From contig CAIWHK010000028.1 of the NCBI GenBank assembly GCA_903912525.1, positions 79,625 through 143,624 on the forward strand: a DNA stretch of 64,000 nt. The letters run 5' to 3'. The translations under genes and the position numbers were made by a program. The notes beneath the pieces were generated by a model that worked only from the letters and a program-made list of their open reading frames with translations, was not told where the DNA came from and did not search any database. This DNA comes from an uncultured bacterium. GTDB taxonomy: Bacteria > Krumholzibacteriota > Krumholzibacteriia > LZORAL124-64-63. This document shows, piece by piece, positions 1 through 64,000 of this stretch (its first letter is position 1; every line of letters begins with the position of its first letter).

Positions 1-798
1 TTCATCAACCGGTTGCTGGGTCGCAGGGCCCGGCCAGCGTTCGTCTCGATCGTGGACGACGACGACCCTGCTGTCGATGAAGCGAGCCTGCGGGCCCTCG
101 AACAGAAGATCTGCCACACCTTCGTCGACCGCACGCTCCTGGCCAATGCCCTGCTGCACCGGTCCCACATCCACGTCACCGGCCAGGAACGCGGCAGCTC
201 GAACGAGCGGCTCGAGTTCCTCGGTGACGCCGTCCTGGGGCTGGTCGTCAACGAACATCTCTACCGCAGCTTCACCGACTGCTCGGAAGGCGACCTCACC
301 AAGATGAAGTCGCTGCTCGTCTGCGGCGCCTGCCTCTCGGAGGTGGCCGGCGAGCACGAACTGGGCGTCCACATCCGGATGAGCCGCAGCGAAGCGGCGA
401 CCGGCGGCCGCGAGCGGTCGTCCATCCTCGCCGACACCACCGAGGCGATCATCGGCGCGGTCTACCTCGACGGGGGACTCGAAGCCGCCCGCGGCACGAT
501 CCAGCGCATCCTCCTGGACGGAGCCGACCACGTCCTGGCCGACCGCTCCGAGCGCAACTACAAGAGCCGCCTCCAGGAACTGATCCAGGCCGAGCACAAG
601 ACGCCCCCGCGCTACCGCGTGGTCGCCGTCGAGGGTCCCGACCACGACCGCGTGTTCCGCGTCGCGGTGTCTTTTGACGGGCAGGTCCTGGGCACGGGGG
701 AGGGGCGCAACAAGAAGGCCGCCGAACAGCGGGCCGCCGAAGCTGCCCTCGAAACGCTGGAACGCGGTCAGGCTTTGCCGGGTTCTGCCGATTCCTGA
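1..798 (+). CDS. rnc: Ribonuclease III (5' end probably outside window)
   Basis: Endonuclease that cuts double-stranded RNA in rRNA and mRNA processing. The RNase III signature [12 protein letters not shown] lies near residue 63 of the supplied ORF, and a second acidic catalytic segment, [15 protein letters not shown], follows. A C-terminal double-stranded-RNA-binding domain begins at [11 protein letters not shown] and ends with the typical [16 protein letters not shown] helix. The track starts at a TTG at base 13, but the frame is open to base 1 (it reads FINRLLGRR) and no ribosome site is visible, so the true start is probably upstream of the window. A TPR gene follows 50 bases downstream on the same strand. 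Identity is secure; only the start is uncertain. Confidence 0.95.
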
Positions 799-848
799 CC
801 TGTCCGTCCCGCGGCTCCGGCCGCATCCCACGACGTGAAGGAGCCCGC

Positions 849-2702
849 GTGCGATCGTTCCTCCCGGCAGCCCTGTGCTGCCTGCTGCTGCCCGCGTTCG
901 CCATGGCCGCCGCGATCCCCGACGACCCGGCGACCGGGGCCGCCGAACTGGGCAAGCCCGACGAGGACGTCCCCTACGGCGTGGCCGCCAGCTGGCTCCT
1001 GGGCCATCGCCTGCTGGTGGACGGCCGCCCCGCGGACGCGCTGCCCCTGCTGCACCAGGCCTACCGCGCCCAGCCGGACGCCATGCCGATCGCGCTCGAC
1101 TTCCAGGCCGCCCTGGTCGCCGAGGGCTACGTGCGCGACGCGCTGGCGGTCATGGACAAGCTCGTCGAGGCCCACCCCGATTCGGCGTCCTTCCGCCTGC
1201 GCCGCTCGGCCCTGCTGGCGCGCAACGGCAACGAGGACGGCGCCATGGCCGACATCCGCGCACTGCGCGAACAGGGCCAGGACACGGCCCGGTTGCTGCT
1301 GACGGAAGCGGGCCTGCTCGATCGCGCGGGCAAGGGCGATCGCGCACTCGAACTCCTGCGCGCCGGCCTGCCGCGCTTTCCGGACGCCGCCGGCGAGATC
1401 TACCTGGAAATGGCCGGTATCCTCCAGCGCGCCGGCCGCGGCGCCGAGCTTGCCGACCTGCTTGCCGAGGCGGTGAGGGCCGACCCCGATCGCCCCGCCC
1501 TGTGGGTGTTGCAACTGCAGGCGCTGGTCGATGCAGGCCGCGACGAGGACGCCCTGGCGTTGGCACGCGAGGCGGACCGCCGGTTCGGCCTTGGCGCGCC
1601 CGGCGTTGAAGGCGACGCCGGCGACGGGAGCCCTGAGCAGGCGCGCATCGACGTCGGGCTGCCTGCCGATTCGTTCGTCGTCGAACTGGCGGACCACTAC
1701 GCGCGTCGCCAGAAGGTGGACCAGGCGATCACCCTGCTGCAGCCGCTGGCCGCGCGCGGGGAACTCGGGTTGAACGCGTCGCTGTGGCTGGGGCGCATGT
1801 TGTTGGGGACCGGCAAGACGGACGAAGGCGCGAAGCTCGTCGACGGCGTGACGAAGCGTTGGCCGAAGGCGCCGCGGGGCTGGTTCCTCAAGGGCAAGGT
1901 AGCCGAGGCGGCCAGCGACTGGCCGCAGGCGCTCGGCCTGTACCGCAAGGCCGTGGAACTGGGGCCGGACGACGGCGAAGTGCGCCTGTCCTGCATCCGC
2001 GCGCTGCTGGTTGCGCGCGAGAAGGCCGCAGGCGGAACCGAGGCCAAGGCCGCGCTCGCGACGCGCCGCAAGGAACTCGGCGAGCACTGCACCGCGGCGG
2101 CCGCGCTCATCACCGACCAGGACACCGGCGGCCACATGATCCTCGGCTACGGGTTCCGGGCCGGCGGCGACCTCATGCGTGCCGCCGAGCATTTCGGCAC
2201 GGCATCCGCCGACGAGGAGCTGCGCCAGAACGCCCTGATCCAGAAGAGCCTGTGCCACGACGAGCTGGGTGAGGATGCGCTCGCGCGGGCCGACCTCGAG
2301 CAGCTGGCCCGCGAGTTCCCGGACAATGCCGAGGTCGCCAACACGTTGGGCTACTGGCTGGCCGAGAAGGCGATCGAACTCGAACGCGCCGAGAAGCTCA
2401 TCCGCCAGGCGTTGGCCACCGATGTCGGCAACGGCGCCTACCTCGATTCGCTCGGCTGGGTACTCTACCGGCAGGGGCGCTTCGAGGCCGCACTGGACTT
2501 CCTGATCCAGGCCGTCAACGTGCTGCCGGAAGACCCGGTCATCCTCGAGCACCTGGGCATGGTCCTGAAGGCCGGAGGGCAGCCCGCGCAGGCCCTCGAC
2601 GTCCTGAAGAGGTCCTTGTCGTTCGGGGCCGACGAGAAGCGCGTCGGCGCCCTGGTTCGCGAACTGGAGGCGGGCCCGGCGCCCGCCAAGGCCAAGCGGT
2701 GA
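849..2702 (+). CDS. Secreted tetratricopeptide-repeat protein
   Basis: 617-residue protein with an N-terminal signal peptide (MRSFLPAALCCLLLPAFAMA, cleavage likely after AMA) followed by helical repeats of TPR type along the whole length, for example ALDFLIQAVNVLPEDPVILEHLG near the C terminus. This suggests a periplasmic or outer-membrane-associated scaffold; no catalytic motif is visible. The GTG start at 849 is supported by AAGGAG about 8 bases upstream. The gene lies 50 bases after rnc and its stop overlaps the next ORF start (GTGA), so the two downstream genes are translationally linked. The family is recognisable but the specific partner is not. Confidence 0.85.
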   Translation: MRSFLPAALCCLLLPAFAMAAAIPDDPATGAAELGKPDEDVPYGVAASWLLGHRLLVDGRPADALPLLHQAYRAQPDAMPIALDFQAALVAEGYVRDALAVMDKLVEAHPDSASFRLRRSALLARNGNEDGAMADIRALREQGQDTARLLLTEAGLLDRAGKGDRALELLRAGLPRFPDAAGEIYLEMAGILQRAGRGAELADLLAEAVRADPDRPALWVLQLQALVDAGRDEDALALAREADRRFGLGAPGVEGDAGDGSPEQARIDVGLPADSFVVELADHYARRQKVDQAITLLQPLAARGELGLNASLWLGRMLLGTGKTDEGAKLVDGVTKRWPKAPRGWFLKGKVAEAASDWPQALGLYRKAVELGPDDGEVRLSCIRALLVAREKAAGGTEAKAALATRRKELGEHCTAAAALITDQDTGGHMILGYGFRAGGDLMRAAEHFGTASADEELRQNALIQKSLCHDELGEDALARADLEQLAREFPDNAEVANTLGYWLAEKAIELERAEKLIRQALATDVGNGAYLDSLGWVLYRQGRFEAALDFLIQAVNVLPEDPVILEHLGMVLKAGGQPAQALDVLKRSLSFGADEKRVGALVRELEAGPAPAKAKR

Positions 2703-3508
2703 TCGACCGACGCCGTACGCGGTGGCGGCTCGCGGGCGGCCTGCTCAGCGGGCTGGCGCTGCTGCTGTCGGCTCGCATGACCCTGGGGGAGGGAGCCCGG
2801 GATTCCGGCGCCGCCGACAGCGAAGCACTCTCGGTGGTGCTGGCGACCTGGCGGGCCGAGGCATTCGGCCGGGTGGCCACCGGCGCCGTCGGCTGGGTGG
2901 CCGCAGGTGACGGCACCGTTCGCCTGGACCTGGCGGTCGACGCCCAACCCGATCCGGTCCCGGGATCGAACCCGGACCCGTGGCCCGGGTTGCTCGCGCG
3001 CGAGGGCCGGGGCTGGACGCTGGTCGCGCCGCCGGCGGCCGAGGGCCTCTGCGGCGCCTGGGACCGCGAGTGGTCGGCCCCGCCGCCGGGGCTGGCGGCG
3101 CTCGCCCGCGGCGTGACGCACTGGGCCGAGGGGACCCGTGCCGACGGGACCAGCGGCGTCGGAGCCCGCGCATCCGGGGGCGGGGAGTCTTTCGTGCTGG
3201 CCGCGGCGGTTTCCGAAGCGGGCACAATGGACGCTGATCCCCTGCCGACCGGCCTGCGCCGCGAACTGGCCGGCCGGGCTCGCGGTGGCGGCGGCCCCGG
3301 CGAACGGGTCCACGTTGGCCCTCTCGCCGGCGGGGCCGTGGAGGTGCGCTCGTCGCGCCGCCCGGGCCGCCTGGTTGTGACCCCCCGCGAACAACGCCCG
3401 ACGTCGGCGACCCCCGAAGAGGTCTTCCTGCCCTGGTGGTCGCTGGGCGATATCCTGGACCTGCCGCCGCCCGCGGAATCGGGAACTTCGGGCGGACAGG
3501 CGCGTTGA
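2699..3508 (+). CDS. Hypothetical membrane-anchored or secreted protein
   Basis: 269 residues. A basic N terminus (MIDRRRTRWR) is followed by one hydrophobic segment (LAGGLLSGLALLLSA), consistent with a signal anchor. The rest is rich in Gly, Ala and Pro with no motif I recognise. It starts at a GTG that overlaps the stop of the TPR gene, so it is the second gene of that unit. Its last codons (near 3482-3506) contain a GGAAC-N16-CGTT sequence that looks like an ECF sigma promoter for the sigma gene downstream. That an ORF this GC-rich is translated is supported mainly by the tight stop/start overlap. Function unknown. Confidence 0.6.
   Translation: MIDRRRTRWRLAGGLLSGLALLLSARMTLGEGARDSGAADSEALSVVLATWRAEAFGRVATGAVGWVAAGDGTVRLDLAVDAQPDPVPGSNPDPWPGLLAREGRGWTLVAPPAAEGLCGAWDREWSAPPPGLAALARGVTHWAEGTRADGTSGVGARASGGGESFVLAAAVSEAGTMDADPLPTGLRRELAGRARGGGGPGERVHVGPLAGGAVEVRSSRRPGRLVVTPREQRPTSATPEEVFLPWWSLGDILDLPPPAESGTSGGQAR
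3482..3506 (+). promoter_or_regulatory. Candidate ECF-sigma promoter (autoregulatory) for sigma gene
   Basis: GGAAC at 3482-3486 and CGTT at 3503-3506 with a 16-base spacer, the classic layout of ECF sigma promoters. It lies about 45 bases upstream of the ECF sigma start, inside the end of the previous ORF. A sister motif with a 17-base spacer sits upstream of the primary-type sigma gene (17616). Inference from pattern and position. Confidence 0.45.
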
Positions 3509-3551
3509 AGGACCTGCGGTTCCGTTTCCCGGTCGTCGTCAGGAGCGCAAG

Positions 3552-4259
3552 GTGAACCCGTCGCGCGACAACACCCCCTTCGAGGATCCCCGACAGCAGA
3601 GGGCCGCCCTGCGCGACCTCCGCGACGAGGATCTCATCGTCCTGGTCCAACAGGGGCAGAAGCGGGCTTACGACGAAATCGTCTCCCGCTACAAAGGCCG
3701 CCTGTTCAGCTTCATCATGCGCATGGTGAAGGATCCCGCCCTGGCCGAGGAACTCACGCAGGAGACGCTGATCCGCGTCTACATCCACGCGGCCAAGTAC
3801 CGCGAGATCGCGCGATTCTCGACCTGGGTCTTCACCATCGCCACGAACCTCGTGCGCAACAAGATGCGGCAGCGCTCGCGGCGGCCGCTCACGATCAGCC
3901 TGAACCCGGCGCCCGAGGACGACGAGATGCCCGTCGACCCGGCCGACCCGCGCGCCGACACGTCCGCGCGCATCGAGCGCGAGGAACTCGGCCGCCTGAT
4001 CGCCGAGGCCACCGCGAAGATTCCCGAGCGCTACCGCGTGCCGTTCCTGCTGCGCGAGGTGGAACAGCTCAGCTACGAGGAGATCCAGCAGGTGACCGGG
4101 CTGAAGCTCGGCACCGTCCGCTCGCGGATCAACCGCGCGCGCACGCGTTTCCGCCTGCTGATCAAGCCGATGCTCAAGAACGAGACGTTGCTTGCGGAAC
4201 TCGAGGAAATCGAGGCGCGGGCGGCCGCCGAGGACAACCGGCCGGCCACGGACGAGTGA
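3552..4259 (+). CDS. ECF (RpoE-type) RNA polymerase sigma factor
   Basis: 235 residues, typical of extracytoplasmic-function sigma factors. Region 2 runs from about residue 25 to 100 (EIVSRYKGRLFSFIMRMV ... ELTQETLIRVYIHAAKYR ... FSTWVFTIATNLVRNKMR). Region 4 is near 165-215 (IPERYRVPFLLREVEQLSYEEIQQVTGLKLGTVRSRINRARTRF, a helix-turn-helix). It redirects RNA polymerase to a stress or envelope regulon. The start is GTG with AGGAG 8 bases upstream. The stop overlaps the frame of the anti-sigma gene, and the pairing with a zinc-binding anti-sigma factor indicates control by sequestration. The GGAAC/CGTT motif upstream suggests positive autoregulation. Confidence 0.93.
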   Translation: MNPSRDNTPFEDPRQQRAALRDLRDEDLIVLVQQGQKRAYDEIVSRYKGRLFSFIMRMVKDPALAEELTQETLIRVYIHAAKYREIARFSTWVFTIATNLVRNKMRQRSRRPLTISLNPAPEDDEMPVDPADPRADTSARIEREELGRLIAEATAKIPERYRVPFLLREVEQLSYEEIQQVTGLKLGTVRSRINRARTRFRLLIKPMLKNETLLAELEEIEARAAAEDNRPATDE

Positions 4260-4276
4260 TCGAAAGGAACCCCACG

Positions 4277-5050
4277 ATGCGCTGCAGCAAAGCCAGGGAT
4301 TACTTGAGTCGCGACATCGACGGACTGCTGCCTCCGGACGCGACGGCCGGTCTTCTGGTGCACCTCGACGCGTGCGAGGAGTGCCGTTCGTTCCGCGAAG
4401 ACCTGCAGACCGGGCGGCGCCTGCTGGCGGCCACCGAGCCGCAGTTGCCGGACAACTTCGACTGGAAGCTGCAGCTCAGGCTGAACCAGGCCCTGCAGCA
4501 GCGGGCGGGCGAGACGGCGTACCCGTGGCTGGAGGACGAGCCGGCGACCCGGCGCGGCGCGTGGTGGCCGGCGTTCGGCGCGGCGGCCTCGGTCGGCCTG
4601 GCGGCGGTGCTCGCGGTCGCCGTGTTCATGGGACCCCAGAGGGGAGCCCCGGTGATGACGGCGGCCGTCGGCCCGGCGCCCGTCGTGGCGACCGCGCCGG
4701 CGAACGAGCCTGCACTGGCGCCGTCGACGACGGCGACGTCGCCCGCCGCAAGCCTGGCCGGGCGTTCGGACCGGCGGTCCCTGTTCGGTGCGCCGCGCGG
4801 CGGCGGCCTCTACGACCAGGGCATCGGCCGCAGCGTCGCGACCGGCGCGCGCGTGGCGCAGCCGGGCGCGGTTATCGACCGCGGCTGGTCCGGCAACCGG
4901 CTCGAGGACCTGCAGACCATCCAGCGCCTGCGGGAACGCAACGACCAGCTCCTGCGCATGGTCTACCAGTACGAGATGCAGATGCGGACGCTCAAGGCCC
5001 GGCTTGACACCACCGGCACCCCGAACCTAGATACAGGCGACAACCATTGA
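4277..5050 (+). CDS. Anti-sigma factor, zinc-finger (ZAS/DUF3379-like) membrane protein
   Basis: Cognate anti-sigma candidate. The N-terminal zinc-binding module contains HLDACEEC (the HxxxCxxC pattern) at about residue 31. A hydrophobic stretch near residues 95-120 (FGAAASVGLAAVLAVAVFM) should cross the membrane, leaving a C-terminal periplasmic part that ends in a short coiled-coil-like segment. The track begins at a GTG at 4256, but the ATG at 4277 is better because GAAAGGA lies 8 bases before it and it gives MRCSKARDYLS, the usual family start. Translationally coupled to the sigma factor. The signal that releases the sigma factor cannot be read from the sequence. Confidence 0.85.
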   Translation: MRCSKARDYLSRDIDGLLPPDATAGLLVHLDACEECRSFREDLQTGRRLLAATEPQLPDNFDWKLQLRLNQALQQRAGETAYPWLEDEPATRRGAWWPAFGAAASVGLAAVLAVAVFMGPQRGAPVMTAAVGPAPVVATAPANEPALAPSTTATSPAASLAGRSDRRSLFGAPRGGGLYDQGIGRSVATGARVAQPGAVIDRGWSGNRLEDLQTIQRLRERNDQLLRMVYQYEMQMRTLKARLDTTGTPNLDTGDNH

Positions 5051-6003
5051 GTCGAGCGGCGGGCTCCGGCCCGCCGCCGGCAGGTCCGCTTTCCCGAGGT
5101 CGCCGCGTCTTGATCCGATCGACCGCCTTCGGCCCGGCTGCATCCGCGCAGGACCCCGGCCGCCGCTCCCGCCGCCTGGTGGCCGCCCCGGCCCGGGTTC
5201 TCCTGTCCATCGCTACCCTGTCTTTCACTATTGTCGCTTTTGTCCTCCTGGCAGCCGGCCCGGCCGCCGCTCAGGATCGCGACAGTGGCCGCCGCAAGCC
5301 TCCGGTACCCAAGCCTGTCGCCAAGCCCCAGGAATCGCCTGCGGCCACCGTTGCCGCGCCCGTATTCACGGCCGGCGGCGAGCGCTGGTTTGTCGGACTC
5401 GGGGCCGGGTTGCTGGATGCCGGCGACCTCTTCCGGGTGGAGACGGTCAACCAGGTCGTCGTACCCTGGGGGCGCGCTGGCGCCACCTGGTTCATGGCGT
5501 CCCGTTTCACGGCCACGGTGGACCCCGGCAGCGTCGCGACGGTGTTCGTCGGGCGGCGCCTGGGGCAGGGACGCTGGTGGCTGCGGGGCGAACTGGCCAG
5601 CGGCGCCTGCGACGTCACGGCCGAAGCCCTGCTCGGCGAGGGTGGGCAGGTTTACCGGTACGATCGCTTGTCGCTGCTGAGCGCCTGTCTGGCCGCCGAG
5701 GCCCGTCTGACCGCCTGGCCATCGCATCCTTACGCGTCGCTGGGGGCATCGTTCTGTGACGTCTCGGGCGACCGGGTCCCGGAACTGGACCAGTCCGTGG
5801 TCGGCGTACGCGGCGCCCTTGGCTACCGCCAGGTCCTGGGACCCATGCGCCTGACGGGTGAGGCCGCGCTGTCCCGGATGACCTTTGATCTCAAGGACTT
5901 CGTGCCGACGACTTCAACCGGTTCCCAACCCGCGGTGATCTACGATCCGGCGGGCGACTTGTGGCTCCTGGAGGTCCGTTTGGCCCTGGCGGCCGCCTGG
6001 TAA
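5047..6003 (+). CDS. Predicted outer-membrane beta-barrel or secreted protein
   Basis: The mature part alternates polar and hydrophobic residues (WFVGLGAGLLDAGDLF, GRWWLRGELASGACDV) and the protein ends in Trp, both typical of small outer-membrane barrels. A hydrophobic signal segment (VLLSIATLSFTIVAFVLLAAGPAAAQ) ends in an AAAQ cleavage site. The annotated TTG start overlaps the anti-sigma stop (TTGA) but leaves about 50 extra residues before the signal. A GTG that gives MAAPARVLLSIATL would make a more normal signal peptide but has no clear ribosome site. Third gene of the sigma/anti-sigma operon, so possibly an envelope target of that system. Function unknown. Confidence 0.6.
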   Translation: MSRAAGSGPPPAGPLSRGRRVLIRSTAFGPAASAQDPGRRSRRLVAAPARVLLSIATLSFTIVAFVLLAAGPAAAQDRDSGRRKPPVPKPVAKPQESPAATVAAPVFTAGGERWFVGLGAGLLDAGDLFRVETVNQVVVPWGRAGATWFMASRFTATVDPGSVATVFVGRRLGQGRWWLRGELASGACDVTAEALLGEGGQVYRYDRLSLLSACLAAEARLTAWPSHPYASLGASFCDVSGDRVPELDQSVVGVRGALGYRQVLGPMRLTGEAALSRMTFDLKDFVPTTSTGSQPAVIYDPAGDLWLLEVRLALAAAW

Positions 6004-6043
6004 CCGGCATTAGCCTGCGCAAGTGTCCACCCTGGAGGACAAC

Positions 6044-6069
6044 TCGGGGCGTTTTCCCGATTTTTCTTT
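6044..6069 (+). terminator. Intrinsic terminator after the sigma operon
   Basis: TCGGG and CCCGA arms (6044-6048 and 6056-6060) around a 7-base loop, followed directly by TTTTTCTTTC. It ends the sigma/anti-sigma/barrel unit and isolates parA. Confidence 0.6.
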
Positions 6070-6148
6070 CTGTCCGCCCCGATGACTCCTATATTGACCT
6101 TCTTCGCCCCTGAATCCTGCCAACCCGAGCCCGCGGGGGATATTGCCC

Positions 6149-6994
6149 ATGGGAAATGTGATCGCCGTCGTCAATCATAAGGGTGGGGTGGGCAAGACCA
6201 CCACGGCTATCAACCTGGCGGCGGGCCTGACCAGGTACAGCGATGTGACCTCGTCCTGCCTGATCATCGACATGGACCCGCACGGGTGCGCCACGAGCAC
6301 GCTGCTGGGCAAGCTCGACGGCGAGCCGCCGGCGCGCAGCGTTTTCGATGTGCTGCGCCGGGCCATCACGCCCCAGGACGGCATCGCCTCGACCATCTAC
6401 GACGAGAACATCGACCTGCTGCCGGCCAGCCCCTCGCTCGAGAGCATGGCCAAGACGCAGATCACCGACCGCCTGTCCAAGGTGGTGCAGGCCCTGTCGA
6501 CGTCGTACGGCTGGATCATCATCGACACGCCGCCGGACCTGGGCGTGCTGACCCAGAACGCGCTGGTGGCCGCCGACTACGCCCTGATCCCGACGCCCTG
6601 CACGGGCCTGGCGATCCCCACGCTGCACCAGATGAAGCAGCTCATCGAGCGCGTCCAGGAGCGCCAGAACATCTGGCTGCAGCTGATGGGCGTGCTGGTG
6701 ACGATGAAGGACGGGCGGACGCCCCTGCAGAAGAACATGAAGAAGGAGCTGGGCAACGTCTTCGGGCCGAATGACGTGTTCCGCACCATCATCACGACGA
6801 ACATCAAGATCGAGGAGGCGCCGGCCGCCTCGCAGAGCATCTACGCCTACGATTCGGGCTGCCTGGGCGCGTCGCTGTACCGCGACTGGATCAAGAAGGA
6901 ATTCCTGAAGAAGCACCAGAAGCTGGAGAAACGTAAGGTCGAGATGCGCGAGCACCTGGAACTGACCCGCGAGGCGGCGGCCGAAGAGGGCTGA
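6149..6994 (+). CDS. ParA/MinD-family ATPase (orphan)
   Basis: 282-residue deviant Walker ATPase. The Walker A motif is KGGVGKTTTAIN with the signature lysine, followed by IIDMDPHGCATSTLLG and Walker B-like IIIDTPPDLGVLTQNAL. ParA proteins dimerise on ATP, bind DNA or membrane and position plasmids, chromosomes or protein complexes. The C terminus is a charged helix (LKKHQKLEKRKVEMREHLEL) that could bind DNA or a partner. The ATG at 6149 is preferred over the TTG at 6143 because GGGGGA lies 8 bases before it. No parB or parS-like gene is adjacent, so it probably positions another cargo. The usual DPQGN motif is DPHGC here. Confidence 0.85.
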   Translation: MGNVIAVVNHKGGVGKTTTAINLAAGLTRYSDVTSSCLIIDMDPHGCATSTLLGKLDGEPPARSVFDVLRRAITPQDGIASTIYDENIDLLPASPSLESMAKTQITDRLSKVVQALSTSYGWIIIDTPPDLGVLTQNALVAADYALIPTPCTGLAIPTLHQMKQLIERVQERQNIWLQLMGVLVTMKDGRTPLQKNMKKELGNVFGPNDVFRTIITTNIKIEEAPAASQSIYAYDSGCLGASLYRDWIKKEFLKKHQKLEKRKVEMREHLELTREAAAEEG

Positions 6995-7018
6995 TCCGCG
7001 CTCGCAGCCCCGCCGCGC

Positions 7019-7663
7019 TCAGCCGCGGACGAACGGGTTGGTGGTCTTTTCCCTGCCGACGGTCGTGTCCGGGCCGTGGCCACAGACGACGATGGTTTCA
7101 TCCGGGAGCGTGTAGATGCGCTCCCGGATGCTTTTTTCCAGGGTGGGGAAATCGCCGCCCGGCAGGTCGGTCCGGCCGACCGAGCCGGCAAAGAGGCAGT
7201 CGCCGACGATCGCCAGCCCCGGCAGGCGGAACATGAGCTGTCCGGCCGCATGGCCCGGCACGTGGACCACCTCGATCAGTCCGTCACCCAGCGGGATCGT
7301 CGCGCCGTCGACCAGGTCGGTCACCAGTTGCGGCACCTCGGTGGCCGCGAAGCCGTAGGCCTCCTGGATCAGCGGCATCTGGTGGATCATCGCGGCATCG
7401 TCCGGGTGGCAGCGCAGGGGCAGCCCGCAGGCGCGCCCGACGGCGGCCGCGGCGCCGACGTGGTCGAAGTGCCCGTGGGTGGCGATCAGGGCCGTCAGCC
7501 GGCAACCCGAGCGCTCGACCCAGGACAGCAGGCGCTCGGGCTCGTCGCCCGGGTCGATCAGGACGGCCTGGCCGCTGGCCGGCGCCGTCAGCAGCACCGC
7601 GTTCATCTGCAGGGGCCCGACCGGGCGCACGTCCCAGGTATAATCCGATGTGCTGAAGGCCAT
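7019..7663 (-). CDS. MBL-fold metallohydrolase, glyoxalase II-like
   Basis: Zinc-dependent beta-lactamase-fold hydrolase of the short glyoxalase-II/YcbL group (about 215 residues). All metal motifs are present: THGHFDH, HVPGHAAG, GDCLFAGSVGR and the terminal GHGPDTTVG. It probably hydrolyses a thioester such as S-lactoylglutathione or a related bacillithiol/CoA adduct; the substrate cannot be fixed from the sequence. The ATG at 7663 (MAFSTSDYTW) is chosen over the upstream TTG because GGGAG lies 8 bases before it. It is convergent with parA, and ino1 lies upstream of it on the same strand, separated by a strong hairpin terminator. Confidence 0.85.
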   Translation of the reverse strand: MAFSTSDYTWDVRPVGPLQMNAVLLTAPASGQAVLIDPGDEPERLLSWVERSGCRLTALIATHGHFDHVGAAAAVGRACGLPLRCHPDDAAMIHQMPLIQEAYGFAATEVPQLVTDLVDGATIPLGDGLIEVVHVPGHAAGQLMFRLPGLAIVGDCLFAGSVGRTDLPGGDFPTLEKSIRERIYTLPDETIVVCGHGPDTTVGREKTTNPFVRG

Positions 7664-7700
7664 GGGGCGTCTCCCGGGCAAGCGGTCGTTGGTTCGTGAA

Positions 7701-7732
7701 AGAGCCGGCTCCAGGTTTCCGGAGCCGGCTCT
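7701..7732 (-). terminator. Intrinsic terminator after ino1
   Basis: Perfect 12-bp inverted repeat AGAGCCGGCTCC / GGAGCCGGCTCT with an 8-base loop. Read on the minus strand it is followed by TTTC. It lies between the ino1 stop and the metallohydrolase start. Confidence 0.65.
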
Positions 7733-7758
7733 GTCTATCCCATCATCGCTCGGTCAGC

Positions 7759-9087
7759 CTATTCCTGCTCGTAGTCCTGACCCAGATGCGTGATGACATC
7801 CTCGCCCATCATCCAGCGCAGGGTGTTCTTCATCTTGGTCTGCTGGATGAACAGGTCGTGCTCCGCGTAGAGGCCGGGGGGCGACAGGGGCACCACCGGG
7901 CTCTTGAAGTAGAACGACAGCCACTCCTGCACGCCGCCGGGCAGCTTCGCCCGCGCGCCGAGATCCAGGAACAGCGCCAGGTCCAGGACCAGCGGCGCGG
8001 CCAGGATCGAGTCGCGGCACAGGAAGTCGACCTTGATCTGCATCGGCCGGCCACACCAACCGAAGATGTCGATGTTGTCCCAGCCTTCCTTGTTGTCGCC
8101 GCGGGGCGGATAGTAGTTGATCCGCACCTTGTGGAAGAGGTTCCCGTACAGGTCCGGGTACAGCTTGGGCTGCAGGATCGCGTCCAGCACGCCCAGCTTG
8201 GTCTCTTCCTTCGACTTGAAGGACTCGGGATCGTCCAGGACCTCGCCGTCCCGGTTGCCCAGGATGTTCGTCGAGAACCAGCCCGCGACGCCCAGCTGGC
8301 GGGCCTTGAAGCCCGGGGCCAGCACGGTCTTCAGCAGGGTCTGGCCCGTCTTGAAGTCCTTGCCGCAGGTACCGACGCCGTTGTCCTTGGCCAGCTGCTC
8401 CAGCGCGGGAACGTCGGCGCTCAGGTTCGGCGCGCCGTTGGCGTAGGGGACGCCCGACTTGATCGCCGCGTAGGCGTAGATCATGCTGGGCGGGATGTCC
8501 GGGTGGTTCTCCAGCAGGCCCTTCTCGAACGAGGCGAGGGTCTCGTGGACCGCGCTGCGCTTGAGGTAGATCTCGGTCGAACCGCACCAGACCATGACCA
8601 GGCGGTCGCACTTGTGGGACTTCTTGAAGTCCGCCATGTCCTTCATGACGGCTTCGGCCAGTTCCATCTTGTTGGCGCCCTGCTTGACGTGGGTGCCGGT
8701 GAGCTTCTTGACGTAGTACTGGTCGAAGACGGCCTTCATCGGCCGGATGGCCTCCAACTCGGGGCGGATCTGGGCCAGGAGGTCCTTTTCCAGCACGCCG
8801 GCGGTCATGGCCGCTTCATAGCAGGACACGTCGAAGATGTCCCAGCCGCCGAACTCGAGATTCTCGAGGTCAGCCAGGGGGACGAAGTTCTTCACGAGGG
8901 GCTGCCGGTCCTCCGTGCGCTTGCCAAGGCGGATATGGCCCATCTGCGTCGTACTGCCGATCGGCAGGCGCAGGCCGGCCCGGATCGCGAGCACGCCGGC
9001 CATGAAGGTGGAAGACACAGCGCCCATGCCGGGGGTCAGGACGCCCAGCTTCCCGGTGGCGGGCTGGATCTGTCGCTGCTCAGCCAT
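7759..9087 (-). CDS. ino1: Inositol-3-phosphate synthase
   Basis: NAD-dependent conversion of glucose-6-phosphate to 1L-myo-inositol 3-phosphate, the committed step to inositol lipids and inositol-derived solutes. The 442-residue protein carries an N-terminal Rossmann segment (LGVLTPGMGAVSSTFMAG) and the conserved core SGVPYANGAPNLSADVPAL, GTCGKDFKTGQT and GWFSTNILGNRDGEVL. The track ORF starts at 9273, but the ATG at 9087 (MAEQRQIQPA) has GAGAGGAG just upstream and matches the family start; the extra 62 residues are untranslated leader. It stands alone as a single-gene unit with its own terminator, and no inositol-transfer partner is adjacent. Confidence 0.92.
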   Translation of the reverse strand: MAEQRQIQPATGKLGVLTPGMGAVSSTFMAGVLAIRAGLRLPIGSTTQMGHIRLGKRTEDRQPLVKNFVPLADLENLEFGGWDIFDVSCYEAAMTAGVLEKDLLAQIRPELEAIRPMKAVFDQYYVKKLTGTHVKQGANKMELAEAVMKDMADFKKSHKCDRLVMVWCGSTEIYLKRSAVHETLASFEKGLLENHPDIPPSMIYAYAAIKSGVPYANGAPNLSADVPALEQLAKDNGVGTCGKDFKTGQTLLKTVLAPGFKARQLGVAGWFSTNILGNRDGEVLDDPESFKSKEETKLGVLDAILQPKLYPDLYGNLFHKVRINYYPPRGDNKEGWDNIDIFGWCGRPMQIKVDFLCRDSILAAPLVLDLALFLDLGARAKLPGGVQEWLSFYFKSPVVPLSPPGLYAEHDLFIQQTKMKNTLRWMMGEDVITHLGQDYEQE

Positions 9088-9473
9088 TCTGTAGCTCCTC
9101 TCAGGTTGCCCGGCCCTCGTGGTCGGGAGGCGGTCCACGATAGAGGGCCGTCCGGGGTTAGGCAAAAGAAATGTTCCGCCCGGCCATCTTGATGATATTG
9201 ACTCACTTTCGCAATTTCCGCGGTCTCCGGAAAGCAGTTTAAAGATTTTCCGAACGACATGAAAAAAATACAATTGGAGGGTAGACTAATTCGTAGCAAT
9301 GGTGCTATCATCAATCCCGTAGAGCCCCAGCCCCTCAACCAGACAGCTGGCTGGACAGGCTCTGGAGCCGAAAAGACCTCATCGAAAGGGCCGCATGACA
9401 CATCGCTAACGCGTTCTCAGCCTTTCAGGGCAACTTACAACGTCTTTGCTTCGGCAAAGGGAGATAGTGCACC
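9088..9473. other. 386-base intergenic region between divergent ino1 and polysaccharide locus 1
   Basis: Visibly more AT-rich than its surroundings, especially 9190-9315. It must hold the promoters of divergent ino1 and the sugar-transferase gene, but I cannot assign a convincing -35/-10 pair. It ends in a UUCG-type hairpin just before the ribosome site. Confidence 0.4.
9444..9459 (+). promoter_or_regulatory. UUCG tetraloop hairpin abutting the ribosome binding site
   Basis: CTTTGC-TTCG-GCAAAG, a 6-bp stem closed by the unusually stable UUCG loop. Its 3' arm runs straight into GGAGA, the probable ribosome site of the sugar transferase at 9474. It could limit initiation or protect the mRNA 5' region. 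Confidence 0.5.
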
Positions 9474-10208
9474 ATGAAGGATGACGCGGCAGCGGTGGCA
9501 GTCGTTGGCGGCTCTTATACAGTAAGCGCTCCCCGACTCTTCATCCCGGCGGACACGACCAGGTATTACGGTAATCAGGGCCGGCTCAAGCGGGCTCTTG
9601 ATGTGCTGCTTGCCGGTCTGGCCCTGGCGTTCATTTCGCCCCTGTTCCTGGCGATCTCGTTCCTGATCAAGCGCAGCAGCCCCGGTCCGGTGCTGTTCGT
9701 GCAGGAGCGTCTCGGGCGTGATGGCCGTCCATTCAAGTTCTACAAGTTCCGCTCGATGGTCCACAACAGCGACGATGCCATCCACCGGCAGTTCGCGGCG
9801 ATGTTCATCGCCGGCGACGATGGCGGCTGCGCTGCGACAAATTCGGGCGACAAGGTCTTCAAGCTGAAGCGCGACCCGCGCATCACGCAGATCGGCGCCT
9901 TCCTGCGCCGCACCAGCCTGGACGAGCTGCCGCAGCTGCTGAACATCATCAAGGGCGACATGTCACTGGTCGGCCCGCGCCCGCCCATCGCCTACGAGAT
10001 CGAGAACTACCAGCCCTGGCACATGGAGCGCCTCAAGGCCGTCCCGGGCCTGACCGGCCTGTGGCAGGTCAGCGGGCGCAGCTCCGTCAGCTTCGACGAG
10101 ATGGTCCGGCTGGACATCCGCTACATCAACGAGTGGTCCTTCTGGAGCGACCTGGCGATCATTGCCAAGACCGTTCCTGTCGTCATTAGGGGCACCGGCG
10201 GGTACTGA
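9474..10208 (+). CDS. Priming sugar transferase (undecaprenyl-phosphate glycosylphosphotransferase)
   Basis: Transfers a sugar 1-phosphate from a nucleotide sugar to the polyprenyl phosphate carrier, the first step in assembling an exopolysaccharide or O-antigen unit. One transmembrane helix (ALDVLLAGLALAFISPLFLAISF) is followed by the PglC/WbaP catalytic core: RLGRDGRPFKFYKFRSM, then the conserved SLDELPQLLNIIKGDMSLVGPRP and PGLTGLWQVSGR. At 244 residues it is the short catalytic type without the N-terminal multispan domain of WbaP. It heads locus 1, followed by an oxidoreductase and glycosyltransferases. A second, longer paralogue lies at 40911. Confidence 0.93.
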   Translation: MKDDAAAVAVVGGSYTVSAPRLFIPADTTRYYGNQGRLKRALDVLLAGLALAFISPLFLAISFLIKRSSPGPVLFVQERLGRDGRPFKFYKFRSMVHNSDDAIHRQFAAMFIAGDDGGCAATNSGDKVFKLKRDPRITQIGAFLRRTSLDELPQLLNIIKGDMSLVGPRPPIAYEIENYQPWHMERLKAVPGLTGLWQVSGRSSVSFDEMVRLDIRYINEWSFWSDLAIIAKTVPVVIRGTGGY

Positions 10209-10361
10209 CCCACCCGCGGCGGTCGAGCGCGTGGCTCGTGCTTGACCGCCCGCGGGTCGCGGTCCATCCTGCCACGGGGATTCGAACCACAAACAAACGG
10301 CTTGCGCGCGCTCGCCCCGCAGGGGCCGGCGTCCGCGACCGCGCGAGGAAGGCGGACGGGC

Positions 10362-11387
10362 ATGATCAAGATGGGCGTCATCGGCTGCGGATACTGGGGT
10401 CCGAACCTGATCCGGAATTTCGCGGCGCAACAGGGAGCCCAGCTGGCGTACATCTCGGACCTCGACGAGAAGCGCCTGAACCACGTCGGCCTGGTGTACC
10501 CCTCCGCGAAGAAGACCCTCAACTACCGCGAGATCCTCGAGGACCCCGAAGTGCAGGCCGTGGTCGTCGCCACGCCGATGTCGACGCACTTCCCCATTGG
10601 GCGCGAAGTACTCGAGTCGGGCAAGCACCTGTTCCTGGAAAAGCCGATGGCCACGACCAGCGATGACTGTCGCACGCTGAACCGGATCGCGAAAGAACGC
10701 GGGCTGCAGATCATGGTCGGCCACACCTTCGTCTACACGCCGGCTGTGCGTAAGATCAAGACGCTGATGGAAGCGGGCGAGCTGGGCGAGATCTACTACG
10801 TGAACATCTCGCGCGTGAACCTCGGCCTGTTCCAGAAGGACGCGAACGTGGTGTGGGACCTCGCGCCGCACGACGTGGCGATGCTGAACCATCTCTTCGG
10901 CGCCGACCCGGTCGCGGTCAGCGCCATCGGCCACTGCTACGTGCAGAAGGAACTGGGCATCGAGGACGTCGCCTTCGTGACGCTCGAGTACCCGGGCAAG
11001 CGCCTCGTGCACATCCACGTCAGCTGGCTGGACCCGAACAAGGTGCGCCTGTGCACGTTCGTCGGCAGCCGCAAGATGCTGGTCTACGACGACGTCTCGC
11101 CGTCCGAGAAGATCCGCGTCTACGACAAGGGCGTCGACGTGCAGCCGCACTACGAGAACTTCGGCGAGTTCCAGCTGCTCTACCGCTCGGGCGACGTGTT
11201 CATCCCGCGCCTCGACACGGTCGAGCCCCTGAAGGCCGAGACGACGCACTTCCTGGACGTCATCAAGGGCACGGCGACGCCGCTGAGCTCGGGCGAGCAT
11301 GGCCTGCGCGTGGTGCAGGTGCTCGAGGGCGCCTGCCGGTCGATGGCCGAGAGCGGGCGCCAGGTCGCCCTGAAGTACGACGCCTGA
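10362..11387 (+). CDS. Gfo/Idh/MocA-family oxidoreductase (nucleotide-sugar dehydrogenase-like)
   Basis: NAD(P)-dependent sugar oxidoreductase. The Rossmann motif GVIGCGYWGPNLIRNF opens the protein and the family lysine motif EKPMATTSDD follows near residue 95; PHDVAMLNHLFGADP is typical of the UDP-N-acetylglucosamine 3-dehydrogenase (WlbA-like) branch. It probably oxidises a sugar nucleotide at C3 for amino-sugar synthesis (inference from branch and context). The track start at 10242 adds about 40 low-complexity residues. The ATG at 10362 with GAGGAAGG upstream is the likely start. It is followed one base later by the GT4 gene, so the two are co-transcribed. Confidence 0.85.
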   Translation: MIKMGVIGCGYWGPNLIRNFAAQQGAQLAYISDLDEKRLNHVGLVYPSAKKTLNYREILEDPEVQAVVVATPMSTHFPIGREVLESGKHLFLEKPMATTSDDCRTLNRIAKERGLQIMVGHTFVYTPAVRKIKTLMEAGELGEIYYVNISRVNLGLFQKDANVVWDLAPHDVAMLNHLFGADPVAVSAIGHCYVQKELGIEDVAFVTLEYPGKRLVHIHVSWLDPNKVRLCTFVGSRKMLVYDDVSPSEKIRVYDKGVDVQPHYENFGEFQLLYRSGDVFIPRLDTVEPLKAETTHFLDVIKGTATPLSSGEHGLRVVQVLEGACRSMAESGRQVALKYDA

Positions 11388-11388
11388 T

Positions 11389-12555
11389 TTGGACGCGGGT
11401 GCACAGGGCCCCGATGGGCGCTCCCTGATCCGCGTCGCGATGATCGGCCAGAAGGGCTATCCGCCGGTCCACGGCGGGATCGAGAAGCACGTGGCCGAGC
11501 TGGCGTCGCGCCTGCCCGGCCACGGCTTCGCGGTCGAGATCTACAGCCGGCCCCACTACAGCTCCCTGGACGGTGACAGCGGCCTGCCCGCAGTCACCGT
11601 CCGGAAGCTGCGCAGCATTCCCACCAAGCACCTCGACGCCATCTCGCACACCGTGGCCGCCACGTTCGACGTGCTGCGCCGGCCGGCGCCGCTGGTGCAC
11701 TACCACGCGCTGGGGCCGGGCCTGCTGGCGGGCGTGCCGCGCTGGCTGGGGAGGCGGCGCACCATCGTGACGGTGCACGGCCTGGACTGGCAGCGCGAAA
11801 AGTGGGGCCCCCTCGCGCGCGGCGTGCTGCGCGTGGGGGAGTGGGCGAGCGCGGCGCTGCCCGACCGCACCATCGTCGTCTCGCAGGCCCTGGCCGCGCA
11901 CTATCGCGAGCGTCATCACCGCGGCGTGACGTACATCCCCAACGGGATCGAGACGCCGGTCCTGCGCGCCCCGGCTCGCCTGGGCGAACTGGGCGTCGAC
12001 CGGCCGTTCGTCCTGTTCGTGGCGCGACTGGTGCCGGAGAAGGGGTGCCACCTGCTGGTGGACGCCTGGCGCGACCTGCCGGGCGACCTGCGCGACGCCT
12101 ACCAGCTGGTCGTGGCCGGCGACGCCGGCTTCACGCACGGCTATGCCGACCGGCTGCGGCGCGAAGCACCGCCGGGGATCGTCTTCCCGGGTTACGTGCA
12201 TGGCGAGTTGCTGGCCGAGCTCTATTCGTCGGCCGCGCTGATGGTGCTGCCGTCGACGCTGGAGGGGCTGTCGATCTCCCTGCTGGAAGCCATGGCCCAT
12301 GCCCGTTGCTGCCTGGTCAGCGACATCCCCCCGAACGTGGAGGCGGCCGGCGGCAACGCCGCGCTGTTCGCCAGCGGCGACGCGGGGGACCTGCGGCGGG
12401 CACTGGTCGAACTGCTGCGGGATGCCCCGCGGCGGGACCGCCTGGGCCTGGCGGCGGCCGCCCACGCGCGCGCCAACTACGACTGGGACCGGGTGGCTGC
12501 GCAGACAGCGGCCCTCTATCGGGAGGCGCTCTCGGGATCGCCAAAATCGATTTGA
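11389..12555 (+). CDS. GT4-family glycosyltransferase
   Basis: GT-B fold transferase of the GT4 family. The N-terminal acceptor domain begins VAMIGQKGYPPVHGGIEKHVAELA. The donor domain carries FVARLVPEKGCHLLVDAW and the E-x7-E pattern region STLEGLSISLLEAMAHARCC. It adds a sugar to the growing lipid-linked unit on the cytoplasmic face of the membrane; donor and linkage are unknown. The listed TTG start is one base after the oxidoreductase stop; an in-frame ATG at 11440 (MIGQKGYPP) is an alternative. The stop codon overlaps the TTGACA box of the tRNA-Gly promoter. Confidence 0.88.
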   Translation: MDAGAQGPDGRSLIRVAMIGQKGYPPVHGGIEKHVAELASRLPGHGFAVEIYSRPHYSSLDGDSGLPAVTVRKLRSIPTKHLDAISHTVAATFDVLRRPAPLVHYHALGPGLLAGVPRWLGRRRTIVTVHGLDWQREKWGPLARGVLRVGEWASAALPDRTIVVSQALAAHYRERHHRGVTYIPNGIETPVLRAPARLGELGVDRPFVLFVARLVPEKGCHLLVDAWRDLPGDLRDAYQLVVAGDAGFTHGYADRLRREAPPGIVFPGYVHGELLAELYSSAALMVLPSTLEGLSISLLEAMAHARCCLVSDIPPNVEAAGGNAALFASGDAGDLRRALVELLRDAPRRDRLGLAAAAHARANYDWDRVAAQTAALYREALSGSPKSI

Positions 12556-12580
12556 CAATGCCCGGAGCCGCTATTATCTG
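12552..12580 (+). promoter_or_regulatory. Promoter of tRNA-Gly(GCC)
   Basis: TTGACA at 12552-12557 overlaps the TGA stop of the upstream glycosyltransferase. TATTATCTG follows at 12572-12580 (spacer 14-17 depending on the -10 chosen). Confidence 0.55.
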
Positions 12581-12595
12581 TACTGGACGTTTCAA

Positions 12596-12671
<76 letters not shown>

Positions 12672-12674
12672 GAT

Positions 12675-12713
12675 CGAAGGGGAGGACCAAGCGGTCCTCC
12701 CCTTCGCGTTTTT
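12675..12713 (+). terminator. Intrinsic terminator of tRNA-Gly
   Basis: Perfect 14-bp stem CGAAGGGGAGGACC / GGTCCTCCCCTTCG with an AAGC loop, followed by CGTTTTT. Confidence 0.9.
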
Positions 12714-12765
12714 GCTGCCCGCGCGCCCGCGGGGGCGGGTTCGCTGCGGATGGCGCCTCGTGCGG

Positions 12766-12794
12766 TTGACATGACCGCCGGCAGCGAACATACT
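12766..12794 (+). promoter_or_regulatory. Promoter of tRNA-Cys
   Basis: TTGACA (12766-12771), 17-base spacer, CATACT (12789-12794), 13 bases before the tRNA. Confidence 0.75.
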
Positions 12795-12807
12795 TGCGCG
12801 CTATGGA

Positions 12808-12881
12808 GGCGGCATAGCCAAGCGGTAAGGCGACGGTCTGCAAAACCGTTATCCCCGGTTCGATTCCGGGTGCCGCCTCCA
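12808..12881 (+). tRNA. tRNA-Cys (anticodon GCA)
   Basis: 74 bases with encoded CCA. Acceptor GGCGGCA/TGCCGCC, anticodon loop CTGCAAA in an ACGGT/ACCGT stem, T loop TTCGATT. Confidence 0.96.
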
Positions 12882-12889
12882 CTTCCACC

Positions 12890-12910
12890 ACGGCCCCAGG
12901 GCCGTTTTTT
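12890..12910 (+). terminator. Intrinsic terminator of tRNA-Cys
   Basis: ACGGCC/GGCCGT stem with a CCAG loop, then TTTTTT. Confidence 0.85.
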
Positions 12911-12981
12911 CGTGCCCGGCCCCGGGCCCCGGTCGCCAATGGTCGATGGGCACCGCCACTGGTGATACCGCCACTGGCCGA

Positions 12982-13010
12982 TTGACAGGGCCGCGCGCGC
13001 TCCCGATGAT
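12982..13010 (+). promoter_or_regulatory. Promoter of tRNA-Leu
   Basis: TTGACA (12982-12987), 17-base spacer, GATGAT (13005-13010), 15 bases before the tRNA. Confidence 0.7.
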
Positions 13011-13025
13011 GGTCGCCGTGCGGGT

Positions 13026-13112
13026 GCCGGGATGGCGAAACGGGTAGACGCAAGGGACTTAAAATCCCTCGGAGCCAGCTCCGTGCCGGTTCGAGTCCGG
13101 CTCCCGGCACCA
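13026..13112 (+). tRNA. tRNA-Leu (anticodon TAA)
   Basis: 87 bases with encoded CCA and the long variable arm expected of tRNA-Leu. Acceptor GCCGGGA/TCCCGGC; anticodon loop CTTAAAA. No T-rich terminator follows, so the transcript may run into the GT4 gene 47 bases downstream. Confidence 0.96.
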
Positions 13113-13159
13113 ACGGCGGCTCCGCGCCGCGCACCCTCGAGCCCCGGACGGAGACCCGC

Positions 13160-14308
13160 GTGCGCCTGGCCTTCCTTTCCATCGGACGCCACATCCACAC
13201 CGAGCGCTGGATCCGCTGGTTCAGCGACCAGGGCCACGAGTGCCACCTGCTGACGGTTCAGCCGGGCGACGTGCCGGGCGTGACGGTGCACGATATCCGG
13301 CGTGGTTTCGGGCCCAAGCCGCTGCGCTACGCTTTCTCTCTGGCCGAGGTGCGCGCCTGCCTGCGGCGCCTGCAGCCCGACCTGCTCAACACGCATTTCC
13401 TGACGGGCTACGGCTACTGGGGGCATTATTCGGGTTTCCATCCGAACGTGCTGACGGTGTGGGGCGACGACGTCTACGTGACGCCGTTCGAGAACGCGTT
13501 GAAGAACCGCCTCGCGCGCGCGGCGCTCGGCAGCTGTGACGCGCTGACCGGCGACTCGGCCGACATCCTGGCCGTCAGCGCCACGCTGGGCGCCGACCCC
13601 GAGCGCAGCTTCCGCGTGCTGTGGGGCGTCGATTTCGAGGTGTTCCGCCCGGCCGACGCCGAGGCGTGGCGCGTCGCGCACGGCTTCTCGCGCGAACAGA
13701 TCGTCTACTTCTCGCCGCGCAGCTACACGCAGCCCTACTACAACATCGACATCGTCATCGAGGCGGCCGCGCGGGTGGCGGCCGCCGAGCCGCGCGCGCG
13801 GTTCGTGTTCAGCGGTTACGAGGGCGACCCCGCGCCGTTCGCGGCATTGGTGGCGAAGGCCGGGCTCACCCACCGCGCGGTGGTTGTCGGTCGCCTGCCG
13901 CACGCGGAATTCGCGACGGCGCTGCAGGCCTGCGACGTGTTCATCTCGGTACCCTCGGTCGACGCGACGGCCGTCAGCCTGCTCGAGGCGATGGCAACCG
14001 GCCGCGCGGTGATCGTCTCGAGCCTGGCCTCGGCCTGCGAGTGGGTCGTCGACGGCGTGTCGGGACGTGTCGTGGCGCCGCGCAGCGCCGGCGAACTGGC
14101 CGTGGCGATGCTGGATTTGGCCGCGTCCGACGCGCGCCGCCGCGAACTCGGCGACGCCGCGCTCGCGGTGGCGCGCGAACACGCAGGCTTTGCGGCGAAC
14201 ATGCGCATCGTCGAACGCATCTTCGCGCATCTGCTCGAGGGTGCGCCGTGGCCCCGCGAGGCCAGCCTGGCCGCGCTGCAGGCGGGGAAGGGCGCGGGTT
14301 CGCGATGA
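13160..14308 (+). CDS. GT4-family glycosyltransferase
   Basis: 382-residue GT-B transferase. The N-terminal domain contains LTVWGDDVYVTPFENALKNRLARAAL, reminiscent of transferases that bind a lipid-linked acceptor. The donor domain has FSPRSYTQPYYNIDIVIEAA, VVVGRLPHAEFATALQACDVFISVPSVDATAVSLLEAMATGR and a C-terminal helix. It probably extends the same polysaccharide as the enzymes upstream of the tRNA cluster. GTG start (MRLAFLSIG) 47 bases after tRNA-Leu. The stop overlaps the next gene (ATGA), so the two are translated together. Substrates unknown. Confidence 0.88.
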   Translation: MRLAFLSIGRHIHTERWIRWFSDQGHECHLLTVQPGDVPGVTVHDIRRGFGPKPLRYAFSLAEVRACLRRLQPDLLNTHFLTGYGYWGHYSGFHPNVLTVWGDDVYVTPFENALKNRLARAALGSCDALTGDSADILAVSATLGADPERSFRVLWGVDFEVFRPADAEAWRVAHGFSREQIVYFSPRSYTQPYYNIDIVIEAAARVAAAEPRARFVFSGYEGDPAPFAALVAKAGLTHRAVVVGRLPHAEFATALQACDVFISVPSVDATAVSLLEAMATGRAVIVSSLASACEWVVDGVSGRVVAPRSAGELAVAMLDLAASDARRRELGDAALAVAREHAGFAANMRIVERIFAHLLEGAPWPREASLAALQAGKGAGSR

Positions 14309-15267
14309 AGCTCTCGGTCGTCACGCCGACGTTCAACAAGCGCGCGCTGCTCGAGCGCACGCTCGCGGCGTTGCGCGCGCAGGAGCTGCCGAAGGGAACA
14401 GGATGGGAGATCGTCGTTGTCGACGACGGCTCCACCGACGACACGGCCGCGTGGCTGGCCGCGCAGGCGGCTGTGCCGGGGTCGCCGCAGCTGCGCGTCG
14501 TCTCGCCGGGCGGCAACGTCGGCCGCGCGCGCGCCCGCAACCTGGGTGCGCGCGCCGCGCGGGGGCAGTGGATCGTCTTCATCGACGACGACATCGTCGC
14601 CCCGCCCGGCCTGCTGGCCGCGCACCTTGACCTGCTCGAGAGGCACCCGGGCGATGGCACCATCGGCTATGCCGTCACCGAGCCGCGCCTGGTCGATGCC
14701 CCGCACCTGCACTACCTCGACACCCGCGGGACGGCGCGCCTGGGCCCCGGCCCGGCGCCCGGCCGCTACTTCGTCACCCAGAACGCGGCCGTGCCGCGCG
14801 AGGCGTTCCTGGCCGTCGGCGGCTTCGATGAGGCTTACCTCGGCTACGGCTTCGAGGACATGGAGGTGGCGTTCCGCCTGGAGGACCGGGCGCAGGTGCG
14901 GTTCCACTGCCTGCCGGCGCCGGTGCCGGTCCATGTGCACCACCACACGCTGGCCCAGTTGCTGGCCAAGCGGCGCGAGTGTGGGCGGGGCTCCCTGCGC
15001 CTGCTCGCGGCATCGCACCCGGGCCGCCTGCGCGAGATGTCCCTGCACCACGTCATCGACGGGCAGGGGTGCGGCCGGCCGGGCCCGGCCACGGTGCTGC
15101 TGCGGGCCTTCCTGGACGGCGGAGGCGCCGTCCTGCTGCCGCGCCTGCTCGCCCGCTGGCCCGAGGGCCCCGGGCATGGCCCCCGCTGGCGGGGCCTGTA
15201 CTTCAGGTTGATGAACCTGGCCGTGCTCGGCTGTTACCGACAAGGCGTCAGGGATTCCGCCGTCTGA
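14305..15267 (+). CDS. GT2-family glycosyltransferase
   Basis: 320-residue GT-A transferase. The protein opens with the family hallmark MKLSVVTPTFNKRALLERTLAAL and has WEIVVVDDGSTDDTAAW, the metal-binding FIDDDIVAPPGLL and GGFDEAYLGYGFEDMEVAFRLE, the last being the galactosyltransferase-like C-terminal segment. The track joins it to a meaningless upstream stretch in the same frame; the ATG at 14305, overlapping the previous stop, is the evident start. It closes locus 1. No flippase, polymerase or chain-length gene is next to it, so the locus is incomplete. Confidence 0.88.
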   Translation: MKLSVVTPTFNKRALLERTLAALRAQELPKGTGWEIVVVDDGSTDDTAAWLAAQAAVPGSPQLRVVSPGGNVGRARARNLGARAARGQWIVFIDDDIVAPPGLLAAHLDLLERHPGDGTIGYAVTEPRLVDAPHLHYLDTRGTARLGPGPAPGRYFVTQNAAVPREAFLAVGGFDEAYLGYGFEDMEVAFRLEDRAQVRFHCLPAPVPVHVHHHTLAQLLAKRRECGRGSLRLLAASHPGRLREMSLHHVIDGQGCGRPGPATVLLRAFLDGGGAVLLPRLLARWPEGPGHGPRWRGLYFRLMNLAVLGCYRQGVRDSAV

Positions 15268-15475
15268 TCTGCCAATCCGTCATTATTATCATGTCAAAAA
15301 GGCAGGCTGCTCTTCTGTCATTAGTGGCGCGCGTCTGTCGGGGACATCGTCGGGGCATGTAACCTATTGCTGGACAGTATCATAGATATTTTGCGCCGCG
15401 ATTGCCGGCGCGGCACGCGCCTTGTTATTGAGACCTTGCGAAAACAAATGGACCCTCGGCAACGGAGTGAGTGAC

Positions 15476-17437
<1,962 letters not shown>

Positions 17438-17506
17438 CCCGAAGCCGGGGGCCGGGCCCTTTCGGGGTCCGGCTCCAGCATGTTGATAAAATAGATCAAA
17501 ATTAGT

Positions 17507-17535
17507 TTGACGGGGTGGCCAGCATCGGCTAGAAT
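17507..17535 (+). promoter_or_regulatory. Sigma-70-type promoter upstream of rpoD
   Basis: TTGACG (17507-17512), 17-base spacer, TAGAAT (17530-17535). One of the best matches to consensus in the window. Confidence 0.75.
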
Positions 17536-17615
17536 AGGGCCTGACTTGATGGGAACCAATTGCAAAATAAAGAGATGCATCACTGAAGGACAACGGCGAA
17601 AAACGCAGGTGGTCG

Positions 17616-17643
17616 GGAACTTTTTGCGGGTGCGCAACGTTTT
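17616..17643 (+). promoter_or_regulatory. ECF-type second promoter upstream of rpoD
   Basis: GGAAC (17616-17620) followed by a T-run, 17-base spacer and CGTTTT (17638-17643). Similar to the GGAAC-N16-CGTT motif ahead of the ECF sigma gene at 3552, so the stress sigma factor may drive the housekeeping sigma gene. Confidence 0.4.
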
Positions 17644-17814
17644 CAAGTCTCCGGGGCTTTCGTGGTTTAAAGATGACTTGGAATGTCAAGTAAGAGGGCC
17701 GCAACGAAGGCGGCCGGCCTTTCGGGGAAGCCGCCCGGGGGCGGCAGAACCGATGGCAAATAATTCGGCAGCGGTGGGCCGCGGCCGGTCCGGGGAAGGC
17801 AAGGAGGACGCAGC

Positions 17815-18669
17815 GTGTACGAAGTCGAACTGAGCAGCGACCGCCGGGAGAGCCAGACCCTGCAGCACTACCTGCAGACGATCGGCAAGCATCGCCTGTT
17901 GACGCGCGAAGAGGAATTCGAGCTGGCGCGCCTCATCCGCGACGGGGACAAGGCGGCCCTCGACAGGCTGGTCAACAGCAACCTCCGCTTCGTCGTCAGC
18001 GTGGCCAAGAAGTTCCTCAACCAGGGCCTCAGCTACATGGACCTGATCGCCGAGGGGAACATCGGCCTGATCACCGCGGCCAAGCGCTTCGACGAGCGCC
18101 GCGAGTTCCGTTTCATTTCCTACGCGGTGTGGTGGATCCGCCAGGCGATCCAGAAGGCCATTGCCGAGCAGACCAACACCGTGCGCCTGCCGATCAACCG
18201 GTCGCAGCAGGCCCAGAAGATCAAGCGCCTGTCGCAGCGCCTGGAACAGAAGAACCTGCGGCCGGTGTACCAGCAGGAACTGGCCGACGCGATGAAGCTG
18301 GACCTGCGCAAGATGCAGCAGATCCAGGCCGCGAGCCGCCCGCTGGTGAGTATCGACCAGCCGCTGTACGAGGACGATGTGACGCTCGCCGATACGCTGA
18401 GCGATCCGGAGGCCGGGGATGCCGAGCAGTCCTACGTGGACGACGAGCTCGTCAAGGAGCTCGGGGAGGCCATGAGCCTGCTGACGCCGCGCGAGAAGGA
18501 CATCGTCTCGCGCTACTACGGCCTCGGCAGCGAGGAGACGGCCTCGCTGGAGACCATCGGCCAGGACATCAACCTGTCGCGTGAGCGCGTCCGGCAGATC
18601 CGGAACCAGGCGCTGACGAAGATGCGGCAGTTCGGCCGGGGCAGCCGCCTGGTGGACTACCTGAATTGA
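17815..18669 (+). CDS. rpoD: Primary-type sigma-70 factor (RpoD/SigA family, short form)
   Basis: 284 residues. It contains region 1.2 (QTLQHYLQTIGKHRLLTREEEFELARLI), region 2 (NLRFVVSVAKKFLNQGLSYMDLIAEGN and FISYAVWWIRQAIQKAIAEQ), region 3 and a complete region 4 (LTPREKDIVSRYYGLG ... INLSRERVRQIRNQALTKMR). There is no region 1.1 or non-conserved insert, the layout of the primary sigma factor in Bacteroidetes/Chlorobi-type bacteria, which it resembles in its opening residues. The GTG start at 17815 has AGGAGGA upstream. Promoters near TTGACA/TATAAT in the window are probably its targets. A non-essential RpoS-like role cannot be excluded from one locus. Confidence 0.88.
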   Translation: MYEVELSSDRRESQTLQHYLQTIGKHRLLTREEEFELARLIRDGDKAALDRLVNSNLRFVVSVAKKFLNQGLSYMDLIAEGNIGLITAAKRFDERREFRFISYAVWWIRQAIQKAIAEQTNTVRLPINRSQQAQKIKRLSQRLEQKNLRPVYQQELADAMKLDLRKMQQIQAASRPLVSIDQPLYEDDVTLADTLSDPEAGDAEQSYVDDELVKELGEAMSLLTPREKDIVSRYYGLGSEETASLETIGQDINLSRERVRQIRNQALTKMRQFGRGSRLVDYLN

Positions 18670-18699
18670 CGCGCGAATGCCGGGTCGCGGGGTTTTTCA

Positions 18700-18728
18700 T
18701 TGACTCCCGCGCCCCGGCGTCTTAGTTT
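18700..18728 (+). promoter_or_regulatory. Promoter of tRNA-Val
   Basis: TTGACT (18700-18705), spacer of 16-17 and TTAGTTT (18722-18728). It overlaps a weak CGCGA/TCGCG hairpin and T-run after rpoD. Confidence 0.6.
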
Positions 18729-18739
18729 CGCGCGCTGTT

Positions 18740-18818
18740 GGGCGATTAGCTCAGTTTTGGTTAGAGCGCTTGTTTGACAGACAAGAGGTCACTGGTTCGA
18801 GTCCAGTATCGCCCACCA
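18740..18818 (+). tRNA. tRNA-Val (anticodon GAC)
   Basis: 79 bases with encoded CCA. Acceptor GGGCGAT/ATCGCCC, anticodon loop TTGACAG in a CTTGT/ACAAG stem, slightly enlarged D loop (CAGTTTTGGTTAGAG). Confidence 0.96.
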
Positions 18819-18838
18819 CCAAGCTCTCGGATTCCGGG

Positions 18839-18871
18839 GCCCGTTGCCGCAGCGCGGCGGCGGGCTCTTTT
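18839..18871 (+). terminator. Intrinsic terminator of tRNA-Val
   Basis: 12-bp stem GCCCGTTGCCGC / GCGGCGGCGGGC (two G-U pairs), 3-base loop, then TCTTTT. Confidence 0.7.
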
Positions 18872-18883
18872 CGAAAATGCGCC

Positions 18884-18943
18884 AGGAAGGCCGCAAACCA
18901 GGTAAGAAGGGCGCAAGCGCGGCAAGAAGGCCGCAAGCGCGGC
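18884..18943. repeat. Three 20-bp tandem repeats upstream of thrS
   Basis: Units of the form AAGAAGGCCGCAAGCGCGGC, two near-identical and the first degenerate, ending about 80 bases before the thrS start. They lie in the thrS leader; no ribosome site goes with the short ORF that crosses them. Confidence 0.7.
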
Positions 18944-19023
18944 AGCAACATGTCATCGTTCCGCCTCATTTACCCGCGCCCCCTCGTCAGATCTCATTTG
19001 GGGCGGCAGGAAGGTAGCCAGCC

Positions 19024-20943
19024 ATGTCGGACCTGAATCTGACCCTTCCGGACGGACAGACCCTGACTCTCGAAGCCGGCCGCCCCTGGGCGGACGCCGT
19101 GCGCCAGATCGGCGAGGGCCTGCTGCGCAACGCGCTGGCCGTCACGGTCGACGGCGTCAACCACTCCCTGGCCGAGCCGGCCCGGGCGGGCGGACAGATG
19201 ACGGTCATCACGCGCTCGGGCAAGGGTGGAGCCGAGACGTTGCGGCACTCGACCGCGCACCTCCTGGCCTGGGCCGTGCAGGACCTCTTCCCGGGCACGA
19301 AGTTCGCGTTCGGGCCGGACATCGAGAACGGGTTCTACTACGACTTCGACCGCCCCGAGGCGTTCTCCGATGAGGACCTCGCGCGGATCGAAGTGCGCAT
19401 GCGCGAACTGGCCGGCGGCAAGGTCGCCATCGAGCGCGCCGAGGTCAGCTCGGCCGAGGCCCGCGAGCTGTTCAAGGACCAGCCCTACAAGCTGGAGCAG
19501 ATCGACGAGCTGGGGGACCGGCAGTTGTCGATCTACCGCATGGGCGGCTTCACCGACCTCTGCGAAGGCCCCCATGTGCCCGACACCACCGAACTGAAGG
19601 CGTTCAAGCTGCTGAGCGTGGCCGGCGCCTACTGGCGCGGCGACGCCAAGCGCGCCATGCTGCAGCGCATCTACGGCACCGCCTTCTTCAAGAAGAAGGA
19701 ACTCGACGACCATCTCGTGATGCTGGAAGAGGCGAAGAAGCGCGACCATCGCAAGCTGGGCCGCGAGCTCGACCTGTTCGGCATCATGGAAGAGGCCGGC
19801 CCCGGGTTGTCGTTCTGGTTCCCGCGCGGTGACTTGTTGCGCGAGCAGATCATCGACTACTGGAAGGCCGTGCACCGGCGGTGCGGCTACCAGACCGTGA
19901 CGACGCCGCACATCTCGCAGGCCGGCCTGTGGGAGACTTCCGGGCACATGGAGTTCTACAAGGAAAACATGTACGTGTTCGAGCAGGACGAACGTCCGTA
20001 CGTCGTCAAGCCGATGAACTGCCCGGGCCACATCCTGATGTACAAGCGCAAGACGCGCGGCTACCGCAACCTGCCGGTGCGCCTGGCCGAGCTGGGCACC
20101 GTCTACCGCGCCGAGCTGAAGGGCGCGCTGCACGGCCTGATGCGCGTGCGCGGCTTCACGCAGGACGACGGCCACATTTTCTGCACGCCCGACCAGCTCG
20201 AGGACGAGGTGAGCAACACCATCGACCTCGTGAAGGAGATCCTCGGCACGTTCGGCTTCAATGACTTCAAGGTCGAACTGTCGGTCCGCGACCCGCTGAA
20301 CAAGGAAAAGTACGCGGGCACGGACGAGGAGTGGGACGCCGCCGAGAGCTCGCTGGTCAAGGCGCTGGAGAAGCACAGCCTGGCCTACACGCGCGAGGAG
20401 GGCGAGGCTGTTTTCTACGGCCCGAAGATCGACGTCAAGCTGATCGACGCCATCGGCCGCCGCTGGCAGGCCAGCACGATCCAGTTCGACTTCAACCTGC
20501 CCCGCCGGTTCGACGTCCGGTTCACGGACCACGAGGGCCAGGAGCAGTACGTCTACATGGTGCACCGGGCGATCCTGGGGTCGCTCGAGCGCTTCATCGG
20601 CATCCTGACCGAGCACTTTGCCGGGGACTTCCCGGTGTGGCTGGCGCCGGAGCAGGTGCGCATCCTGTCGGTCAGTCGCGACCAGCACGAATACGCCGAG
20701 GCGACGGCCAACCTGCTGCGCGAAAAGGGCTTGAGGGCCGAGGCGGACGTTCGCGAAGAGAAGATCGGCTTCAAGATCCGCGAGGCCGAGGTCATGCGGG
20801 TGCCCTGGATGCTGATCGTCGGCGGGCGCGAGGCCGAAACCGGTCAGGTGTCGGTCCGGGTTCGCCACCAGGGGGACCTCGGGTCCCGGCCGGTGGCCGA
20901 CGTGGCCGACGATCTCCTTGACTTGGTGCGGAAACGGCAGTAG
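19024..20943 (+). CDS. thrS: Threonyl-tRNA synthetase
   Basis: 639 residues, full length. The N-terminal TGS domain (LTLPDGQTLTLEAG) is followed by the editing domain with HSTAHLLAWAV and the class II catalytic core: MNCPGHILMYK, YRAELKGALHGLMRVRGFTQDDGHIF (motif 2) and YVYMVHRAILGSLERFIGILTEHF (motif 3). A C-terminal anticodon-binding domain follows (WLAPEQVRILSVS). ATG start with AGGAAGG upstream. First gene of a translation cluster with infC-rpmI-rplT-pheST. A terminator/antiterminator leader separates it from infC. Confidence 0.98.
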   Translation: MSDLNLTLPDGQTLTLEAGRPWADAVRQIGEGLLRNALAVTVDGVNHSLAEPARAGGQMTVITRSGKGGAETLRHSTAHLLAWAVQDLFPGTKFAFGPDIENGFYYDFDRPEAFSDEDLARIEVRMRELAGGKVAIERAEVSSAEARELFKDQPYKLEQIDELGDRQLSIYRMGGFTDLCEGPHVPDTTELKAFKLLSVAGAYWRGDAKRAMLQRIYGTAFFKKKELDDHLVMLEEAKKRDHRKLGRELDLFGIMEEAGPGLSFWFPRGDLLREQIIDYWKAVHRRCGYQTVTTPHISQAGLWETSGHMEFYKENMYVFEQDERPYVVKPMNCPGHILMYKRKTRGYRNLPVRLAELGTVYRAELKGALHGLMRVRGFTQDDGHIFCTPDQLEDEVSNTIDLVKEILGTFGFNDFKVELSVRDPLNKEKYAGTDEEWDAAESSLVKALEKHSLAYTREEGEAVFYGPKIDVKLIDAIGRRWQASTIQFDFNLPRRFDVRFTDHEGQEQYVYMVHRAILGSLERFIGILTEHFAGDFPVWLAPEQVRILSVSRDQHEYAEATANLLREKGLRAEADVREEKIGFKIREAEVMRVPWMLIVGGREAETGQVSVRVRHQGDLGSRPVADVADDLLDLVRKRQ

Positions 20944-21001
20944 TTTTTGCGATTGCAGAACCGTCGCGGACCGGGTGTCCCTGGCGGTACGGCCAAGCAG
21001 A

Positions 21002-21165
21002 GGTCCGCCCTCTCACCGTAGCCGTCCTGTGAGCTGACCACTGGACCCGCTTGTTCGGAGTCCAGTCAGGCGCCAAGCGCGCCGAAGGCCGGCCGGGATT
21101 GGAGCGGTTGCCAAACCCGGGGCCCATTCCAGGGGCCGGTGGCGGACCATTGTGTCCGCCTTTTT
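21002..21165 (+). promoter_or_regulatory. Attenuator-type leader of infC-rpmI-rplT (candidate r-protein leader)
   Basis: A terminator hairpin (GGCGGAC-CATTGT-GTCCGCC-TTTTT, 21141-21165) lies 70 bases before infC. An upstream segment, GGTCCGCC at 21002-21009, is the exact complement of GGCGGACC (21141-21148) and could act as an antiterminator. Between them is a 10-bp hairpin with one bulge (21040-21066, ACTGGACCCG/CGGAGTCCAGT). The arrangement resembles L20- or IF3-operon leaders that let the operon control itself; no match to a known leader family was tested. Confidence 0.6.
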
Positions 21166-21234
21166 GCGTCTGGTCGTCAGGACGGTCATGGGCCGGGACG
21201 GACGCGACGCGGTGGCATCCAGGAGGTCAGGCTT

Positions 21235-21756
<522 letters not shown>

Positions 21757-21791
21757 CCGCAAGGCGAAGCGGGACCGGCGGGCCGTCAGCG

Positions 21792-21830
21792 GCGAACCGG
21801 AACCAGCGAACCGGAAGCAGCGAACCGGAG
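21792..21830. repeat. 14-bp tandem repeats in the infC-rpmI gap
   Basis: Nearly three units of GCGAACCGGAA(C/G)CA between infC and rpmI, ending about 11 bases before the rpmI start and running into its ribosome site (GGAGAGAGA). Confidence 0.75.
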
Positions 21831-21843
21831 AGAGAGTCGAGAC

Positions 21844-22041
21844 ATGGGCAACAAGATGAAGACCAACCGTTCGGCGGCGAAGCGACTGCGGCTTACCGGC
21901 AACGGGCGGGTCAAGCGGGCGAAGGCGTTCCAGGGTCACCTCTTCACGGCGAAGAGCCCCAAGCGCCTGCGCAACCTCCGCAAGGGGACCATGGTGGCCT
22001 CGGTTGACGAGGCGCGCGCCCGCCGGATGCTGGGCAAGTAA
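21844..22041 (+). CDS. rpmI: 50S ribosomal protein L35
   Basis: 65 residues, normal length. It opens NKMKTNRSAAKRLRLTGNGRVKRAKAFQGH and ends in a basic tail (RKGTMVASVDEARARRML). Second gene of the conserved infC-rpmI-rplT operon; the ATG at 21844 has GGAGAGAGA just upstream. It sits between infC and rplT, the standard order. Confidence 0.97.
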   Translation: MGNKMKTNRSAAKRLRLTGNGRVKRAKAFQGHLFTAKSPKRLRNLRKGTMVASVDEARARRMLGK

Positions 22042-22101
22042 CGATCGATCCGCCGAATCCTGCCGTGGAGGCCGGGTGCGGACCTGACGAAAGGCCGAAC
22101 G

Positions 22102-22455
22102 ATGCCAAGAGCAACAAATAATCCGGCTGCGAAACAGCGGCGGAAGAAGTATCTCAAGCGGGCGAAGGGATTCGTCAGCGGCCGGCGCCGGCAGGCGATT
22201 ACGGCCCGCGAAGCCGTCGATCGCGCCCTGGTGTACGCGTATCGCGACCGCCGGAACAAGAAGCGCGATTTCCGCCGCCTGTGGATCACGCGCATCAATG
22301 CGGCCGCGCGCATCAACGGCATGAGCTACAGTCATTTCATCAACGGCCTGAAGAAGGCTGAGATCGAAATCGACCGCAAGGTGCTCGCCGACCTGGCCGT
22401 CTACGACGCCGGCGCTTTCGCCAAGCTGGCCGAGGCTGCCAAGAGCGCGCTCTGA
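22102..22455 (+). CDS. rplT: 50S ribosomal protein L20
   Basis: 117 residues, normal length. Family motifs are [48 protein letters not shown] and the conserved C-terminal [18 protein letters not shown]. It is needed early in 50S assembly and in many bacteria represses its own operon through a leader RNA, which fits the attenuator-like region before infC. A strong hairpin follows it. Confidence 0.98.
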
Positions 22456-22465
22456 TCGCCGACTG

Positions 22466-22499
22466 AAGGCCCCGGTACCGTTTGGCGCCGGGGCCTTTC
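22466..22499 (+). terminator. Hairpin between rplT and pheS
   Basis: Perfect 10-bp stem AAGGCCCCGG / CCGGGGCCTT with a 12-base loop, ending in TTTCC. The T tract is short, so read-through into pheST is likely. Confidence 0.6.
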
Positions 22500-22547
22500 C
22501 TACGGCGCGCCGCAACAGCCGGCATCGCCCGGCGAAAGGGACCTCCC

Positions 22548-23573
22548 ATGCAGGAGATGATCGACCGCCTGCGCAGCGAGGCGTCGGCTGCGATCGCAGC
22601 CGCCGGCGACGACGCTGCGCTCGAAGCGGTGCGCGTCGCGGTCCTGGGGCGCAAGGGCAGCCTGACCGGCCTGCTGCGCGGCCTGAAGGACCTCGACGAC
22701 ACGGCCCGCCGCGAAGCCGGCGCGGCCCTCAATGTGCTTAAGGAAGAGCTGAGCGCGGCTATCGAGGCGCGCGTGGCGGTGCTGGGGGGCGGAACGCCCG
22801 CGGCCTCCAGCGGCTATGACCTGACGCTGCCCGGGCATGCGCCGGCGCCTGCCGGTTCGCGGCACCCGCTGCTGACCGTGCTCGAGAACATCTGCGACAT
22901 TTTCCACGGCATGGGCTTCAGCCGGGACGAGGGTCCCGAGGTGGAGCTCGACTACTACAACTTCACCGCGCTGAACTTCCCGGACGACCATCCCGCGCGC
23001 GACATCCAGGACACCTTCTACTTCAACGAGAAGGTGCTGCTGCGGACGCAGACGTCGCCGGTGCAGGTGCGGATGATGGAGCGCCGCGAGCCGCCGCTGG
23101 CCTGCATCTTCCCCGGGCGCGTGTACCGGAACGAGAACGCGGACGCATCGCACAGCTCGGAGTTCTTCCAGGTCGAGGGTCTCGTCGTCGATCGCGCCGT
23201 GAGCATGGCCGACCTCAAGGACACCGTCGACACGTTCGTGAAGAATTTCTTCGGCGCCTCGGCCCCGACGCGCTTCCGGCCGCACTACTTCCCGTTCACC
23301 GAGCCCTCGGTCGAGGTGGACATGCAGTGCATCCTCTGCGGCGGCAAGGGCTGCGGCGTGTGCAAGCAGTCCGGCTGGCTGGAGATCATGGGCGCCGGCA
23401 TGGTGCACCCCAACGTCTTCAAGTCCGCGGGCTATCCCGACGACCGCTACACCGGCTTCGCTTTCGGCATGGGCATCGACCGCATCGCGATGTTGAAGTA
23501 CGGCATCACGGACATTCGCCTGCTGTACGAGAACGACCTGCGGTTCCTGAACCAGTTCCGAGGTGTGCAGTGA
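22548..23573 (+). CDS. pheS: Phenylalanyl-tRNA synthetase alpha subunit
   Basis: 341 residues; alpha chain of the alpha2-beta2 enzyme. An N-terminal coiled-coil arm is followed by the class II core: FSRDEGPEVELDYYNFTALNFP, HPARDIQDTFYF, MERREPPLACIFPGRVYRNENADASHSSEFFQVEGLVVD and GMGIDRIAMLKYGITDIRLLYENDLRFL. The ATG at 22548 (MQEMIDRLRSE) with GAAAGGGA upstream is preferred to the track start at 22482. The stop overlaps the pheT start as GTGA. Confidence 0.97.
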   Translation: MQEMIDRLRSEASAAIAAAGDDAALEAVRVAVLGRKGSLTGLLRGLKDLDDTARREAGAALNVLKEELSAAIEARVAVLGGGTPAASSGYDLTLPGHAPAPAGSRHPLLTVLENICDIFHGMGFSRDEGPEVELDYYNFTALNFPDDHPARDIQDTFYFNEKVLLRTQTSPVQVRMMERREPPLACIFPGRVYRNENADASHSSEFFQVEGLVVDRAVSMADLKDTVDTFVKNFFGASAPTRFRPHYFPFTEPSVEVDMQCILCGGKGCGVCKQSGWLEIMGAGMVHPNVFKSAGYPDDRYTGFAFGMGIDRIAMLKYGITDIRLLYENDLRFLNQFRGVQ

Positions 23574-26029
23574 AGATCAGCCTCGATTGGCTTAGCGATT
23601 TCGTCGACTGGACCGACGAAACGGCCGTCCTGGCGGAGCGCCTGACCGCCGCCGGCCTGAACGTCGAGGGGATCGAGCAGATCAACAAGACGTTCCCCGG
23701 CGTCGTCGTGGCGCGGGTGCTCGAACGCGAAAAGCATCCCGACGCCGACCGCCTGAGCCTGTGCAAGGTCGACGACGGCACCGGTGCGCCGGTGCAGGTC
23801 GTCTGCGGCGCCCCGAACGTGCGCGCGGGACTGACCGTTCTGTTCGCGCGCGTCGGCGCCGAGCTGCCGGGCGATCTCCGCATCAAGAAATCGAAGATCC
23901 GCGGGATCGAGAGCTTCGGCATGATCTGCTCGGCCACCGAGCTGGACCTGGGCATCGACGGCGCCGGCATCATCGAGCTCGAGACGAAGCTCCCGAGCGG
24001 GACGCCGGCTGATGAACTGTTCGGCTTCAAGGACACCGTGCTCGAGGTGGAAGTCACGCCGAACCGCCCCGACTGGCTGAGCCATGTCGGCGTGGCGCGC
24101 GAGGTGGCCGCGATCTACGGCACGAAGATGTCGCTGCCGCCGGTGTTCAACGCCGTGCAGGGCGGCGAAAGCCTGGGCATGAAGGTCCGCGTCGAACACT
24201 ACGCCGACTGCGGCCGCTACACGGCGTGGGGGCTGCAACGCGTGAAGATCGCGCCGTCGCCGCGCTGGATGCAGAACCGCCTGCGGGCAATCGGCGCGCG
24301 GCCGATCAACAACGTCGTCGACATCACCAACTACGTGATGTTCGAGATGGGGCAGCCGCTGCACGCCTTCGATCGCGGGCAGTTGGCCGGCAACGCCATC
24401 ACCGTGCGGCGCGCGCCGAAGAACACGAGCGTGCAGACGCTGGACGGGCAGACGCGCGAGGTCGAGGCCGGCACGCTGATGGTCTGCGACGAGAAGGGCC
24501 CCGTCGCCCTGGCCGGCGTGATGGGCCTGGGCAACAGCGAGGTCAGCGAGAAGACGACCGAGGTGCTGCTCGAGAGCGCGTTCTTCAACCCGAGCCTCGT
24601 GCGCCGGGCCAGCCGGCGGATGGGCCTGATCAGCGAGAGCTCGTACCGCTTCGAGCGCGTCGCCGACTGGGACATGGTCGAGCGCGCGGCGCTGCGCGCC
24701 CTGCAGCTGCTGCAGGAACACGCGGGCGCGCGGATCGTGCCCGACTGGGCCGACCGCCACGACCCGGACCATCGCCCGGCCGACCCGCTGCCGTTGCGCG
24801 TGTGGCAGGTCAACCGCCTGCTGGGCACGGCCGTGAACACAGGCCAAGTCGCGCAGATCCTGCAGCGGCTGGGGCTGAAGGTGCAGCCGATGGGCAACGC
24901 CGAGTCGATCAGCGCGGGCGCCGTCAACATGATGGTGCACGTGCCGAGCCACCGGCGCGACCTGCTGCTCGAGGTCGACCTGATCGAGGAGATCGCGCGC
25001 ATCCACGGGCTGGACCAGCTGACCGGTCGCGGCGGCTACCGCGCGCCGGGCGGCGCGGTGCGGCGTCAGCCGGATGTCGTGCGCGAACGCCTGCGGGAGT
25101 GGCTGAGCGCGTGCGGCTATGCGGAGATCGTCACCTCGAGCTTCATGGAGTCGGGCGACCACGACAAGCTCGCGCTGGCAGCGGACGATGCGCGTCGCGC
25201 CACGCTCGCTGTGGTCAATCCGCGGCATGGCGGCGACACGCAGCTGCGGACGGTGCTGGCGCCGTCGGCCTTGGTCGTGTCGCGCCGCAACCTGAATGCC
25301 GGTGCGACGCCGCCGCTGCGGTTCTTCCAGATCAACCGCGTGTTCCGTCCCGGGCAGCCGCTCGGGCGCGAGATCCGGCACGCCGACGAGGCGCTGCTGC
25401 CGGCCGAGCACGAGTACGTGCAGGTTGCCGTCGCCGGCTGGCGCGACACCGGGCTGGGCGGTCTGCCTTGCGACCTGCTGGAGATCCGGGGCACGGTCGA
25501 GGCCCTGGCCGGACACCTGCGCCTGCCGCTGGTGCTGCAGCCGGGCGCCGACGAACCCTGGCTGGATGCCGGCGCGTCGTGGCGCGTGTGCACGGCGGAC
25601 GGCCGGGTGGTCGGTGTGGCCGGGCGGGTGGCTCCGGCGGTGCTGGCGGCCTTCGACGTGGACGGTCCGGTGGCGTTGGCGGAAGTCCGCCTGGACGACC
25701 TGGACCTGACCCCTGCTGCGGCCCGCTTCGTGCCCTTTACGCGGTTCCCGGCCGTCAAGCGCGACCTGTCGCTTCTGGTGCCCTCCGGGGTGGCCTTCGG
25801 GCAGATCCAGGACACGGTCACGGAGGTCGGCGGGGAGCTCCTGGAATTGTCGGAACTCTTTGATATTTATCGCGGCAAGGGCGTTCCCGAGGGGAACGCG
25901 GCGTTTGGAATTCGCTTGAAGTTCCGGTCGGGCACCGGTAGCCTCAAGGGAGAGACGGTTGACGCGGCGATCGGGGAGATCCTGGCCGCGCTCAAGGACC
26001 GATGGGCGATAGAAACCCGCGGCTTGTAG
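23570..26029 (+). CDS. pheT: Phenylalanyl-tRNA synthetase beta subunit
   Basis: 819 residues. Domains in order: the N-terminal tRNA-binding (EMAP-like) fold with HPDADRLSLCKVDDG, the B3/B4 editing domain (NNVVDITNYVMFEMGQPLHAFD), the B5 domain, the catalytic-like core (FFQINRVFRPG) and the C-terminal anticodon-binding FDX domain (FVPFTRFPAVKRDLSLLVPSG ... GVPEGNAAFGIRLKFRS). The track fuses it to a false upstream extension in the same frame; the true start is the GTG at 23570 overlapping the pheS stop (VKISLDWLSDFVDW, initiator read as Met). Confidence 0.97.
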   Translation: MKISLDWLSDFVDWTDETAVLAERLTAAGLNVEGIEQINKTFPGVVVARVLEREKHPDADRLSLCKVDDGTGAPVQVVCGAPNVRAGLTVLFARVGAELPGDLRIKKSKIRGIESFGMICSATELDLGIDGAGIIELETKLPSGTPADELFGFKDTVLEVEVTPNRPDWLSHVGVAREVAAIYGTKMSLPPVFNAVQGGESLGMKVRVEHYADCGRYTAWGLQRVKIAPSPRWMQNRLRAIGARPINNVVDITNYVMFEMGQPLHAFDRGQLAGNAITVRRAPKNTSVQTLDGQTREVEAGTLMVCDEKGPVALAGVMGLGNSEVSEKTTEVLLESAFFNPSLVRRASRRMGLISESSYRFERVADWDMVERAALRALQLLQEHAGARIVPDWADRHDPDHRPADPLPLRVWQVNRLLGTAVNTGQVAQILQRLGLKVQPMGNAESISAGAVNMMVHVPSHRRDLLLEVDLIEEIARIHGLDQLTGRGGYRAPGGAVRRQPDVVRERLREWLSACGYAEIVTSSFMESGDHDKLALAADDARRATLAVVNPRHGGDTQLRTVLAPSALVVSRRNLNAGATPPLRFFQINRVFRPGQPLGREIRHADEALLPAEHEYVQVAVAGWRDTGLGGLPCDLLEIRGTVEALAGHLRLPLVLQPGADEPWLDAGASWRVCTADGRVVGVAGRVAPAVLAAFDVDGPVALAEVRLDDLDLTPAAARFVPFTRFPAVKRDLSLLVPSGVAFGQIQDTVTEVGGELLELSELFDIYRGKGVPEGNAAFGIRLKFRSGTGSLKGETVDAAIGEILAALKDRWAIETRGL

Positions 26030-26063
26030 AGTCCCGGACGGTTCAGGGAAGGACGCGACGACG

Positions 26064-26333
26064 ATGGATGACAACCTGAACCTGCTGGAAGCCCGGGTGA
26101 CGGAGGCGGTGGCGCTGATCAAGGATCTGCGTGCCGAGAACCTCCGGCTGGCCACGCGCGGCGACGAACTCGCGGCCGAGGTCACGGAACTCGAAGCCGG
26201 CCGGTTGCGGTTGGCGCAGGAGCTGGCGGACGCGAAGGCGAACGCGGGCGACATCGAGCGTTACGAGGAAAAGAGGAAGGAAATCGAGGACAGGGTCGGA
26301 GGTCTCCTTCAGAAGCTGGCCGCGATCGGCTAG
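26064..26333 (+). CDS. Small coiled-coil protein, ZapB-like
   Basis: 89 residues, almost entirely one predicted coiled coil (LEARVTEAVALIKDLRAENLRLATRGDELAAEVTELEAGR), rich in Leu, Glu and Arg with heptad spacing. Its size, form and position directly before zapA suggest the ZapB-type divisome coiled coil that bridges ZapA to other division or chromosome proteins; this is inference, because coiled coils carry little sequence signature. ATG start 34 bases after pheT. The zapA start follows 89 bases later. Confidence 0.65.
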   Translation: MDDNLNLLEARVTEAVALIKDLRAENLRLATRGDELAAEVTELEAGRLRLAQELADAKANAGDIERYEEKRKEIEDRVGGLLQKLAAIG

Positions 26334-26422
26334 CGTGGGCGGGGGCCGTTCCGGGCCGGCGCGAGCCGGACGACCGGAGCCCTGGATGACCGGAATCACC
26401 GGCGTGCTGCGGAAAGCGGTCC

Positions 26423-26755
26423 ATGCAGGAACCAGAGAGCGTGACGGTCAACATCTTCGGCACGGAGTACACCCTCAGGGGCGCCGCCGACGCCGATTAT
26501 GTGCAGGAAGTGGCGGCATTCGTCGACCGGCGCATGAACGAGGTCGCGAAGGGCGCTTCCGTGGCGTCGACCGCGCGGGTGGCGATCCTGGCTGCGGTGA
26601 ACATTGCCGACGAACTCTTCCGTGAACAGCGCAAGCGGATCGAAGACCAGGCAACGCTCGAAGATAGATCCGAACAGCTGACCCGCATGCTGGTGCGGGG
26701 CATGGCTGGAGACCGACCTTCAGAAACCGGTGGTGATGCTCTGCCCGGCGCGTGA
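26423..26755 (+). CDS. zapA: Cell division protein ZapA
   Basis: 110 residues. The N-terminal globular head (ESVTVNIFGTEYTLRGAADADYVQEVAAFVDRRMNEVA) matches the ZapA family, followed by a hydrophobic helix (TARVAILAAVNIADELF) and a C-terminal coiled coil. ZapA binds FtsZ and bundles its filaments at the division site. The order pheT-zapB-like-zapA-6S RNA-rny resembles the zapA-ssrS arrangement of other bacteria. The last bases of the gene overlap the predicted 5' stem of the 6S RNA candidate. Confidence 0.9.
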   Translation: MQEPESVTVNIFGTEYTLRGAADADYVQEVAAFVDRRMNEVAKGASVASTARVAILAAVNIADELFREQRKRIEDQATLEDRSEQLTRMLVRGMAGDRPSETGGDALPGA

Positions 26756-26901
26756 TGGGTCGTACAAGTGAGCCAACACTTCCGCAATGGGACTCCGGAG
26801 TTCCCTGCCGAAGGACACGCCCCTCGGGGATGACCTGAAGCAGGGACAGGGGACCCACCTGGAGCAACACGGTTCAGTTGCTCCGACTCACACGACCGGG
26901 C
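26743..26901 (+). ncRNA. ssrS: 6S RNA (SsrS) candidate
   Basis: About 159 bases immediately after zapA, the classic ssrS position. It can fold into a long interrupted rod. Closing stems are GCCCG/CGGGC, GTCGT/ACGAC and GTGAG/CTCAC. A large central bubble follows (CCAACACTTCCGCAA on the 5' side, with a small GGAGCAA/TTGCTCC hairpin on the 3' side). The upper arm is TGGGACTCC/GGGGACCCA and CCCTG/CAGGG around a GCCCCTCGGGG apex. A rod with a central bubble mimics an open promoter and sequesters RNA polymerase holoenzyme. The ends are approximate. The region has no plausible ORF. Confidence 0.7.
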
Positions 26902-26965
26902 GGAGCAGCTACCGGCCCCTCCGATTTTCGCCCCTCGTTTCCCATCACATAGGGAAGGGGAGGCC

Positions 26966-28528
26966 ATGACTCAGATGCAGGTCTATATCCCGGCGGTCAC
27001 CGCGGCCGTCGTGGCCGGCGTGATCGGTTGGCAGTTCGCGGCCCGGCGCGGGGCGCGACTGCACGGGCATTCGGTCGAGGCGCGCGCGCGCCTGCTCGAG
27101 GACGCGCGCAGGGAAGCTGCCGCCGTGCAGAAGGCTGCCGAACTGGCGGCGCGGGAAGAGGTCTTCCAGGCGCGCGAGCGATTCGAAGCCGAGACGGACA
27201 AGACGCGCCGCGAATCGCGCTCCCGCCAGGAGACGCTCGATCGCCGCGAGGACAGCCTCGACAAGAAGTCGGCCCTGGTCGACCAGAAGGAGGCGCGCCT
27301 GGTCCAGCAGGAAGACGACCTGCGCAAGCGTGCCGCCGAGGTCGACCGCGACCGGGCTGCGGCCGCGGCGCTGGTGGCGCAGCAGACGGCGAAGCTGGAA
27401 CAGGTCGCCGGCATGACCGCCGAGCGCGCGCGGGACACCCTCGTCGAGACCATGATCACCGACGCCCGCCACAGTGCGGCCATCGGCGTGCAGCAGGCCC
27501 GTGAAGAGGCCGAGCGCACATCGAAGCGCGACTCCATCAAGATCCTGAGCCTGGCGATCCAGCGCTATGCCGCCGACCACGTCGCGGAATCCACGGTGTC
27601 GGTCGTGGACCTGCCGGGCGACGACATGAAGGGCCGCATCATCGGCCGCGACGGCCGCAATATCCGCGCCTTCGAGCAGGCCACCGGCGTGGATGTCATT
27701 ATCGACGACACGCCCGGCGCCGTCATCGTCTCGGGCTTCGACCCCGTGCGGCGCGAGGTCGCGCGCCAGTCGCTCGAGAAGCTCGTGCGCGACGGCCGGA
27801 TCCACCCCGCGCGCATCGAGGAGGTCGTGCAGAAGACGACCGAGGAACTGCAGGAGCGCATCCGCGAGATGGGCGAGCAGTCCTGTCTGGAACTCGGCCT
27901 CAAGGGCATCAATCCCGAGCTGTTTCCGTACATCGGCCGCCTGCACTACCGCAGCAGCTACGGGCAGAACCTGCTCAAGCACGCGTCGGAAGTCGCGGCG
28001 GTGTCCGGCGTCATCGCCAGCGAACTGGGCCTGGACCCGAAGCTGGCGCGGCGGTGCGGTTTCCTGCACGACGTGGGCAAGGCCGCCGATCACGAGTTCG
28101 AGGGACCACATGCGGTGATCGGCGCGAGGCTGTGCAAGAAGTTCGGCGAGGATGCGACCGTGGTCAATGCCGTCGGCGGGCACCACCAGGACATCGAGGC
28201 CTCGTCGCCTTACACGTACATCACGGCCGCTGCGGACGCGGTGTCGGCCTCGCGGCCGGGCGCGCGGCGGGAGAGCGTCGACACGTACGTCGAGCGGCTC
28301 GAGCATCTCGAGAAGATCGCCGACAGCTTCGACGGCGTGGAGAAGTCGTACGCCATCCAGGCCGGGCGCGAGGTGCGCGTGATGGTCAACCACACGAAGG
28401 TTTCGGACGCCGAGGCGGCGCTGCTTGCCGAGGAAGTCAGCCGGCGCATCGAGGCCGAGATGGAGTACCCCGGGCAGATCCGCATTATGGTGATCCGCGA
28501 GACGCGGGCTATTGCGGTGGCCCACTAG
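26966..28528 (+). CDS. rny: Ribonuclease Y
   Basis: 520-residue membrane-anchored endoribonuclease that starts mRNA decay. The N-terminal transmembrane segment (YIPAVTAAVVAGVIGWQFA) is followed by a long charged coiled coil (about residues 30-180), a KH domain with GRIIGRDGRNIRAFEQATGVDVIIDDTP, and an HD phosphohydrolase domain with CGFLHDVGKAADHEFEGPHAVIGA. The usual C-terminal GYPGQIRI-type motif appears as EYPGQIRIMVIRETRAIAVAH. ATG start with GGGGAGG upstream. It starts the run rny-folD-ispA. Confidence 0.96.
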   Translation: MTQMQVYIPAVTAAVVAGVIGWQFAARRGARLHGHSVEARARLLEDARREAAAVQKAAELAAREEVFQARERFEAETDKTRRESRSRQETLDRREDSLDKKSALVDQKEARLVQQEDDLRKRAAEVDRDRAAAAALVAQQTAKLEQVAGMTAERARDTLVETMITDARHSAAIGVQQAREEAERTSKRDSIKILSLAIQRYAADHVAESTVSVVDLPGDDMKGRIIGRDGRNIRAFEQATGVDVIIDDTPGAVIVSGFDPVRREVARQSLEKLVRDGRIHPARIEEVVQKTTEELQERIREMGEQSCLELGLKGINPELFPYIGRLHYRSSYGQNLLKHASEVAAVSGVIASELGLDPKLARRCGFLHDVGKAADHEFEGPHAVIGARLCKKFGEDATVVNAVGGHHQDIEASSPYTYITAAADAVSASRPGARRESVDTYVERLEHLEKIADSFDGVEKSYAIQAGREVRVMVNHTKVSDAEAALLAEEVSRRIEAEMEYPGQIRIMVIRETRAIAVAH

Positions 28529-28575
28529 GGAGCGCATCGCGCCGCACGCACGGCGCGGGAAGGTAGGGCGGCAGG

Positions 28576-29457
28576 GTGGACACGCTGATGCTCAAGGGCG
28601 CGCCGGTGCGCGACGCGGTGTTTGCGGAACTGAAGGCGAAGGTCGCTTCGGTGCGGCGTCCGCCCGGACTCGCGGTCGTGCTGGTGGGTGACGACGCGGC
28701 CTCGGCCGTCTACGTCTCCCACAAGGAGAAGGGCTGCGAGGAGGTCGGATTCCACCACGTCACGCATCGCCTGCCGGCGTCGACCCCCGGTGGCGAAGTG
28801 CTGGCCCTCGTGGCACGGCTGAACGCGGACCCGGCCATCGACGGCATCCTCGTGCAGCTGCCGCTGCCGGCGGGCATCGACCAGGAGGCCGTCCTGCTGG
28901 CGGTGGACCCGCGCAAGGACGTCGACGGCTTCCATCCGGCCAATCTGGGGGCGCTCGTTTCGGGGCGGCCCCGCTTCGTCCCCTGCACGCCCAAGGGCGT
29001 CCTGCGCCTGCTGGCGCACTACGACATCACCACCCGGGGCAAGCGGGTGGCCGTGGTCGGGCGCAGTGTCATCGTCGGGCGCCCGGTCAGCCTGCTGCTG
29101 TCGCTCAAGGGCGTCATGGGCGACGCCACCGTGACGATGTGCCACTCGGCGACGCGCGACCTGCCGGCGGTGACGTCGGCCTGCGACATCGTCATCGCCG
29201 CGATCGGCGCGCCCCGTTTCCTGGGCGCCGATGCGATCGCGCCGGGGGCGGTTGTCGTCGATGTCGGCATCAACCGCATCGACGATCCCACGCGCCCGTC
29301 GGGGCAGCGGCTGGTCGGTGACGTCGACGAGGCGGCCGTGAAGGGGCGCGCCGCGGCGCTGACTCCCGTGCCCGGCGGCGTTGGGCCGATGACGATCGCG
29401 ATGCTGCTGGAGAACACGTGGGAAGCCTACGCGCGCGCGGAGGGCATCGATGTCTGA
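28576..29457 (+). CDS. folD: Bifunctional methylenetetrahydrofolate dehydrogenase/cyclohydrolase
   Basis: 293 residues; interconverts 5,10-methylene- and 10-formyl-tetrahydrofolate in one-carbon metabolism. The catalytic YVSHKEKGCEEVGF carries the active lysine, followed by DGILVQLPLP, DPRKDVDGFHPANLG, the NADP-binding VVGRSVIVGRPVSLLL and the C-terminal PVPGGVGPMTIAMLLENT. It starts at a GTG (28576); an ATG at 28588 is also possible. The stop overlaps the start of the prenyl synthase gene by 8 bases, so they are co-translated. Confidence 0.96.
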   Translation: MDTLMLKGAPVRDAVFAELKAKVASVRRPPGLAVVLVGDDAASAVYVSHKEKGCEEVGFHHVTHRLPASTPGGEVLALVARLNADPAIDGILVQLPLPAGIDQEAVLLAVDPRKDVDGFHPANLGALVSGRPRFVPCTPKGVLRLLAHYDITTRGKRVAVVGRSVIVGRPVSLLLSLKGVMGDATVTMCHSATRDLPAVTSACDIVIAAIGAPRFLGADAIAPGAVVVDVGINRIDDPTRPSGQRLVGDVDEAAVKGRAAALTPVPGGVGPMTIAMLLENTWEAYARAEGIDV

Positions 29458-30391
29458 CGCGGCGGCGGCGGAGCTGGCGCGCAGGTTGCGAAGCGAATGG
29501 CAGCGCGATTTCCAACGTGAGGCGCGCAGCGTCGAGCGCGCGCTGTCGCAATGCCTGAAGCAGGAACCGGGCGTGCCGCCGGTGCTGCGCCAGGCGATGG
29601 CGCACAGCCTTCTGGGCGGCGGCAAGCGGTTGCGGCCGGTGCTGCTGTTGTGGGCCTACGACGCGGTCGCGGCCAGGCGCCGGCCGCTGGTGGCCCGAGA
29701 GCAGGCCCTGGTGGCCGCGGCCGGGCTCGAGATGATCCATACCTACTCGCTCATCCACGACGACCTGCCGGCCATGGACGACGACGTGCTGCGCCGAGGG
29801 CGGCCGACCTGCCATGTGGTCTTCGGTGAGGCCACGGCGATCCTGGCCGGGGACGGCCTGCAGGCGCGCGGTTTCGGGCTGTTGGCGGCCGCGGGCGGGC
29901 CGGCGGCGGGGCGGCTGGTCGCGCGCGTGGCATCGGCGGTGGGACCGGCGGGGATGGTCGGCGGGCAGCAGTGCGACCTCGAGGCTGAGGGACAGTCCGT
30001 GACGGCGGCCGCAGTCCGGCGCATCCACCTGGGCAAGACCGCGCGCCTGCTGGCGGCGGCGCTGGCGGCGGGCGCCGACCTGGGCGGCGCGACGCCGCGC
30101 ACGGTGGCCGCGGTCGAGGCTGCGGGCCTGGACCTCGGGTTGGCCTTCCAGGGCGCGGACGACCTGCTGGACGTGACCGGGACGGCCGGTGAGCTGGGCA
30201 AGACCGCGGGCAAGGACGCGGCGGCCGGCAAGGCGACCTGGGTACGCGTGGAGGGGCTCGCTGCAGCGGAGCGCCGCACCAGGCGACTGGGCGAAAAGGG
30301 GCTTGCGGGGCTGGCGGCGGCGCTGCCCCCTGGGCCGGACCGCGAGCGCCTGACGGGCCTCGGGGCGATGATGTGGCGGCGGGACCGCTGA
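29450..30391 (+). CDS. ispA: Polyprenyl diphosphate synthase (farnesyl/geranylgeranyl type)
   Basis: 313 residues; condenses isopentenyl diphosphate with allylic diphosphates. The first aspartate-rich motif is DDLPAMDDD and the second is FQGADDLLDVTGT, with GGKRLRPVLLLWAYDA and GLEMIHTYSLIHDDLP around them. The two extra residues in the first motif place it in the bacterial short-chain (FPP synthase, IspA) group. It overlaps folD and lies two genes before dxs, so the MEP pathway entry and the chain elongation enzyme are encoded together. The product probably supplies undecaprenyl carrier and quinone synthesis. Confidence 0.93.
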   Translation: MSDAAAAELARRLRSEWQRDFQREARSVERALSQCLKQEPGVPPVLRQAMAHSLLGGGKRLRPVLLLWAYDAVAARRRPLVAREQALVAAAGLEMIHTYSLIHDDLPAMDDDVLRRGRPTCHVVFGEATAILAGDGLQARGFGLLAAAGGPAAGRLVARVASAVGPAGMVGGQQCDLEAEGQSVTAAAVRRIHLGKTARLLAAALAAGADLGGATPRTVAAVEAAGLDLGLAFQGADDLLDVTGTAGELGKTAGKDAAAGKATWVRVEGLAAAERRTRRLGEKGLAGLAAALPPGPDRERLTGLGAMMWRRDR

Positions 30392-30416
30392 CGGTCTGCA
30401 GTTCCGGACGGGGGGC

Positions 30417-30863
30417 GTGGTGGTCGACTGGCCGATCTGGGCGCAGGTGATGGCTTGCGCGGTGGCCGGGCAGGCCGCGAAATTCGTGGTGTACTCGGTG
30501 GTGGGCCGCAGGCCGGTGCCGGCGGCCCTGTTCCAGGGCTATGGGGCACCCAGCCTGCCGGCGGCGGGGTTGTCGTGCCTGCTGGCCCTCATGGTCATCC
30601 ACCGGGGCTGGCGGTCGCCCGAGGCCTCGTTCGCGCTGGTCCTGGTCGTGGTGGCGGTGCACGACACGGTGAAATTGAGGTTGGCGGCAACGCGGCAGCG
30701 CGAGATCGTGCATGCCATCGTCAGCGCCGAGCCGGAGGCCGGGCCCCTGCTGAAGCGCGTGGTGGGCTATCTCGACCCGCTGACGCACCACCCGGCGCAC
30801 GTGGTGGCCGGAGTGTTGTTCGGAATCCTGTTCGCGGTGGCCGTCGCGCCGGGACCGCGGTAG
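30417..30863 (+). CDS. Divergent PAP2-family (DUF212-like) membrane protein
   Basis: 148 residues with about four hydrophobic helices. The arrangement AGQAAKFVVYSVVGRR ... YGAPSLPAAGLSCLLAL ... AVHDTVKLRLAATRQ ... THHPAHVVAGVLFGILFAV follows the divergent PAP2 (YuiD/DUF212) family of lipid-phosphatase-like proteins. In that family the middle motif is usually PSSHSA; here it reads PSLPAA, so the serine and histidine of that motif are missing and activity is doubtful. GTG start. It lies between ispA and dxs, which suggests a role around isoprenoid phosphates, but that is inference. Confidence 0.7.
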   Translation: MVVDWPIWAQVMACAVAGQAAKFVVYSVVGRRPVPAALFQGYGAPSLPAAGLSCLLALMVIHRGWRSPEASFALVLVVVAVHDTVKLRLAATRQREIVHAIVSAEPEAGPLLKRVVGYLDPLTHHPAHVVAGVLFGILFAVAVAPGPR

Positions 30864-30944
30864 TCTGGACGATCGGAGCCCGGTGGCTCACGCGGCTCGC
30901 GACACGGCGGCGGCGGCAGCCCCGGCCGGAGCAAGGAAGGCAGC

Positions 30945-32861
30945 ATGGGAGCGATCCTGCCCGGCATCCGCGGGCCCCAAGATCTGAAGAGCCTGGACGG
31001 CGAACAGCTGACCGGGCTGTGCGCCGAGCTGCGCGAGCAGATCATCTCGTCCGTCTCGCGCACGGGCGGCCACCTCGGGGCCAGCCTCGGTGTGGTCGAG
31101 TTGACGGTGGCGCTGCACCACGTCTTCGATTCGCCGCGCGACAAGATCGTCTGGGATGTCGGCCACCAGGCCTACGGGCACAAGCTGCTGACCGGCCGCC
31201 TGGCGGGGTTCGACACGCTGCGCAGGAAGGGCGGCGTTTCCGGTTTCCCGAAGCGCAGCGAGAGCGAACACGACATGTTCGGCGTCGGCCATGCCAGCAC
31301 GTCGATCAGCGCTGCTGTCGGTTACGCGGCCGCGCGCGACGCCCGCGGCGGCGACAACGCCGTTGTCGCGGTGATCGGCGACGGCGCGCTGACCGGCGGC
31401 CTGGCCTACGAGGGCCTGAACAACGCGGGCCTGCTCGGCACCAACCTCATCGTCATCCTCAACGACAACCAGATGAGCATCTCGCCCAACGTGGGCGCGA
31501 TCGCCAAGCACCTGACGCGCATCACCAGCGGTCGTCACTACCTGCGCATGGAAGCGGACCTGTGGCAGTTCCTCGGCAAGATGCCGAGCGGCAGCAAGGC
31601 GCAGAAGCTGGCCGGCCGCGTCAAGGAGAGCCTCAAGCAGCTGGTCGTGCCGACGGTGCTGTTCGAGGAACTGGGCTTCAGCTACTACGGCCCGCTCGAC
31701 GGGCACGACCTGCCGGTGCTGGTCGAGACGCTGCGCGCCGTGCGGAAGATCAAGGGTCCGATCCTGATCCACTTGATCACGGAAAAGGGCAAGGGCTATC
31801 GCTTCGCCGAAGAGGACGACCAGCGCTACCACGGCGTCGGGAAGTTCGACAAGTCCGAGGGCATCAAGGTCGTCGCGCCGGCGGTGCCTTCGTACACCGA
31901 CGTTTTCGGCGAGACACTGGCGGCGATGGCGGCAACCGACCCGCGCATCCACGGCATCACCGCCGCCATGCCTTCGGGCACCGGCCTGGAGAAGCTGTGC
32001 GCACAGGCGCCGAAGCGCTGCCACGACGTCGGCATCGCTGAGGGACACGCCGTCACGTTCGCCGCCGGCCTGGCCTGCGACGGCGCGCGGCCGGTGGTGG
32101 CCATCTACTCCACGTTCCTGCAGCGCGCGGTGGACCAGATCATCCATGATGTCGCGCTCCAGCACCTGCCGGTGGTGTTCGCGGTCGACCGCGGCGGTGT
32201 TGTCGGCGAGGACGGGCCCACGCACCACGGCGTCTTCGACCTCACGTTCCTGCGCATGGTGCCCGGCATGATCGTGATGGCGCCACGCGACGAGGACCAG
32301 CTGCGCCACATGCTGGCGACTGCGCTGGCCCGCGAGGACGGCCCGAGCGCGTTGCGCTATCCCCGCGGGGCCGGCGTCGGCGTGGCCATGGACGGTCCGC
32401 CGGTGGCGTTGCCGATCGGGCGCTCCGAGACGCTGCGGCACGGCAGCGACGCTTGCCTGCTGGCGGTCGGCACACTCGTGAACCCTGCCCTGGCGGCGGC
32501 GGAGGCGCTGGCCCGCCGCGGCATCGAGGTCGAGGTGGTGGACATGCGCTTCGTCAAGCCGCTTGATGAGGCTCTGCTGGCAAGCGTCTGGCTGCGGCAT
32601 CGCGAGGTCTTCACGCTCGAGGAGAACACGGTCGTCGGCGGCTTCGGGGCCGGCGTGCTGGAGTGGGCCGCGGCGTGCGAAGAGACATCGCCGCCTCACG
32701 TGACCTGCATCGGCATTCCTGACGTCTTCCAGGAGCACGCGACGCGCGCCGAACTGCTGGCGGCCATGGGGCTGGACGCCGGAGGGCTGGCCGAACGCAT
32801 CGCCACACGACTGGCGCACGCGCGCGACGGCGGCTCGCAGGCTGCCGGGAGCGCGTCTTGA
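30945..32861 (+). CDS. dxs: 1-deoxy-D-xylulose-5-phosphate synthase
   Basis: 638 residues; thiamine-diphosphate enzyme joining pyruvate and glyceraldehyde 3-phosphate in the first step of the MEP isoprenoid pathway. SVSRTGGHLGASLGVVELTVALHHVFD and the cofactor motif GDGALTGGLAYEGLNNAG lie in domain I; the pyrimidine-domain segment VVAIYSTFLQRAVDQIIHDVALQ and the transketolase C-terminal domain (VVDMRFVKPLDEALL) follow. ATG start with GGAAGG upstream. Its stop overlaps nadK as TTGA. Confidence 0.97.
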   Translation: MGAILPGIRGPQDLKSLDGEQLTGLCAELREQIISSVSRTGGHLGASLGVVELTVALHHVFDSPRDKIVWDVGHQAYGHKLLTGRLAGFDTLRRKGGVSGFPKRSESEHDMFGVGHASTSISAAVGYAAARDARGGDNAVVAVIGDGALTGGLAYEGLNNAGLLGTNLIVILNDNQMSISPNVGAIAKHLTRITSGRHYLRMEADLWQFLGKMPSGSKAQKLAGRVKESLKQLVVPTVLFEELGFSYYGPLDGHDLPVLVETLRAVRKIKGPILIHLITEKGKGYRFAEEDDQRYHGVGKFDKSEGIKVVAPAVPSYTDVFGETLAAMAATDPRIHGITAAMPSGTGLEKLCAQAPKRCHDVGIAEGHAVTFAAGLACDGARPVVAIYSTFLQRAVDQIIHDVALQHLPVVFAVDRGGVVGEDGPTHHGVFDLTFLRMVPGMIVMAPRDEDQLRHMLATALAREDGPSALRYPRGAGVGVAMDGPPVALPIGRSETLRHGSDACLLAVGTLVNPALAAAEALARRGIEVEVVDMRFVKPLDEALLASVWLRHREVFTLEENTVVGGFGAGVLEWAAACEETSPPHVTCIGIPDVFQEHATRAELLAAMGLDAGGLAERIATRLAHARDGGSQAAGSAS

Positions 32862-33766
32862 CGCCCGGGCCGGGCGCCGGCCCGGTTCGCGCGGTGGGGC
32901 TGCTGGGCAACGCATCGAAACTCGACCTGCCGCCGGCCATCGAGGTGGCCCTGGCCGCCTGCCGCGCACACGGCGTGAAACTGCTGGCGGGGCGGGAACT
33001 GGCGAACGTGGTGCCCGTGGGCGTCGACGTGCTGGAGCCCGACGCGCTGATCCGGGCCTGCGACGTGATCGTCGCCCTCGGCGGCGACGGGACCATGTTG
33101 CGCGCCACGCGCGTGCTGGGCAGTTCGGGCGTGCCGCTGCTGGGCGTGAACCTGGGCTCGCTCGGTTACCTCACCGACATTCCCGTGCCGGACCTGGCGC
33201 GCGCCTTCGAACAGCTCGTGGCGGGCGACTTCCACCTGGAGGACCGCACGCAGGTCAGCTGCCGGGTCATGCGCGCCGGCAGCGATGTGGCGCAGATGGC
33301 AGCGCTGAACGACCTCGTGATCAACATGGGTCCGCTGCCGCGCGCCATCGAGATGGAACTGCGCCTGGACGGCGACTCGCTGGGGCACTTCCTCGGCGAC
33401 GGCGTCGTCGTCAGCACGCCGACGGGCTCGACGGCCTACAACCTCTCGGCGGGGGGACCCATCTGCGCGACCGCCGTGCCCTGCCTGCTGATCGCGCCCA
33501 TTTGCCCGCACGCGCTGGGCATGCGGCCGCTGGTGGTGCCCGAGTCGACGGCGATCGAGATCATCGTCCTGCGGACCGGCGAAGGCGCCGTGCTGACCGC
33601 CGACGGCCAGGAGACGTTCACGCTGGCGGACGGCGACCACCTGATGCTGGGCATCGCCGACACGCGTGTGCGGCTGGTGAAGTTCCCGCAGAGCAGCTTC
33701 TACCGCGTGATGCGGCACAAGCTGAACTGGGGCGGGCCGCGACGTCGCGAGAGGAAGGGCCGCTGA
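32858..33766 (+). CDS. nadK: NAD kinase
   Basis: 302 residues; phosphorylates NAD to NADP. The glycine-rich GGDGTMLRATRVLG motif, LNDLVINMGPL, and GDGVVVSTPTGSTAYNLSAGGP are all present. The protein starts at a TTG that overlaps the dxs stop. NADP made here is used by FolD and the MEP reductoisomerase. The stop overlaps the recN start by one base (TGATG). Confidence 0.95.
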   Translation: MTPGPGAGPVRAVGLLGNASKLDLPPAIEVALAACRAHGVKLLAGRELANVVPVGVDVLEPDALIRACDVIVALGGDGTMLRATRVLGSSGVPLLGVNLGSLGYLTDIPVPDLARAFEQLVAGDFHLEDRTQVSCRVMRAGSDVAQMAALNDLVINMGPLPRAIEMELRLDGDSLGHFLGDGVVVSTPTGSTAYNLSAGGPICATAVPCLLIAPICPHALGMRPLVVPESTAIEIIVLRTGEGAVLTADGQETFTLADGDHLMLGIADTRVRLVKFPQSSFYRVMRHKLNWGGPRRRERKGR

Positions 33767-35490
33767 TGCTGCGCGAGCTGAGGGTCGGGCACCTGGCGCT
33801 GGTCGACGAACTGGTGCTGCCGCTGGACGACGGCCTGACGATGCTGACGGGCGAGACCGGCGCCGGCAAGTCGCTGATCGCCGGCGCGCTGTCGCTGCTG
33901 GGCGGCGGCAAGGCCGACCCGCGGTTGATCCGCGAGGGCGAGGACCTGGCGTGGGTCGAGGGCGTGTTCGACCTGGTCGGCAACGACGCCGCGCTGGCGG
34001 CGTGCGCCGGGCTCGGCATCCGCGTCGGGCAGGACGGCGTGCTGGTGCTGCGTCGCGAACTGCGGCGCGAGGGCCGGGGGCGCGTGCTCATCAACGGGCT
34101 GGCCTCGTCGCAGGCGCTGCTTGAGGACATCGGCGGGCGCCTCGTGGCGATCCAGAGCCAGGACCAGCAGCGGCAATTGTCGCGGCCGGCCTTCGCGCGC
34201 GAGTTCCTCGACACCGCGCTCGGGCTGGACGCCGAATTGGCGGGGATGCACGGCGCGCTGGCGGCCCTGCATGCGGCGGGAGCGGCGCTGGCCGAACGGC
34301 AGCGCGAAGAGGAATTCGCCCGTCGCCAGACCGAGATCTGGGCCTACCAGCACCGTGAACTGACCGAGATGCGGCTGCAGGAGGGCGAGGTCGAGAAGCT
34401 GGACGAGGATCTCGGGGTGGGACGCAATGCCCGCGGCCTGCTCGAATCGGCGGCCCGCGCGCTCGAGGCGCTGGGCGAGGGGCAGCCGTCGGCGCGGTCA
34501 CTGCTCGGCGCCGCCGAAGGCGCATTGGCGTCCGTGGAATCGACCAGCGCGCGCCTGGGCGCCGTGGTGCGCATGATCCGCGATGCGGAGTCCCTGGCAG
34601 CCGAGGCGGCGAACGACCTGCAGCGGTTCCTGGACGGGCTCGAGGTGGATCCGTCGAAGTTGGACGAGTGGGAGGAGCGCCGCACGCAGTACCAGGCGCT
34701 GTGCCGCAAGTATCAGCGCGATGTGCCCGGCCTGATCGACCTGCAGGCGGAGCTGACGGAACAGTTGGAGCGCCAGCGCAGCGCCGCGGGCGACCTGCAG
34801 GCGCTGGAAGACGCGCTGTCGGCAGCCGGCCGCGCGGCCGCCGACGCGGCGCTGGTCCTGCGGCAGCGGCGGCGCGACGGCGCGGCCGGCATCGCCAAGC
34901 GTGCGGTCGAACTCATCCGCCCGCTGGCCCTGCCGGACCTCGAGCTGAAGTTCGTCGTCGAACCGGACCTGGACGCGGCCGGGCCGGCGGCGCTCGACGG
35001 CCGCCAGTGCCGACTGACCGGCCACGGCGCCGACATCGTTCGCCTGGAGGTGCGGACCAACCGCGGCGAGGCGCCCGGTGACGTCGCGAAGATCGCTTCG
35101 GGCGGCGAGCGGTCGCGGATCTTCCTCGGCCTGTCGGTGGTGGGAGACCGAGCGGCGGAACGGCCGCTGCTGCTGTTCGACGAGATCGATGCCGGCCTGG
35201 GCATGGACAACGCGCGTCCGGTGGCGGCGCTTCTGGCGAAGCTGGCGGCCGGCCGGCAGGTCCTCTGCATCACCCACCTGGCGACGGTCGCGGTGGCGGG
35301 GGGGCGGCATTGGGTGGTCCGCAAGGCCACCCGCAGCAAGCGGACCGCGCTTTCGGTGACGGAGGTCACCGCCGAGGAGAGGGTCGACGAGGTGGCGCGC
35401 CTGCTTGGCGGCGCGGCTGGGAAGCAGGATGCGGCCGAAACCCGTGTCGCCTATGCGCGTGAGCTGCTGGCCCGCGCCCAGGAAGGCTGA
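33766..35490 (+). CDS. recN: DNA repair protein RecN
   Basis: 574-residue SMC-like ATPase for double-strand-break repair. The N-terminal ATPase half has MLTGETGAGKSLIAGALSLLGGGKAD, a long coiled coil occupies the middle, and the C-terminal half has the ABC signature ASGGERSRIFLGLSVV and Walker B LLLFDEIDAGLG. The track ORF begins in an unrelated upstream stretch; the ATG at 33766 (MLRELRVGHLALVDE) with GAGGAAGG upstream is the start. Its stop codon lies in the first unit of a 15-bp tandem repeat. Confidence 0.95.
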   Translation: MLRELRVGHLALVDELVLPLDDGLTMLTGETGAGKSLIAGALSLLGGGKADPRLIREGEDLAWVEGVFDLVGNDAALAACAGLGIRVGQDGVLVLRRELRREGRGRVLINGLASSQALLEDIGGRLVAIQSQDQQRQLSRPAFAREFLDTALGLDAELAGMHGALAALHAAGAALAERQREEEFARRQTEIWAYQHRELTEMRLQEGEVEKLDEDLGVGRNARGLLESAARALEALGEGQPSARSLLGAAEGALASVESTSARLGAVVRMIRDAESLAAEAANDLQRFLDGLEVDPSKLDEWEERRTQYQALCRKYQRDVPGLIDLQAELTEQLERQRSAAGDLQALEDALSAAGRAAADAALVLRQRRRDGAAGIAKRAVELIRPLALPDLELKFVVEPDLDAAGPAALDGRQCRLTGHGADIVRLEVRTNRGEAPGDVAKIASGGERSRIFLGLSVVGDRAAERPLLLFDEIDAGLGMDNARPVAALLAKLAAGRQVLCITHLATVAVAGGRHWVVRKATRSKRTALSVTEVTAEERVDEVARLLGGAAGKQDAAETRVAYARELLARAQEG

Positions 35491-35553
35491 CCACAAATGG
35501 CTTGACCACAAATGGCTTGACCACAAGTGGCTTGACCACAAGCGGCTTGACCA
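35487..35553. repeat. 15-bp tandem repeat carrying TTGACC boxes
   Basis: Four full units and one partial of TTGACCACAAATGGC from the recN stop onward. TTGACC recurs at 35502, 35517, 35532 and 35547, and the next box in phase, TTGACT at 35562, is the -35 of the tRNA-Arg promoter. Confidence 0.9.
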
Positions 35554-35561
35554 ACCTGCAT

Positions 35562-35590
35562 TTGACTGCGTCGGCCGGATGTCCCATTAT
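35562..35590 (+). promoter_or_regulatory. Promoter of tRNA-Arg(CCG)
   Basis: TTGACT (35562-35567), 17-base spacer, CATTAT (35585-35590), 13 bases before the tRNA. The -35 is in register with the upstream 15-bp repeat. Confidence 0.75.
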
Positions 35591-35603
35591 ACCGCTCCAC
35601 GGT

Positions 35604-35680
35604 GCGCCCGTAGCTCAGCTGGATAGAGCGTCTGCCTCCGGAGCAGAAGGTCGTGAGTTCGAATCTCGCCGGGCGTACCA
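35604..35680 (+). tRNA. tRNA-Arg (anticodon CCG)
   Basis: 77 bases with encoded CCA. Acceptor GCGCCCG/CGGGCGT (first pair G-U), anticodon loop CTCCGGA in a TCTGC/GCAGA stem, T loop TTCGAAT. Confidence 0.96.
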
Positions 35681-35702
35681 TCCCCAACCCCTGTCACGGG
35701 AC

Positions 35703-35885
35703 ATGAACATCCTCCTGCGCCTTATCCTGGTGCTGGCGACCTGGTGGGTCGCCCGAGGCTTCTATCGCGCCTGGCGCCTGAACGTCGCCAGGGACAAGGA
35801 ACGCCGCCGCGTTGTCGCGAACGGCCGTTTCACCAACCTGTCGGACCAGGAAGTCAGCGATGCTGATTTCGAAGAAATCCCCTAG
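35703..35885 (+). CDS. Small membrane protein, hypothetical
   Basis: 60 residues. One N-terminal hydrophobic helix (MNILLRLILVLATWWVARGFY) is followed by a charged cytoplasmic tail (NVARDKERRRVV) and an acidic end (SDADFEEIP). The ATG lies 22 bases after the tRNA-Arg CCA with only a weak ribosome site, so it may share the tRNA transcript. It overlaps the next ORF by 26 bases. I know no function; the overlap and sensible topology support translation. Confidence 0.5.
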   Translation: MNILLRLILVLATWWVARGFYRAWRLNVARDKERRRVVANGRFTNLSDQEVSDADFEEIP

Positions 35886-36267
35886 GCCGAGTGAACGGTT
35901 CTTTACGGGCCCGGGTAACGGGAATCCCGGCGATTTCCCCCTGCGCCGGTACATGCGCCTGCGGGAGGACTTCGGCACCGGAGCGGCCCACGCCTCCCTG
36001 ACCATCCTCCTGATCGTCCTGGTGGTGGCTCTCGGCCGGGTGGTGGGGATCGTGTTTGCGAGGCACGGGAAAGGCCTGACCCCCTGGTACGGGCGTTGTG
36101 TATGGATGTTGATTGCCATTTTCACCCTTTCGGCCGGCCGGGTTTTGTATTACAAATTGAGGGAATTGCGCCGTATCCGGCGTGAGATGAGCCAGTTGCG
36201 GGCGACCTTCCGGAATTCCGGGGAGGTGGATGCCACCGCTGGCGGCCATGGGCAACGGCGGCATTAA
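35860..36267 (+). CDS. Hypothetical membrane protein with two transmembrane helices
   Basis: 135 residues. Two hydrophobic helices (SLTILLIVLVVALGRVVGIVFA and MLIAIFTLSAGRVLYY) are separated by a short basic loop, and a charged tail (KLRELRRIRREMSQLRATF) follows. The ATG at 35860 has AGGAAG 6 bases upstream, which decides the start over ATG 35953. It overlaps the preceding 60-residue ORF. It lies just before the nucleotide-sugar dehydrogenase, 109 bases away. Family not recognised. Confidence 0.55.
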   Translation: MLISKKSPRPSERFFTGPGNGNPGDFPLRRYMRLREDFGTGAAHASLTILLIVLVVALGRVVGIVFARHGKGLTPWYGRCVWMLIAIFTLSAGRVLYYKLRELRRIRREMSQLRATFRNSGEVDATAGGHGQRRH

Positions 36268-36376
36268 GTCGGGGCCCCCATGGTCGATGTCTTTAAGAAC
36301 CAAACCTTTGCCCGGTCTGCGCCCGTTTCCTGCGGCGCGGGGTGGGGCCACGCCTTCCAGATCCAAGAGGTGTCCC

Positions 36377-37681
36377 ATGCACCAGCAGGCTTTGATCGAG
36401 AAACTGAAGAACCGCAAGGCGCGCCTGAGCGTCCTGGGCCTCGGCTACGTGGGCCTGCCGCTGGCGGTCGCCTACGCCAAGGCCGGGTTCGAGGTCGTCG
36501 GCTTCGACCTGTCGGTCGAGAAGGTCGACCAGGTCAACCGCAAGCACAGCTACATCATCGACATCAGCGATGCGGAACTGGCCGAGGTCGTCAAGTCCGG
36601 CGGCCTGCGCGCGACGACCGACTTCTCGGAGCTTGCCGACTGTGACGCCTGCAACATCTGCGTGCCGACGCCGCTGGGCAAGACGCGCGACCCGGACATC
36701 TCGTACATCCAGTCCGCCGTCGCCTCGATCTCCGAGACCATGCACGCGGGCATGCTCGTGATCCTCGAGAGCACGACGTACCCCGGCACGACCGAGGAAG
36801 TCATCCTGCCCATCCTGTCGAAGGACGGCCTCGTGGTCGGCAAGGACTTCTTCCTGGCCTTCTCGCCCGAGCGCGTCGACCCGGGCAACGCCACCTACAC
36901 GACGATCAACATCCCGAAGGTCGTGGGCGGCGTGACGCCGGCCTGCACCGAGGTGGCCCGCAACCTGTACAGCCAGGTCATGAACACGGTCGTCCCCGTG
37001 TCGTCGGTGCGCGTGGCCGAGACGGTCAAGCTGCTGGAGAACACGTTCCGCAGCGTGAACATCGCGATGGTCAACGAGCTGGCGCTGATGTGCTCGGCGA
37101 TGGACATCGATGTCTGGGAAGTCATCGCCGGCGCCTCGACCAAGCCGTTCGGCTTCATGCCCTTCTACCCGGGCCCGGGCCTGGGCGGCCACTGCATCCC
37201 CATCGACCCGTTCTACCTGTCCTGGAAGGCCAAGCAGTTCGGGTCCGAGGCGCGCTTCATCGAGCTGGCGGGGCAGATCAACGGCGCGATGCCCAAGCAT
37301 GTCGTCGCGCTGACGGGCAATGCGCTCAATACGCGCAAGAAGGCGCTCAACGGCAGCAAGGTGCTGATCGTCGGCGTGGCCTACAAGCCGGCCATCGACG
37401 ACATCCGCGAGTCGCCGGCCCTCGACATCATCGAGCTGCTGACCAAGGCCGGCGCCGAGGTGTCGTGGTACGACCCGCACGTGCCGGCGCTGCCCGAGGG
37501 CATCCACGGCAAGCATCTCGAGACGTGGACGAAGGCTTCGCTGGCGGGCTTCGACGCGGCCGTCATCGTGACGCCGCACCCGTCGGTGGACCACAAGGTG
37601 CTCCTGGGCGCCGGGCCGATGGTCGTCGACAGCCGCAACGCGCTGCGCGGCGAGCATCACCCGGACCTCGTGAAGCTGTAG
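36377..37681 (+). CDS. UDP-N-acetylglucosamine 6-dehydrogenase-type nucleotide-sugar dehydrogenase
   Basis: 434 residues; NAD-dependent four-electron oxidation of a UDP-sugar at C6 to a uronic acid. Rossmann motif VLGLGYVGLPLAVAYAKAGF, ILESTTYPGTTEEV, the substrate-binding SPERVDPGN, NIAMVNELALMCSAMDIDVWEVI and the catalytic cysteine in PGPGLGGHCIPIDPFYLSWKA. It is closest to the WbpA/UDP-GlcNAc dehydrogenase branch rather than UDP-glucose dehydrogenase (inference from these motifs). The ATG at 36377 has AAGAGG upstream. An epimerase follows 24 bases later, so both modify sugars for polysaccharide locus 2. Confidence 0.9.
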   Translation: MHQQALIEKLKNRKARLSVLGLGYVGLPLAVAYAKAGFEVVGFDLSVEKVDQVNRKHSYIIDISDAELAEVVKSGGLRATTDFSELADCDACNICVPTPLGKTRDPDISYIQSAVASISETMHAGMLVILESTTYPGTTEEVILPILSKDGLVVGKDFFLAFSPERVDPGNATYTTINIPKVVGGVTPACTEVARNLYSQVMNTVVPVSSVRVAETVKLLENTFRSVNIAMVNELALMCSAMDIDVWEVIAGASTKPFGFMPFYPGPGLGGHCIPIDPFYLSWKAKQFGSEARFIELAGQINGAMPKHVVALTGNALNTRKKALNGSKVLIVGVAYKPAIDDIRESPALDIIELLTKAGAEVSWYDPHVPALPEGIHGKHLETWTKASLAGFDAAVIVTPHPSVDHKVLLGAGPMVVDSRNALRGEHHPDLVKL

Positions 37682-37705
37682 GCCCGACCGGAGGAAACGA
37701 AGAAC

Positions 37706-38665
37706 ATGGCGAAGTACCTGGTGACCGGTGGCGCAGGCTTCATCGGCTCGCATCTGTCGAAAGCCCTGGCTGCCGCCGGCCACGAGGTCGTCGTGCTGGA
37801 CAACCTGTCCACGGGCCGACGCGCGAACCTCGATGACGCGACCGGGAAGCTGGAGCTGGTCGAGGGCAGCATCACCGACCTCGACACGGTCGAGCGGTGC
37901 TGCCGCGGCGTCGATTGCGTTTTCCACCAGGCGGCGCTGCCGAGCGTGCCGCGCAGCGTGGCCGATCCCATCGCCAGCGACGAGACGAACGTTGGCGGGA
38001 CCCTGCGCGTCTTCTGGGGCGCGCACCGCCAGGGCGTGCGTCGCGTGGTATACGCGGCCAGCAGTTCGGTCTACGGCAACACCGAGGAACTGCCCAAGCA
38101 CGAGGGGATGCCGCAGCGTCCGCTGTCGCCCTACGCGGTGAACAAGTGCGTGGGCGAGATGTACGGCGCCGTGTTCAACAACCTCTACGGCCTGGGCACG
38201 GTTGGGCTGCGCTACTTCAACGTGTTCGGCCCGTTCCAGGACCCGCAGAGCCAGTACGCGGCGGTGGTGCCGAAGTTCATCACCTCGTTCCTGAACGAAG
38301 AGGCGCCGATCATCCACGGCGACGGCGAGCAGTCGCGCGACTTCACGTTCGTGGCGAACGTCGTCGAGGCAAACATGGCTGCCTGCTCGGCCCCGGATGC
38401 GGCGGGCGGGCGCTCGTACAACATCGCGCTCGGCGGCCGTATTTCGGTCACGGACCTGTGCCTGAAGATCCGCGCGCTGGTCGGGGCCGAGGTCATGCCG
38501 CGGTACGACACGGAGCGCGCCGGGGACGTCAAGCATTCGCAGGCCGATGTCAGCCTCGCGCGCGAGCAGCTGGGTTACGTCGGCTCGGTCGACCTCGACG
38601 AGGGCCTGCGGCGCACGGTCGCCTGGTACCGCGACAAGTTCGCGGCCGGCGGCGGAAAGGCGTGA
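37706..38665 (+). CDS. NAD-dependent sugar-nucleotide epimerase (extended SDR)
   Basis: 319 residues of the GalE/WbpP type. YLVTGGAGFIGSHLSKALAAAGHEVVVLDNLSTGR binds NAD, SSSVYGNTEELP supplies the catalytic Ser, and YAVNKC is the YxxxK pair. GLRYFNVFGPFQDPQSQYAAVVP is typical of UDP-GlcNAc or UDP-GlcNAcA C4-epimerases. Acting after the dehydrogenase it could make UDP-GalNAcA-type uronic acids (inference). ATG start with GGAGGAAA upstream. The SLBB export gene begins within a few bases of its stop. Confidence 0.9.
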   Translation: MAKYLVTGGAGFIGSHLSKALAAAGHEVVVLDNLSTGRRANLDDATGKLELVEGSITDLDTVERCCRGVDCVFHQAALPSVPRSVADPIASDETNVGGTLRVFWGAHRQGVRRVVYAASSSVYGNTEELPKHEGMPQRPLSPYAVNKCVGEMYGAVFNNLYGLGTVGLRYFNVFGPFQDPQSQYAAVVPKFITSFLNEEAPIIHGDGEQSRDFTFVANVVEANMAACSAPDAAGGRSYNIALGGRISVTDLCLKIRALVGAEVMPRYDTERAGDVKHSQADVSLAREQLGYVGSVDLDEGLRRTVAWYRDKFAAGGGKA

Positions 38666-38667
38666 AC

Positions 38668-39624
38668 ATGGGAAGGCGTGAGATGAAGGCAATGATCGTG
38701 GCGATGCTGCTGGTGCTGCTGGTTTCCGGCGGCGCGGCGGCTCAGGTGGTCGTCGAAGCCGGCGGCCCCATCGCTGCCGGCGACATGCTCCAGATGGTCG
38801 TGCCCGGGCGCCCGGACCTGGACCACGCGCTGGTGGTCAATGCCGCCGGCAGCGTCGAAGTGCCGCAGGTCGGCGAGGTCCGGTTGATCGGCCTGTCCAT
38901 CGGCGAGGCGAGCGTGCTGCTCAAGCAGCGGCTGCGCCTGATCGCGCCGACGCTCGACACGGTCGAACTGACCCGCGCCGCGGTCGTGTCGTTCCGCGTG
39001 TATGTGCTCGGCCAGGTGGGTCATCCCGGCGCCGTCGAATTCAAGCAGCTGCCCAGCATCTGGGAAGTCGTGCGTGCCGCGGGCGGCCCGGTGGCGTCGG
39101 CCGACCTGCGCTCGGCCCGGATCATCCGCGAGGTGCCCGGCGGCCAGCCGGTGACCCTGCCGGTGGACCTGGCGGGCGTGATGGACGGCTCGTCGTTCCC
39201 CGACGTGGAGCTGCGCGACGGCGACACCCTGGTCGTGCCGGCGCTCGCCGAGGGCGTCTCGGGCGTGCCGTCGACGCGGGGCGTGAAGGTGTTCGGCGGC
39301 GTGGGCGTGCCCTCGATCGTCGCGGTCGACGGACCGACCCCGTTGATGGACGTCCTGATGCGCGCCGGGGCGCCGACCGCCGCGGCGAACATGAAGAAGG
39401 TGGCGTGGGTGCACCAGGTGGACGGTGTCGACCAGGCGCGCGTGATCAACCTGCGCAGCTACCTGGAGCAGGGCAATCCCGAGGGCAACCCGCTGATCCA
39501 CCCCGGTGACACGGTGAACGTCACCCTGGCCAAGCCCGGCCGGATCCAGAGCGGCCTGGGCTTCCTGATCGGGACGGCCGCCTCGCTGGCCGCCGTCTAC
39601 ATCGTGATCAACAACGCCAACTGA
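38668..39624 (+). CDS. SLBB-domain polysaccharide export protein
   Basis: 318 residues. The signal peptide (MIVAMLLVLLVSGGAAAQ) has no lipobox cysteine, unlike classic Wza. Then come a polysaccharide-export (PES) region (AGDMLQMVVPGRPDLDHALVVNAAGSVEVPQVGEV) and SLBB-like modules (FRVYVLGQVGHPGAVEFKQLPSIWEVVRAAGG; VKVFGGVGVPSIVAVDGPTPLMDVLMRAGAP). A C-terminal hydrophobic helix (GFLIGTAASLAAVYIVI) probably inserts in a membrane. It should form or contact the outer-membrane export channel. ATG 38668 is chosen; ATG 38683, with GGAAGG before it, is an alternative. A GC-rich hairpin follows the stop. Confidence 0.85.
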   Translation: MGRREMKAMIVAMLLVLLVSGGAAAQVVVEAGGPIAAGDMLQMVVPGRPDLDHALVVNAAGSVEVPQVGEVRLIGLSIGEASVLLKQRLRLIAPTLDTVELTRAAVVSFRVYVLGQVGHPGAVEFKQLPSIWEVVRAAGGPVASADLRSARIIREVPGGQPVTLPVDLAGVMDGSSFPDVELRDGDTLVVPALAEGVSGVPSTRGVKVFGGVGVPSIVAVDGPTPLMDVLMRAGAPTAAANMKKVAWVHQVDGVDQARVINLRSYLEQGNPEGNPLIHPGDTVNVTLAKPGRIQSGLGFLIGTAASLAAVYIVINNAN

Positions 39625-39655
39625 CCGGGGCACGAAACCGGCCAGGCCAGTTACG

Positions 39656-40642
39656 TCACGAGCCCGCCGGCGCCTCACGCGCCGGCGGCGCTGTTTCCAG
39701 CAGCAGGCGCCGCGACGGGAGCCAGAAAACGAGCCCGACGGCGACGGCCAGCCACAGTGTGACGATGCGGATGATCAGGGCCGCGGCCGCGGCGGGGGCG
39801 CTTGCCACGGCCAGCTTTCCCAGCAGCCAGACAATGGCCGCCTCGGTGCCGCCCAGGCCGCCAGGCAGGAAGCTGAGCGAGCCCAGCAGCGTGGCGGTCG
39901 CGTAGATGAAGCAGGCCGGCCCCACCGGCACCGCCAGGCCCAGCCCCCGGCACACCAGCCACATGCCGAGCCCCTCGCAGGCCCAGGCGGCCGTGGAGAG
40001 CACGATCGACCAGGCGGCGTTCCTGGGACCCAGGAGCGTGCCGAGGCCCGTGGCGGCGCCCTCGAGGCCATCCTTGTAGCGCGCCAGGCGTGGACGGGCT
40101 GCCAGGCGCGCGAGCAACCGCTCACGGACCGGCCGGATGTGGAACAGGGCCAACAGCAGCGGCACGCAGGCCGCTGCGGCCAGGCCGCCACCGACGCCGG
40201 CCAACGGGCCTTCCCAGGTGGCCAGGCCCGCTGCCGCGAGCAGGAGCACGCCCATGAAGTCGTAGATGCGCTCGCTGAGCACGATGGGCATGCCGCGCGA
40301 CAGCGGCACGCTGAAACGCTCGCGCAGCAGGGCAGCCTTGAAGACCTCGCCGATCTTGCCCGGTGTGATCACCATCAGGAACGACGCGAAATAGAGGATG
40401 GCCGAATCCCTGACGGGGATCGCGACCTTCAGGCACCGCAGGTACAGTTCCCAGCGGAGCCAGCGCAGGAGGTAGTTCATGAGCGACAGACCGACCAGCG
40501 GCGCCAGCAGCGCGACGGGGAAATGGCTCAGGTTCTCCCGCAGGTGACCCCAGCCCACGATGGCGGCCCCGGCCACGTAGACCACGGCCGTGGCGGCCAC
40601 CACGAGGAATGTCCGGGCGATCCACTGGCTCGGCCTGTGCAT
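39656..40642 (-). CDS. Lysylphosphatidylglycerol synthase TM-region / UPF0104-like membrane protein
   Basis: About 328 residues with roughly eight hydrophobic helices. The family motifs SFLMVITPGKIGEVFKAALL and SLSFLPGGLGGTEAAIVWLL (the GGxGxxE signature) identify the LPG-synthase TM/AglD-like superfamily. Members without the soluble catalytic domain often act as flippase-like partners in polysaccharide or lipid synthesis, which suits the locus. ATG 40642 (MHRPSQW) is preferred to 40660 because GGGAAGG precedes it. It is transcribed away from the second sugar transferase from a TTGCCA-17-CATAAT promoter. Confidence 0.85.
   Translation of the reverse strand: MHRPSQWIARTFLVVAATAVVYVAGAAIVGWGHLRENLSHFPVALLAPLVGLSLMNYLLRWLRWELYLRCLKVAIPVRDSAILYFASFLMVITPGKIGEVFKAALLRERFSVPLSRGMPIVLSERIYDFMGVLLLAAAGLATWEGPLAGVGGGLAAAACVPLLLALFHIRPVRERLLARLAARPRLARYKDGLEGAATGLGTLLGPRNAAWSIVLSTAAWACEGLGMWLVCRGLGLAVPVGPACFIYATATLLGSLSFLPGGLGGTEAAIVWLLGKLAVASAPAAAAALIIRIVTLWLAVAVGLVFWLPSRRLLLETAPPAREAPAGS
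39664..39688 (+). terminator. Hairpin terminator after the SLBB gene
   Basis: Perfect 10-bp stem CCGCCGGCGC / GCGCCGGCGG with loop CTCAC, followed by CGCTGTTT. It lies inside the 3' end of the convergent flippase-like gene. Confidence 0.5.
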
Positions 40643-40702
40643 GAATAAACGCCTTCCCATTCCGCAAAACCGTTGGATTCATGGAAGTTGCGAGACGGGA
40701 GC

Positions 40703-40731
40703 ATTATGACCGATATCACTCAATCTGGCAA
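40703..40731 (-). promoter_or_regulatory. Promoter of the flippase-like gene
   Basis: On the minus strand: TTGCCA (40731-40726), 17-base spacer, CATAAT (40708-40703). Confidence 0.65.
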
Positions 40732-40795
40732 CCGTTAAGGCGCTTTGCGCTATTGAGGATGTATGTAAATTCACGCATAATAAGGAAAATAGCTG

Positions 40796-40824
40796 TTGCC
40801 AACCTGACCCCCGGGGTTTACAAT
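40796..40824 (+). promoter_or_regulatory. Promoter of the second sugar transferase
   Basis: TTGCCA (40796-40801), 17-base spacer, TACAAT (40819-40824), giving an 80-base leader. It shares the TTGCCA -35 with the divergent promoter at 40731. Confidence 0.7.
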
Positions 40825-40910
40825 CATGGGGTCGTCAGGGCTGTGCGGTCTGGTCCGGGGGGTCCAGTCCATATCATGCACGCCAACATTTATTTTCAGG
40901 CAGACCCACA

Positions 40911-41759
40911 ATGGCGTCGCATACGCCGATGGTGAGGACTATGGGCAAGAGACTCGCGAGTGGGGACATCGATCCCGTCAAGCATGCGGCAGTCGGCATT
41001 GGTGGCGGCTCCGGTAGTGCTTCTGCGGCCTTTGCGGCGGCTCCGGCCGGCGCGCAGGTTGCCGATGGCGTCGTTGCGGTCCCTGCTTATTCGGGGACGT
41101 TGCGCGTTCCCGGTGTGCTGTTCCTGGCGGTCAAGCGTGGGTGCGACGTCACCCTTTCGCTGGTTGCCCTGGCCTGTTTCGGCCTTGTGCTGCCCCTGCT
41201 GGCGATGATCATCAAGCTTGATTCGGCGGGCCCGGTGTTCTTCTCGCAGGAGCGCGTGGGCATCAACCGTCGCCGCACCCGCAGCGCGCATGACGGTTCC
41301 GAGCGCCGCAAGATCCTGCAGCCCGGTCGTCCGTTCAAGGTGATCAAGCTGCGCACCATGGGTGTCCACGCCGAGGCCGGTGGCCCGCAGTGGGCGTCGA
41401 AGAACGACGTGCGCATCACGCGCGTGGGCCGCTTCCTGCGCAAGACGCGCCTGGACGAGGTGCCCCAGTTCCTGAACGTGCTGCGCGGCGAGATGAGCCT
41501 GGTCGGCCCGCGCCCCGAGCGCCTGGTCTTCGTGCGGCAGCTGGAGAAGGAGATCCCCTTCTACCGCGACCGCCTGCTGGTCCTGCCCGGCATCACCGGC
41601 CTGGCCCAGGTGATCAACGGCTACGACGACGGCGTCGAGTCGGTGCGCCGGAAGATCGAACTGGACCGCCAGTACATCCACTCAGCCGGCTTCGTGACCG
41701 AGTTCAAGATCCTGCTGGCGACCGTCAGCGTGGTCCTGAAGGGCGAGGGCGCCCGCTAA
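40911..41759 (+). CDS. Priming sugar transferase (polyprenyl glycosylphosphotransferase)
   Basis: 282 residues, a paralogue of the enzyme at 9474. A Ser/Gly/Ala-rich N-terminal region (about 55 residues) precedes one membrane helix (VTLSLVALACFGLVLPLLAMII) and the catalytic core: FFSQERVGINRR, GRPFKVIKLRTMGVHAE, TRLDEVPQFLNVLRGEMSLVGPRPERLVFV and PGITGLAQVINGYDD. It initiates a polysaccharide repeat unit. The start could also be ATG 40941 (MGKRLAS), which has GGTGAGGA just upstream. A strong terminator follows. Two primers in one window imply two glycans or a backup. Confidence 0.92.
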   Translation: MASHTPMVRTMGKRLASGDIDPVKHAAVGIGGGSGSASAAFAAAPAGAQVADGVVAVPAYSGTLRVPGVLFLAVKRGCDVTLSLVALACFGLVLPLLAMIIKLDSAGPVFFSQERVGINRRRTRSAHDGSERRKILQPGRPFKVIKLRTMGVHAEAGGPQWASKNDVRITRVGRFLRKTRLDEVPQFLNVLRGEMSLVGPRPERLVFVRQLEKEIPFYRDRLLVLPGITGLAQVINGYDDGVESVRRKIELDRQYIHSAGFVTEFKILLATVSVVLKGEGAR

Positions 41760-41785
41760 CAAGGCACGCAAGCCGGGAATTCCAG

Positions 41786-41817
41786 ACGGGGGCTGCGGCG
41801 ACGCGGTCCCCGTTTTC
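41786..41817 (+). terminator. Intrinsic terminator after the second sugar transferase
   Basis: 12-bp stem ACGGGGGCTGCG / CGCGGTCCCCGT closed by a GCGA tetraloop and followed by TTTT. Confidence 0.85.
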
Positions 41818-41880
41818 CATGCGCGGCGGATTCGCGTGCCCGGCAGGTTCGCGTGTGACGGCGGCCGAATCCGATCGACC

Positions 41881-41909
41881 TTGCCTCGCCCCGGCACCCG
41901 GTGCATAAT
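41881..41909 (+). promoter_or_regulatory. Promoter of the response-regulator operon
   Basis: TTGCCT (41881-41886), 17-base spacer, CATAAT (41904-41909), about 68 bases before the start codon. Confidence 0.65.
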
Positions 41910-41976
41910 GCGCCCGGAGCGGGGGAGCCCGCTTGCCCGCGACGCCGTCGGACCCGTGATCCCCCGCAAGGACACC

Positions 41977-43377
41977 ATGAAGCCCCTCATCCTGGTCATC
42001 GATGACGAAGAGGCTATCCGCCTGTTCCTGGAATCGACCCTGGAGGACGAGGGCTACGACGTGCGCACCGCCGCCACCGGCGCCGACGGGCTGCGCGAGG
42101 CCTTCGCGCGCGTGCCGGACCTGGTGCTGCTGGACCTGATGCTGCCGGACATGAGCGGCCTGCAGGTCCTCGGCAGCATCAAGGAGAAGATCCCGCACAT
42201 GTGCGTCATCATGCTGACGGCCTACCGCGAGGCGGACACGGCTGTCAAGGCGATGAAGCTCGAGGCGTTCGACTACGCCACCAAGCCGATCCAGCTCAAG
42301 CACCTGATGTCGGTCGTGCAGAAGGGCCTTGAGTCGACGGCCGACGCGCGTGAACGATACCGGCGCGTCACGCAGTCGGACCTCTTCGGGGGCATCGACG
42401 ACGTGGTGCCCAGCCAGAGTCCGGCGATGATGGAGGTCTACGACACCGTCCGGCGGGTCTCCGCCGGGGGCGCCACCACCGTCCTGATCGAGGGCGAGTC
42501 CGGGGTGGGCAAGGATGTCGTGGCCGGCCTGATCCATCGGACCTCGCCCCGGCGGGATTTCCCGTTCCTGGACATCAACTGCGCCGCCCTGCCCGAGCAC
42601 CTGCTCGAGAGCGAGCTGTTCGGCCATGAGAAGGGTGCCTTCACCGACGCCGTGAGCCAGAAACTGGGCCTGCTGGAACTGACCAACGGGGGCACGCTGT
42701 TCCTGGACGAGATCGGCGAGATGGCCCTGACGGTCCAGGTCAAGCTGCTGCGGGTGCTCGAGAAGATGGTCTTCCGCCGGGTGGGCGGCCTGCAGGATAT
42801 CGGGGTCGATGTGCGGATCGTCGCAGCGACCAATCGCAACCTCGCATCTCAAGTCAAGGCAGGCACTTTCCGCGAAGATCTCTACTATCGCCTTAACGTG
42901 GTGCGCCTGACGGTGCCCCCGCTGCGGTCGCGACCCGAGGATGTCATCCCGCTGGCGGAATTCTTTCTCCGGAAGTTCAGCGGGCGGTTCGGGAAAATTT
43001 TCAAGCAAGTTGGCAAAGATGCTGCCGTATCGCTGGTTGGCTATCGGTGGCCTGGAAATATACGCGAGCTGCGCAACGTTGTGGAGCGCGCGGTGCTGCT
43101 GGAGGAGGGGCCGGTCCTGACGGCGGCGCACCTGCGGCTTGGCGAAGGGGGCGGCGAGGTCGATGTGGACCTGCCGACGACCCTGGCGGATGTGTTGGCG
43201 GGCCCGCTGCCGGCCGACGGCGTGGACCTGGAGGTGCTCGTGGGGCAGTTCGAGGAAGCGTTGGTCCGCAAGGCGTTCGCCGCCGCGGACGGCAACCAGA
43301 GCCTGGCGGCCCGGCTGCTGAAGCTGAACCGGGACAAGTTCCGGTACCGGCTGCGCCAGTACGGGATCCGGTCATGA
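41977..43377 (+). CDS. Sigma-54-dependent response regulator (NtrC family)
   Basis: 466 residues in three parts. The receiver domain (ILVIDDEEAIRLFL; phospho-acceptor Asp in LVLLDLMLPD; MLTAY; lysine in YATKPIQ) comes first. The AAA+ domain has GESGVGKDVVAGLIHRTS, ESELFGHEKGAFTDA, GGTLFLDEIGEMALTVQVKLLRVLE and YRWPGNIRELRNVVERAVLL. A Fis-type helix-turn-helix (AAADGNQSLAARLLKLNRDKFRYRL) ends it. The sigma-54-contact loop reads GAFTDA instead of GAFTGA, a variant. No sensor kinase is adjacent. Its place after the polysaccharide genes suggests it may regulate them (inference). The stop overlaps lptE (ATGA). Confidence 0.93.
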   Translation: MKPLILVIDDEEAIRLFLESTLEDEGYDVRTAATGADGLREAFARVPDLVLLDLMLPDMSGLQVLGSIKEKIPHMCVIMLTAYREADTAVKAMKLEAFDYATKPIQLKHLMSVVQKGLESTADARERYRRVTQSDLFGGIDDVVPSQSPAMMEVYDTVRRVSAGGATTVLIEGESGVGKDVVAGLIHRTSPRRDFPFLDINCAALPEHLLESELFGHEKGAFTDAVSQKLGLLELTNGGTLFLDEIGEMALTVQVKLLRVLEKMVFRRVGGLQDIGVDVRIVAATNRNLASQVKAGTFREDLYYRLNVVRLTVPPLRSRPEDVIPLAEFFLRKFSGRFGKIFKQVGKDAAVSLVGYRWPGNIRELRNVVERAVLLEEGPVLTAAHLRLGEGGGEVDVDLPTTLADVLAGPLPADGVDLEVLVGQFEEALVRKAFAAADGNQSLAARLLKLNRDKFRYRLRQYGIRS

Positions 43378-43901
43378 GGGCCGCCTTCGGGCGTCCGCGG
43401 GGCTTGGTGGGCGTGTTGGCGATCGCGCTGGCGGCGGCGTGCCTGGCCGGCTGCGGCATCTACACGGCGACCAGCGGCCGGGTCGACGAGAATCGCAAAC
43501 GGGTGTTCGTGTCTTTCCTGGAGAACGACACGCCCGAGGCCAATATCGGGGTCGAGCTCAGCGACGCCATCGTGACGGCGCTGCAGCGGGACAACACGCT
43601 GAAGGTGGTCGGCGAGGACGTCGCCGACGCGACCATCACCGGCAAGGTGACGCGCTACCTGCTGCGTGAGATGGCCACGCGGGCCGACCTGACGGTGAAC
43701 GAGTACCAGGTGCAGATCGCCGTCTCGCTGACCTTCACGATTCGCAGGACCGGTGAGACGATCTTCGAGAAGCGCACCTTCAACGGGGCGGGCAACTACG
43801 TGCTGAATGACCCGCAGGGCACGTCCGAGCAGACGGCGCGGGCCGAGGCGGCGGGCGAGATCGTGCGCGACATCCTCGCGCAAGTGGTGGAAGACTGGTA
43901 G
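43374..43901 (+). CDS. lptE: LPS-assembly lipoprotein LptE
   Basis: 175 residues. The lipoprotein signal ends at LAGC with cysteine near residue 22. The body (RKRVFVSFLENDTPEANIGVELSDAIVTALQRDNTLKVVGED and GKVTRYLLREMATRADLTVNEYQVQIAVSLTFT) matches the LptE family that plugs the LptD barrel and aids LPS insertion. Position before holA is the common lptE-holA order, which supports the call. The ATG overlaps the response-regulator stop; the track extends it falsely upstream. This indicates an LPS-type outer membrane. Confidence 0.88.
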   Translation: MRAAFGRPRGLVGVLAIALAAACLAGCGIYTATSGRVDENRKRVFVSFLENDTPEANIGVELSDAIVTALQRDNTLKVVGEDVADATITGKVTRYLLREMATRADLTVNEYQVQIAVSLTFTIRRTGETIFEKRTFNGAGNYVLNDPQGTSEQTARAEAAGEIVRDILAQVVEDW

Positions 43902-43921
43902 CGCATGAAGGACGGCGACTG

Positions 43922-44989
43922 ATGGCGGTGCGTGGAGGGCGTGGGGAGCAGTCCGACCCCGGGTTCCAGGACCTGGTGCGCGACGACCTCAAGACGGGGA
44001 AGTTCCGACCGGTCTACCTGCTGGCCGGCGAAGACATGCTGCGCGTCGAGGGCGTGGTTGAGAAGATACGCAAGGACGCGCTCGGGGAGTCCGGCGCCAT
44101 CTTCAATTACCACATCCTGCGCGGCGACCAGGCGCCTATCTCGAGGGTGATCCAGCAGGCCCTGGCGCTGCCCATGCTCGGCAACCGCCAGGTGATCTGG
44201 CTGAAGCAGGCCGACCACTGCGTGGGCGATGCGGACAGCCAGGCCGCGCTCGAGAAATACCTGGCCCGCCCGGTGCCCGAGACCATCCTGATCATGTCCG
44301 CGGACAAGGCCGACAAGCGCAAGCGTTGGGTGAAGCTGTGCCAGTCAGAAGGCTGGTACTTCGACTTTTCGCCGCCGACCGGCGACGCGCTCATGCAGTG
44401 GATCCAGAAAGCCGCGCAGAAGGAAAGCCTGCCGCTGACGGCGGACCAGGCGCGCCTGCTGGTCGAGCTGGTCGGCAACGATTTGATGAGCCTCAAGAGC
44501 GAGATCGACAAGCTGGCCCTGATGGTCGAGGACCGCGGCCGTGCACTATCGGCTGAGGAGTTGAACGAAATCATCATGGACCAGGCCGCGCTCGAAGGGT
44601 ACGAGATCACCGCGGCGCTCGAGCCCGGACGCGCAGGCGAAGTCCTGCGCACCTGGTTCCGGCTGGCGGAGTGGGGGCGCAGCGCCCATGAGATCGCCCC
44701 CCTGCTCCTGTCCCGCGTGCGCAAGGGGGCCCTCCTGGCCGCCTGTCGCGACGAGGGCATGCGTGACAACGAGATCGCCTCGTTGAGCGCCCAGAATCCG
44801 TACAGTTTCCGTTTCCTTGAGCCCATGGTACGCGGGATGGGCCTCGAGGGCCTCAGCCGCGGCCTGGACGTGGCGCTGGACGCCGACCGGCGGCTCAAGG
44901 GCTCGCCGATGAAGCCGGATCTCGTGGTCGAATCGACCATCCTGGAACTTTGCCGCCAGCCGGGCCGGTCGCGACCCGGCGCGCGCTGA
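43922..44989 (+). CDS. holA: DNA polymerase III delta subunit
   Basis: 355 residues; clamp-loader subunit that opens the sliding clamp. Family features are RPVYLLAGEDMLRVEGVVEKIRKDAL at the N terminus, LIMSADKADKRKRWVKLCQSEGWYFDF, LLVELVGNDLMSLKSEIDKLALM and the C-terminal helical domain (LLLSRVRKGALLAACRDEGM ... LDVALDADRRLKGSPMKPDLVVE). ATG start 20 bases after lptE. The neighbouring trxA follows 54 bases later. Confidence 0.92.
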   Translation: MAVRGGRGEQSDPGFQDLVRDDLKTGKFRPVYLLAGEDMLRVEGVVEKIRKDALGESGAIFNYHILRGDQAPISRVIQQALALPMLGNRQVIWLKQADHCVGDADSQAALEKYLARPVPETILIMSADKADKRKRWVKLCQSEGWYFDFSPPTGDALMQWIQKAAQKESLPLTADQARLLVELVGNDLMSLKSEIDKLALMVEDRGRALSAEELNEIIMDQAALEGYEITAALEPGRAGEVLRTWFRLAEWGRSAHEIAPLLLSRVRKGALLAACRDEGMRDNEIASLSAQNPYSFRFLEPMVRGMGLEGLSRGLDVALDADRRLKGSPMKPDLVVESTILELCRQPGRSRPGAR

Positions 44990-45043
44990 CCGGACAGCCG
45001 AACGCAGGACAGCCCCTGAGACAACCCCTGAAAGGATTCGGAC

Positions 45044-45373
45044 ATGTCGACGACGCTGATGGATTTCACGGACGACGATTTCATGACCACGGTCATGCAC
45101 AACCCGCAGCCCGTGCTCGTCGATTTCTGGGCGCCGTGGTGCGGACCCTGCAAGGCGCTGACGCCGACCATCGAGAAGCTCGCCGCGGAATTCGCCGGCA
45201 AGGTCATCGTCGGCAAGATGGACATCCAGTCGCAGCCGAAGTCGGCCGGCGAGCTCGGGATCCGGAGCATCCCGACGTTGCTGTTCTTCAAGGGCGGGCG
45301 CGTGGTCGGCCAGCTGACCGGCGCGGTGAACGAGAGCCGCATCCGGGAAAAGCTGGAGGAGATCGCCGGCTGA
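45044..45373 (+). CDS. trxA: Thioredoxin
   Basis: 109 residues with the redox centre WAPWCGPCKAL, the cis-proline segment IRSIPTLLFFKGGRVVGQLTGAV, and the family's usual length. It keeps cytoplasmic protein thiols reduced and serves reductive enzymes. ATG start with GAAAGGA upstream. It is the last gene before a convergent membrane gene, with a GC-rich hairpin between them. Confidence 0.97.
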   Translation: MSTTLMDFTDDDFMTTVMHNPQPVLVDFWAPWCGPCKALTPTIEKLAAEFAGKVIVGKMDIQSQPKSAGELGIRSIPTLLFFKGGRVVGQLTGAVNESRIREKLEEIAG

Positions 45374-45449
45374 GGTCGCCGGGCGTGATCGTTTCGGGGT
45401 CATAACCGCTACTTAACATAATATACATTATGCGCAATGCGTGAAATGA

Positions 45450-45483
45450 GCCGCGCAAGCCTTTGGGGATGCGCGGCTTGTTT
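45450..45483 (+). terminator. Terminator after trxA
   Basis: GCCGCGC/GCGCGGC arms (45450-45456 and 45471-45477) around a 14-base loop, then TTGTTT. An AT-rich palindrome CATAAT-ATAC-ATTATG lies just upstream (about 45417-45432). Confidence 0.5.
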
Positions 45484-45510
45484 CGAAGGGTGGTTTCGGC
45501 TGGGCGGCGC

Positions 45511-45861
45511 TCAGCGCCCGAACGGGATGCGCTCGGCCAGGTCGTCGAGATACGGGATGCGCCAGTACTCGCCGAAGAGCGCGCGCGTGAAGCCCATGAC
45601 CGACAGGCCGAGGAAGGCCAGGTAGACGGCGAGTTTCAGCACGATGGTGACCAGGCCGCCGACCAGCCAGATGCGGCCGATGGTGTGCTGGATGATCAGC
45701 AGGAAGAGGGCCCCCACCACCTCGACGAACAGCAGGGCGAACCCCTGCCGGCAGTGGCGGTCGACGAAGGGGCTGCGTTCGGTGGCCATCATGGGGACCA
45801 CGACCAGGAACGCAGCGTAGCTCATGGCGCCGAGCCAGCGGTCTTTGGCGGTGATTTCCAT
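45511..45861 (-). CDS. DUF4870-type membrane protein
   Basis: 116 residues with three hydrophobic helices (MSYAAFLVVVPMMA, LLFVEVVGALFLLIIQHTI, LVTIVLKLAVYLAFLGLSVMGF) and the spaced FVDRHCRQGFALLF motif characteristic of the DUF4870 (Tic20-like) family. The track start at 46209 is false; the ATG at 45861 (MEITAKDRW) has GGGAGAG upstream. A minus-strand promoter, TTTCCA-17-TAATAT (46003-45975), lies upstream. Function unknown. Confidence 0.8.
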   Translation of the reverse strand: MEITAKDRWLGAMSYAAFLVVVPMMATERSPFVDRHCRQGFALLFVEVVGALFLLIIQHTIGRIWLVGGLVTIVLKLAVYLAFLGLSVMGFTRALFGEYWRIPYLDDLAERIPFGR

Positions 45862-45962
45862 GGCGCTCTCCCCCTGCGGCTGGCGCGGGTCGGCCGGGTG
45901 GTCCGGCAGGGCGTTCGCTGGCGGGCGTGGCCGCGTTGCGGAACGCTGTCGACGGGTTCTTG

Positions 45963-46003
45963 TTGCTGCCGGGGACATATTAGCGTCCCGGCAGCCGAAT
46001 GGA
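45963..46003 (-). promoter_or_regulatory. Promoter within a hairpin, upstream of the DUF4870 gene
   Basis: Minus strand TTTCCA (46003-45998), 17-base spacer, TAATAT (45980-45975). The -10 sits in the loop of an 11-bp inverted repeat (GCTGCCGGG...CCCGGCAGC), so a cruciform could influence it. Confidence 0.45.
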
Positions 46004-46056
46004 AACACGGTGTTTGAGAAGGCCGCGCCGAATGCGGGTGTGCGGCGGAAGGTTGC

Positions 46057-46503
46057 GTGATCGTGGGCCTGTTCAGCGGCAAGCGCGGCGGCGGATCGAA
46101 GTGGGACGACGTCGACTACCTGGACCTGGTGCCGACGCGGCGCGTGGCGTTCGAGGAGCGGCCAGACGGCGGTGAGGATGCCGACGGGATGCAGGTCGAC
46201 CTTCCACAAGTCGTCCTGCTGGTGCCGCGGTACCGCGACGCCGTCTGGGGCCGGATCCTGCAGCCGCGGCTGGGCCCGGGCAAGCGGTTCGTGCGGGTGC
46301 CGCTCGAGGCCCGCGGGTCGGCGCTGTGGCGCGGCATGGATGGCAAGGCCACCGTGCGGGACCTGCTGACGGTCGCGGAATCGGCCGCGCCCGGCGACGG
46401 GGAGGACCTCGCCCGTCGCGTCTGCCTGTACCTGCAGGCGTTGGTGGACAACGGGTTCGTGGCGGTGGCTCTGCCGGCCGGAACGGAACGGCCCGGAACC
46501 TAG
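46057..46503 (+). CDS. PqqD-family small protein
   Basis: 148 residues. LDLVPTRRVAFEE at the front and VPLEARGSALWRGMDGKATVRDLL ... LARRVCLYLQALVDNGFVAV at the back match the PqqD winged-helix fold (RRE), which binds leader peptides in RiPP systems. A longer linker (PRYRDAVWGRILQPRLG) separates the two. No radical SAM or precursor peptide gene is adjacent, so a role as a stand-alone peptide-recognition protein is only a guess. GTG start without a strong ribosome site. Confidence 0.7.
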   Translation: MIVGLFSGKRGGGSKWDDVDYLDLVPTRRVAFEERPDGGEDADGMQVDLPQVVLLVPRYRDAVWGRILQPRLGPGKRFVRVPLEARGSALWRGMDGKATVRDLLTVAESAAPGDGEDLARRVCLYLQALVDNGFVAVALPAGTERPGT

Positions 46504-46509
46504 AAAAAG

Positions 46510-46546
46510 CGTTAATAGTTAACGGTATTGTGTTGTCATTTGACAA
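46510..46546. promoter_or_regulatory. Two adjacent palindromes, candidate operators
   Basis: CGTTAA-TAG-TTAACG (46510-46524) and TTGTCA-TT-TGACAA (46533-46546), both perfect, directly upstream of the promoter at 46563. Confidence 0.55.
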
Positions 46547-46562
46547 TTTAGTGATTCGTTTG

Positions 46563-46590
46563 TTGACAGGTATCCCGTTTGTGCCATGAT
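46563..46590 (+). promoter_or_regulatory. Promoter of the membrane glycosyltransferase gene
   Basis: TTGACA (46563-46568), 16-base spacer, CATGAT (46585-46590), about 90 bases before the start codon at 46683. Confidence 0.6.
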
Positions 46591-46682
46591 GTCGCCTCGG
46601 CAATTCTGCCCGTCGTCCGGGCCCCATCGAGACCGTGCGCTCCTGACTGTTGCCGCGCCTGGGGGGTGATCGCCACGTCGCC

Positions 46683-48428
46683 ATGCTAACGCTGAGAGCT
46701 TTCCTGGACATCGTCATCTTCCTGGCGCGCAACCTCGTCGTGGCGTTCGCGGTCTTCTACGCGCTGGCGTGGGTGATCGGCCGGCGCCTCCCCCTGTCCC
46801 GGCTGGCGTGGCGCGGTCCACAGACCTGGGCCGTGTCACTGGTCCTGCTGATCCTCTACACGGGCATCGCCGCGTGGTACGTGACGCTGGAGGGATTCTC
46901 CGGCGAGGTGGAACCGATGGTCTCGACGCTGTCGTGGCTGGTCGGCCATGGGCGTCCCCTCTACACGCAGTTCGACGCCGCCGAGCAATACAGCGTCCTC
47001 TACGGGCCTTCGGTGTTCCTGACCAACGGATTGTTCCTGCGCGTCCTGGGGCCCTCGCTGGTGGCGGTGAAGCTGGCCTCGGCGCTCGCTGCCGTCGGCA
47101 GCCTGCTGCTGCTCTACGCCTCGTTGGCGCGGCGCGGGCGCGACACGCTGGCGGTGGGCCTGACGGCCGGTGCCGCGATGTACTTCTGGGCGCAGGGCTT
47201 CTCGGTGTATGCGGTCAGGCCCGATGCGTTGATGGTGTGCGCGCTGGCGCTCGGACTGTACGGCGCGGCGCGGCTGCGGCCGCTGTTCGCCGTGGCGGCG
47301 GTCGCGGTGACGGCCGGCTTTGCGGTGAACCTGAAGATCCACGGCGCGCTGTACTTCGTGCCGGTGCTGGCGCTGCTGGCCTCGCGCCACGGTCGGCGCA
47401 GCGTGTGGGCCGCCGTGGCCGGCGCGGCGCTGGTGACGGCGCTGCCGTTCGTGTTCAACCCTCAGGTGTCCCTGACCAACTACCTGTCCTGGCTGCAGAG
47501 CGCGACGCGCCACGGGCTCTCCACCGAGTTCCTGACGCTGGACCTCGGCTACTGCGCGGCCATGGTGCTGCCACTGGCGGGCGTGCTCCTGCTGTCCGGT
47601 TGGCGACGGTGGCGCGCGATGCCCGAGCAGTCGCTGCTGCTGTCGCTGTTCGCCGTGATGCCGGCGGTGCTGGTCATGGCCTCGAAGCCGGGCGCGGGCA
47701 TGGTGCACCTGATGCCGCTGGCGCTGCCGACGATCTACATCCTCGGCCGCCTGTTGATGCGGCTGCAGGAAGAGGGTTTCGACTGGCACCAGCGCACGCG
47801 CGGCGCTGCGGCCGTCGCCTTCGGCCTGGCGCTGCTGCTGGCCGGCTCGGTCAACGCGTACCGCGCGGTGCGACTGCTGGAGTGGGAAGTGGCGCAGGTG
47901 CCGGATGTCGCCAGCGATGTGCGCGGCATCATGGCGCGCCACGAAGGCCTGACGCTGGCGATGGCCTGCGGCGGCGAGAAGAACGCCTTCCTCAGCACGT
48001 GGGCGCGACCGCTGCTGGCCTTCGGCGACAACCCGGTGCTGATCGACCCCGTCTCGGTGATGGACGCCTCGCTGTCGGGCCACGCGCTGGCGCCGTCGAC
48101 CTACGAGGCGATCGCCGACGGCGCCATCCAGGTCTGGCTGGTGCCGAAGGGGCAGGAGCCGTTCCGCAAGGCGAACTGGTACGCTCCCCACTCCCCCATC
48201 TTTCCCGATGCGTTCGTGCACCACTTCGAGGACTGGTATGCGCCGCGCGAGCAGTCGCGCTACTTCGACCTGTGGTACTGGAAGGGATTGCCTGACGTGG
48301 CGGCGGGCGGCGTTCCCGACGTCACCGACGTCACGGATGTCACGGATGTCATGAAGGGCGGCGTCGACAAGCCCGGCGCGCCGGGCGGCGGCTCGGGGGC
48401 CAGCGGCGGGATGATGCTGTCGCGGTAG
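46683..48428 (+). CDS. Multispan membrane glycosyltransferase (ArnT/PMT-like, GT39/GT83 type)
   Basis: About 581 residues with ten or more hydrophobic helices. The first luminal loop holds the acidic segment FSGEVEPMVSTLSWLVGHGRPLYTQFD, the position of the catalytic Asp/Glu in polyprenol-phosphate-dependent mannosyl-type transferases. It should move sugars from a lipid-phosphate donor to an acceptor outside the membrane. The C terminus has a short repeat DVTDVTDVTDV (9-bp tandem repeats in DNA). ATG 46683 (MLTLRAFLDIV) is preferred to 46650. Acceptor unknown. Confidence 0.75.
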   Translation: MLTLRAFLDIVIFLARNLVVAFAVFYALAWVIGRRLPLSRLAWRGPQTWAVSLVLLILYTGIAAWYVTLEGFSGEVEPMVSTLSWLVGHGRPLYTQFDAAEQYSVLYGPSVFLTNGLFLRVLGPSLVAVKLASALAAVGSLLLLYASLARRGRDTLAVGLTAGAAMYFWAQGFSVYAVRPDALMVCALALGLYGAARLRPLFAVAAVAVTAGFAVNLKIHGALYFVPVLALLASRHGRRSVWAAVAGAALVTALPFVFNPQVSLTNYLSWLQSATRHGLSTEFLTLDLGYCAAMVLPLAGVLLLSGWRRWRAMPEQSLLLSLFAVMPAVLVMASKPGAGMVHLMPLALPTIYILGRLLMRLQEEGFDWHQRTRGAAAVAFGLALLLAGSVNAYRAVRLLEWEVAQVPDVASDVRGIMARHEGLTLAMACGGEKNAFLSTWARPLLAFGDNPVLIDPVSVMDASLSGHALAPSTYEAIADGAIQVWLVPKGQEPFRKANWYAPHSPIFPDAFVHHFEDWYAPREQSRYFDLWYWKGLPDVAAGGVPDVTDVTDVTDVMKGGVDKPGAPGGGSGASGGMMLSR

Positions 48429-48432
48429 CCGC

Positions 48433-49020
48433 CTAGCGGAAGATGCTCTTCACCTGGCCCCAAGTCGTGGGTTGCTCCGCCACGGGCGTCGCGCCGTTGA
48501 TGACGGCGACCGGCGACGACGCCGACCCCGACGCGGGACTCAGTGACACCCCGCTCCCTGAGACCGACATGTTGAGTCCCTCCACATACAGCCACGTCGG
48601 CCCGCCTGACTCGTAGAGGCCCACGTAGACGTTCGCGAGGATGAGCGTGTCGGTGACCGGAAACGGCGTCGAGACCCACACGCGGAAGGACCAATGCTGC
48701 TCGCCCATCATGTTGTCCGCGATGTTCTGCCCCGCGGTGGCCATGCCGACGATGTTCCCGTAGGCGCCGCTCGTGCGGATGTCGCCCTCCCAGTAACTGA
48801 TCAGGCCTGCGAGCGAGACGTGCCGCGCGATCAGCCAGGCGCGCACCTCCACGGGATGCTCGGGCGTCGGCGCGGCGGAGGGCGTCGCGATTTCCGTGGC
48901 CGCCTGGTCGAAGTAGATGCCGACTGAGTTGGGGCCGGGGTCGGGTTGGGCGAAGAGGGCGGCGGGCAGGAACGCCAACGCCAATGCCGTCGCGAGCGCA
49001 GCATGCAGTGTCATCTTCAT
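48433..49020 (-). CDS. Secreted hypothetical protein
   Basis: 195 residues with a clear signal peptide (MKMTLHAALATALALAFLPAALFAQ). The mature part begins PDPGPNSVGIYFDQAATEIATP and appears beta-rich (HWSFRVWVSTPFPVTDTLILANVYVGLYESG), ending in WGQVKSIFR. It looks like a small extracellular or periplasmic beta-sandwich protein, but I do not recognise a named family. The ATG at 49020 with GGAG upstream is the start; the track extends it 57 residues too far. Convergent with the membrane glycosyltransferase, 4 bases apart. Confidence 0.65.
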   Translation of the reverse strand: MKMTLHAALATALALAFLPAALFAQPDPGPNSVGIYFDQAATEIATPSAAPTPEHPVEVRAWLIARHVSLAGLISYWEGDIRTSGAYGNIVGMATAGQNIADNMMGEQHWSFRVWVSTPFPVTDTLILANVYVGLYESGGPTWLYVEGLNMSVSGSGVSLSPASGSASSPVAVINGATPVAEQPTTWGQVKSIFR

Positions 49021-49422
49021 GGCGCGACTCCGTCCGTTACTGTCGACAGGTAAGGCAAGTTCTATCAGATGGAGCATCAGCGAGCAAGAGGCGGAACGTA
49101 GGTGGCACGGGGCGACTTGTGCCGGCGCAAGTTGCCGGTGGAAAGCGCGAGAATCGATCATGAGGCTGATCCATCTTGATGGTACCTCCAAACAGCAGGT
49201 AGCGGAACTGGACTTGACTCGAGATTCGAGCAGTGGATATGCTCATTCTGCGCCTGAAAGAGGTTCCGCTTGGTGGGGTATTGATTTCCTGATGCCCACG
49301 ATTATGAGGCGCCTTGCATGATTTCGTACCCCTTCTCTTGGGATCCGCAGATGGCTTGCGCCCAAGCGGAATCCAAAGGACCATGGCCGATGTATGCAGC
49401 CAGAAAGCTAAAGGAGTCATCG
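49021..49422. other. 402-base intergenic region at the island edge
   Basis: Holds the leader of the secreted protein, one copy of the ACTTGTGCCGGCGCAAGT palindrome (49115-49132), and a promoter-like TTGACT (49214) with an 18-base spacer and TATGCT (49238) for the lipoprotein. A small CTCGA-GAT-TCGAG inverted repeat lies between these boxes. Base composition drops here. Confidence 0.5.
49115..49132. repeat. 18-bp palindromic element, intergenic copy
   Basis: ACTTGTGCCGGCGCAAGT, one base from the perfect palindrome ACTTGCGCCGGCGCAAGT that occurs four times (core conserved) inside the DUF512 gene at 62.8-63.0 kb. Confidence 0.8.
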
Positions 49423-49881
49423 ATGAGGAAATCCGGATTGTTGCTTGTCATATTGGCAGTCGCATGTGCGGGCTGTGCGACCGCTCCTGCCCCGAGAACG
49501 ATTATCAACGCATTCAGCTTCAGTACAAGTCTCGACACCGTCTGGTCTGCCACGGTCGAGACTTTTGCCGAATTGAACCTGCCAATTGATAACATGGAAA
49601 AAGACTCCGGACTGATCACAACCGATTGGATAAATTTTACGGGCACGGGAAATAAGGAATGGTGTGACTGTGGCGGCCTGGGGATTGCCGTCGAGAACTC
49701 GCGGCGCGGCAAATTCAACGTTTTCGTCAAGCAGACTGGCGCCACGGTTTCGGTCCGGGTCAATTGCCAATTCCAACAGGTGGCCAGCCTCGGTGGTACT
49801 GTCGTCAATCGCGAGTGTGTTTCCACGGGATCGCTGGAATCGCGCATCAATAGCTTGATTGCGAGCAAGGTCGGGAATTAG
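49423..49881 (+). CDS. Hypothetical lipoprotein
   Basis: 152 residues. The signal MRKSGLLLVILAVACAGC ends in a lipobox cysteine. The mature domain (NAFSFSTSLDTVWSATVETFAELNLPIDNMEKDSGLITTDW) resembles small outer-membrane lipoproteins with a BamC- or DUF-type alpha/beta fold, but no family is secure. The ATG at 49423 has AAAGGAG upstream; the track start is 105 bases too early. Base composition is lower in GC than the flanking chromosome, in keeping with the accessory patch. Confidence 0.7.
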   Translation: MRKSGLLLVILAVACAGCATAPAPRTIINAFSFSTSLDTVWSATVETFAELNLPIDNMEKDSGLITTDWINFTGTGNKEWCDCGGLGIAVENSRRGKFNVFVKQTGATVSVRVNCQFQQVASLGGTVVNRECVSTGSLESRINSLIASKVGN

Positions 49882-50234
49882 CGCGATTCGATGCGGAGCG
49901 AATTTGGGCGCGGATGCACTGTGGTCCGTGCCCCACTTTTGTTCAGCGCACGAGGATCGTGCGCAGTCGTCAATTGCGCGGCGGTTCTGAATAGCGCTTG
50001 GCACAGAATGTCGGGTTCCTGATGCCGGTATTCCTGCTTAATGCCTCGGACTCTTGGGGGTTAGAACTGGCTTGAAGCAAGTTGCCTGCGCACCTATGGT
50101 TTGCGAAAGCTCGGCTCGGAGAATTGTCTGCGGCTTCAGGGAGCGTCAAAAGCCCATTTTGGGGGTGATTGACCCCTGTTGACCGGAGCGGATATTGGTT
50201 CTAAGCTTGAACCGAGTATCAGCCTTTTTGGGTC
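49882..50234. other. 353-base intergenic region in the accessory patch
   Basis: No convincing ORF. Its last 60 bases hold the K+ channel promoter and a G-run/C-run inverted segment (GGGGGTGATTGACCCC) that may be the remnant of an insertion-sequence end; no transposase is visible. Confidence 0.35.
50179..50207 (+). promoter_or_regulatory. Promoter of the K+ channel gene
   Basis: TTGACC (50179-50184), 17-base spacer, TAAGCT (50202-50207). Confidence 0.5.
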
Positions 50235-51050
50235 TTGTCGCACGAGAATCTGTCATTCATGGGGGCAAGCGACGACATGACAAGCCGCGAAAATCAAATT
50301 GCAAGTGACTCGCAAAGCGCGGTTTATATGGTCTATATACTTGCAATCAGTGTTCTCAGTCTCGTCTTTCTCGCCGCGGGAGTCATTCTGGACGGCAATT
50401 CCGACGTCGCTAGTATCTTGAACGTCGCGGATACAGCGCTCTGCGCCCTCTTCTTCATTGACTTCGTGATCACGCTTACGCGCAGCAAAAGCAAACGCCA
50501 GTATTTGGCGACATGGGGTTGGCTCGATTTGGTCTCGAGCCTGCCCATGGTTCCAGCACTCAGAATTGGGCGCCTGGCACGCGTCGTCCGTGTTGTTCGT
50601 GTGCTTCGCGGGATTCGGTCCGTACGAGTGCTGTCGTCGTTCTTCTTGGAAAGGCGTGCCCAAAACACCGTCGTTGCGGCGGTATTGGTGACCATTCTCT
50701 TGATGGTGTTTGGGAGTATTGCCATCCTGTCATTCGAGACTGGGCCGGATGCAAACATTAAGGGCCCAGAGGACGCTCTGTGGTGGTCGGCGGTCACCCT
50801 TACCACTGTCGGGTATGGAGACCGTTTTCCCGTCACCACCGAAGGCCGCGCCGTGGCGGTGCTATTGATGGTGGCCGGCGTAGGACTATTTGGAGCGCTA
50901 TCGGGGTTCATCGCGTCATGGTTCCTAACTCCAAGCGGCCAGCATCAGGATGATGAGATCTCCCAGCTTAGGTCCGAGATCGGTGCAATTCGTGAGATGC
51001 TGGTTGAGCAGCAAGCGAGCGAATCTGGCCGCGGCGAGGGGAATGCCTAA
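50235..51050 (+). CDS. Voltage-gated potassium channel (Kv-type, six transmembrane)
   Basis: About 271 residues. A six-helix topology is visible: S1 near VYMVYILAISVLSLVFLAAG, S2-S3, an S4 voltage sensor with Arg at every third position (RIGRLARVVRVVRVLRGIR), S5, then the pore loop with the selectivity filter TLTTVGYGD and S6 (AVLLMVAGVGLFGALSGF). A charged C-terminal coiled coil (EISQLRSEIGAIREMLVEQ) may tetramerise the channel. The start is uncertain: TTG 50235, ATG 50259 (MGASDDM) or ATG 50277. Located in the lower-GC patch next to a nuclease-like gene. Confidence 0.88.
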   Translation: MSHENLSFMGASDDMTSRENQIASDSQSAVYMVYILAISVLSLVFLAAGVILDGNSDVASILNVADTALCALFFIDFVITLTRSKSKRQYLATWGWLDLVSSLPMVPALRIGRLARVVRVVRVLRGIRSVRVLSSFFLERRAQNTVVAAVLVTILLMVFGSIAILSFETGPDANIKGPEDALWWSAVTLTTVGYGDRFPVTTEGRAVAVLLMVAGVGLFGALSGFIASWFLTPSGQHQDDEISQLRSEIGAIREMLVEQQASESGRGEGNA

Positions 51051-51108
51051 CCTCAGTTTGCGGCAGACGGCACGGCCCTTGACGACCGCGACCATCTGCT
51101 ACAAGCTC

Positions 51109-51117
51109 TGGTATTAT
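51109..51117 (+). promoter_or_regulatory. Extended -10 promoter of the HsdR-N gene
   Basis: TGGTATTAT, a TGn-extended -10 with no strong -35, 40 bases before the ATG; AGGAGG follows at 51142. Confidence 0.45.
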
Positions 51118-51156
51118 TGCCGGTGTGAACATGATTCCTGCAGGAGGCACAGAAAG

Positions 51157-51966
51157 ATGGCGTTGCCGAAGAAACTCGAAGAACGCATTAGCGGCGGGCT
51201 CAAGCGGTTTCAGCCGATTTTGAGCGCAGCCAAAGCGCGCGATGTGAATGAATCGGATACGGTGGTGATCATCACTGACGTTCTGCAGGACGTCTTTGGC
51301 TACGACAAGTACTCGGACATCACTTCCGAGCACATGATCCGAGGTACGTTCTGCGATCTCGCGATCAAGATCGATGGCAGCCTCGCACTGCTGATCGAGG
51401 CGAAGGCCATTGGCCTTGACCTCAAGGAGCAGTTTGTAAAGCAGGCAGTGGACTATGCGGCCAATCAGGGCGTCGAATGGGTAGCGCTGACCAACGGTGT
51501 TGTATGGCGCGTGTATCGAGTGGCATTCAAGAAGCCAATCGAGCATGAGCTGGTTGTGGAATTCGACCTGCTGACGATGAATTGTCGGAAGGCTGATGAC
51601 CTGGAAGTGCTGGCGTTGTTGTCAAAAGAGGGCTGGCTGAAGGCTCGCTTGGGCGATTACTACACGCAAAAGCAAGCTCTCAATCGATTCACGTTAGCGG
51701 CCGTCCTGTTGAGCGACACGGTCCTTGAAGTGACCCGGCGCGAGGTGCGGCGGCTTGCGCCCGAAGTGCGGGTGGATGTGGACGGATTGCGGCAGGCGCT
51801 ACTTACCGAGGTTTTCAAGCGCGAAGTTGTCGAAGGCGAAAAAGCCGATATGGCGCGGAAGCAAGTCGCAAAGGCTTCCGGTCGGGCGCTGCGGGCCGTG
51901 AAACCGGCTGAAGATAGGGCGCAGGGCAACCTTCCGGAAGATTCATCAAACGAGTCGGGCTCGTAA
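51157..51966 (+). CDS. Solitary HsdR N-terminal-domain (type I restriction-like) protein
   Basis: 269 residues. The region DVLQDVFGYDKYSDITSEHMIRGTFCDLAIKIDGSLALLIEAKA contains the PD-(D/E)xK nuclease-type core of the type I restriction R-subunit N-terminal domain (catalytic Asp in CDLAI, ExK in IEAKA). This is followed by QAVDYAANQGVEWVALTNGVVWRVYRV, also typical. There is no helicase, HsdM or HsdS nearby, so it is not a restriction system by itself. It is commonly a stand-alone domain of unknown role. ATG 51157 with AGGAGG 9 bases upstream; the track start is too early. Confidence 0.85.
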   Translation: MALPKKLEERISGGLKRFQPILSAAKARDVNESDTVVIITDVLQDVFGYDKYSDITSEHMIRGTFCDLAIKIDGSLALLIEAKAIGLDLKEQFVKQAVDYAANQGVEWVALTNGVVWRVYRVAFKKPIEHELVVEFDLLTMNCRKADDLEVLALLSKEGWLKARLGDYYTQKQALNRFTLAAVLLSDTVLEVTRREVRRLAPEVRVDVDGLRQALLTEVFKREVVEGEKADMARKQVAKASGRALRAVKPAEDRAQGNLPEDSSNESGS

Positions 51967-52265
51967 TAGAACTACGGGGCCGAGCGGGATTGCCGAAGCG
52001 ACGGCGTGCTTTGCGTTCTTGAAGAAATGGAAGCAGCCAGCGCTATGCCTGCCGAAGTCCGGCGATTGCCGGCGGGTAGCGGGTCGCCTCTTGTGCCTAA
52101 GTATCTGGCAATCAGGCCCTTACCGACTCCACTGCCGCCAATTCCGGCATGCAGCAGACGGTGGTCGCGTCCGCGAAATATCGGGACGTGCCGCCGTCTA
52201 GATACGGCAGCGACGGAAAAGTGCGTGGCAAAGAAAACCGGCCATTTGAGGCCGGCTTTCTTTTC
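51967..52265. other. Intergenic region between the HsdR-N gene and tRNA-Arg
   Basis: About 300 bases with no ORF supported by a ribosome site. It ends in a hairpin, CCGGCC-ATTTGA-GGCCGG (52238-52255), with T-rich flanks on both strands, so it can end both the HsdR-N and the tRNA-Arg transcripts. Confidence 0.4.
52238..52264. terminator. Bidirectional terminator
   Basis: CCGGCC/GGCCGG stem, loop ATTTGA, then CTTTCTTTT on plus and GTTTTCTTT on minus. Confidence 0.65.
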
Positions 52266-52342
52266 TGGTACCCCCGACAGGGATCGAACCTGCGACCCCC
52301 AGATTAGGAATCTGGTGCTCTATCCAACTGAGCTACGGGGGC
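52266..52342 (-). tRNA. tRNA-Arg (anticodon CCT)
   Basis: 77 bases with encoded CCA, read on the minus strand. Acceptor GCCCCCG/CGGGGGT, anticodon loop TTCCTAA in a CCAGA/TCTGG stem, T loop TTCGATC. Its 3' end faces the low-GC patch. Confidence 0.96.
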
Positions 52343-52377
52343 ACCGAAACGCATCTGATGCGGCCAAATAAGGCCGG

Positions 52378-52896
52378 TCAGTCGTACTTCACAAGGGAAA
52401 ACACCGGGCCCAGCGGCGCCAGCGCGGCGCGTCCGGGCAGGAACTCAAGTTCGACCAGGAACAGGAAACCGGCCACGACGGCGCCGGCCTCGCGCACCAG
52501 TTGCGCGGTGGCCGCGGCCGTGCCGCCGGTGGCCAGCAGGTCATCGACGATGATGACGCGCTGGCCGGGCTTGAAGCTGTCGAGGTGCGCCTCGATCGTG
52601 GCGGTGCCGTACTCCAGCGCGTAGGTCACCTCGCGCGTGGCGGCCGGCAGCTTGCCCTTCTTGCGCACCAGGGACATCGGCAGGTTCATCCGCAGCGCGA
52701 GCGGGCCGCCGAAGATGAAGCCGCGCGATTCGATCGCCGCGAAGCTGTCGAAGGCCACGCCTGCGAGCAGGCCCTGCAGGCCGTCGATGGCCGCGGCGTA
52801 GGCGGCCGGGTCTTCCATCACCGGGGTGATGTCCTTGAACAGGATGCCCGGCTTGGGGAAGTCCGGCACATCGCGAATCACCTTGCTGATGTCCAT
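52378..52896 (-). CDS. apt: Adenine phosphoribosyltransferase
   Basis: 172 residues; salvages adenine to AMP with PRPP. The PRPP-binding loop VIIVDDLLATGGTAAAT is the family hallmark, with FPKPGILFKDITPVMEDPAAY near the N terminus and FAAIESRGFIFGGPLA and VRKKGKLPA in between. The ATG at 52896 follows GGGG; the GTG at 52902 is an alternative start. Lies downstream of the NlpD-like gene on the same strand. Confidence 0.96.
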   Translation of the reverse strand: MDISKVIRDVPDFPKPGILFKDITPVMEDPAAYAAAIDGLQGLLAGVAFDSFAAIESRGFIFGGPLALRMNLPMSLVRKKGKLPAATREVTYALEYGTATIEAHLDSFKPGQRVIIVDDLLATGGTAAATAQLVREAGAVVAGFLFLVELEFLPGRAALAPLGPVFSLVKYD

Positions 52897-52917
52897 AGCC
52901 ACCCCTTTCGCGCGCCT

Positions 52918-53595
52918 TCAGCGGAGCAGGCGGTCCGGCGAGACCGCCTTGTCGTCCTTGCGCAGTTCGACGTGCAGGTGCGGTGAATCGCCCGACGATT
53001 CGGGCGCCGCGGTCAGGCCCAGCAGTTCGCCGCGGACGACGATCTGCCCCACCTCGACATCGATGGTCGCCGGGTCGAGCGGCGCCAGCACCGACGTGTA
53101 CGAGCCGCCGTGCTCGAGGATGAGGACCATCCCCACCCCGTCCGTCGTCTGGCAGTGGCGCACGATGCCGTGCGCCGGCGCCGTCACCTTGGTGCCGACC
53201 GGGCAGGAGACGTCGACGCCCGTGCTCGGCAGCACGAGCTTGCCCTGCGCGTAGTTGCCGAACGGGCGCAGCAACTTGCCGCCCTTGGGCAGCGGGCGGC
53301 TCCAGCGCACATCGCCCGGCCGCAGGGCCTTGAAGGCATCGGGCACTTCCAGGACCTGGCCCTGGTGGATGACGTCGCCCTCGAGGTCGTTCTTCTTGCG
53401 CAGGTGGGCCAGGGTGACCCCCAGGCGCTTGGCGATCAGCGACAGGCTGTCACCCTTGCGCACCGCGTAGTGGGGCGTCTTGGCCTGCACGGGGACGGCC
53501 GTGACCAGGCACGCAACCAACGCGCACAGGGCGCACAATTGCACGAACGGCAGGGGCCGGCGCGGGCGATGGGTGCTGCTGCGGGTGGTGGTCAT
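52918..53595 (-). CDS. NlpD/EnvC-like LysM-LytM protein (degenerate M23 domain)
   Basis: 225 residues. A signal segment (FVQLCALCALVACLVTAVPVQA) is followed by a LysM peptidoglycan-binding domain (HYAVRKGDSLSLIAKRLGVTLAHLRKKNDL). The LytM/M23 domain follows: the first zinc-ligand motif reads STGVD instead of HxGxD and the middle His motif is lost (TSVLAPL), while the terminal HLHVEL is kept. This loss is typical of non-enzymatic amidase activators such as EnvC/NlpD. Upstream on the strand lie pcm and surE, the same order (surE-pcm-nlpD) as in Proteobacteria. ATG 53595 (MTTTRSSTH). Confidence 0.85.
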   Translation of the reverse strand: MTTTRSSTHRPRRPLPFVQLCALCALVACLVTAVPVQAKTPHYAVRKGDSLSLIAKRLGVTLAHLRKKNDLEGDVIHQGQVLEVPDAFKALRPGDVRWSRPLPKGGKLLRPFGNYAQGKLVLPSTGVDVSCPVGTKVTAPAHGIVRHCQTTDGVGMVLILEHGGSYTSVLAPLDPATIDVEVGQIVVRGELLGLTAAPESSGDSPHLHVELRKDDKAVSPDRLLR

Positions 53596-53606
53596 CGGAA
53601 AAAAAG

Positions 53607-53684
53607 TGGTCGGGGCGGAGAGATTTGAACTCTCGACCTCCTGCTCCCGAAGCAGGCGCGCTAACCGGGCTGCGCTACGCCCCG
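53607..53684 (-). tRNA. tRNA-Pro (anticodon CGG)
   Basis: 78 bases with encoded CCA on the minus strand. Acceptor CGGGGCG/CGCCCCG, anticodon loop TTCGGGA in a CCTGC/GCAGG stem, T loop TTCAAAT. Lies between pcm and the NlpD-like gene. Confidence 0.95.
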
Positions 53685-53862
53685 ACCCAAGCAGAGGATT
53701 GTCGGCGGTGAAGGCCTGGGCCCGGACCGTTGATCTCGCAAGTGTATTTACCACAACGAGATGGTCCCTTCGGGCGCCGGGCTGATCGCGTTGCCGACGA
53801 TCAGGACGCCAAGAATGATACACCGGCGCCGCAACCGCAAGGGAAGATTGGCGCTCGGGCGA

Positions 53863-54597
53863 TTACGCACGACCGGCCCGGGTACCGTCGGGATCGTCGC
53901 GGAGTTCCGGATTGTCGGCGGCGGTCCCGGCGGCGTCCTGTCCCGGCTCCTCCTCCACGGCCTCCTGGATGCCCGGCAGCAGGGGCACGAAGCGGCACGA
54001 GATGGAGCGCTCGATGACGACCTCCTCGCCCCGGCGCTGGTAGCGGTAGAGGATCTGCTCGCGGCCCTTGTCGACCGGCAGGAGCAGGAAGCCGCCGTCG
54101 ACCAGCTGCGAGACCAGGGCCGTCGGGACGTGCGGCGCGCAGGCGGTCACGACGATGGCGTCGAAGGGGGCGCGGTCGGGCGCGCCCTGGCTGCCGTCGT
54201 CGGCGCGCACCTCGACGTTGTCCAGGCCCAGGCCGGCCAGCAGCTGGCGGGCGCGGCCGGCCAGCGGGGCCACGCGCTCGATGGTGACGACCTCGCGGCA
54301 GAGCGCGGCCAGCACGGCGGCCTGGTAGCCCGAGCCGGTGCCGATCTCGAGCACGCGCTCGTGGCCCTTCAGCTCGAGCAGGCAGCTCATCAGGCCGACC
54401 GTGAACGGCTTGCTGATGGTCTGGCCGAAACCGATGGGCAGCGCGCAGTCCTGGTGGGCGCGGTGGTGCAGCAGGCGCGGCACGAACTGGTGGCGCGGGA
54501 CGACCTCCATCGCGTGAAGGACGCGGCGGTCGTCCAGGCCGGCGGCAGCCAGCTGCTCGCGCACCATCCGGCGCCGCGCGACGGCGTAGTCGTTCAT
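53863..54597 (-). CDS. pcm: Protein-L-isoaspartate O-methyltransferase
   Basis: 244 residues; methylates isoaspartyl residues with S-adenosylmethionine to start their repair. PRHQFVPRLLHHRAHQDCALPIGFGQTISKPFTVGLM and the SAM motif VLEIGTGSGYQAAVLAALC are clear, with FDAIVVTACAPHVP the post-motif. A C-terminal acidic tail (EAVEEEPGQDAAG) is unusual. The ATG at 54597 overlaps the surE stop as ATGA, so the two are co-translated. The track start is too far upstream. Confidence 0.94.
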   Translation of the reverse strand: MNDYAVARRRMVREQLAAAGLDDRRVLHAMEVVPRHQFVPRLLHHRAHQDCALPIGFGQTISKPFTVGLMSCLLELKGHERVLEIGTGSGYQAAVLAALCREVVTIERVAPLAGRARQLLAGLGLDNVEVRADDGSQGAPDRAPFDAIVVTACAPHVPTALVSQLVDGGFLLLPVDKGREQILYRYQRRGEEVVIERSISCRFVPLLPGIQEAVEEEPGQDAAGTAADNPELRDDPDGTRAGRA

Positions 54598-55403
54598 CGC
54601 GCGGCGTCCTCGGCGGGCGCGGCCGCCGGCGGGCCGTCGAACTCGAGCACCTTCATCTCCTGGTGCAGGCCGTAGTGGGTCAGGTCGACCATCAGCGGCG
54701 TGACGCTGACGTAGCCCTCGTTGACGGCCGCGTAGTCGGTGCCCAGGTCGCGCGTCCAGGTGACGCCCTTGCCGCCGATCCACAGGTACGGCTTGCCGTG
54801 CGGGTCGACCTGGTCGGTGATGACGTTCTGGTAGACGCGGTTGCCCAGGCGCGTGACGCGTACCCCCTTGTAGTCGGCGAGCGGGCCGTCGGGGATGTTG
54901 ATGTTCAGCAGCGTGCCGCGCCGCAGCGGGAATGTAAGGATCTGCGGCAGCCAGCTGCGCAGGAACGCGATGGCGCCGCTGAAGTCGGTCGGGTGCCAGT
55001 TGACCGTCGAGAACGCGTAGCTGGGCACGCCGCACATCGTGCCTTCCATGGCGGCGGCGACGGTGCCCGAGTAGATGACGTCCTCGCCCATGTTCGGCCC
55101 GTGGTTGATGCCGCTCATGACGTAGTCGGGCGGGTCCGAGCGCAGGATCTTCTCCATCGCCACCAGCACGCTGTCCGTCGGCGTGCCCGTCACGGCGAAG
55201 CGGCCGGGGCCGTGGTCGATGATCCGCAGCGGCGAGGTCAGGGTCAGGCTGTGGCTGGAGGCGCTCTGCTGGTCGTGCGGCGCTACGACAGTGACGCGGT
55301 AGCAGCCGAGCGAGCGCACGGCTTCTTCCAGCGCGGCGATGCCGGCGGCGTTGATGCCGTCGTCGTTGGAGATCAGGATGTGCTTGCGGAGGTCTTGAGT
55401 CAT
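54594..55403 (-). CDS. surE: 5'/3'-nucleotidase SurE
   Basis: 269 residues; metal-dependent nucleotidase/exopolyphosphatase. HILISNDDGINAAGI with the metal Asp pair, APHDQQSASSHSLTL, the conserved SGINHGPNMGEDVIYSGTVAAAMEG and the C-terminal GYVSVTPLMVDLTHYG are all there. ATG start 54 bases before the GT2 stop region. Overlaps pcm; together with the NlpD-like gene it reproduces the surE-pcm-nlpD order, with a tRNA-Pro in the middle. Confidence 0.96.
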   Translation of the reverse strand: MTQDLRKHILISNDDGINAAGIAALEEAVRSLGCYRVTVVAPHDQQSASSHSLTLTSPLRIIDHGPGRFAVTGTPTDSVLVAMEKILRSDPPDYVMSGINHGPNMGEDVIYSGTVAAAMEGTMCGVPSYAFSTVNWHPTDFSGAIAFLRSWLPQILTFPLRRGTLLNINIPDGPLADYKGVRVTRLGNRVYQNVITDQVDPHGKPYLWIGGKGVTWTRDLGTDYAAVNEGYVSVTPLMVDLTHYGLHQEMKVLEFDGPPAAAPAEDAAR

Positions 55404-55457
55404 GTCGTCGTTTCCGCCTGCTGCAGGCTTGTCGTTGCTTGTGTCGCCTCGCGGCTG

Positions 55458-56141
55458 TCAGCGCTCACGATCGCGCGTGAAGGTCAGCATCGCCACCAGG
55501 CGCAGGAAGCGGCCGGTGTCGACCAGCGGCCGGATGGAACTGACCTGGTCCCCGTACACCGTGCTGATGGGCACGGCCCCGATGCGCGCGCCGCCGCGGG
55601 CCAGGCGCACCAGGATCTCCGACTCGGCATCATAGCGCGTCGTGCGCAGGCGCAGGCCGCGCAGTTTCGCGACGCGGTAGAGGCGGTAGCCGCTCTGCGA
55701 GTCGGGGATCGCGCAGCCGGCCAGCCCGCTGATGACCCGGCTGGTCGTGATGTTCGTCCACTTGCGCAGCCACGGCATGTTCGTGGTGCTGGCCATGCGG
55801 GTGCCGACCAGGGCGTCCCACTTGTCGGTGGCCGCGGCGTCCAGGAAGGCCTGCATCTCGCCGGGCAGGTGCTGGCCGTCGCTGTCGAGGGTGAAGACCC
55901 AGTCGAGGCCCTTCTCCTGCGCCCAGGTGTAGCCGGTGCGCAGGGCCATCCCCTTGCCCTGGTTGTGCGGGTGGCGCTTCACTTCGGCACCCGCCTTGAG
56001 GGCCGCCTCGGCCGTGCCGTCGGTGCTGCCGTCGTCGACGACGAGGATCCGGCAGTCCGGCTGGGCGACGCGGATCTCCCCGATGACATCCGGGAGGAAG
56101 CGCGCGGCGTTGAGGGCGGGCAGGATGGCGCCGGGTTGCAT
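55458..56141 (-). CDS. GT2-family glycosyltransferase (dolichol/polyprenyl-phosphate mannose synthase-like)
   Basis: 227 residues. GAILPALNAARFLPDVIGEI, ILVVDDGSTDGTAEAALKAGA, HPHNQGKGMALRTGYTWA, VFTLDSDGQHLPGEM and SQSGYRLYR are the GT2 signatures of polyprenyl-phosphate glycosyltransferases. It should make a lipid-phosphate sugar donor that a membrane transferase (such as the one at 46683) could use. ATG start. First of the surE-side minus-strand genes. Confidence 0.88.
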   Translation of the reverse strand: MQPGAILPALNAARFLPDVIGEIRVAQPDCRILVVDDGSTDGTAEAALKAGAEVKRHPHNQGKGMALRTGYTWAQEKGLDWVFTLDSDGQHLPGEMQAFLDAAATDKWDALVGTRMASTTNMPWLRKWTNITTSRVISGLAGCAIPDSQSGYRLYRVAKLRGLRLRTTRYDAESEILVRLARGGARIGAVPISTVYGDQVSSIRPLVDTGRFLRLVAMLTFTRDRER

Positions 56142-56555
56142 GGGGCGGGACTCTTCCGGAACCGGATGGGTCTGGGGCTGCGGGTGGCTGGTCTGGGGTG
56201 AACGTGGAGACTAGCCTGTCGGTGCGTTGGGCGCAAGGGGCCTTGCCGCAGGTGTTTTTCGGGGGTTGGCTGACTTAGCAACCAATCGACGCGGCCTGAT
56301 CCGGTCCCGGGAGTTCGAGCGTTCTACCGGATCAGCGCCAATCGCCAGGCGGCGTGCCACGCGATGGGGGCATCGGTGGCCATGAGTTGGCCCGGCCCGT
56401 TTGCGGCCTAAGCGCGGGCCGGTCACATCCTGACTATCGCTTTTTGGATATTGCCAATCAATGGGGCCGCGAAAGGATCTGACCATCACCGGTGCCGGGA
56501 TGGTACAATGCCTACTGCTTCAGGGGTTGATCCACGCCGTTGGCAGGAGTGCCCG
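56142..56555. other. 414-base intergenic region before the M23 peptidase
   Basis: Contains a perfect 10-bp stem (CTGATCCGGT/ACCGGATCAG, 56296-56335, 20-base loop) and an extended -10 promoter, TGGTACAAT (56501-56509), for the peptidase gene. I see no ORF with a ribosome site. Confidence 0.5.
56501..56509 (+). promoter_or_regulatory. Extended -10 promoter of the M23 peptidase gene
   Basis: TGGTACAAT (TGn-TACAAT), 47 bases before the start; CTGACC about 19 bases upstream is a poor -35. Confidence 0.5.
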
Positions 56556-58094
56556 ATGAAACACCCGATCCGCCGCCCATTGGCCGTGTCGAACCTCGTG
56601 ACCTCGGCCCTGGCGCTGTTCCTGGCCCTCGGCGCCTCGTCAACGGCATCCCGCGCCGAATTGGTCGTCGTTTCCACCGGTCCCGTTGCCGGTCTCGTGC
56701 AACTGCCCGCCGATCGACCGGTTTCCGCAGCGCAGGGCTTCTGGAACCCGAACCAGGACGACCCCTGCGTCACGCCCGAACAGCACGCGGAGATCGCAGC
56801 CTACCTGGCGGCGAACGTTGCGGACCTGAAGGCGCGCGGCCTGTTGCCTGAGGCGCCCGACAAGGCGGCCGGCGTCCTGCTGCAGTGGCCGGTGCAGGCG
56901 GCGCCGGGCCTGGATGATCCGGGCGTGCACGGGATCTCGAATTACGTCGACGAGAACCTGGCCTATCCCAACCAGCTGCGGGATTACAACTGCGGCACGC
57001 GCACCTACGACAATGCCAGCGCCTACAACCATGCGGGCACCGACATCTTCTCGTGGCCGTTCTCATGGTACCGGATGGACCATGACCAGGTGCAGATCGT
57101 GGCCGCGGCGCCCGGCGTGATCATCGGCAAGTACGACGGCAACTACGATCGCCGATGCAGCGGGTCGGGGCTCCTGTGGAACGCCGTGTATGTCCAGCAC
57201 GCCGACGGGTCGGTCGCCTGGTACGGTCACCTGAAGAAGCTCTCGCTGACGGCCAAGAACGTGGGCGATCCCGTGGCGGTCGGCGAATTCCTGGGCATTA
57301 TGGGCAGCAGCGGCAACAGCAGCGGGCCGCACCTGCACCTGGAGATCTACGACAACGCCGGCCACCTCGTCGATCCCTGGATGGGCGCCTGCAACACGAT
57401 GAATCCGGACGGCTGGTGGGCCGCGCAGCGCCCGTACTACGATTCAGCGATCAACGCGCTGCGCACGCACTCGATCGCTCCGGTGTTCCCGGCCTGCCCG
57501 AACACCGAGTCCATCAACGAGAACCGCTACTTCGCGCCGGGCGCACTGGCCTTCTTCTCCACCTACTACCGCGACCAGCGGCAGGGGCAGCTGAGCACCT
57601 ACGAAATCCTGCGCCCGAACGGCACGGTGTGGCAGCAGTGGACCGGCTCGCTCGGGGTTCCGCACTACGCGGCGTCCTGGTGGTACTGGAGCTGGTACCT
57701 GCCGGTGGATGCGGAGACGGGCACGTGGACCTTCCGGGTCAGCTACGAGGGACAGACGGTCACCCGGACCTTCGGCGTGGGCGTCGTGGCGGACGCGCCG
57801 CCCCCGGCGGCGGACGACGTCACCGTGCTTCACGTGGCCGAACCCAACCCGTTCAATCCATCGACCACGATCCGCTTCCATCTGGGTGCGGCTGGCCCGG
57901 CAAAGTTGAGTGTCCACGACCTGCAGGGGCGTCGCGTCGCGACATTGTGTGATGGTGAGCTGCCGGCCGGTGAGCAGTCGGTGGTCTGGAATGGACGCGG
58001 CGTCGACGGAGCGTTGATGGGCAGCGGCGTTTACCTGGTGCACCTGCGCAGCGGCGGCCGTGAACTTGTGCAGCGGGTTGTGTTGCTGAAATGA
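56556..58094 (+). CDS. Secreted M23 metallopeptidase with FlgD/T9SS-like C-terminal domain
   Basis: 512 residues. Signal peptide (VTSALALFLALGASSTASRA), then an M23/LytM domain with all ligands: NHAGTD, WYGHLK and GPHLHLEIYD. A middle beta domain with Trp/Tyr-rich stretches (YAASWWYWSWYLP) follows. The C-terminal module AEPNPFNPSTTIRFHLGAAGPAKLSVHDLQGRRVATLCDG is the FlgD-like/T9SS-type sorting domain common in secreted proteins of the FCB group. It probably cleaves peptidoglycan or a secreted protein outside the cell. ATG 56556 (MKHPIRRPLA) with GGCAGGAG upstream. It lies convergent to the minus-strand merR-gpsA block. Confidence 0.9.
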   Translation: MKHPIRRPLAVSNLVTSALALFLALGASSTASRAELVVVSTGPVAGLVQLPADRPVSAAQGFWNPNQDDPCVTPEQHAEIAAYLAANVADLKARGLLPEAPDKAAGVLLQWPVQAAPGLDDPGVHGISNYVDENLAYPNQLRDYNCGTRTYDNASAYNHAGTDIFSWPFSWYRMDHDQVQIVAAAPGVIIGKYDGNYDRRCSGSGLLWNAVYVQHADGSVAWYGHLKKLSLTAKNVGDPVAVGEFLGIMGSSGNSSGPHLHLEIYDNAGHLVDPWMGACNTMNPDGWWAAQRPYYDSAINALRTHSIAPVFPACPNTESINENRYFAPGALAFFSTYYRDQRQGQLSTYEILRPNGTVWQQWTGSLGVPHYAASWWYWSWYLPVDAETGTWTFRVSYEGQTVTRTFGVGVVADAPPPAADDVTVLHVAEPNPFNPSTTIRFHLGAAGPAKLSVHDLQGRRVATLCDGELPAGEQSVVWNGRGVDGALMGSGVYLVHLRSGGRELVQRVVLLK

Positions 58095-58190
58095 CCCGGG
58101 GCGGGTTGACCCGCGGTTGACCCGCGCGGTTTTCGGCAAAAAAAGACGAGCCGCCGACCCCGGCAACTCGTTGCATCTTAAAAAATTAAG

Positions 58191-58267
58191 TGGTCGGGAC
58201 GGCGAGATTTGAACTCGCGACCCCTTGCCCCCCATGCAAGTGCGCTACCGGGCTGCGCTACGTCCCG
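58191..58267 (-). tRNA. tRNA-Pro (anticodon GGG)
   Basis: 77 bases with encoded CCA on the minus strand. Acceptor CGGGACG/CGTCCCG, anticodon loop ATGGGGG in a CTTGC/GCAAG stem. Co-directional with merR upstream. Confidence 0.95.
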
Positions 58268-58389
58268 ACCAGATCAGTTCAGCGTGCCGGCCCGAAGCCG
58301 GCGGGGGTTCTCCGCTGGGAGGCGACAATCTAATACGGCCCCCCGGCCGGGACAAGCACCAATCCCACCCCGGGCCGTCGCGAAGGGGT

Positions 58390-58836
58390 CTAGCTCTTGC
58401 CCGCCATCTTCTTGAGCGGAGCGGCTTTGCCCGGCCCCAGTTGGCGCACCATCTCCAGGATGGATTCCAATTCGGCGCGCACCATCGCCAGCTGCTCGCG
58501 GGCCTGGTCGGAGAGGGCCACCTCGCCCTCAGCGTGCAGGTCGAGGTCGATCTGCGGGTCGCCGACCGGGGCGGCCTCGACGGCCTTCTCCTCGCGCAGC
58601 GCCCGCCGGGCGCCGGCGATCTTGAAGCCCTTGTCGTAGAGCAGTTCCTTGATCGCGAGCACGGCCTCGATGTCGACCGGGCGGTAGCGGCGGCTGCCCG
58701 CGCGGGTCTTGCGCGGGTGCAGGGAGGGGAATTCCGACTCCCAGTAGCGCAGCACGTGCGCCTTGACGCCGGTGATCGCGGCGACCTCGCTGATCGAATA
58801 GTAGAGCTTCTTCGGGTAGTCCATCGTGGCGGTCAT
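58390..58836 (-). CDS. MerR-family transcriptional regulator
   Basis: 148 residues. The N-terminal winged helix-turn-helix ([50 protein letters not shown]) is the MerR DNA-binding domain, with YS and RRYRPVDIE the classic positions. The C-terminal part is a coiled coil ([27 protein letters not shown]) without metal-binding cysteines. The ligand is unknown. ATG 58836; ATG 58824 (MDYPKK) is possible. Follows gpsA by 58 bases on the same strand. Confidence 0.9.
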
Positions 58837-58894
58837 TCTCCGGTCTCCCCCCTGCCCGGGATCCTGGGACGCCAGCCTCTGTCGGCCGTGAGAC

Positions 58895-59929
58895 CTAGTC
58901 GGACTCGGGCCGCAGCTCGCGCTCCATCAGTTCCCGCATCGCCTGCCTAGGCGGCTTTCCGGAAAATAGCACATCGTGAACCTGTTTGGTAATCGGAAGT
59001 TCGACATTGTGCTTCTGACCCAGCTTCAAGGCGGCCTTGGCCATCTCGACGCCCTCGACGACCTGCACCCAGCCCGCCAGCAGCTCTTCGGGAGTGCGGT
59101 CGCCCGCCGTGACGGCCTGGCCGAAATTGCGGTTACGGCTGTGGTGGCTGATGCAGGTGGTGATCATGTCGCCGATGCCCGCCAGCCCGGCGAACGTGTC
59201 CGGGCGGCCGCCCAGGGCCTTGCCCAGGCGCGCCAGCTCGACCATGCCGCGCGTCATCAGGGTGCCGCGGGTGTTGTCGCCGGCCCCCAGGCCGTCGGCC
59301 ATGCCGACCGCCAGGGCGATGATGTTCTTGAAGGCCGACGCGAACTCGACGCCCGCCATGTCCGGATTGGTGTAGACCCTGAAGTAGGGGCCGGAAATCC
59401 ACGCCTGCCAATGGCCCCAGTCGCCGCCCTCCTGGCCCGACAGCACGACGGCCGTCGGCAGTTCGAGCGCCACTTCCTCGGCGTGGCTGGGCCCCAGCAG
59501 CACGGCGATGGGGTGCGGGGACGGCGGCGCGAGTGTGGCCAGTTCTTCGATGATAACCTCGCTCAGGCGTTCGAGGGTGTCGACCTCGAAGCCCTTGGCC
59601 AGGTTCACCAGCGGGATCGTCGGCGGCAGCGCGCCCGAGGCCACGACCTGCTTCATCACCGAGCGCACGGCCTGGCTGGGCACGACGATGAAGACGATGT
59701 CGGCGCGGACGAGCGCATCGCTCAGGTCCAGCGTCGCGCGCAGGTTCGGCGGCAGCACGATGCTGCCCAGGTAGTCGGGGTTGGTCCCGGTCTGGTTGAT
59801 GCTGCGGACCTGCTTCTCGTCGATGCCCCACAGCACGACCCTCTCCCACTTGTGGCAGAGGTGGCGGCCGAAGGCGCTGGCCCAGCTGCCGGTGCCCAGG
59901 ATGGCGGCCTTGCGCGGCATGTTTTCCAT
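58895..59929 (-). CDS. gpsA: Glycerol-3-phosphate dehydrogenase [NAD(P)+]
   Basis: 344 residues; makes sn-glycerol 3-phosphate for phospholipids. AILGTGSWASAFGRHLC binds NAD(P); GPSHAEEVALELPTAVVLS, FASAFKNIIALAVGMADGLGAGDNTRGTLMTRGMVELARLG and GLAGIGDMITTCISHHSRNR are the family signatures. The ATG at 59929 (MENMPRKA) has GGGGA upstream. It follows plsY in the order used for phosphatidic acid synthesis (gpsA then plsY acylation), forming a der-plsY-gpsA unit. Confidence 0.96.
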   Translation of the reverse strand: MENMPRKAAILGTGSWASAFGRHLCHKWERVVLWGIDEKQVRSINQTGTNPDYLGSIVLPPNLRATLDLSDALVRADIVFIVVPSQAVRSVMKQVVASGALPPTIPLVNLAKGFEVDTLERLSEVIIEELATLAPPSPHPIAVLLGPSHAEEVALELPTAVVLSGQEGGDWGHWQAWISGPYFRVYTNPDMAGVEFASAFKNIIALAVGMADGLGAGDNTRGTLMTRGMVELARLGKALGGRPDTFAGLAGIGDMITTCISHHSRNRNFGQAVTAGDRTPEELLAGWVQVVEGVEMAKAALKLGQKHNVELPITKQVHDVLFSGKPPRQAMRELMERELRPESD

Positions 59930-59959
59930 GAGGGGTCCCCCGTTCAGGTGGGCCGGCGG

Positions 59960-60652
59960 CTACTTCTTCGCCGACTTCTTCGCCGACGCGGATGGCGGCG
60001 TCGCTTCGTCCTTGTGGTGGCGCAGCGTCTTTTCGGTGCCGTCGCGCAGCCGGGCCAGGTTGGCGCGGTGCTTCCAGATCACCAGGCCGCACATCAGGAA
60101 CGTGAACGTGATGATGGTCTTCGACGTTTCGGCGTGGCGCCACTCGAAGAACAGCACGCCCAGGGGCAGCACGCAGGCGGCCACGATGCTGGCCAGCGAG
60201 ACGATGCGCTTGACGGCGACGACCGTCGCGAAGGCCACGACCGTCACCAGCAGCGCCCAGGGCTCCAGGACGGCGAACGCGCCGCCGGTGGTGGCCACGC
60301 CCTTGCCCCCGTGGAAGCTGACGAACGGGCTGAACGTGTGGCCGAGGCCCGCCAGGACGCCCGCGAAGATGCGGAACAGGTCGGGCGTGATGTGGAACGG
60401 GGTCGCCATGTGGGCGGGCCAGTGATTCACCAGGCTTGTCATCAAGGCGACGGCCGCGGCGCCCTTGGCCATGTCCAGCAGCATGCAGGCGACGCCCCAG
60501 CGCGGCCCCAGCGTGCGGAAGACATTCGTGGCGCCGAGGTTCCCGGAGCCGTGGCGGCGAAGGTCGATGCCCTTGACCGCGCGGCCGATGATGAAGCTGA
60601 AGGGGATGGCCCCCAGCAGGAATGCGAGGACGAGATAGGCGATGATCTGCAT
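59960..60652 (-). CDS. plsY: Acyl-phosphate:glycerol-3-phosphate acyltransferase PlsY
   Basis: 230 residues, membrane protein. AYLVLAFLLGAIPFSFIIGRAVKGIDLRRHGSGNLGATNVFRTLG with its first conserved block, VSFHGGKGVATTGGAFAV and the third block match the PlsY family, which acylates glycerol-3-phosphate with acyl phosphate in phospholipid synthesis. A lysine/serine-rich C-terminal tail (ATPPSASAKKSAKK) is an extension beyond the usual length. ATG start; 30 bases from gpsA. Confidence 0.95.
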   Translation of the reverse strand: MQIIAYLVLAFLLGAIPFSFIIGRAVKGIDLRRHGSGNLGATNVFRTLGPRWGVACMLLDMAKGAAAVALMTSLVNHWPAHMATPFHITPDLFRIFAGVLAGLGHTFSPFVSFHGGKGVATTGGAFAVLEPWALLVTVVAFATVVAVKRIVSLASIVAACVLPLGVLFFEWRHAETSKTIITFTFLMCGLVIWKHRANLARLRDGTEKTLRHHKDEATPPSASAKKSAKK

Positions 60653-60688
60653 GGAACCGTTCCGTGAGTGGGTTCGGACGCCGCCGTT

Positions 60689-62002
<1,314 letters not shown>

Positions 62003-62092
62003 GGGCAGACTCCCGGTCCGGTGGAAGCCCGACGGGTTCGCCGGGTGAGGTGGCGGCGCCGCTATCGGTCAGCAGGGCCGCAGGGGCCGAAA

Positions 62093-63748
62093 TTAGCCCA
62101 ATTGACGCCAAAAATCAATGAACCCGTCCTCCTCGCCCACGTGGACCCGGTGGGGCTGGCCGGACGTCAGGTCGTCGAAGGTCAGGCCGTCGAGGGTCAG
62201 GCCGTCGGCATTGAAGACCCGCGGCGAGAGAACCACATCGCGGACAGGGGCTTGCGGAAGTTCCAGGAGGGCTTTCCTGAGGTCGCCGCCCGAAAGCAGG
62301 CCGGCCACGGTGACGGAGGCGCCGTAGAAGGTGTTGGGGACGCCGATGATGTCCACTTTGGGCGCTTGGGCTGCCTCGAGGACCGGGGTGAATTCGCGGC
62401 GCCAGGCGGTGGCGGCCAGTTCGCCGGTCAGAACGGTCAGGGGCCTGGTGGGCATGTCCTGGTCCCGGGCGGCCCATTCGAGTTCCTCGCGCCAGGTGTC
62501 CCTGAGGCGGCAGGTCAGGCCGATGGCGTTGTCGATCTGCCAGAACTCGTCATAGTCGTCGGCGGGCGGGAAGGGCCGGCCGGTCTGCAGGAAGAACTCG
62601 TCGCTCAGGTAGACGAAGCCGTAGCCCAGACTTGCGCGGGCCTCTTGCTGCCACGCCGCAACCTGGTCGATGGTGGCGTTGGCCACCTCGGGCGTGACCG
62701 GGTCCAGCTTGGTGAGGCCTTCACGGTGGTTGCTCAGGCCGACCGGGACGATGGCCAGCGAGCGGATGCCGCCGATGCGGGGTTCGCCGTCGTCATCCGG
62801 TTGCGCCGGCGCAAGTCCGGTGAGGTCGTCGTCTTCGTCTGTGACCGCGAATGCGGGCTCGCCGCAGGGCAGTTGCGCCGGCGCAAGTATCCCGAATTCG
62901 TTATTTGTGGCGCAAGTCGTGGCGGCGCCCGGGCGCACTTGCGCCGGCGCAAGTGGTTGATCGTCGCCGTTCAATTCGCTGTCGCGCGCGCCGTCGACTT
63001 GCGCCGGCGCAAGTGGTTGATCGTCGCCGTTCAGTTCGTCGGCGTCCTCCCCCATCCCGCCCTCTTCATATCCGTGCCCGCGGCGGCTGACGGCCGTGAA
63101 GGCGGCTTCATCATCATCCTTGGGCGCGGCCAGCGTGAGCAGGTCGCGGAAGGTCTTCTCCAGGATCAGGCCCTCGTTCCAGCCCGGGCACAGGACGACC
63201 TGCGTGTGGATCTCGATGCCGGCTTCAACCAGTTGCTTAAGGATGACCATCACGTCGAAGCGGCGCTTGATCCCCAGCATGCGCGTGCGCACGTCGATGT
63301 CGGTGGCGTGCACCGAGACGTACAGCGGCGACAGGCGCTGGCGGATGATGCGCTCGAGGCCGCGGCGGCCGAGGCTGGTCAGCGTGATGTAGTTGCCGTA
63401 GAGGAAGCTGAAGCGGTAGTCCTCGTCCTTCACGTAGATCGGCTCGCGCATCCCCTTGGGATTCTGGTCGATGAAGCAGAAGACGCAGTCGCAGGCGCAG
63501 GTCTTGAACTCCATCGGCGCGAAGCACTCGGTCACGGCGTGGATGTCGCCCGGGTCAAGGCGCACGACGAGTTCGCCGCCGTCGGCGCGGCGGATGCCGA
63601 GCGCGGTGGTGCTCTCCTCGGGCGCGTAGTAGTAGAGGTCGAGGATGTCCTCGAGGGGGCGGCCGTCGATGGTGGCCACGGCGTCGCCGGGCCGCCAGTC
63701 GTGCAGGCGGTCCAGGGGCGGCGGGAAGGGGCGCGTCAGTGGGATCAT
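62093..63748 (-). CDS. DUF512/radical SAM-like Fe-S oxidoreductase with embedded palindromic repeats
   Basis: 551 residues. An N-terminal PDZ-like domain (DWRPGDAVATIDGRPLEDILDL) precedes a cysteine cluster CACDCVFCFIDQNPKGM (C84-x3-C88-x2-C91), the radical SAM-type Fe-S motif of the DUF512 family. The core (YGNYITLTSLGRRGLERIIRQRLSPLYVSVHATD) and C-terminal DUF512 (VLTGELAATAWRREFTPVL) are intact. Residues about 208-327 form an acidic insert between DLLTLA and GIRSLAIVPVG that carries LAPAQ four times, each from the palindrome TTGCGCCGGCGCAA. The order DUF512-der-plsY-gpsA is conserved elsewhere. ATG start without a strong ribosome site. Confidence 0.9.
   Translation of the reverse strand: MIPLTRPFPPPLDRLHDWRPGDAVATIDGRPLEDILDLYYYAPEESTTALGIRRADGGELVVRLDPGDIHAVTECFAPMEFKTCACDCVFCFIDQNPKGMREPIYVKDEDYRFSFLYGNYITLTSLGRRGLERIIRQRLSPLYVSVHATDIDVRTRMLGIKRRFDVMVILKQLVEAGIEIHTQVVLCPGWNEGLILEKTFRDLLTLAAPKDDDEAAFTAVSRRGHGYEEGGMGEDADELNGDDQPLAPAQVDGARDSELNGDDQPLAPAQVRPGAATTCATNNEFGILAPAQLPCGEPAFAVTDEDDDLTGLAPAQPDDDGEPRIGGIRSLAIVPVGLSNHREGLTKLDPVTPEVANATIDQVAAWQQEARASLGYGFVYLSDEFFLQTGRPFPPADDYDEFWQIDNAIGLTCRLRDTWREELEWAARDQDMPTRPLTVLTGELAATAWRREFTPVLEAAQAPKVDIIGVPNTFYGASVTVAGLLSGGDLRKALLELPQAPVRDVVLSPRVFNADGLTLDGLTFDDLTSGQPHRVHVGEEDGFIDFWRQLG
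62801..62814. repeat. Palindromic element copy 1 in the DUF512 gene
   Basis: TTGCGCCGGCGCAA, read as LAPAQ on the minus strand. Confidence 0.85.
62873..62886. repeat. Palindromic element copy 2 in the DUF512 gene
   Basis: TTGCGCCGGCGCAA, read as LAPAQ. Confidence 0.85.
62937..62954. repeat. Palindromic element copy 3 in the DUF512 gene
   Basis: Full 18-bp ACTTGCGCCGGCGCAAGT, read as LAPAQ; unit of a 60-bp tandem duplication with copy 4. Confidence 0.9.
62997..63014. repeat. Palindromic element copy 4 in the DUF512 gene
   Basis: Full 18-bp ACTTGCGCCGGCGCAAGT, 60 bases from copy 3 (ELNGDDQPLAPAQ repeated at 20-residue spacing). Confidence 0.9.
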
Positions 63749-63819
63749 GGTCGGGTCAAGAAAGCACAGATCGGGCGGGCGGGCAACTTGTGCGGGTATT
63801 GGGCGTTGCGGGCGCGGGG

Positions 63820-63848
63820 TTGACAGGGTGCTGGGACCGGGCTAATTT
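63820..63848 (+). promoter_or_regulatory. Promoter of tRNA-Gly(CCC)
   Basis: TTGACA (63820-63825), 17-base spacer, TAATTT (63843-63848), 26 bases before the tRNA. Confidence 0.7.
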
Positions 63849-63874
63849 GGGCGCCTGCCAAGCGGATATCTGGA

Positions 63875-63950
63875 GCGGGCTTAGCTCAGTTGGTAGAGCA
63901 TCAGCTTCCCAAGCTGAGGGTCGCGAGTTCGAGCCTCGTAGCCCGCTCCA
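63875..63950 (+). tRNA. tRNA-Gly (anticodon CCC)
   Basis: 76 bases with encoded CCA. Acceptor GCGGGCT/AGCCCGC, anticodon loop TTCCCAA in a TCAGC/GCTGA stem, T loop TTCGAGC. No terminator is visible before the window ends. Confidence 0.96.
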
Positions 63951-64000
63951 ATCTTCTTCACGTTGTTACGGATGCGGCCGCAAACCCTCACCCTGTTCAA

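Follow-up and report, generated by a model that had tools for sequence, protein, structure and literature searches.

An iterated, genus-restricted palindrome and a multi-copy HTH-HNH nuclease family as its candidate reader

The locus and its palindromes

The window, i.e. the whole stretch of DNA analysed (64,000 nucleotides), contains several copies of a short palindrome, and one of them, ACTTGTGCCGGCGCAAGT, lies inside a 402-bp gap with two divergent genes on its sides (Table 1). A check of the window places this copy exactly where the original prediction had put it, between the gene of a secreted protein and that of a lipoprotein, the latter having a weak NlpB/DapX match in Pfam that stays under the curated cut-off. 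The accompanying claim that it differs by one base from the copies within the Radical-SAM/DUF512 gene is true of those starting at 62937 and 62997, while the copy at 62871 differs by two bases and the one at 62799 by three. When up to three mismatches are allowed, the window holds 10 matches on the two strands together, whereas dinucleotide-shuffled sequence would give 0.07.

The segment that contains the copy at 49115 is specific to the lineage: at the corresponding place the sister species G001 has a different segment of 1.6 kb, in which a single palindrome lies 51 bp short of the right edge. The DUF512 gene also differs between species, since its 126-bp extra segment is absent from G001 and G003, each of which has a single palindrome at that point, and the linker with the palindromes is missing in a related genus that has few copies and no expansion. 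Within the extra segment, GGTTGATCGTCGCCGTTCARTTCG is tandemly duplicated beside two of the DUF512 palindromes (62939-63060). Elsewhere in the window (58104-58235), G001 is longer than this genome by about 5.4 kb, and this additional DNA is devoid of palindromes.

Table 1. Genes, palindrome copies and species-specific segments discussed here (window coordinates)
Feature	Position	Strand	Basis
Secreted-protein gene, left of the copy at 49115; signal-peptide-like start at about 49020, no Pfam match	48433..49020	-	
Lineage-specific segment containing the copy at 49115, 3.7 kb	48584..52257	.	comparison with sister species G001
Copy ACTTGTGCCGGCGCAAGT of the iterated palindrome, with a single base different from the consensus core TTGCGCCGGCGCAA	49115..49132	.	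window sequence and comparison with G001
Lipoprotein gene, right of the copy at 49115; ATG at 49423, lipobox ACAGC	49423..49881	+	
Radical-SAM/DUF512 gene; its palindromes are LAPAQ codons in a linker	62093..63748	-	
GGTTGCGCCGGCGCAAGT, palindrome inside the DUF512 gene, with a core also present in two sister species	62799..62816	.	
AGTTGCGCCGGCGCAAGT, palindrome inside the DUF512 gene, at the left-hand junction of this genome's extra segment	62871..62888	.	
Extra segment, 126 bp, in-frame, spanning exactly palindrome to palindrome	62873..62998	.	sister comparison
ACTTGCGCCGGCGCAAGT, palindrome inside the DUF512 gene and within the extra segment	62937..62954	.	
ACTTGCGCCGGCGCAAGT, palindrome inside the DUF512 gene, at the right-hand junction of that segment	62997..63014	.	

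Genome-wide copy number and anatomy of the site

The core TTGYGCCGGCRCAA has 303 copies in the 4.29-Mb genome (about one per 14 kb), against one for the reversed control, and for the perfect 14-mer 224 strand-matches were counted in 1.15 Mb of this genome where a third-order Markov model predicts 0.09. Four species of the genus have 303, 232, 153 and 189 copies of the core and the 54 other relatives 0-6, and when the 18-mer was sought across some 85,000 species genomes, the matches listed came mainly from LJ_bin-5039, LaPlata-b_bin-2430 and bin_118, which are sister bins. Mapping the genomic copies has therefore yielded far more than the two loci from which the original prediction was made, and its description of an iterated short palindrome, as opposed to an accident of codon usage, is borne out by their number, by their mainly intergenic position and by their confinement to one genus. 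Specifically, although 89% of bases are coding, 97 of 114 sampled copies (~85%) lie outside called genes and 17 inside, these fractions being approximate as genes were called with a simple hexamer caller. By the same approximate gene calls, the 3′ ends of adjacent genes are often close to a palindrome (42/80 within 50 bp, null 23%), and gene starts are avoided (4/96 within 50 bp, null 19%).

The repeat unit is 18 bp long, A[C/G]TTGCGCCGGCGCAA[G/C]T, and has sharp edges. Among the cores sampled in 423 kb, 65 are perfect, five have one mismatch and three have two, and neither half-sites nor alternative spacings are enriched. Alignment of the copies reveals no conserved bases past -2/+2 and nothing shared between flanks beyond 2 bp, which speaks against new sites having arisen from larger pieces that were simply copied. 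Positions -1/+1 vary independently of each other (AC/GT in 36 copies, AG/GT in 11, AC/CT in 7), so that each half-site is retained and the pairing of a stem is not, in keeping with a dimer that reads the two halves.

Some places have a more complex repeat structure. At L109 (6559-6686) and L051 (5398-5513) the palindrome forms tandem arrays with similar spacers, at 38-bp and 34-bp spacing respectively, which recall iterated binding-site arrays. Another locus, L113 (726-2604), has internal repeats and is about 62-68% like L077 in several registers.

Constraint, decay and rearrangement

The palindrome is under constraint at the DNA level. When 62 site pairs (nuclease paralogues included) were aligned between this genome and sister species, 45 of 868 core positions had changed, against 846 of 4130 (~20%) in the flanks; the core changes fall mostly in pairs where the site is lost or missing on one side, and where both sides have kept it the cores usually show no difference. 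A further example is the LAPAQ site in the nuclease genes described below: all eight copies compared have the same 14 bases there, while their flanks diverge by 7-33%. LAPAQ can be written in hundreds of ways and yet its codons are fixed, so it is the DNA sequence itself that is constrained.

The original prediction had also raised the questions of whether copies differ between close relatives and whether they are flanked by duplications. They do differ: in the roughly half a dozen conserved gaps compared in which a site is present in one genome and absent from the other, orthologous sites have been lost by point decay or partial deletion, and none of these intervals shows a clean 18-bp insertion or a target duplication. 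An intact Y1 transposase (PF01797, RAYT-type) is likewise absent from G000, G001 and G003. The suggestion that the palindrome is mobile is therefore not upheld, as flanks are not shared, sites are inherited and decay, and the transposase is lacking. A Y1 transposase was dropped as a partner of the palindrome, the only trace of one found in the genus being a broken fragment with an in-frame stop (L201, at 8141-8308 of contig C311 of G002).

Palindrome sites are linked to rearrangement, as an association and not as a cause. Among gaps of at least 60 bp on both sides, gene order is broken between G000 and G001 at 14 of the 21 that bear a palindrome and at 9 of the 66 that do not (odds ratio 12.7, p=7e-6, length-controlled), with the proviso that some G001 stretches were chosen for holding palindromes and that variable regions may attract both features. 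In one case (L038, 2600-3604), a nuclease gene of G001 is truncated at a palindrome inside the HNH domain, and the orthologue in G000 is complete.

A family of HNH nuclease genes with palindromes of their own

Several palindromes fall inside the members of a repeated gene family that encodes an HNH nuclease (PF01844, 5e-11). G000 has about 12 gene matches to it, and relatives have as many as 27. That the gene family is specific to the genus was rejected, since most of the wider family has several copies of it. All 12 g1 nuclease loci examined have palindromes in or beside the gene, and in other genera the orthologous gene has a different perfect palindrome, for instance TTCCCCCGGGGGAA, ACCCGCCGGCGGGT, TTTACACGTGTAAA or AGTCCAGACGTCTGGACT, in the linker that precedes the zinc knuckle. 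More specifically, 17 of 27 genes have a perfect palindrome of at least 14 bp there, at a distance of 10-17 codons ahead of the knuckle, against 1 of 84 windows in the N-domain; these genes are related, include one locus twice and are hence not independent. For most of the longer linker palindromes, synonymous-codon shuffles rarely reach the length observed. Some copies of the gene (L206, L224, L257, L259 and L267) have no linker palindrome, and a nuclease gene of G022 (L266) has a second palindrome of 24 bp, AAAAGTCTAGCCGGCTAGACTTTT, near residue 126. Searches for homologues of the nuclease on plasmids returned only HNH-domain matches, such as IscB and a Vsr-annotated gene, and searches of defence libraries HNH-domain similarity only.

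Palindromes read from nuclease genes were then counted across 58 genomes, and each of those looked for (CCCCCCGGGGGG, TACACGTGTA, TCCAGACGTCTGGA and ACCCGCCGGCGGGT) turned out to be iterated chiefly in its own lineage. The first of these reaches 11-66 copies in G004, G006, G010, G017, G019, G023, G027, G029 and others (control 0-1), lineages with this palindrome in their nuclease genes. The copies sampled in G004 and G010 lie mostly between genes, and their arms extend to 14-22 bp. TACACGTGTA has 55 copies in G018 and 22 in G049, the genomes from which it was taken, and five in G045, whose nuclease gene at C281 was found to contain it. ACCCGCCGGCGGGT has 11 copies in G027, nine in G019 and four in G012, and TCCASACGTSTGGA has 11 in G005, three in G022, one each in G013 and G018 and none in the other 54. 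There are also palindromes that occur only once in a genome and do so inside a nuclease gene, namely ACCCGCCGGCGGGT in G010 (L254) and TCCACACGTGTGGA in G013 (L265), and one nuclease copy carries GGGGGGCCCCCC, of which G017 has a single copy genome-wide against 40 of CCCCCCGGGGGG. From the counts by lineage it follows that the pairing of a nuclease gene with an iterated palindrome recurs with different sequences.

Remote likeness of the putative DNA-binding domain to ParB and Noc

Structure prediction points to a remote resemblance between the N-terminal, DUF222-type part of the nuclease and the helix-turn-helix of ParB/Noc. For the model of the DNA-binding part (pLDDT 82), the first 25 structural matches are all ParB/Noc DNA-binding domains, with probabilities up to 1.00 and, in the case of the Noc domain on its site, a TM-score of 0.71, although the Foldseek E-values are weak (0.13 and above for the domain model, 0.06 at best for the full-length model) and none reaches 0.001. 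Pfam recognizes DUF222 in 16 of 20 N-domains (best 5.9e-7) and, weakly, HTH_ParB in 8 (best 4.7e-4), the g1 query, taken singly, falling under the DUF222 cut-off. The protein begins about 30 residues before the helical domain and Pfam finds no N-terminal CTPase domain in it, and an HMM search with the N-domain profile against PDB sequences gave only a weak, unrelated EnvZ match. Covariation between recognition helix and site is apparent by eye but not significant at the first position tested (p=0.14), and is given no weight here.

Alternative explanations

A palindrome that is dispersed, constrained and of ParB/Noc-like size might be a chromosome-organisation or methylation site of the Noc/parS or HIP1 kind, read by some other protein and without a functional tie to the HNH genes. 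HIP1 provides a precedent, as an iterated palindrome linked to methyltransferases (PMC4390886), but lineage-specific palindromes at one linker of the nuclease genes would be left unexplained where the genome has very few copies, and this explanation is unlikely. A little less credible still is a mobile palindromic mini-element, similar to REP, MITEs or the Rickettsia palindromic elements, for which nuclease genes would be frequent targets. The many copies, their presence both in gaps and in coding linkers and their occurrence at rearranged places would all suit such an element; the unshared flanks past 2 bp, the lack of clean insertions or target duplications in the intervals compared, the decay of orthologous sites by point mutation or partial deletion and the lack of an intact Y1 transposase speak against it, as does the fact that the same linker position holds different palindromes in different genera.

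The closeness of copies to stop codons and their distance from gene starts could also be due to an RNA hairpin at transcript ends, acting as a terminator or 3′ stabiliser, and in several other genera the outer arms vary in a compensatory manner, just as a hairpin would predict. In the genus itself, however, many copies have a mismatched outermost pair (AG/GT, AC/CT), the would-be loop CCGG is invariant, and copies inside open reading frames have fixed synonymous codons, which makes a hairpin improbable; an extended hairpin or terminator was rejected, since pairing past ±2 is near background and downstream T is not enriched. Least credible is a DNA-uptake sequence, which would likewise be a short, genus-specific and mainly intergenic repeat. 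The density of the palindrome is low for that function, near-matches are rare, the palindrome is perfect and the link to the nuclease would have no account, so that an uptake role can be regarded as very improbable.

A candidate enzyme-and-site system

The palindrome is probably the site of the ParB/Noc-like HTH-HNH nuclease family, a reading based on comparison of sequences, namely on the copies and their constraint, on the palindromes in and beside nuclease genes and on the way in which the type of palindrome tracks the lineage of the nuclease. On this reading the palindrome would be a double-stranded recognition site with the half-site A[C/g]TTGCGCC, at about 300 per genome in the genus, and its likeliest reader would be the multi-copy nuclease with its N-terminal ParB/Noc-like HTH (DUF222-type) and C-terminal HNH domain. 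A dimer may use its HTH to bind the palindrome, and its HNH domain may nick or cut at or near it, which would turn such sites into recurrent points of repair and rearrangement. Function or a homing-like drive would then maintain both the sites and the copies of the nuclease. The copy at 49115 is then best read as one slightly decayed site of the putative nuclease, in a segment that differs between species. Against the nuclease reading counts the fact that an enzyme whose own chromosome offers it 300 targets would need some form of restraint. Further points against it are the remoteness of the ParB likeness, the nuclease copies that have no linker palindrome, the single genomic copy of GGGGGGCCCCCC in G017, the compensatory outer arms in several genera and the intact palindromes in the nuclease genes, which a homing endonuclease would not normally keep.

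More tentatively, the HTH-HNH nucleases and the lineage-specific palindromes could together be an undescribed self-propagating system of enzyme and site, in which every nuclease lineage would have its recognition palindrome within its coding sequence, would seed or maintain tens to hundreds of genomic copies of it and would remodel gene order there. If so, many DUF222-HNH proteins elsewhere may act alike. In the literature covered (mostly titles and abstracts, with few subscription journals), no report of such a nuclease paired with a palindrome was found. Iterated bacterial palindromes usually have no known reader, and here comparative data name a candidate enzyme, for which the existence of several lineages with different cognate sites makes recognition directly testable. 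If the pairing is true, DUF222-HNH proteins, which have so far only been called repetitive in the literature found, would gain a function, and the pairing would illustrate the coupling of a ParB/Noc-type reader to a nuclease, with a specificity that differs between genera.

Comparison with known systems

In layout the candidate system is like REP/RAYT and in its proposed recognition like ParB/Noc, and it falls under the definition of neither. REP elements are palindromes dispersed mostly between genes, with matching sequences beside the genes for a family of enzymes, and a similar arrangement is seen here; the differences are that an intact Y1 transposase is lacking, that the palindrome is a perfect one of 18 bp without an asymmetric guide tetranucleotide, and that the enzyme is an HTH-HNH protein. 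HNH homing endonucleases are similar in that their genes multiply in genomes, but normally there is no intact target in the gene of such an enzyme, whereas here intact palindromes are found inside and beside it, a contrast that holds if the palindrome is the target.

The HIP1 palindrome of cyanobacteria, tied to methyltransferases (PMC4390886), is similarly short, perfect, highly iterated and restricted to a lineage. Its octamer, GCGATCGC, is very dense, whereas the core TTGCGCCGGCGCAA is far sparser and mostly intergenic, and the candidate partner is a nuclease instead of a methyltransferase. The REP13E12/DUF222-HNH genes of mycobacteria, a repeated gene family that has been called a repetitive element (PMC10589994), share the order of DUF222 followed by HNH with the family studied here (assigned by Pfam); this comparison is by description only, and a link to a palindrome has no mention there.

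Finally, the sites of ParB and Noc, parS (TGTTTCACGTGAAACA) and NBS (TATTTCCCGGGAAATA), are palindromes of 14-16 bp, and the specificities of the two proteins differ by four residues (PMC7383237). The present system has a perfect palindrome in that size range as well, scattered over the chromosome as NBS is, and would resemble them in a putative HTH fold of the dimer type. What sets the present family apart is that an HNH nuclease replaces the CTPase module, that the gene is multi-copy and that the presumed site lies inside the gene itself.
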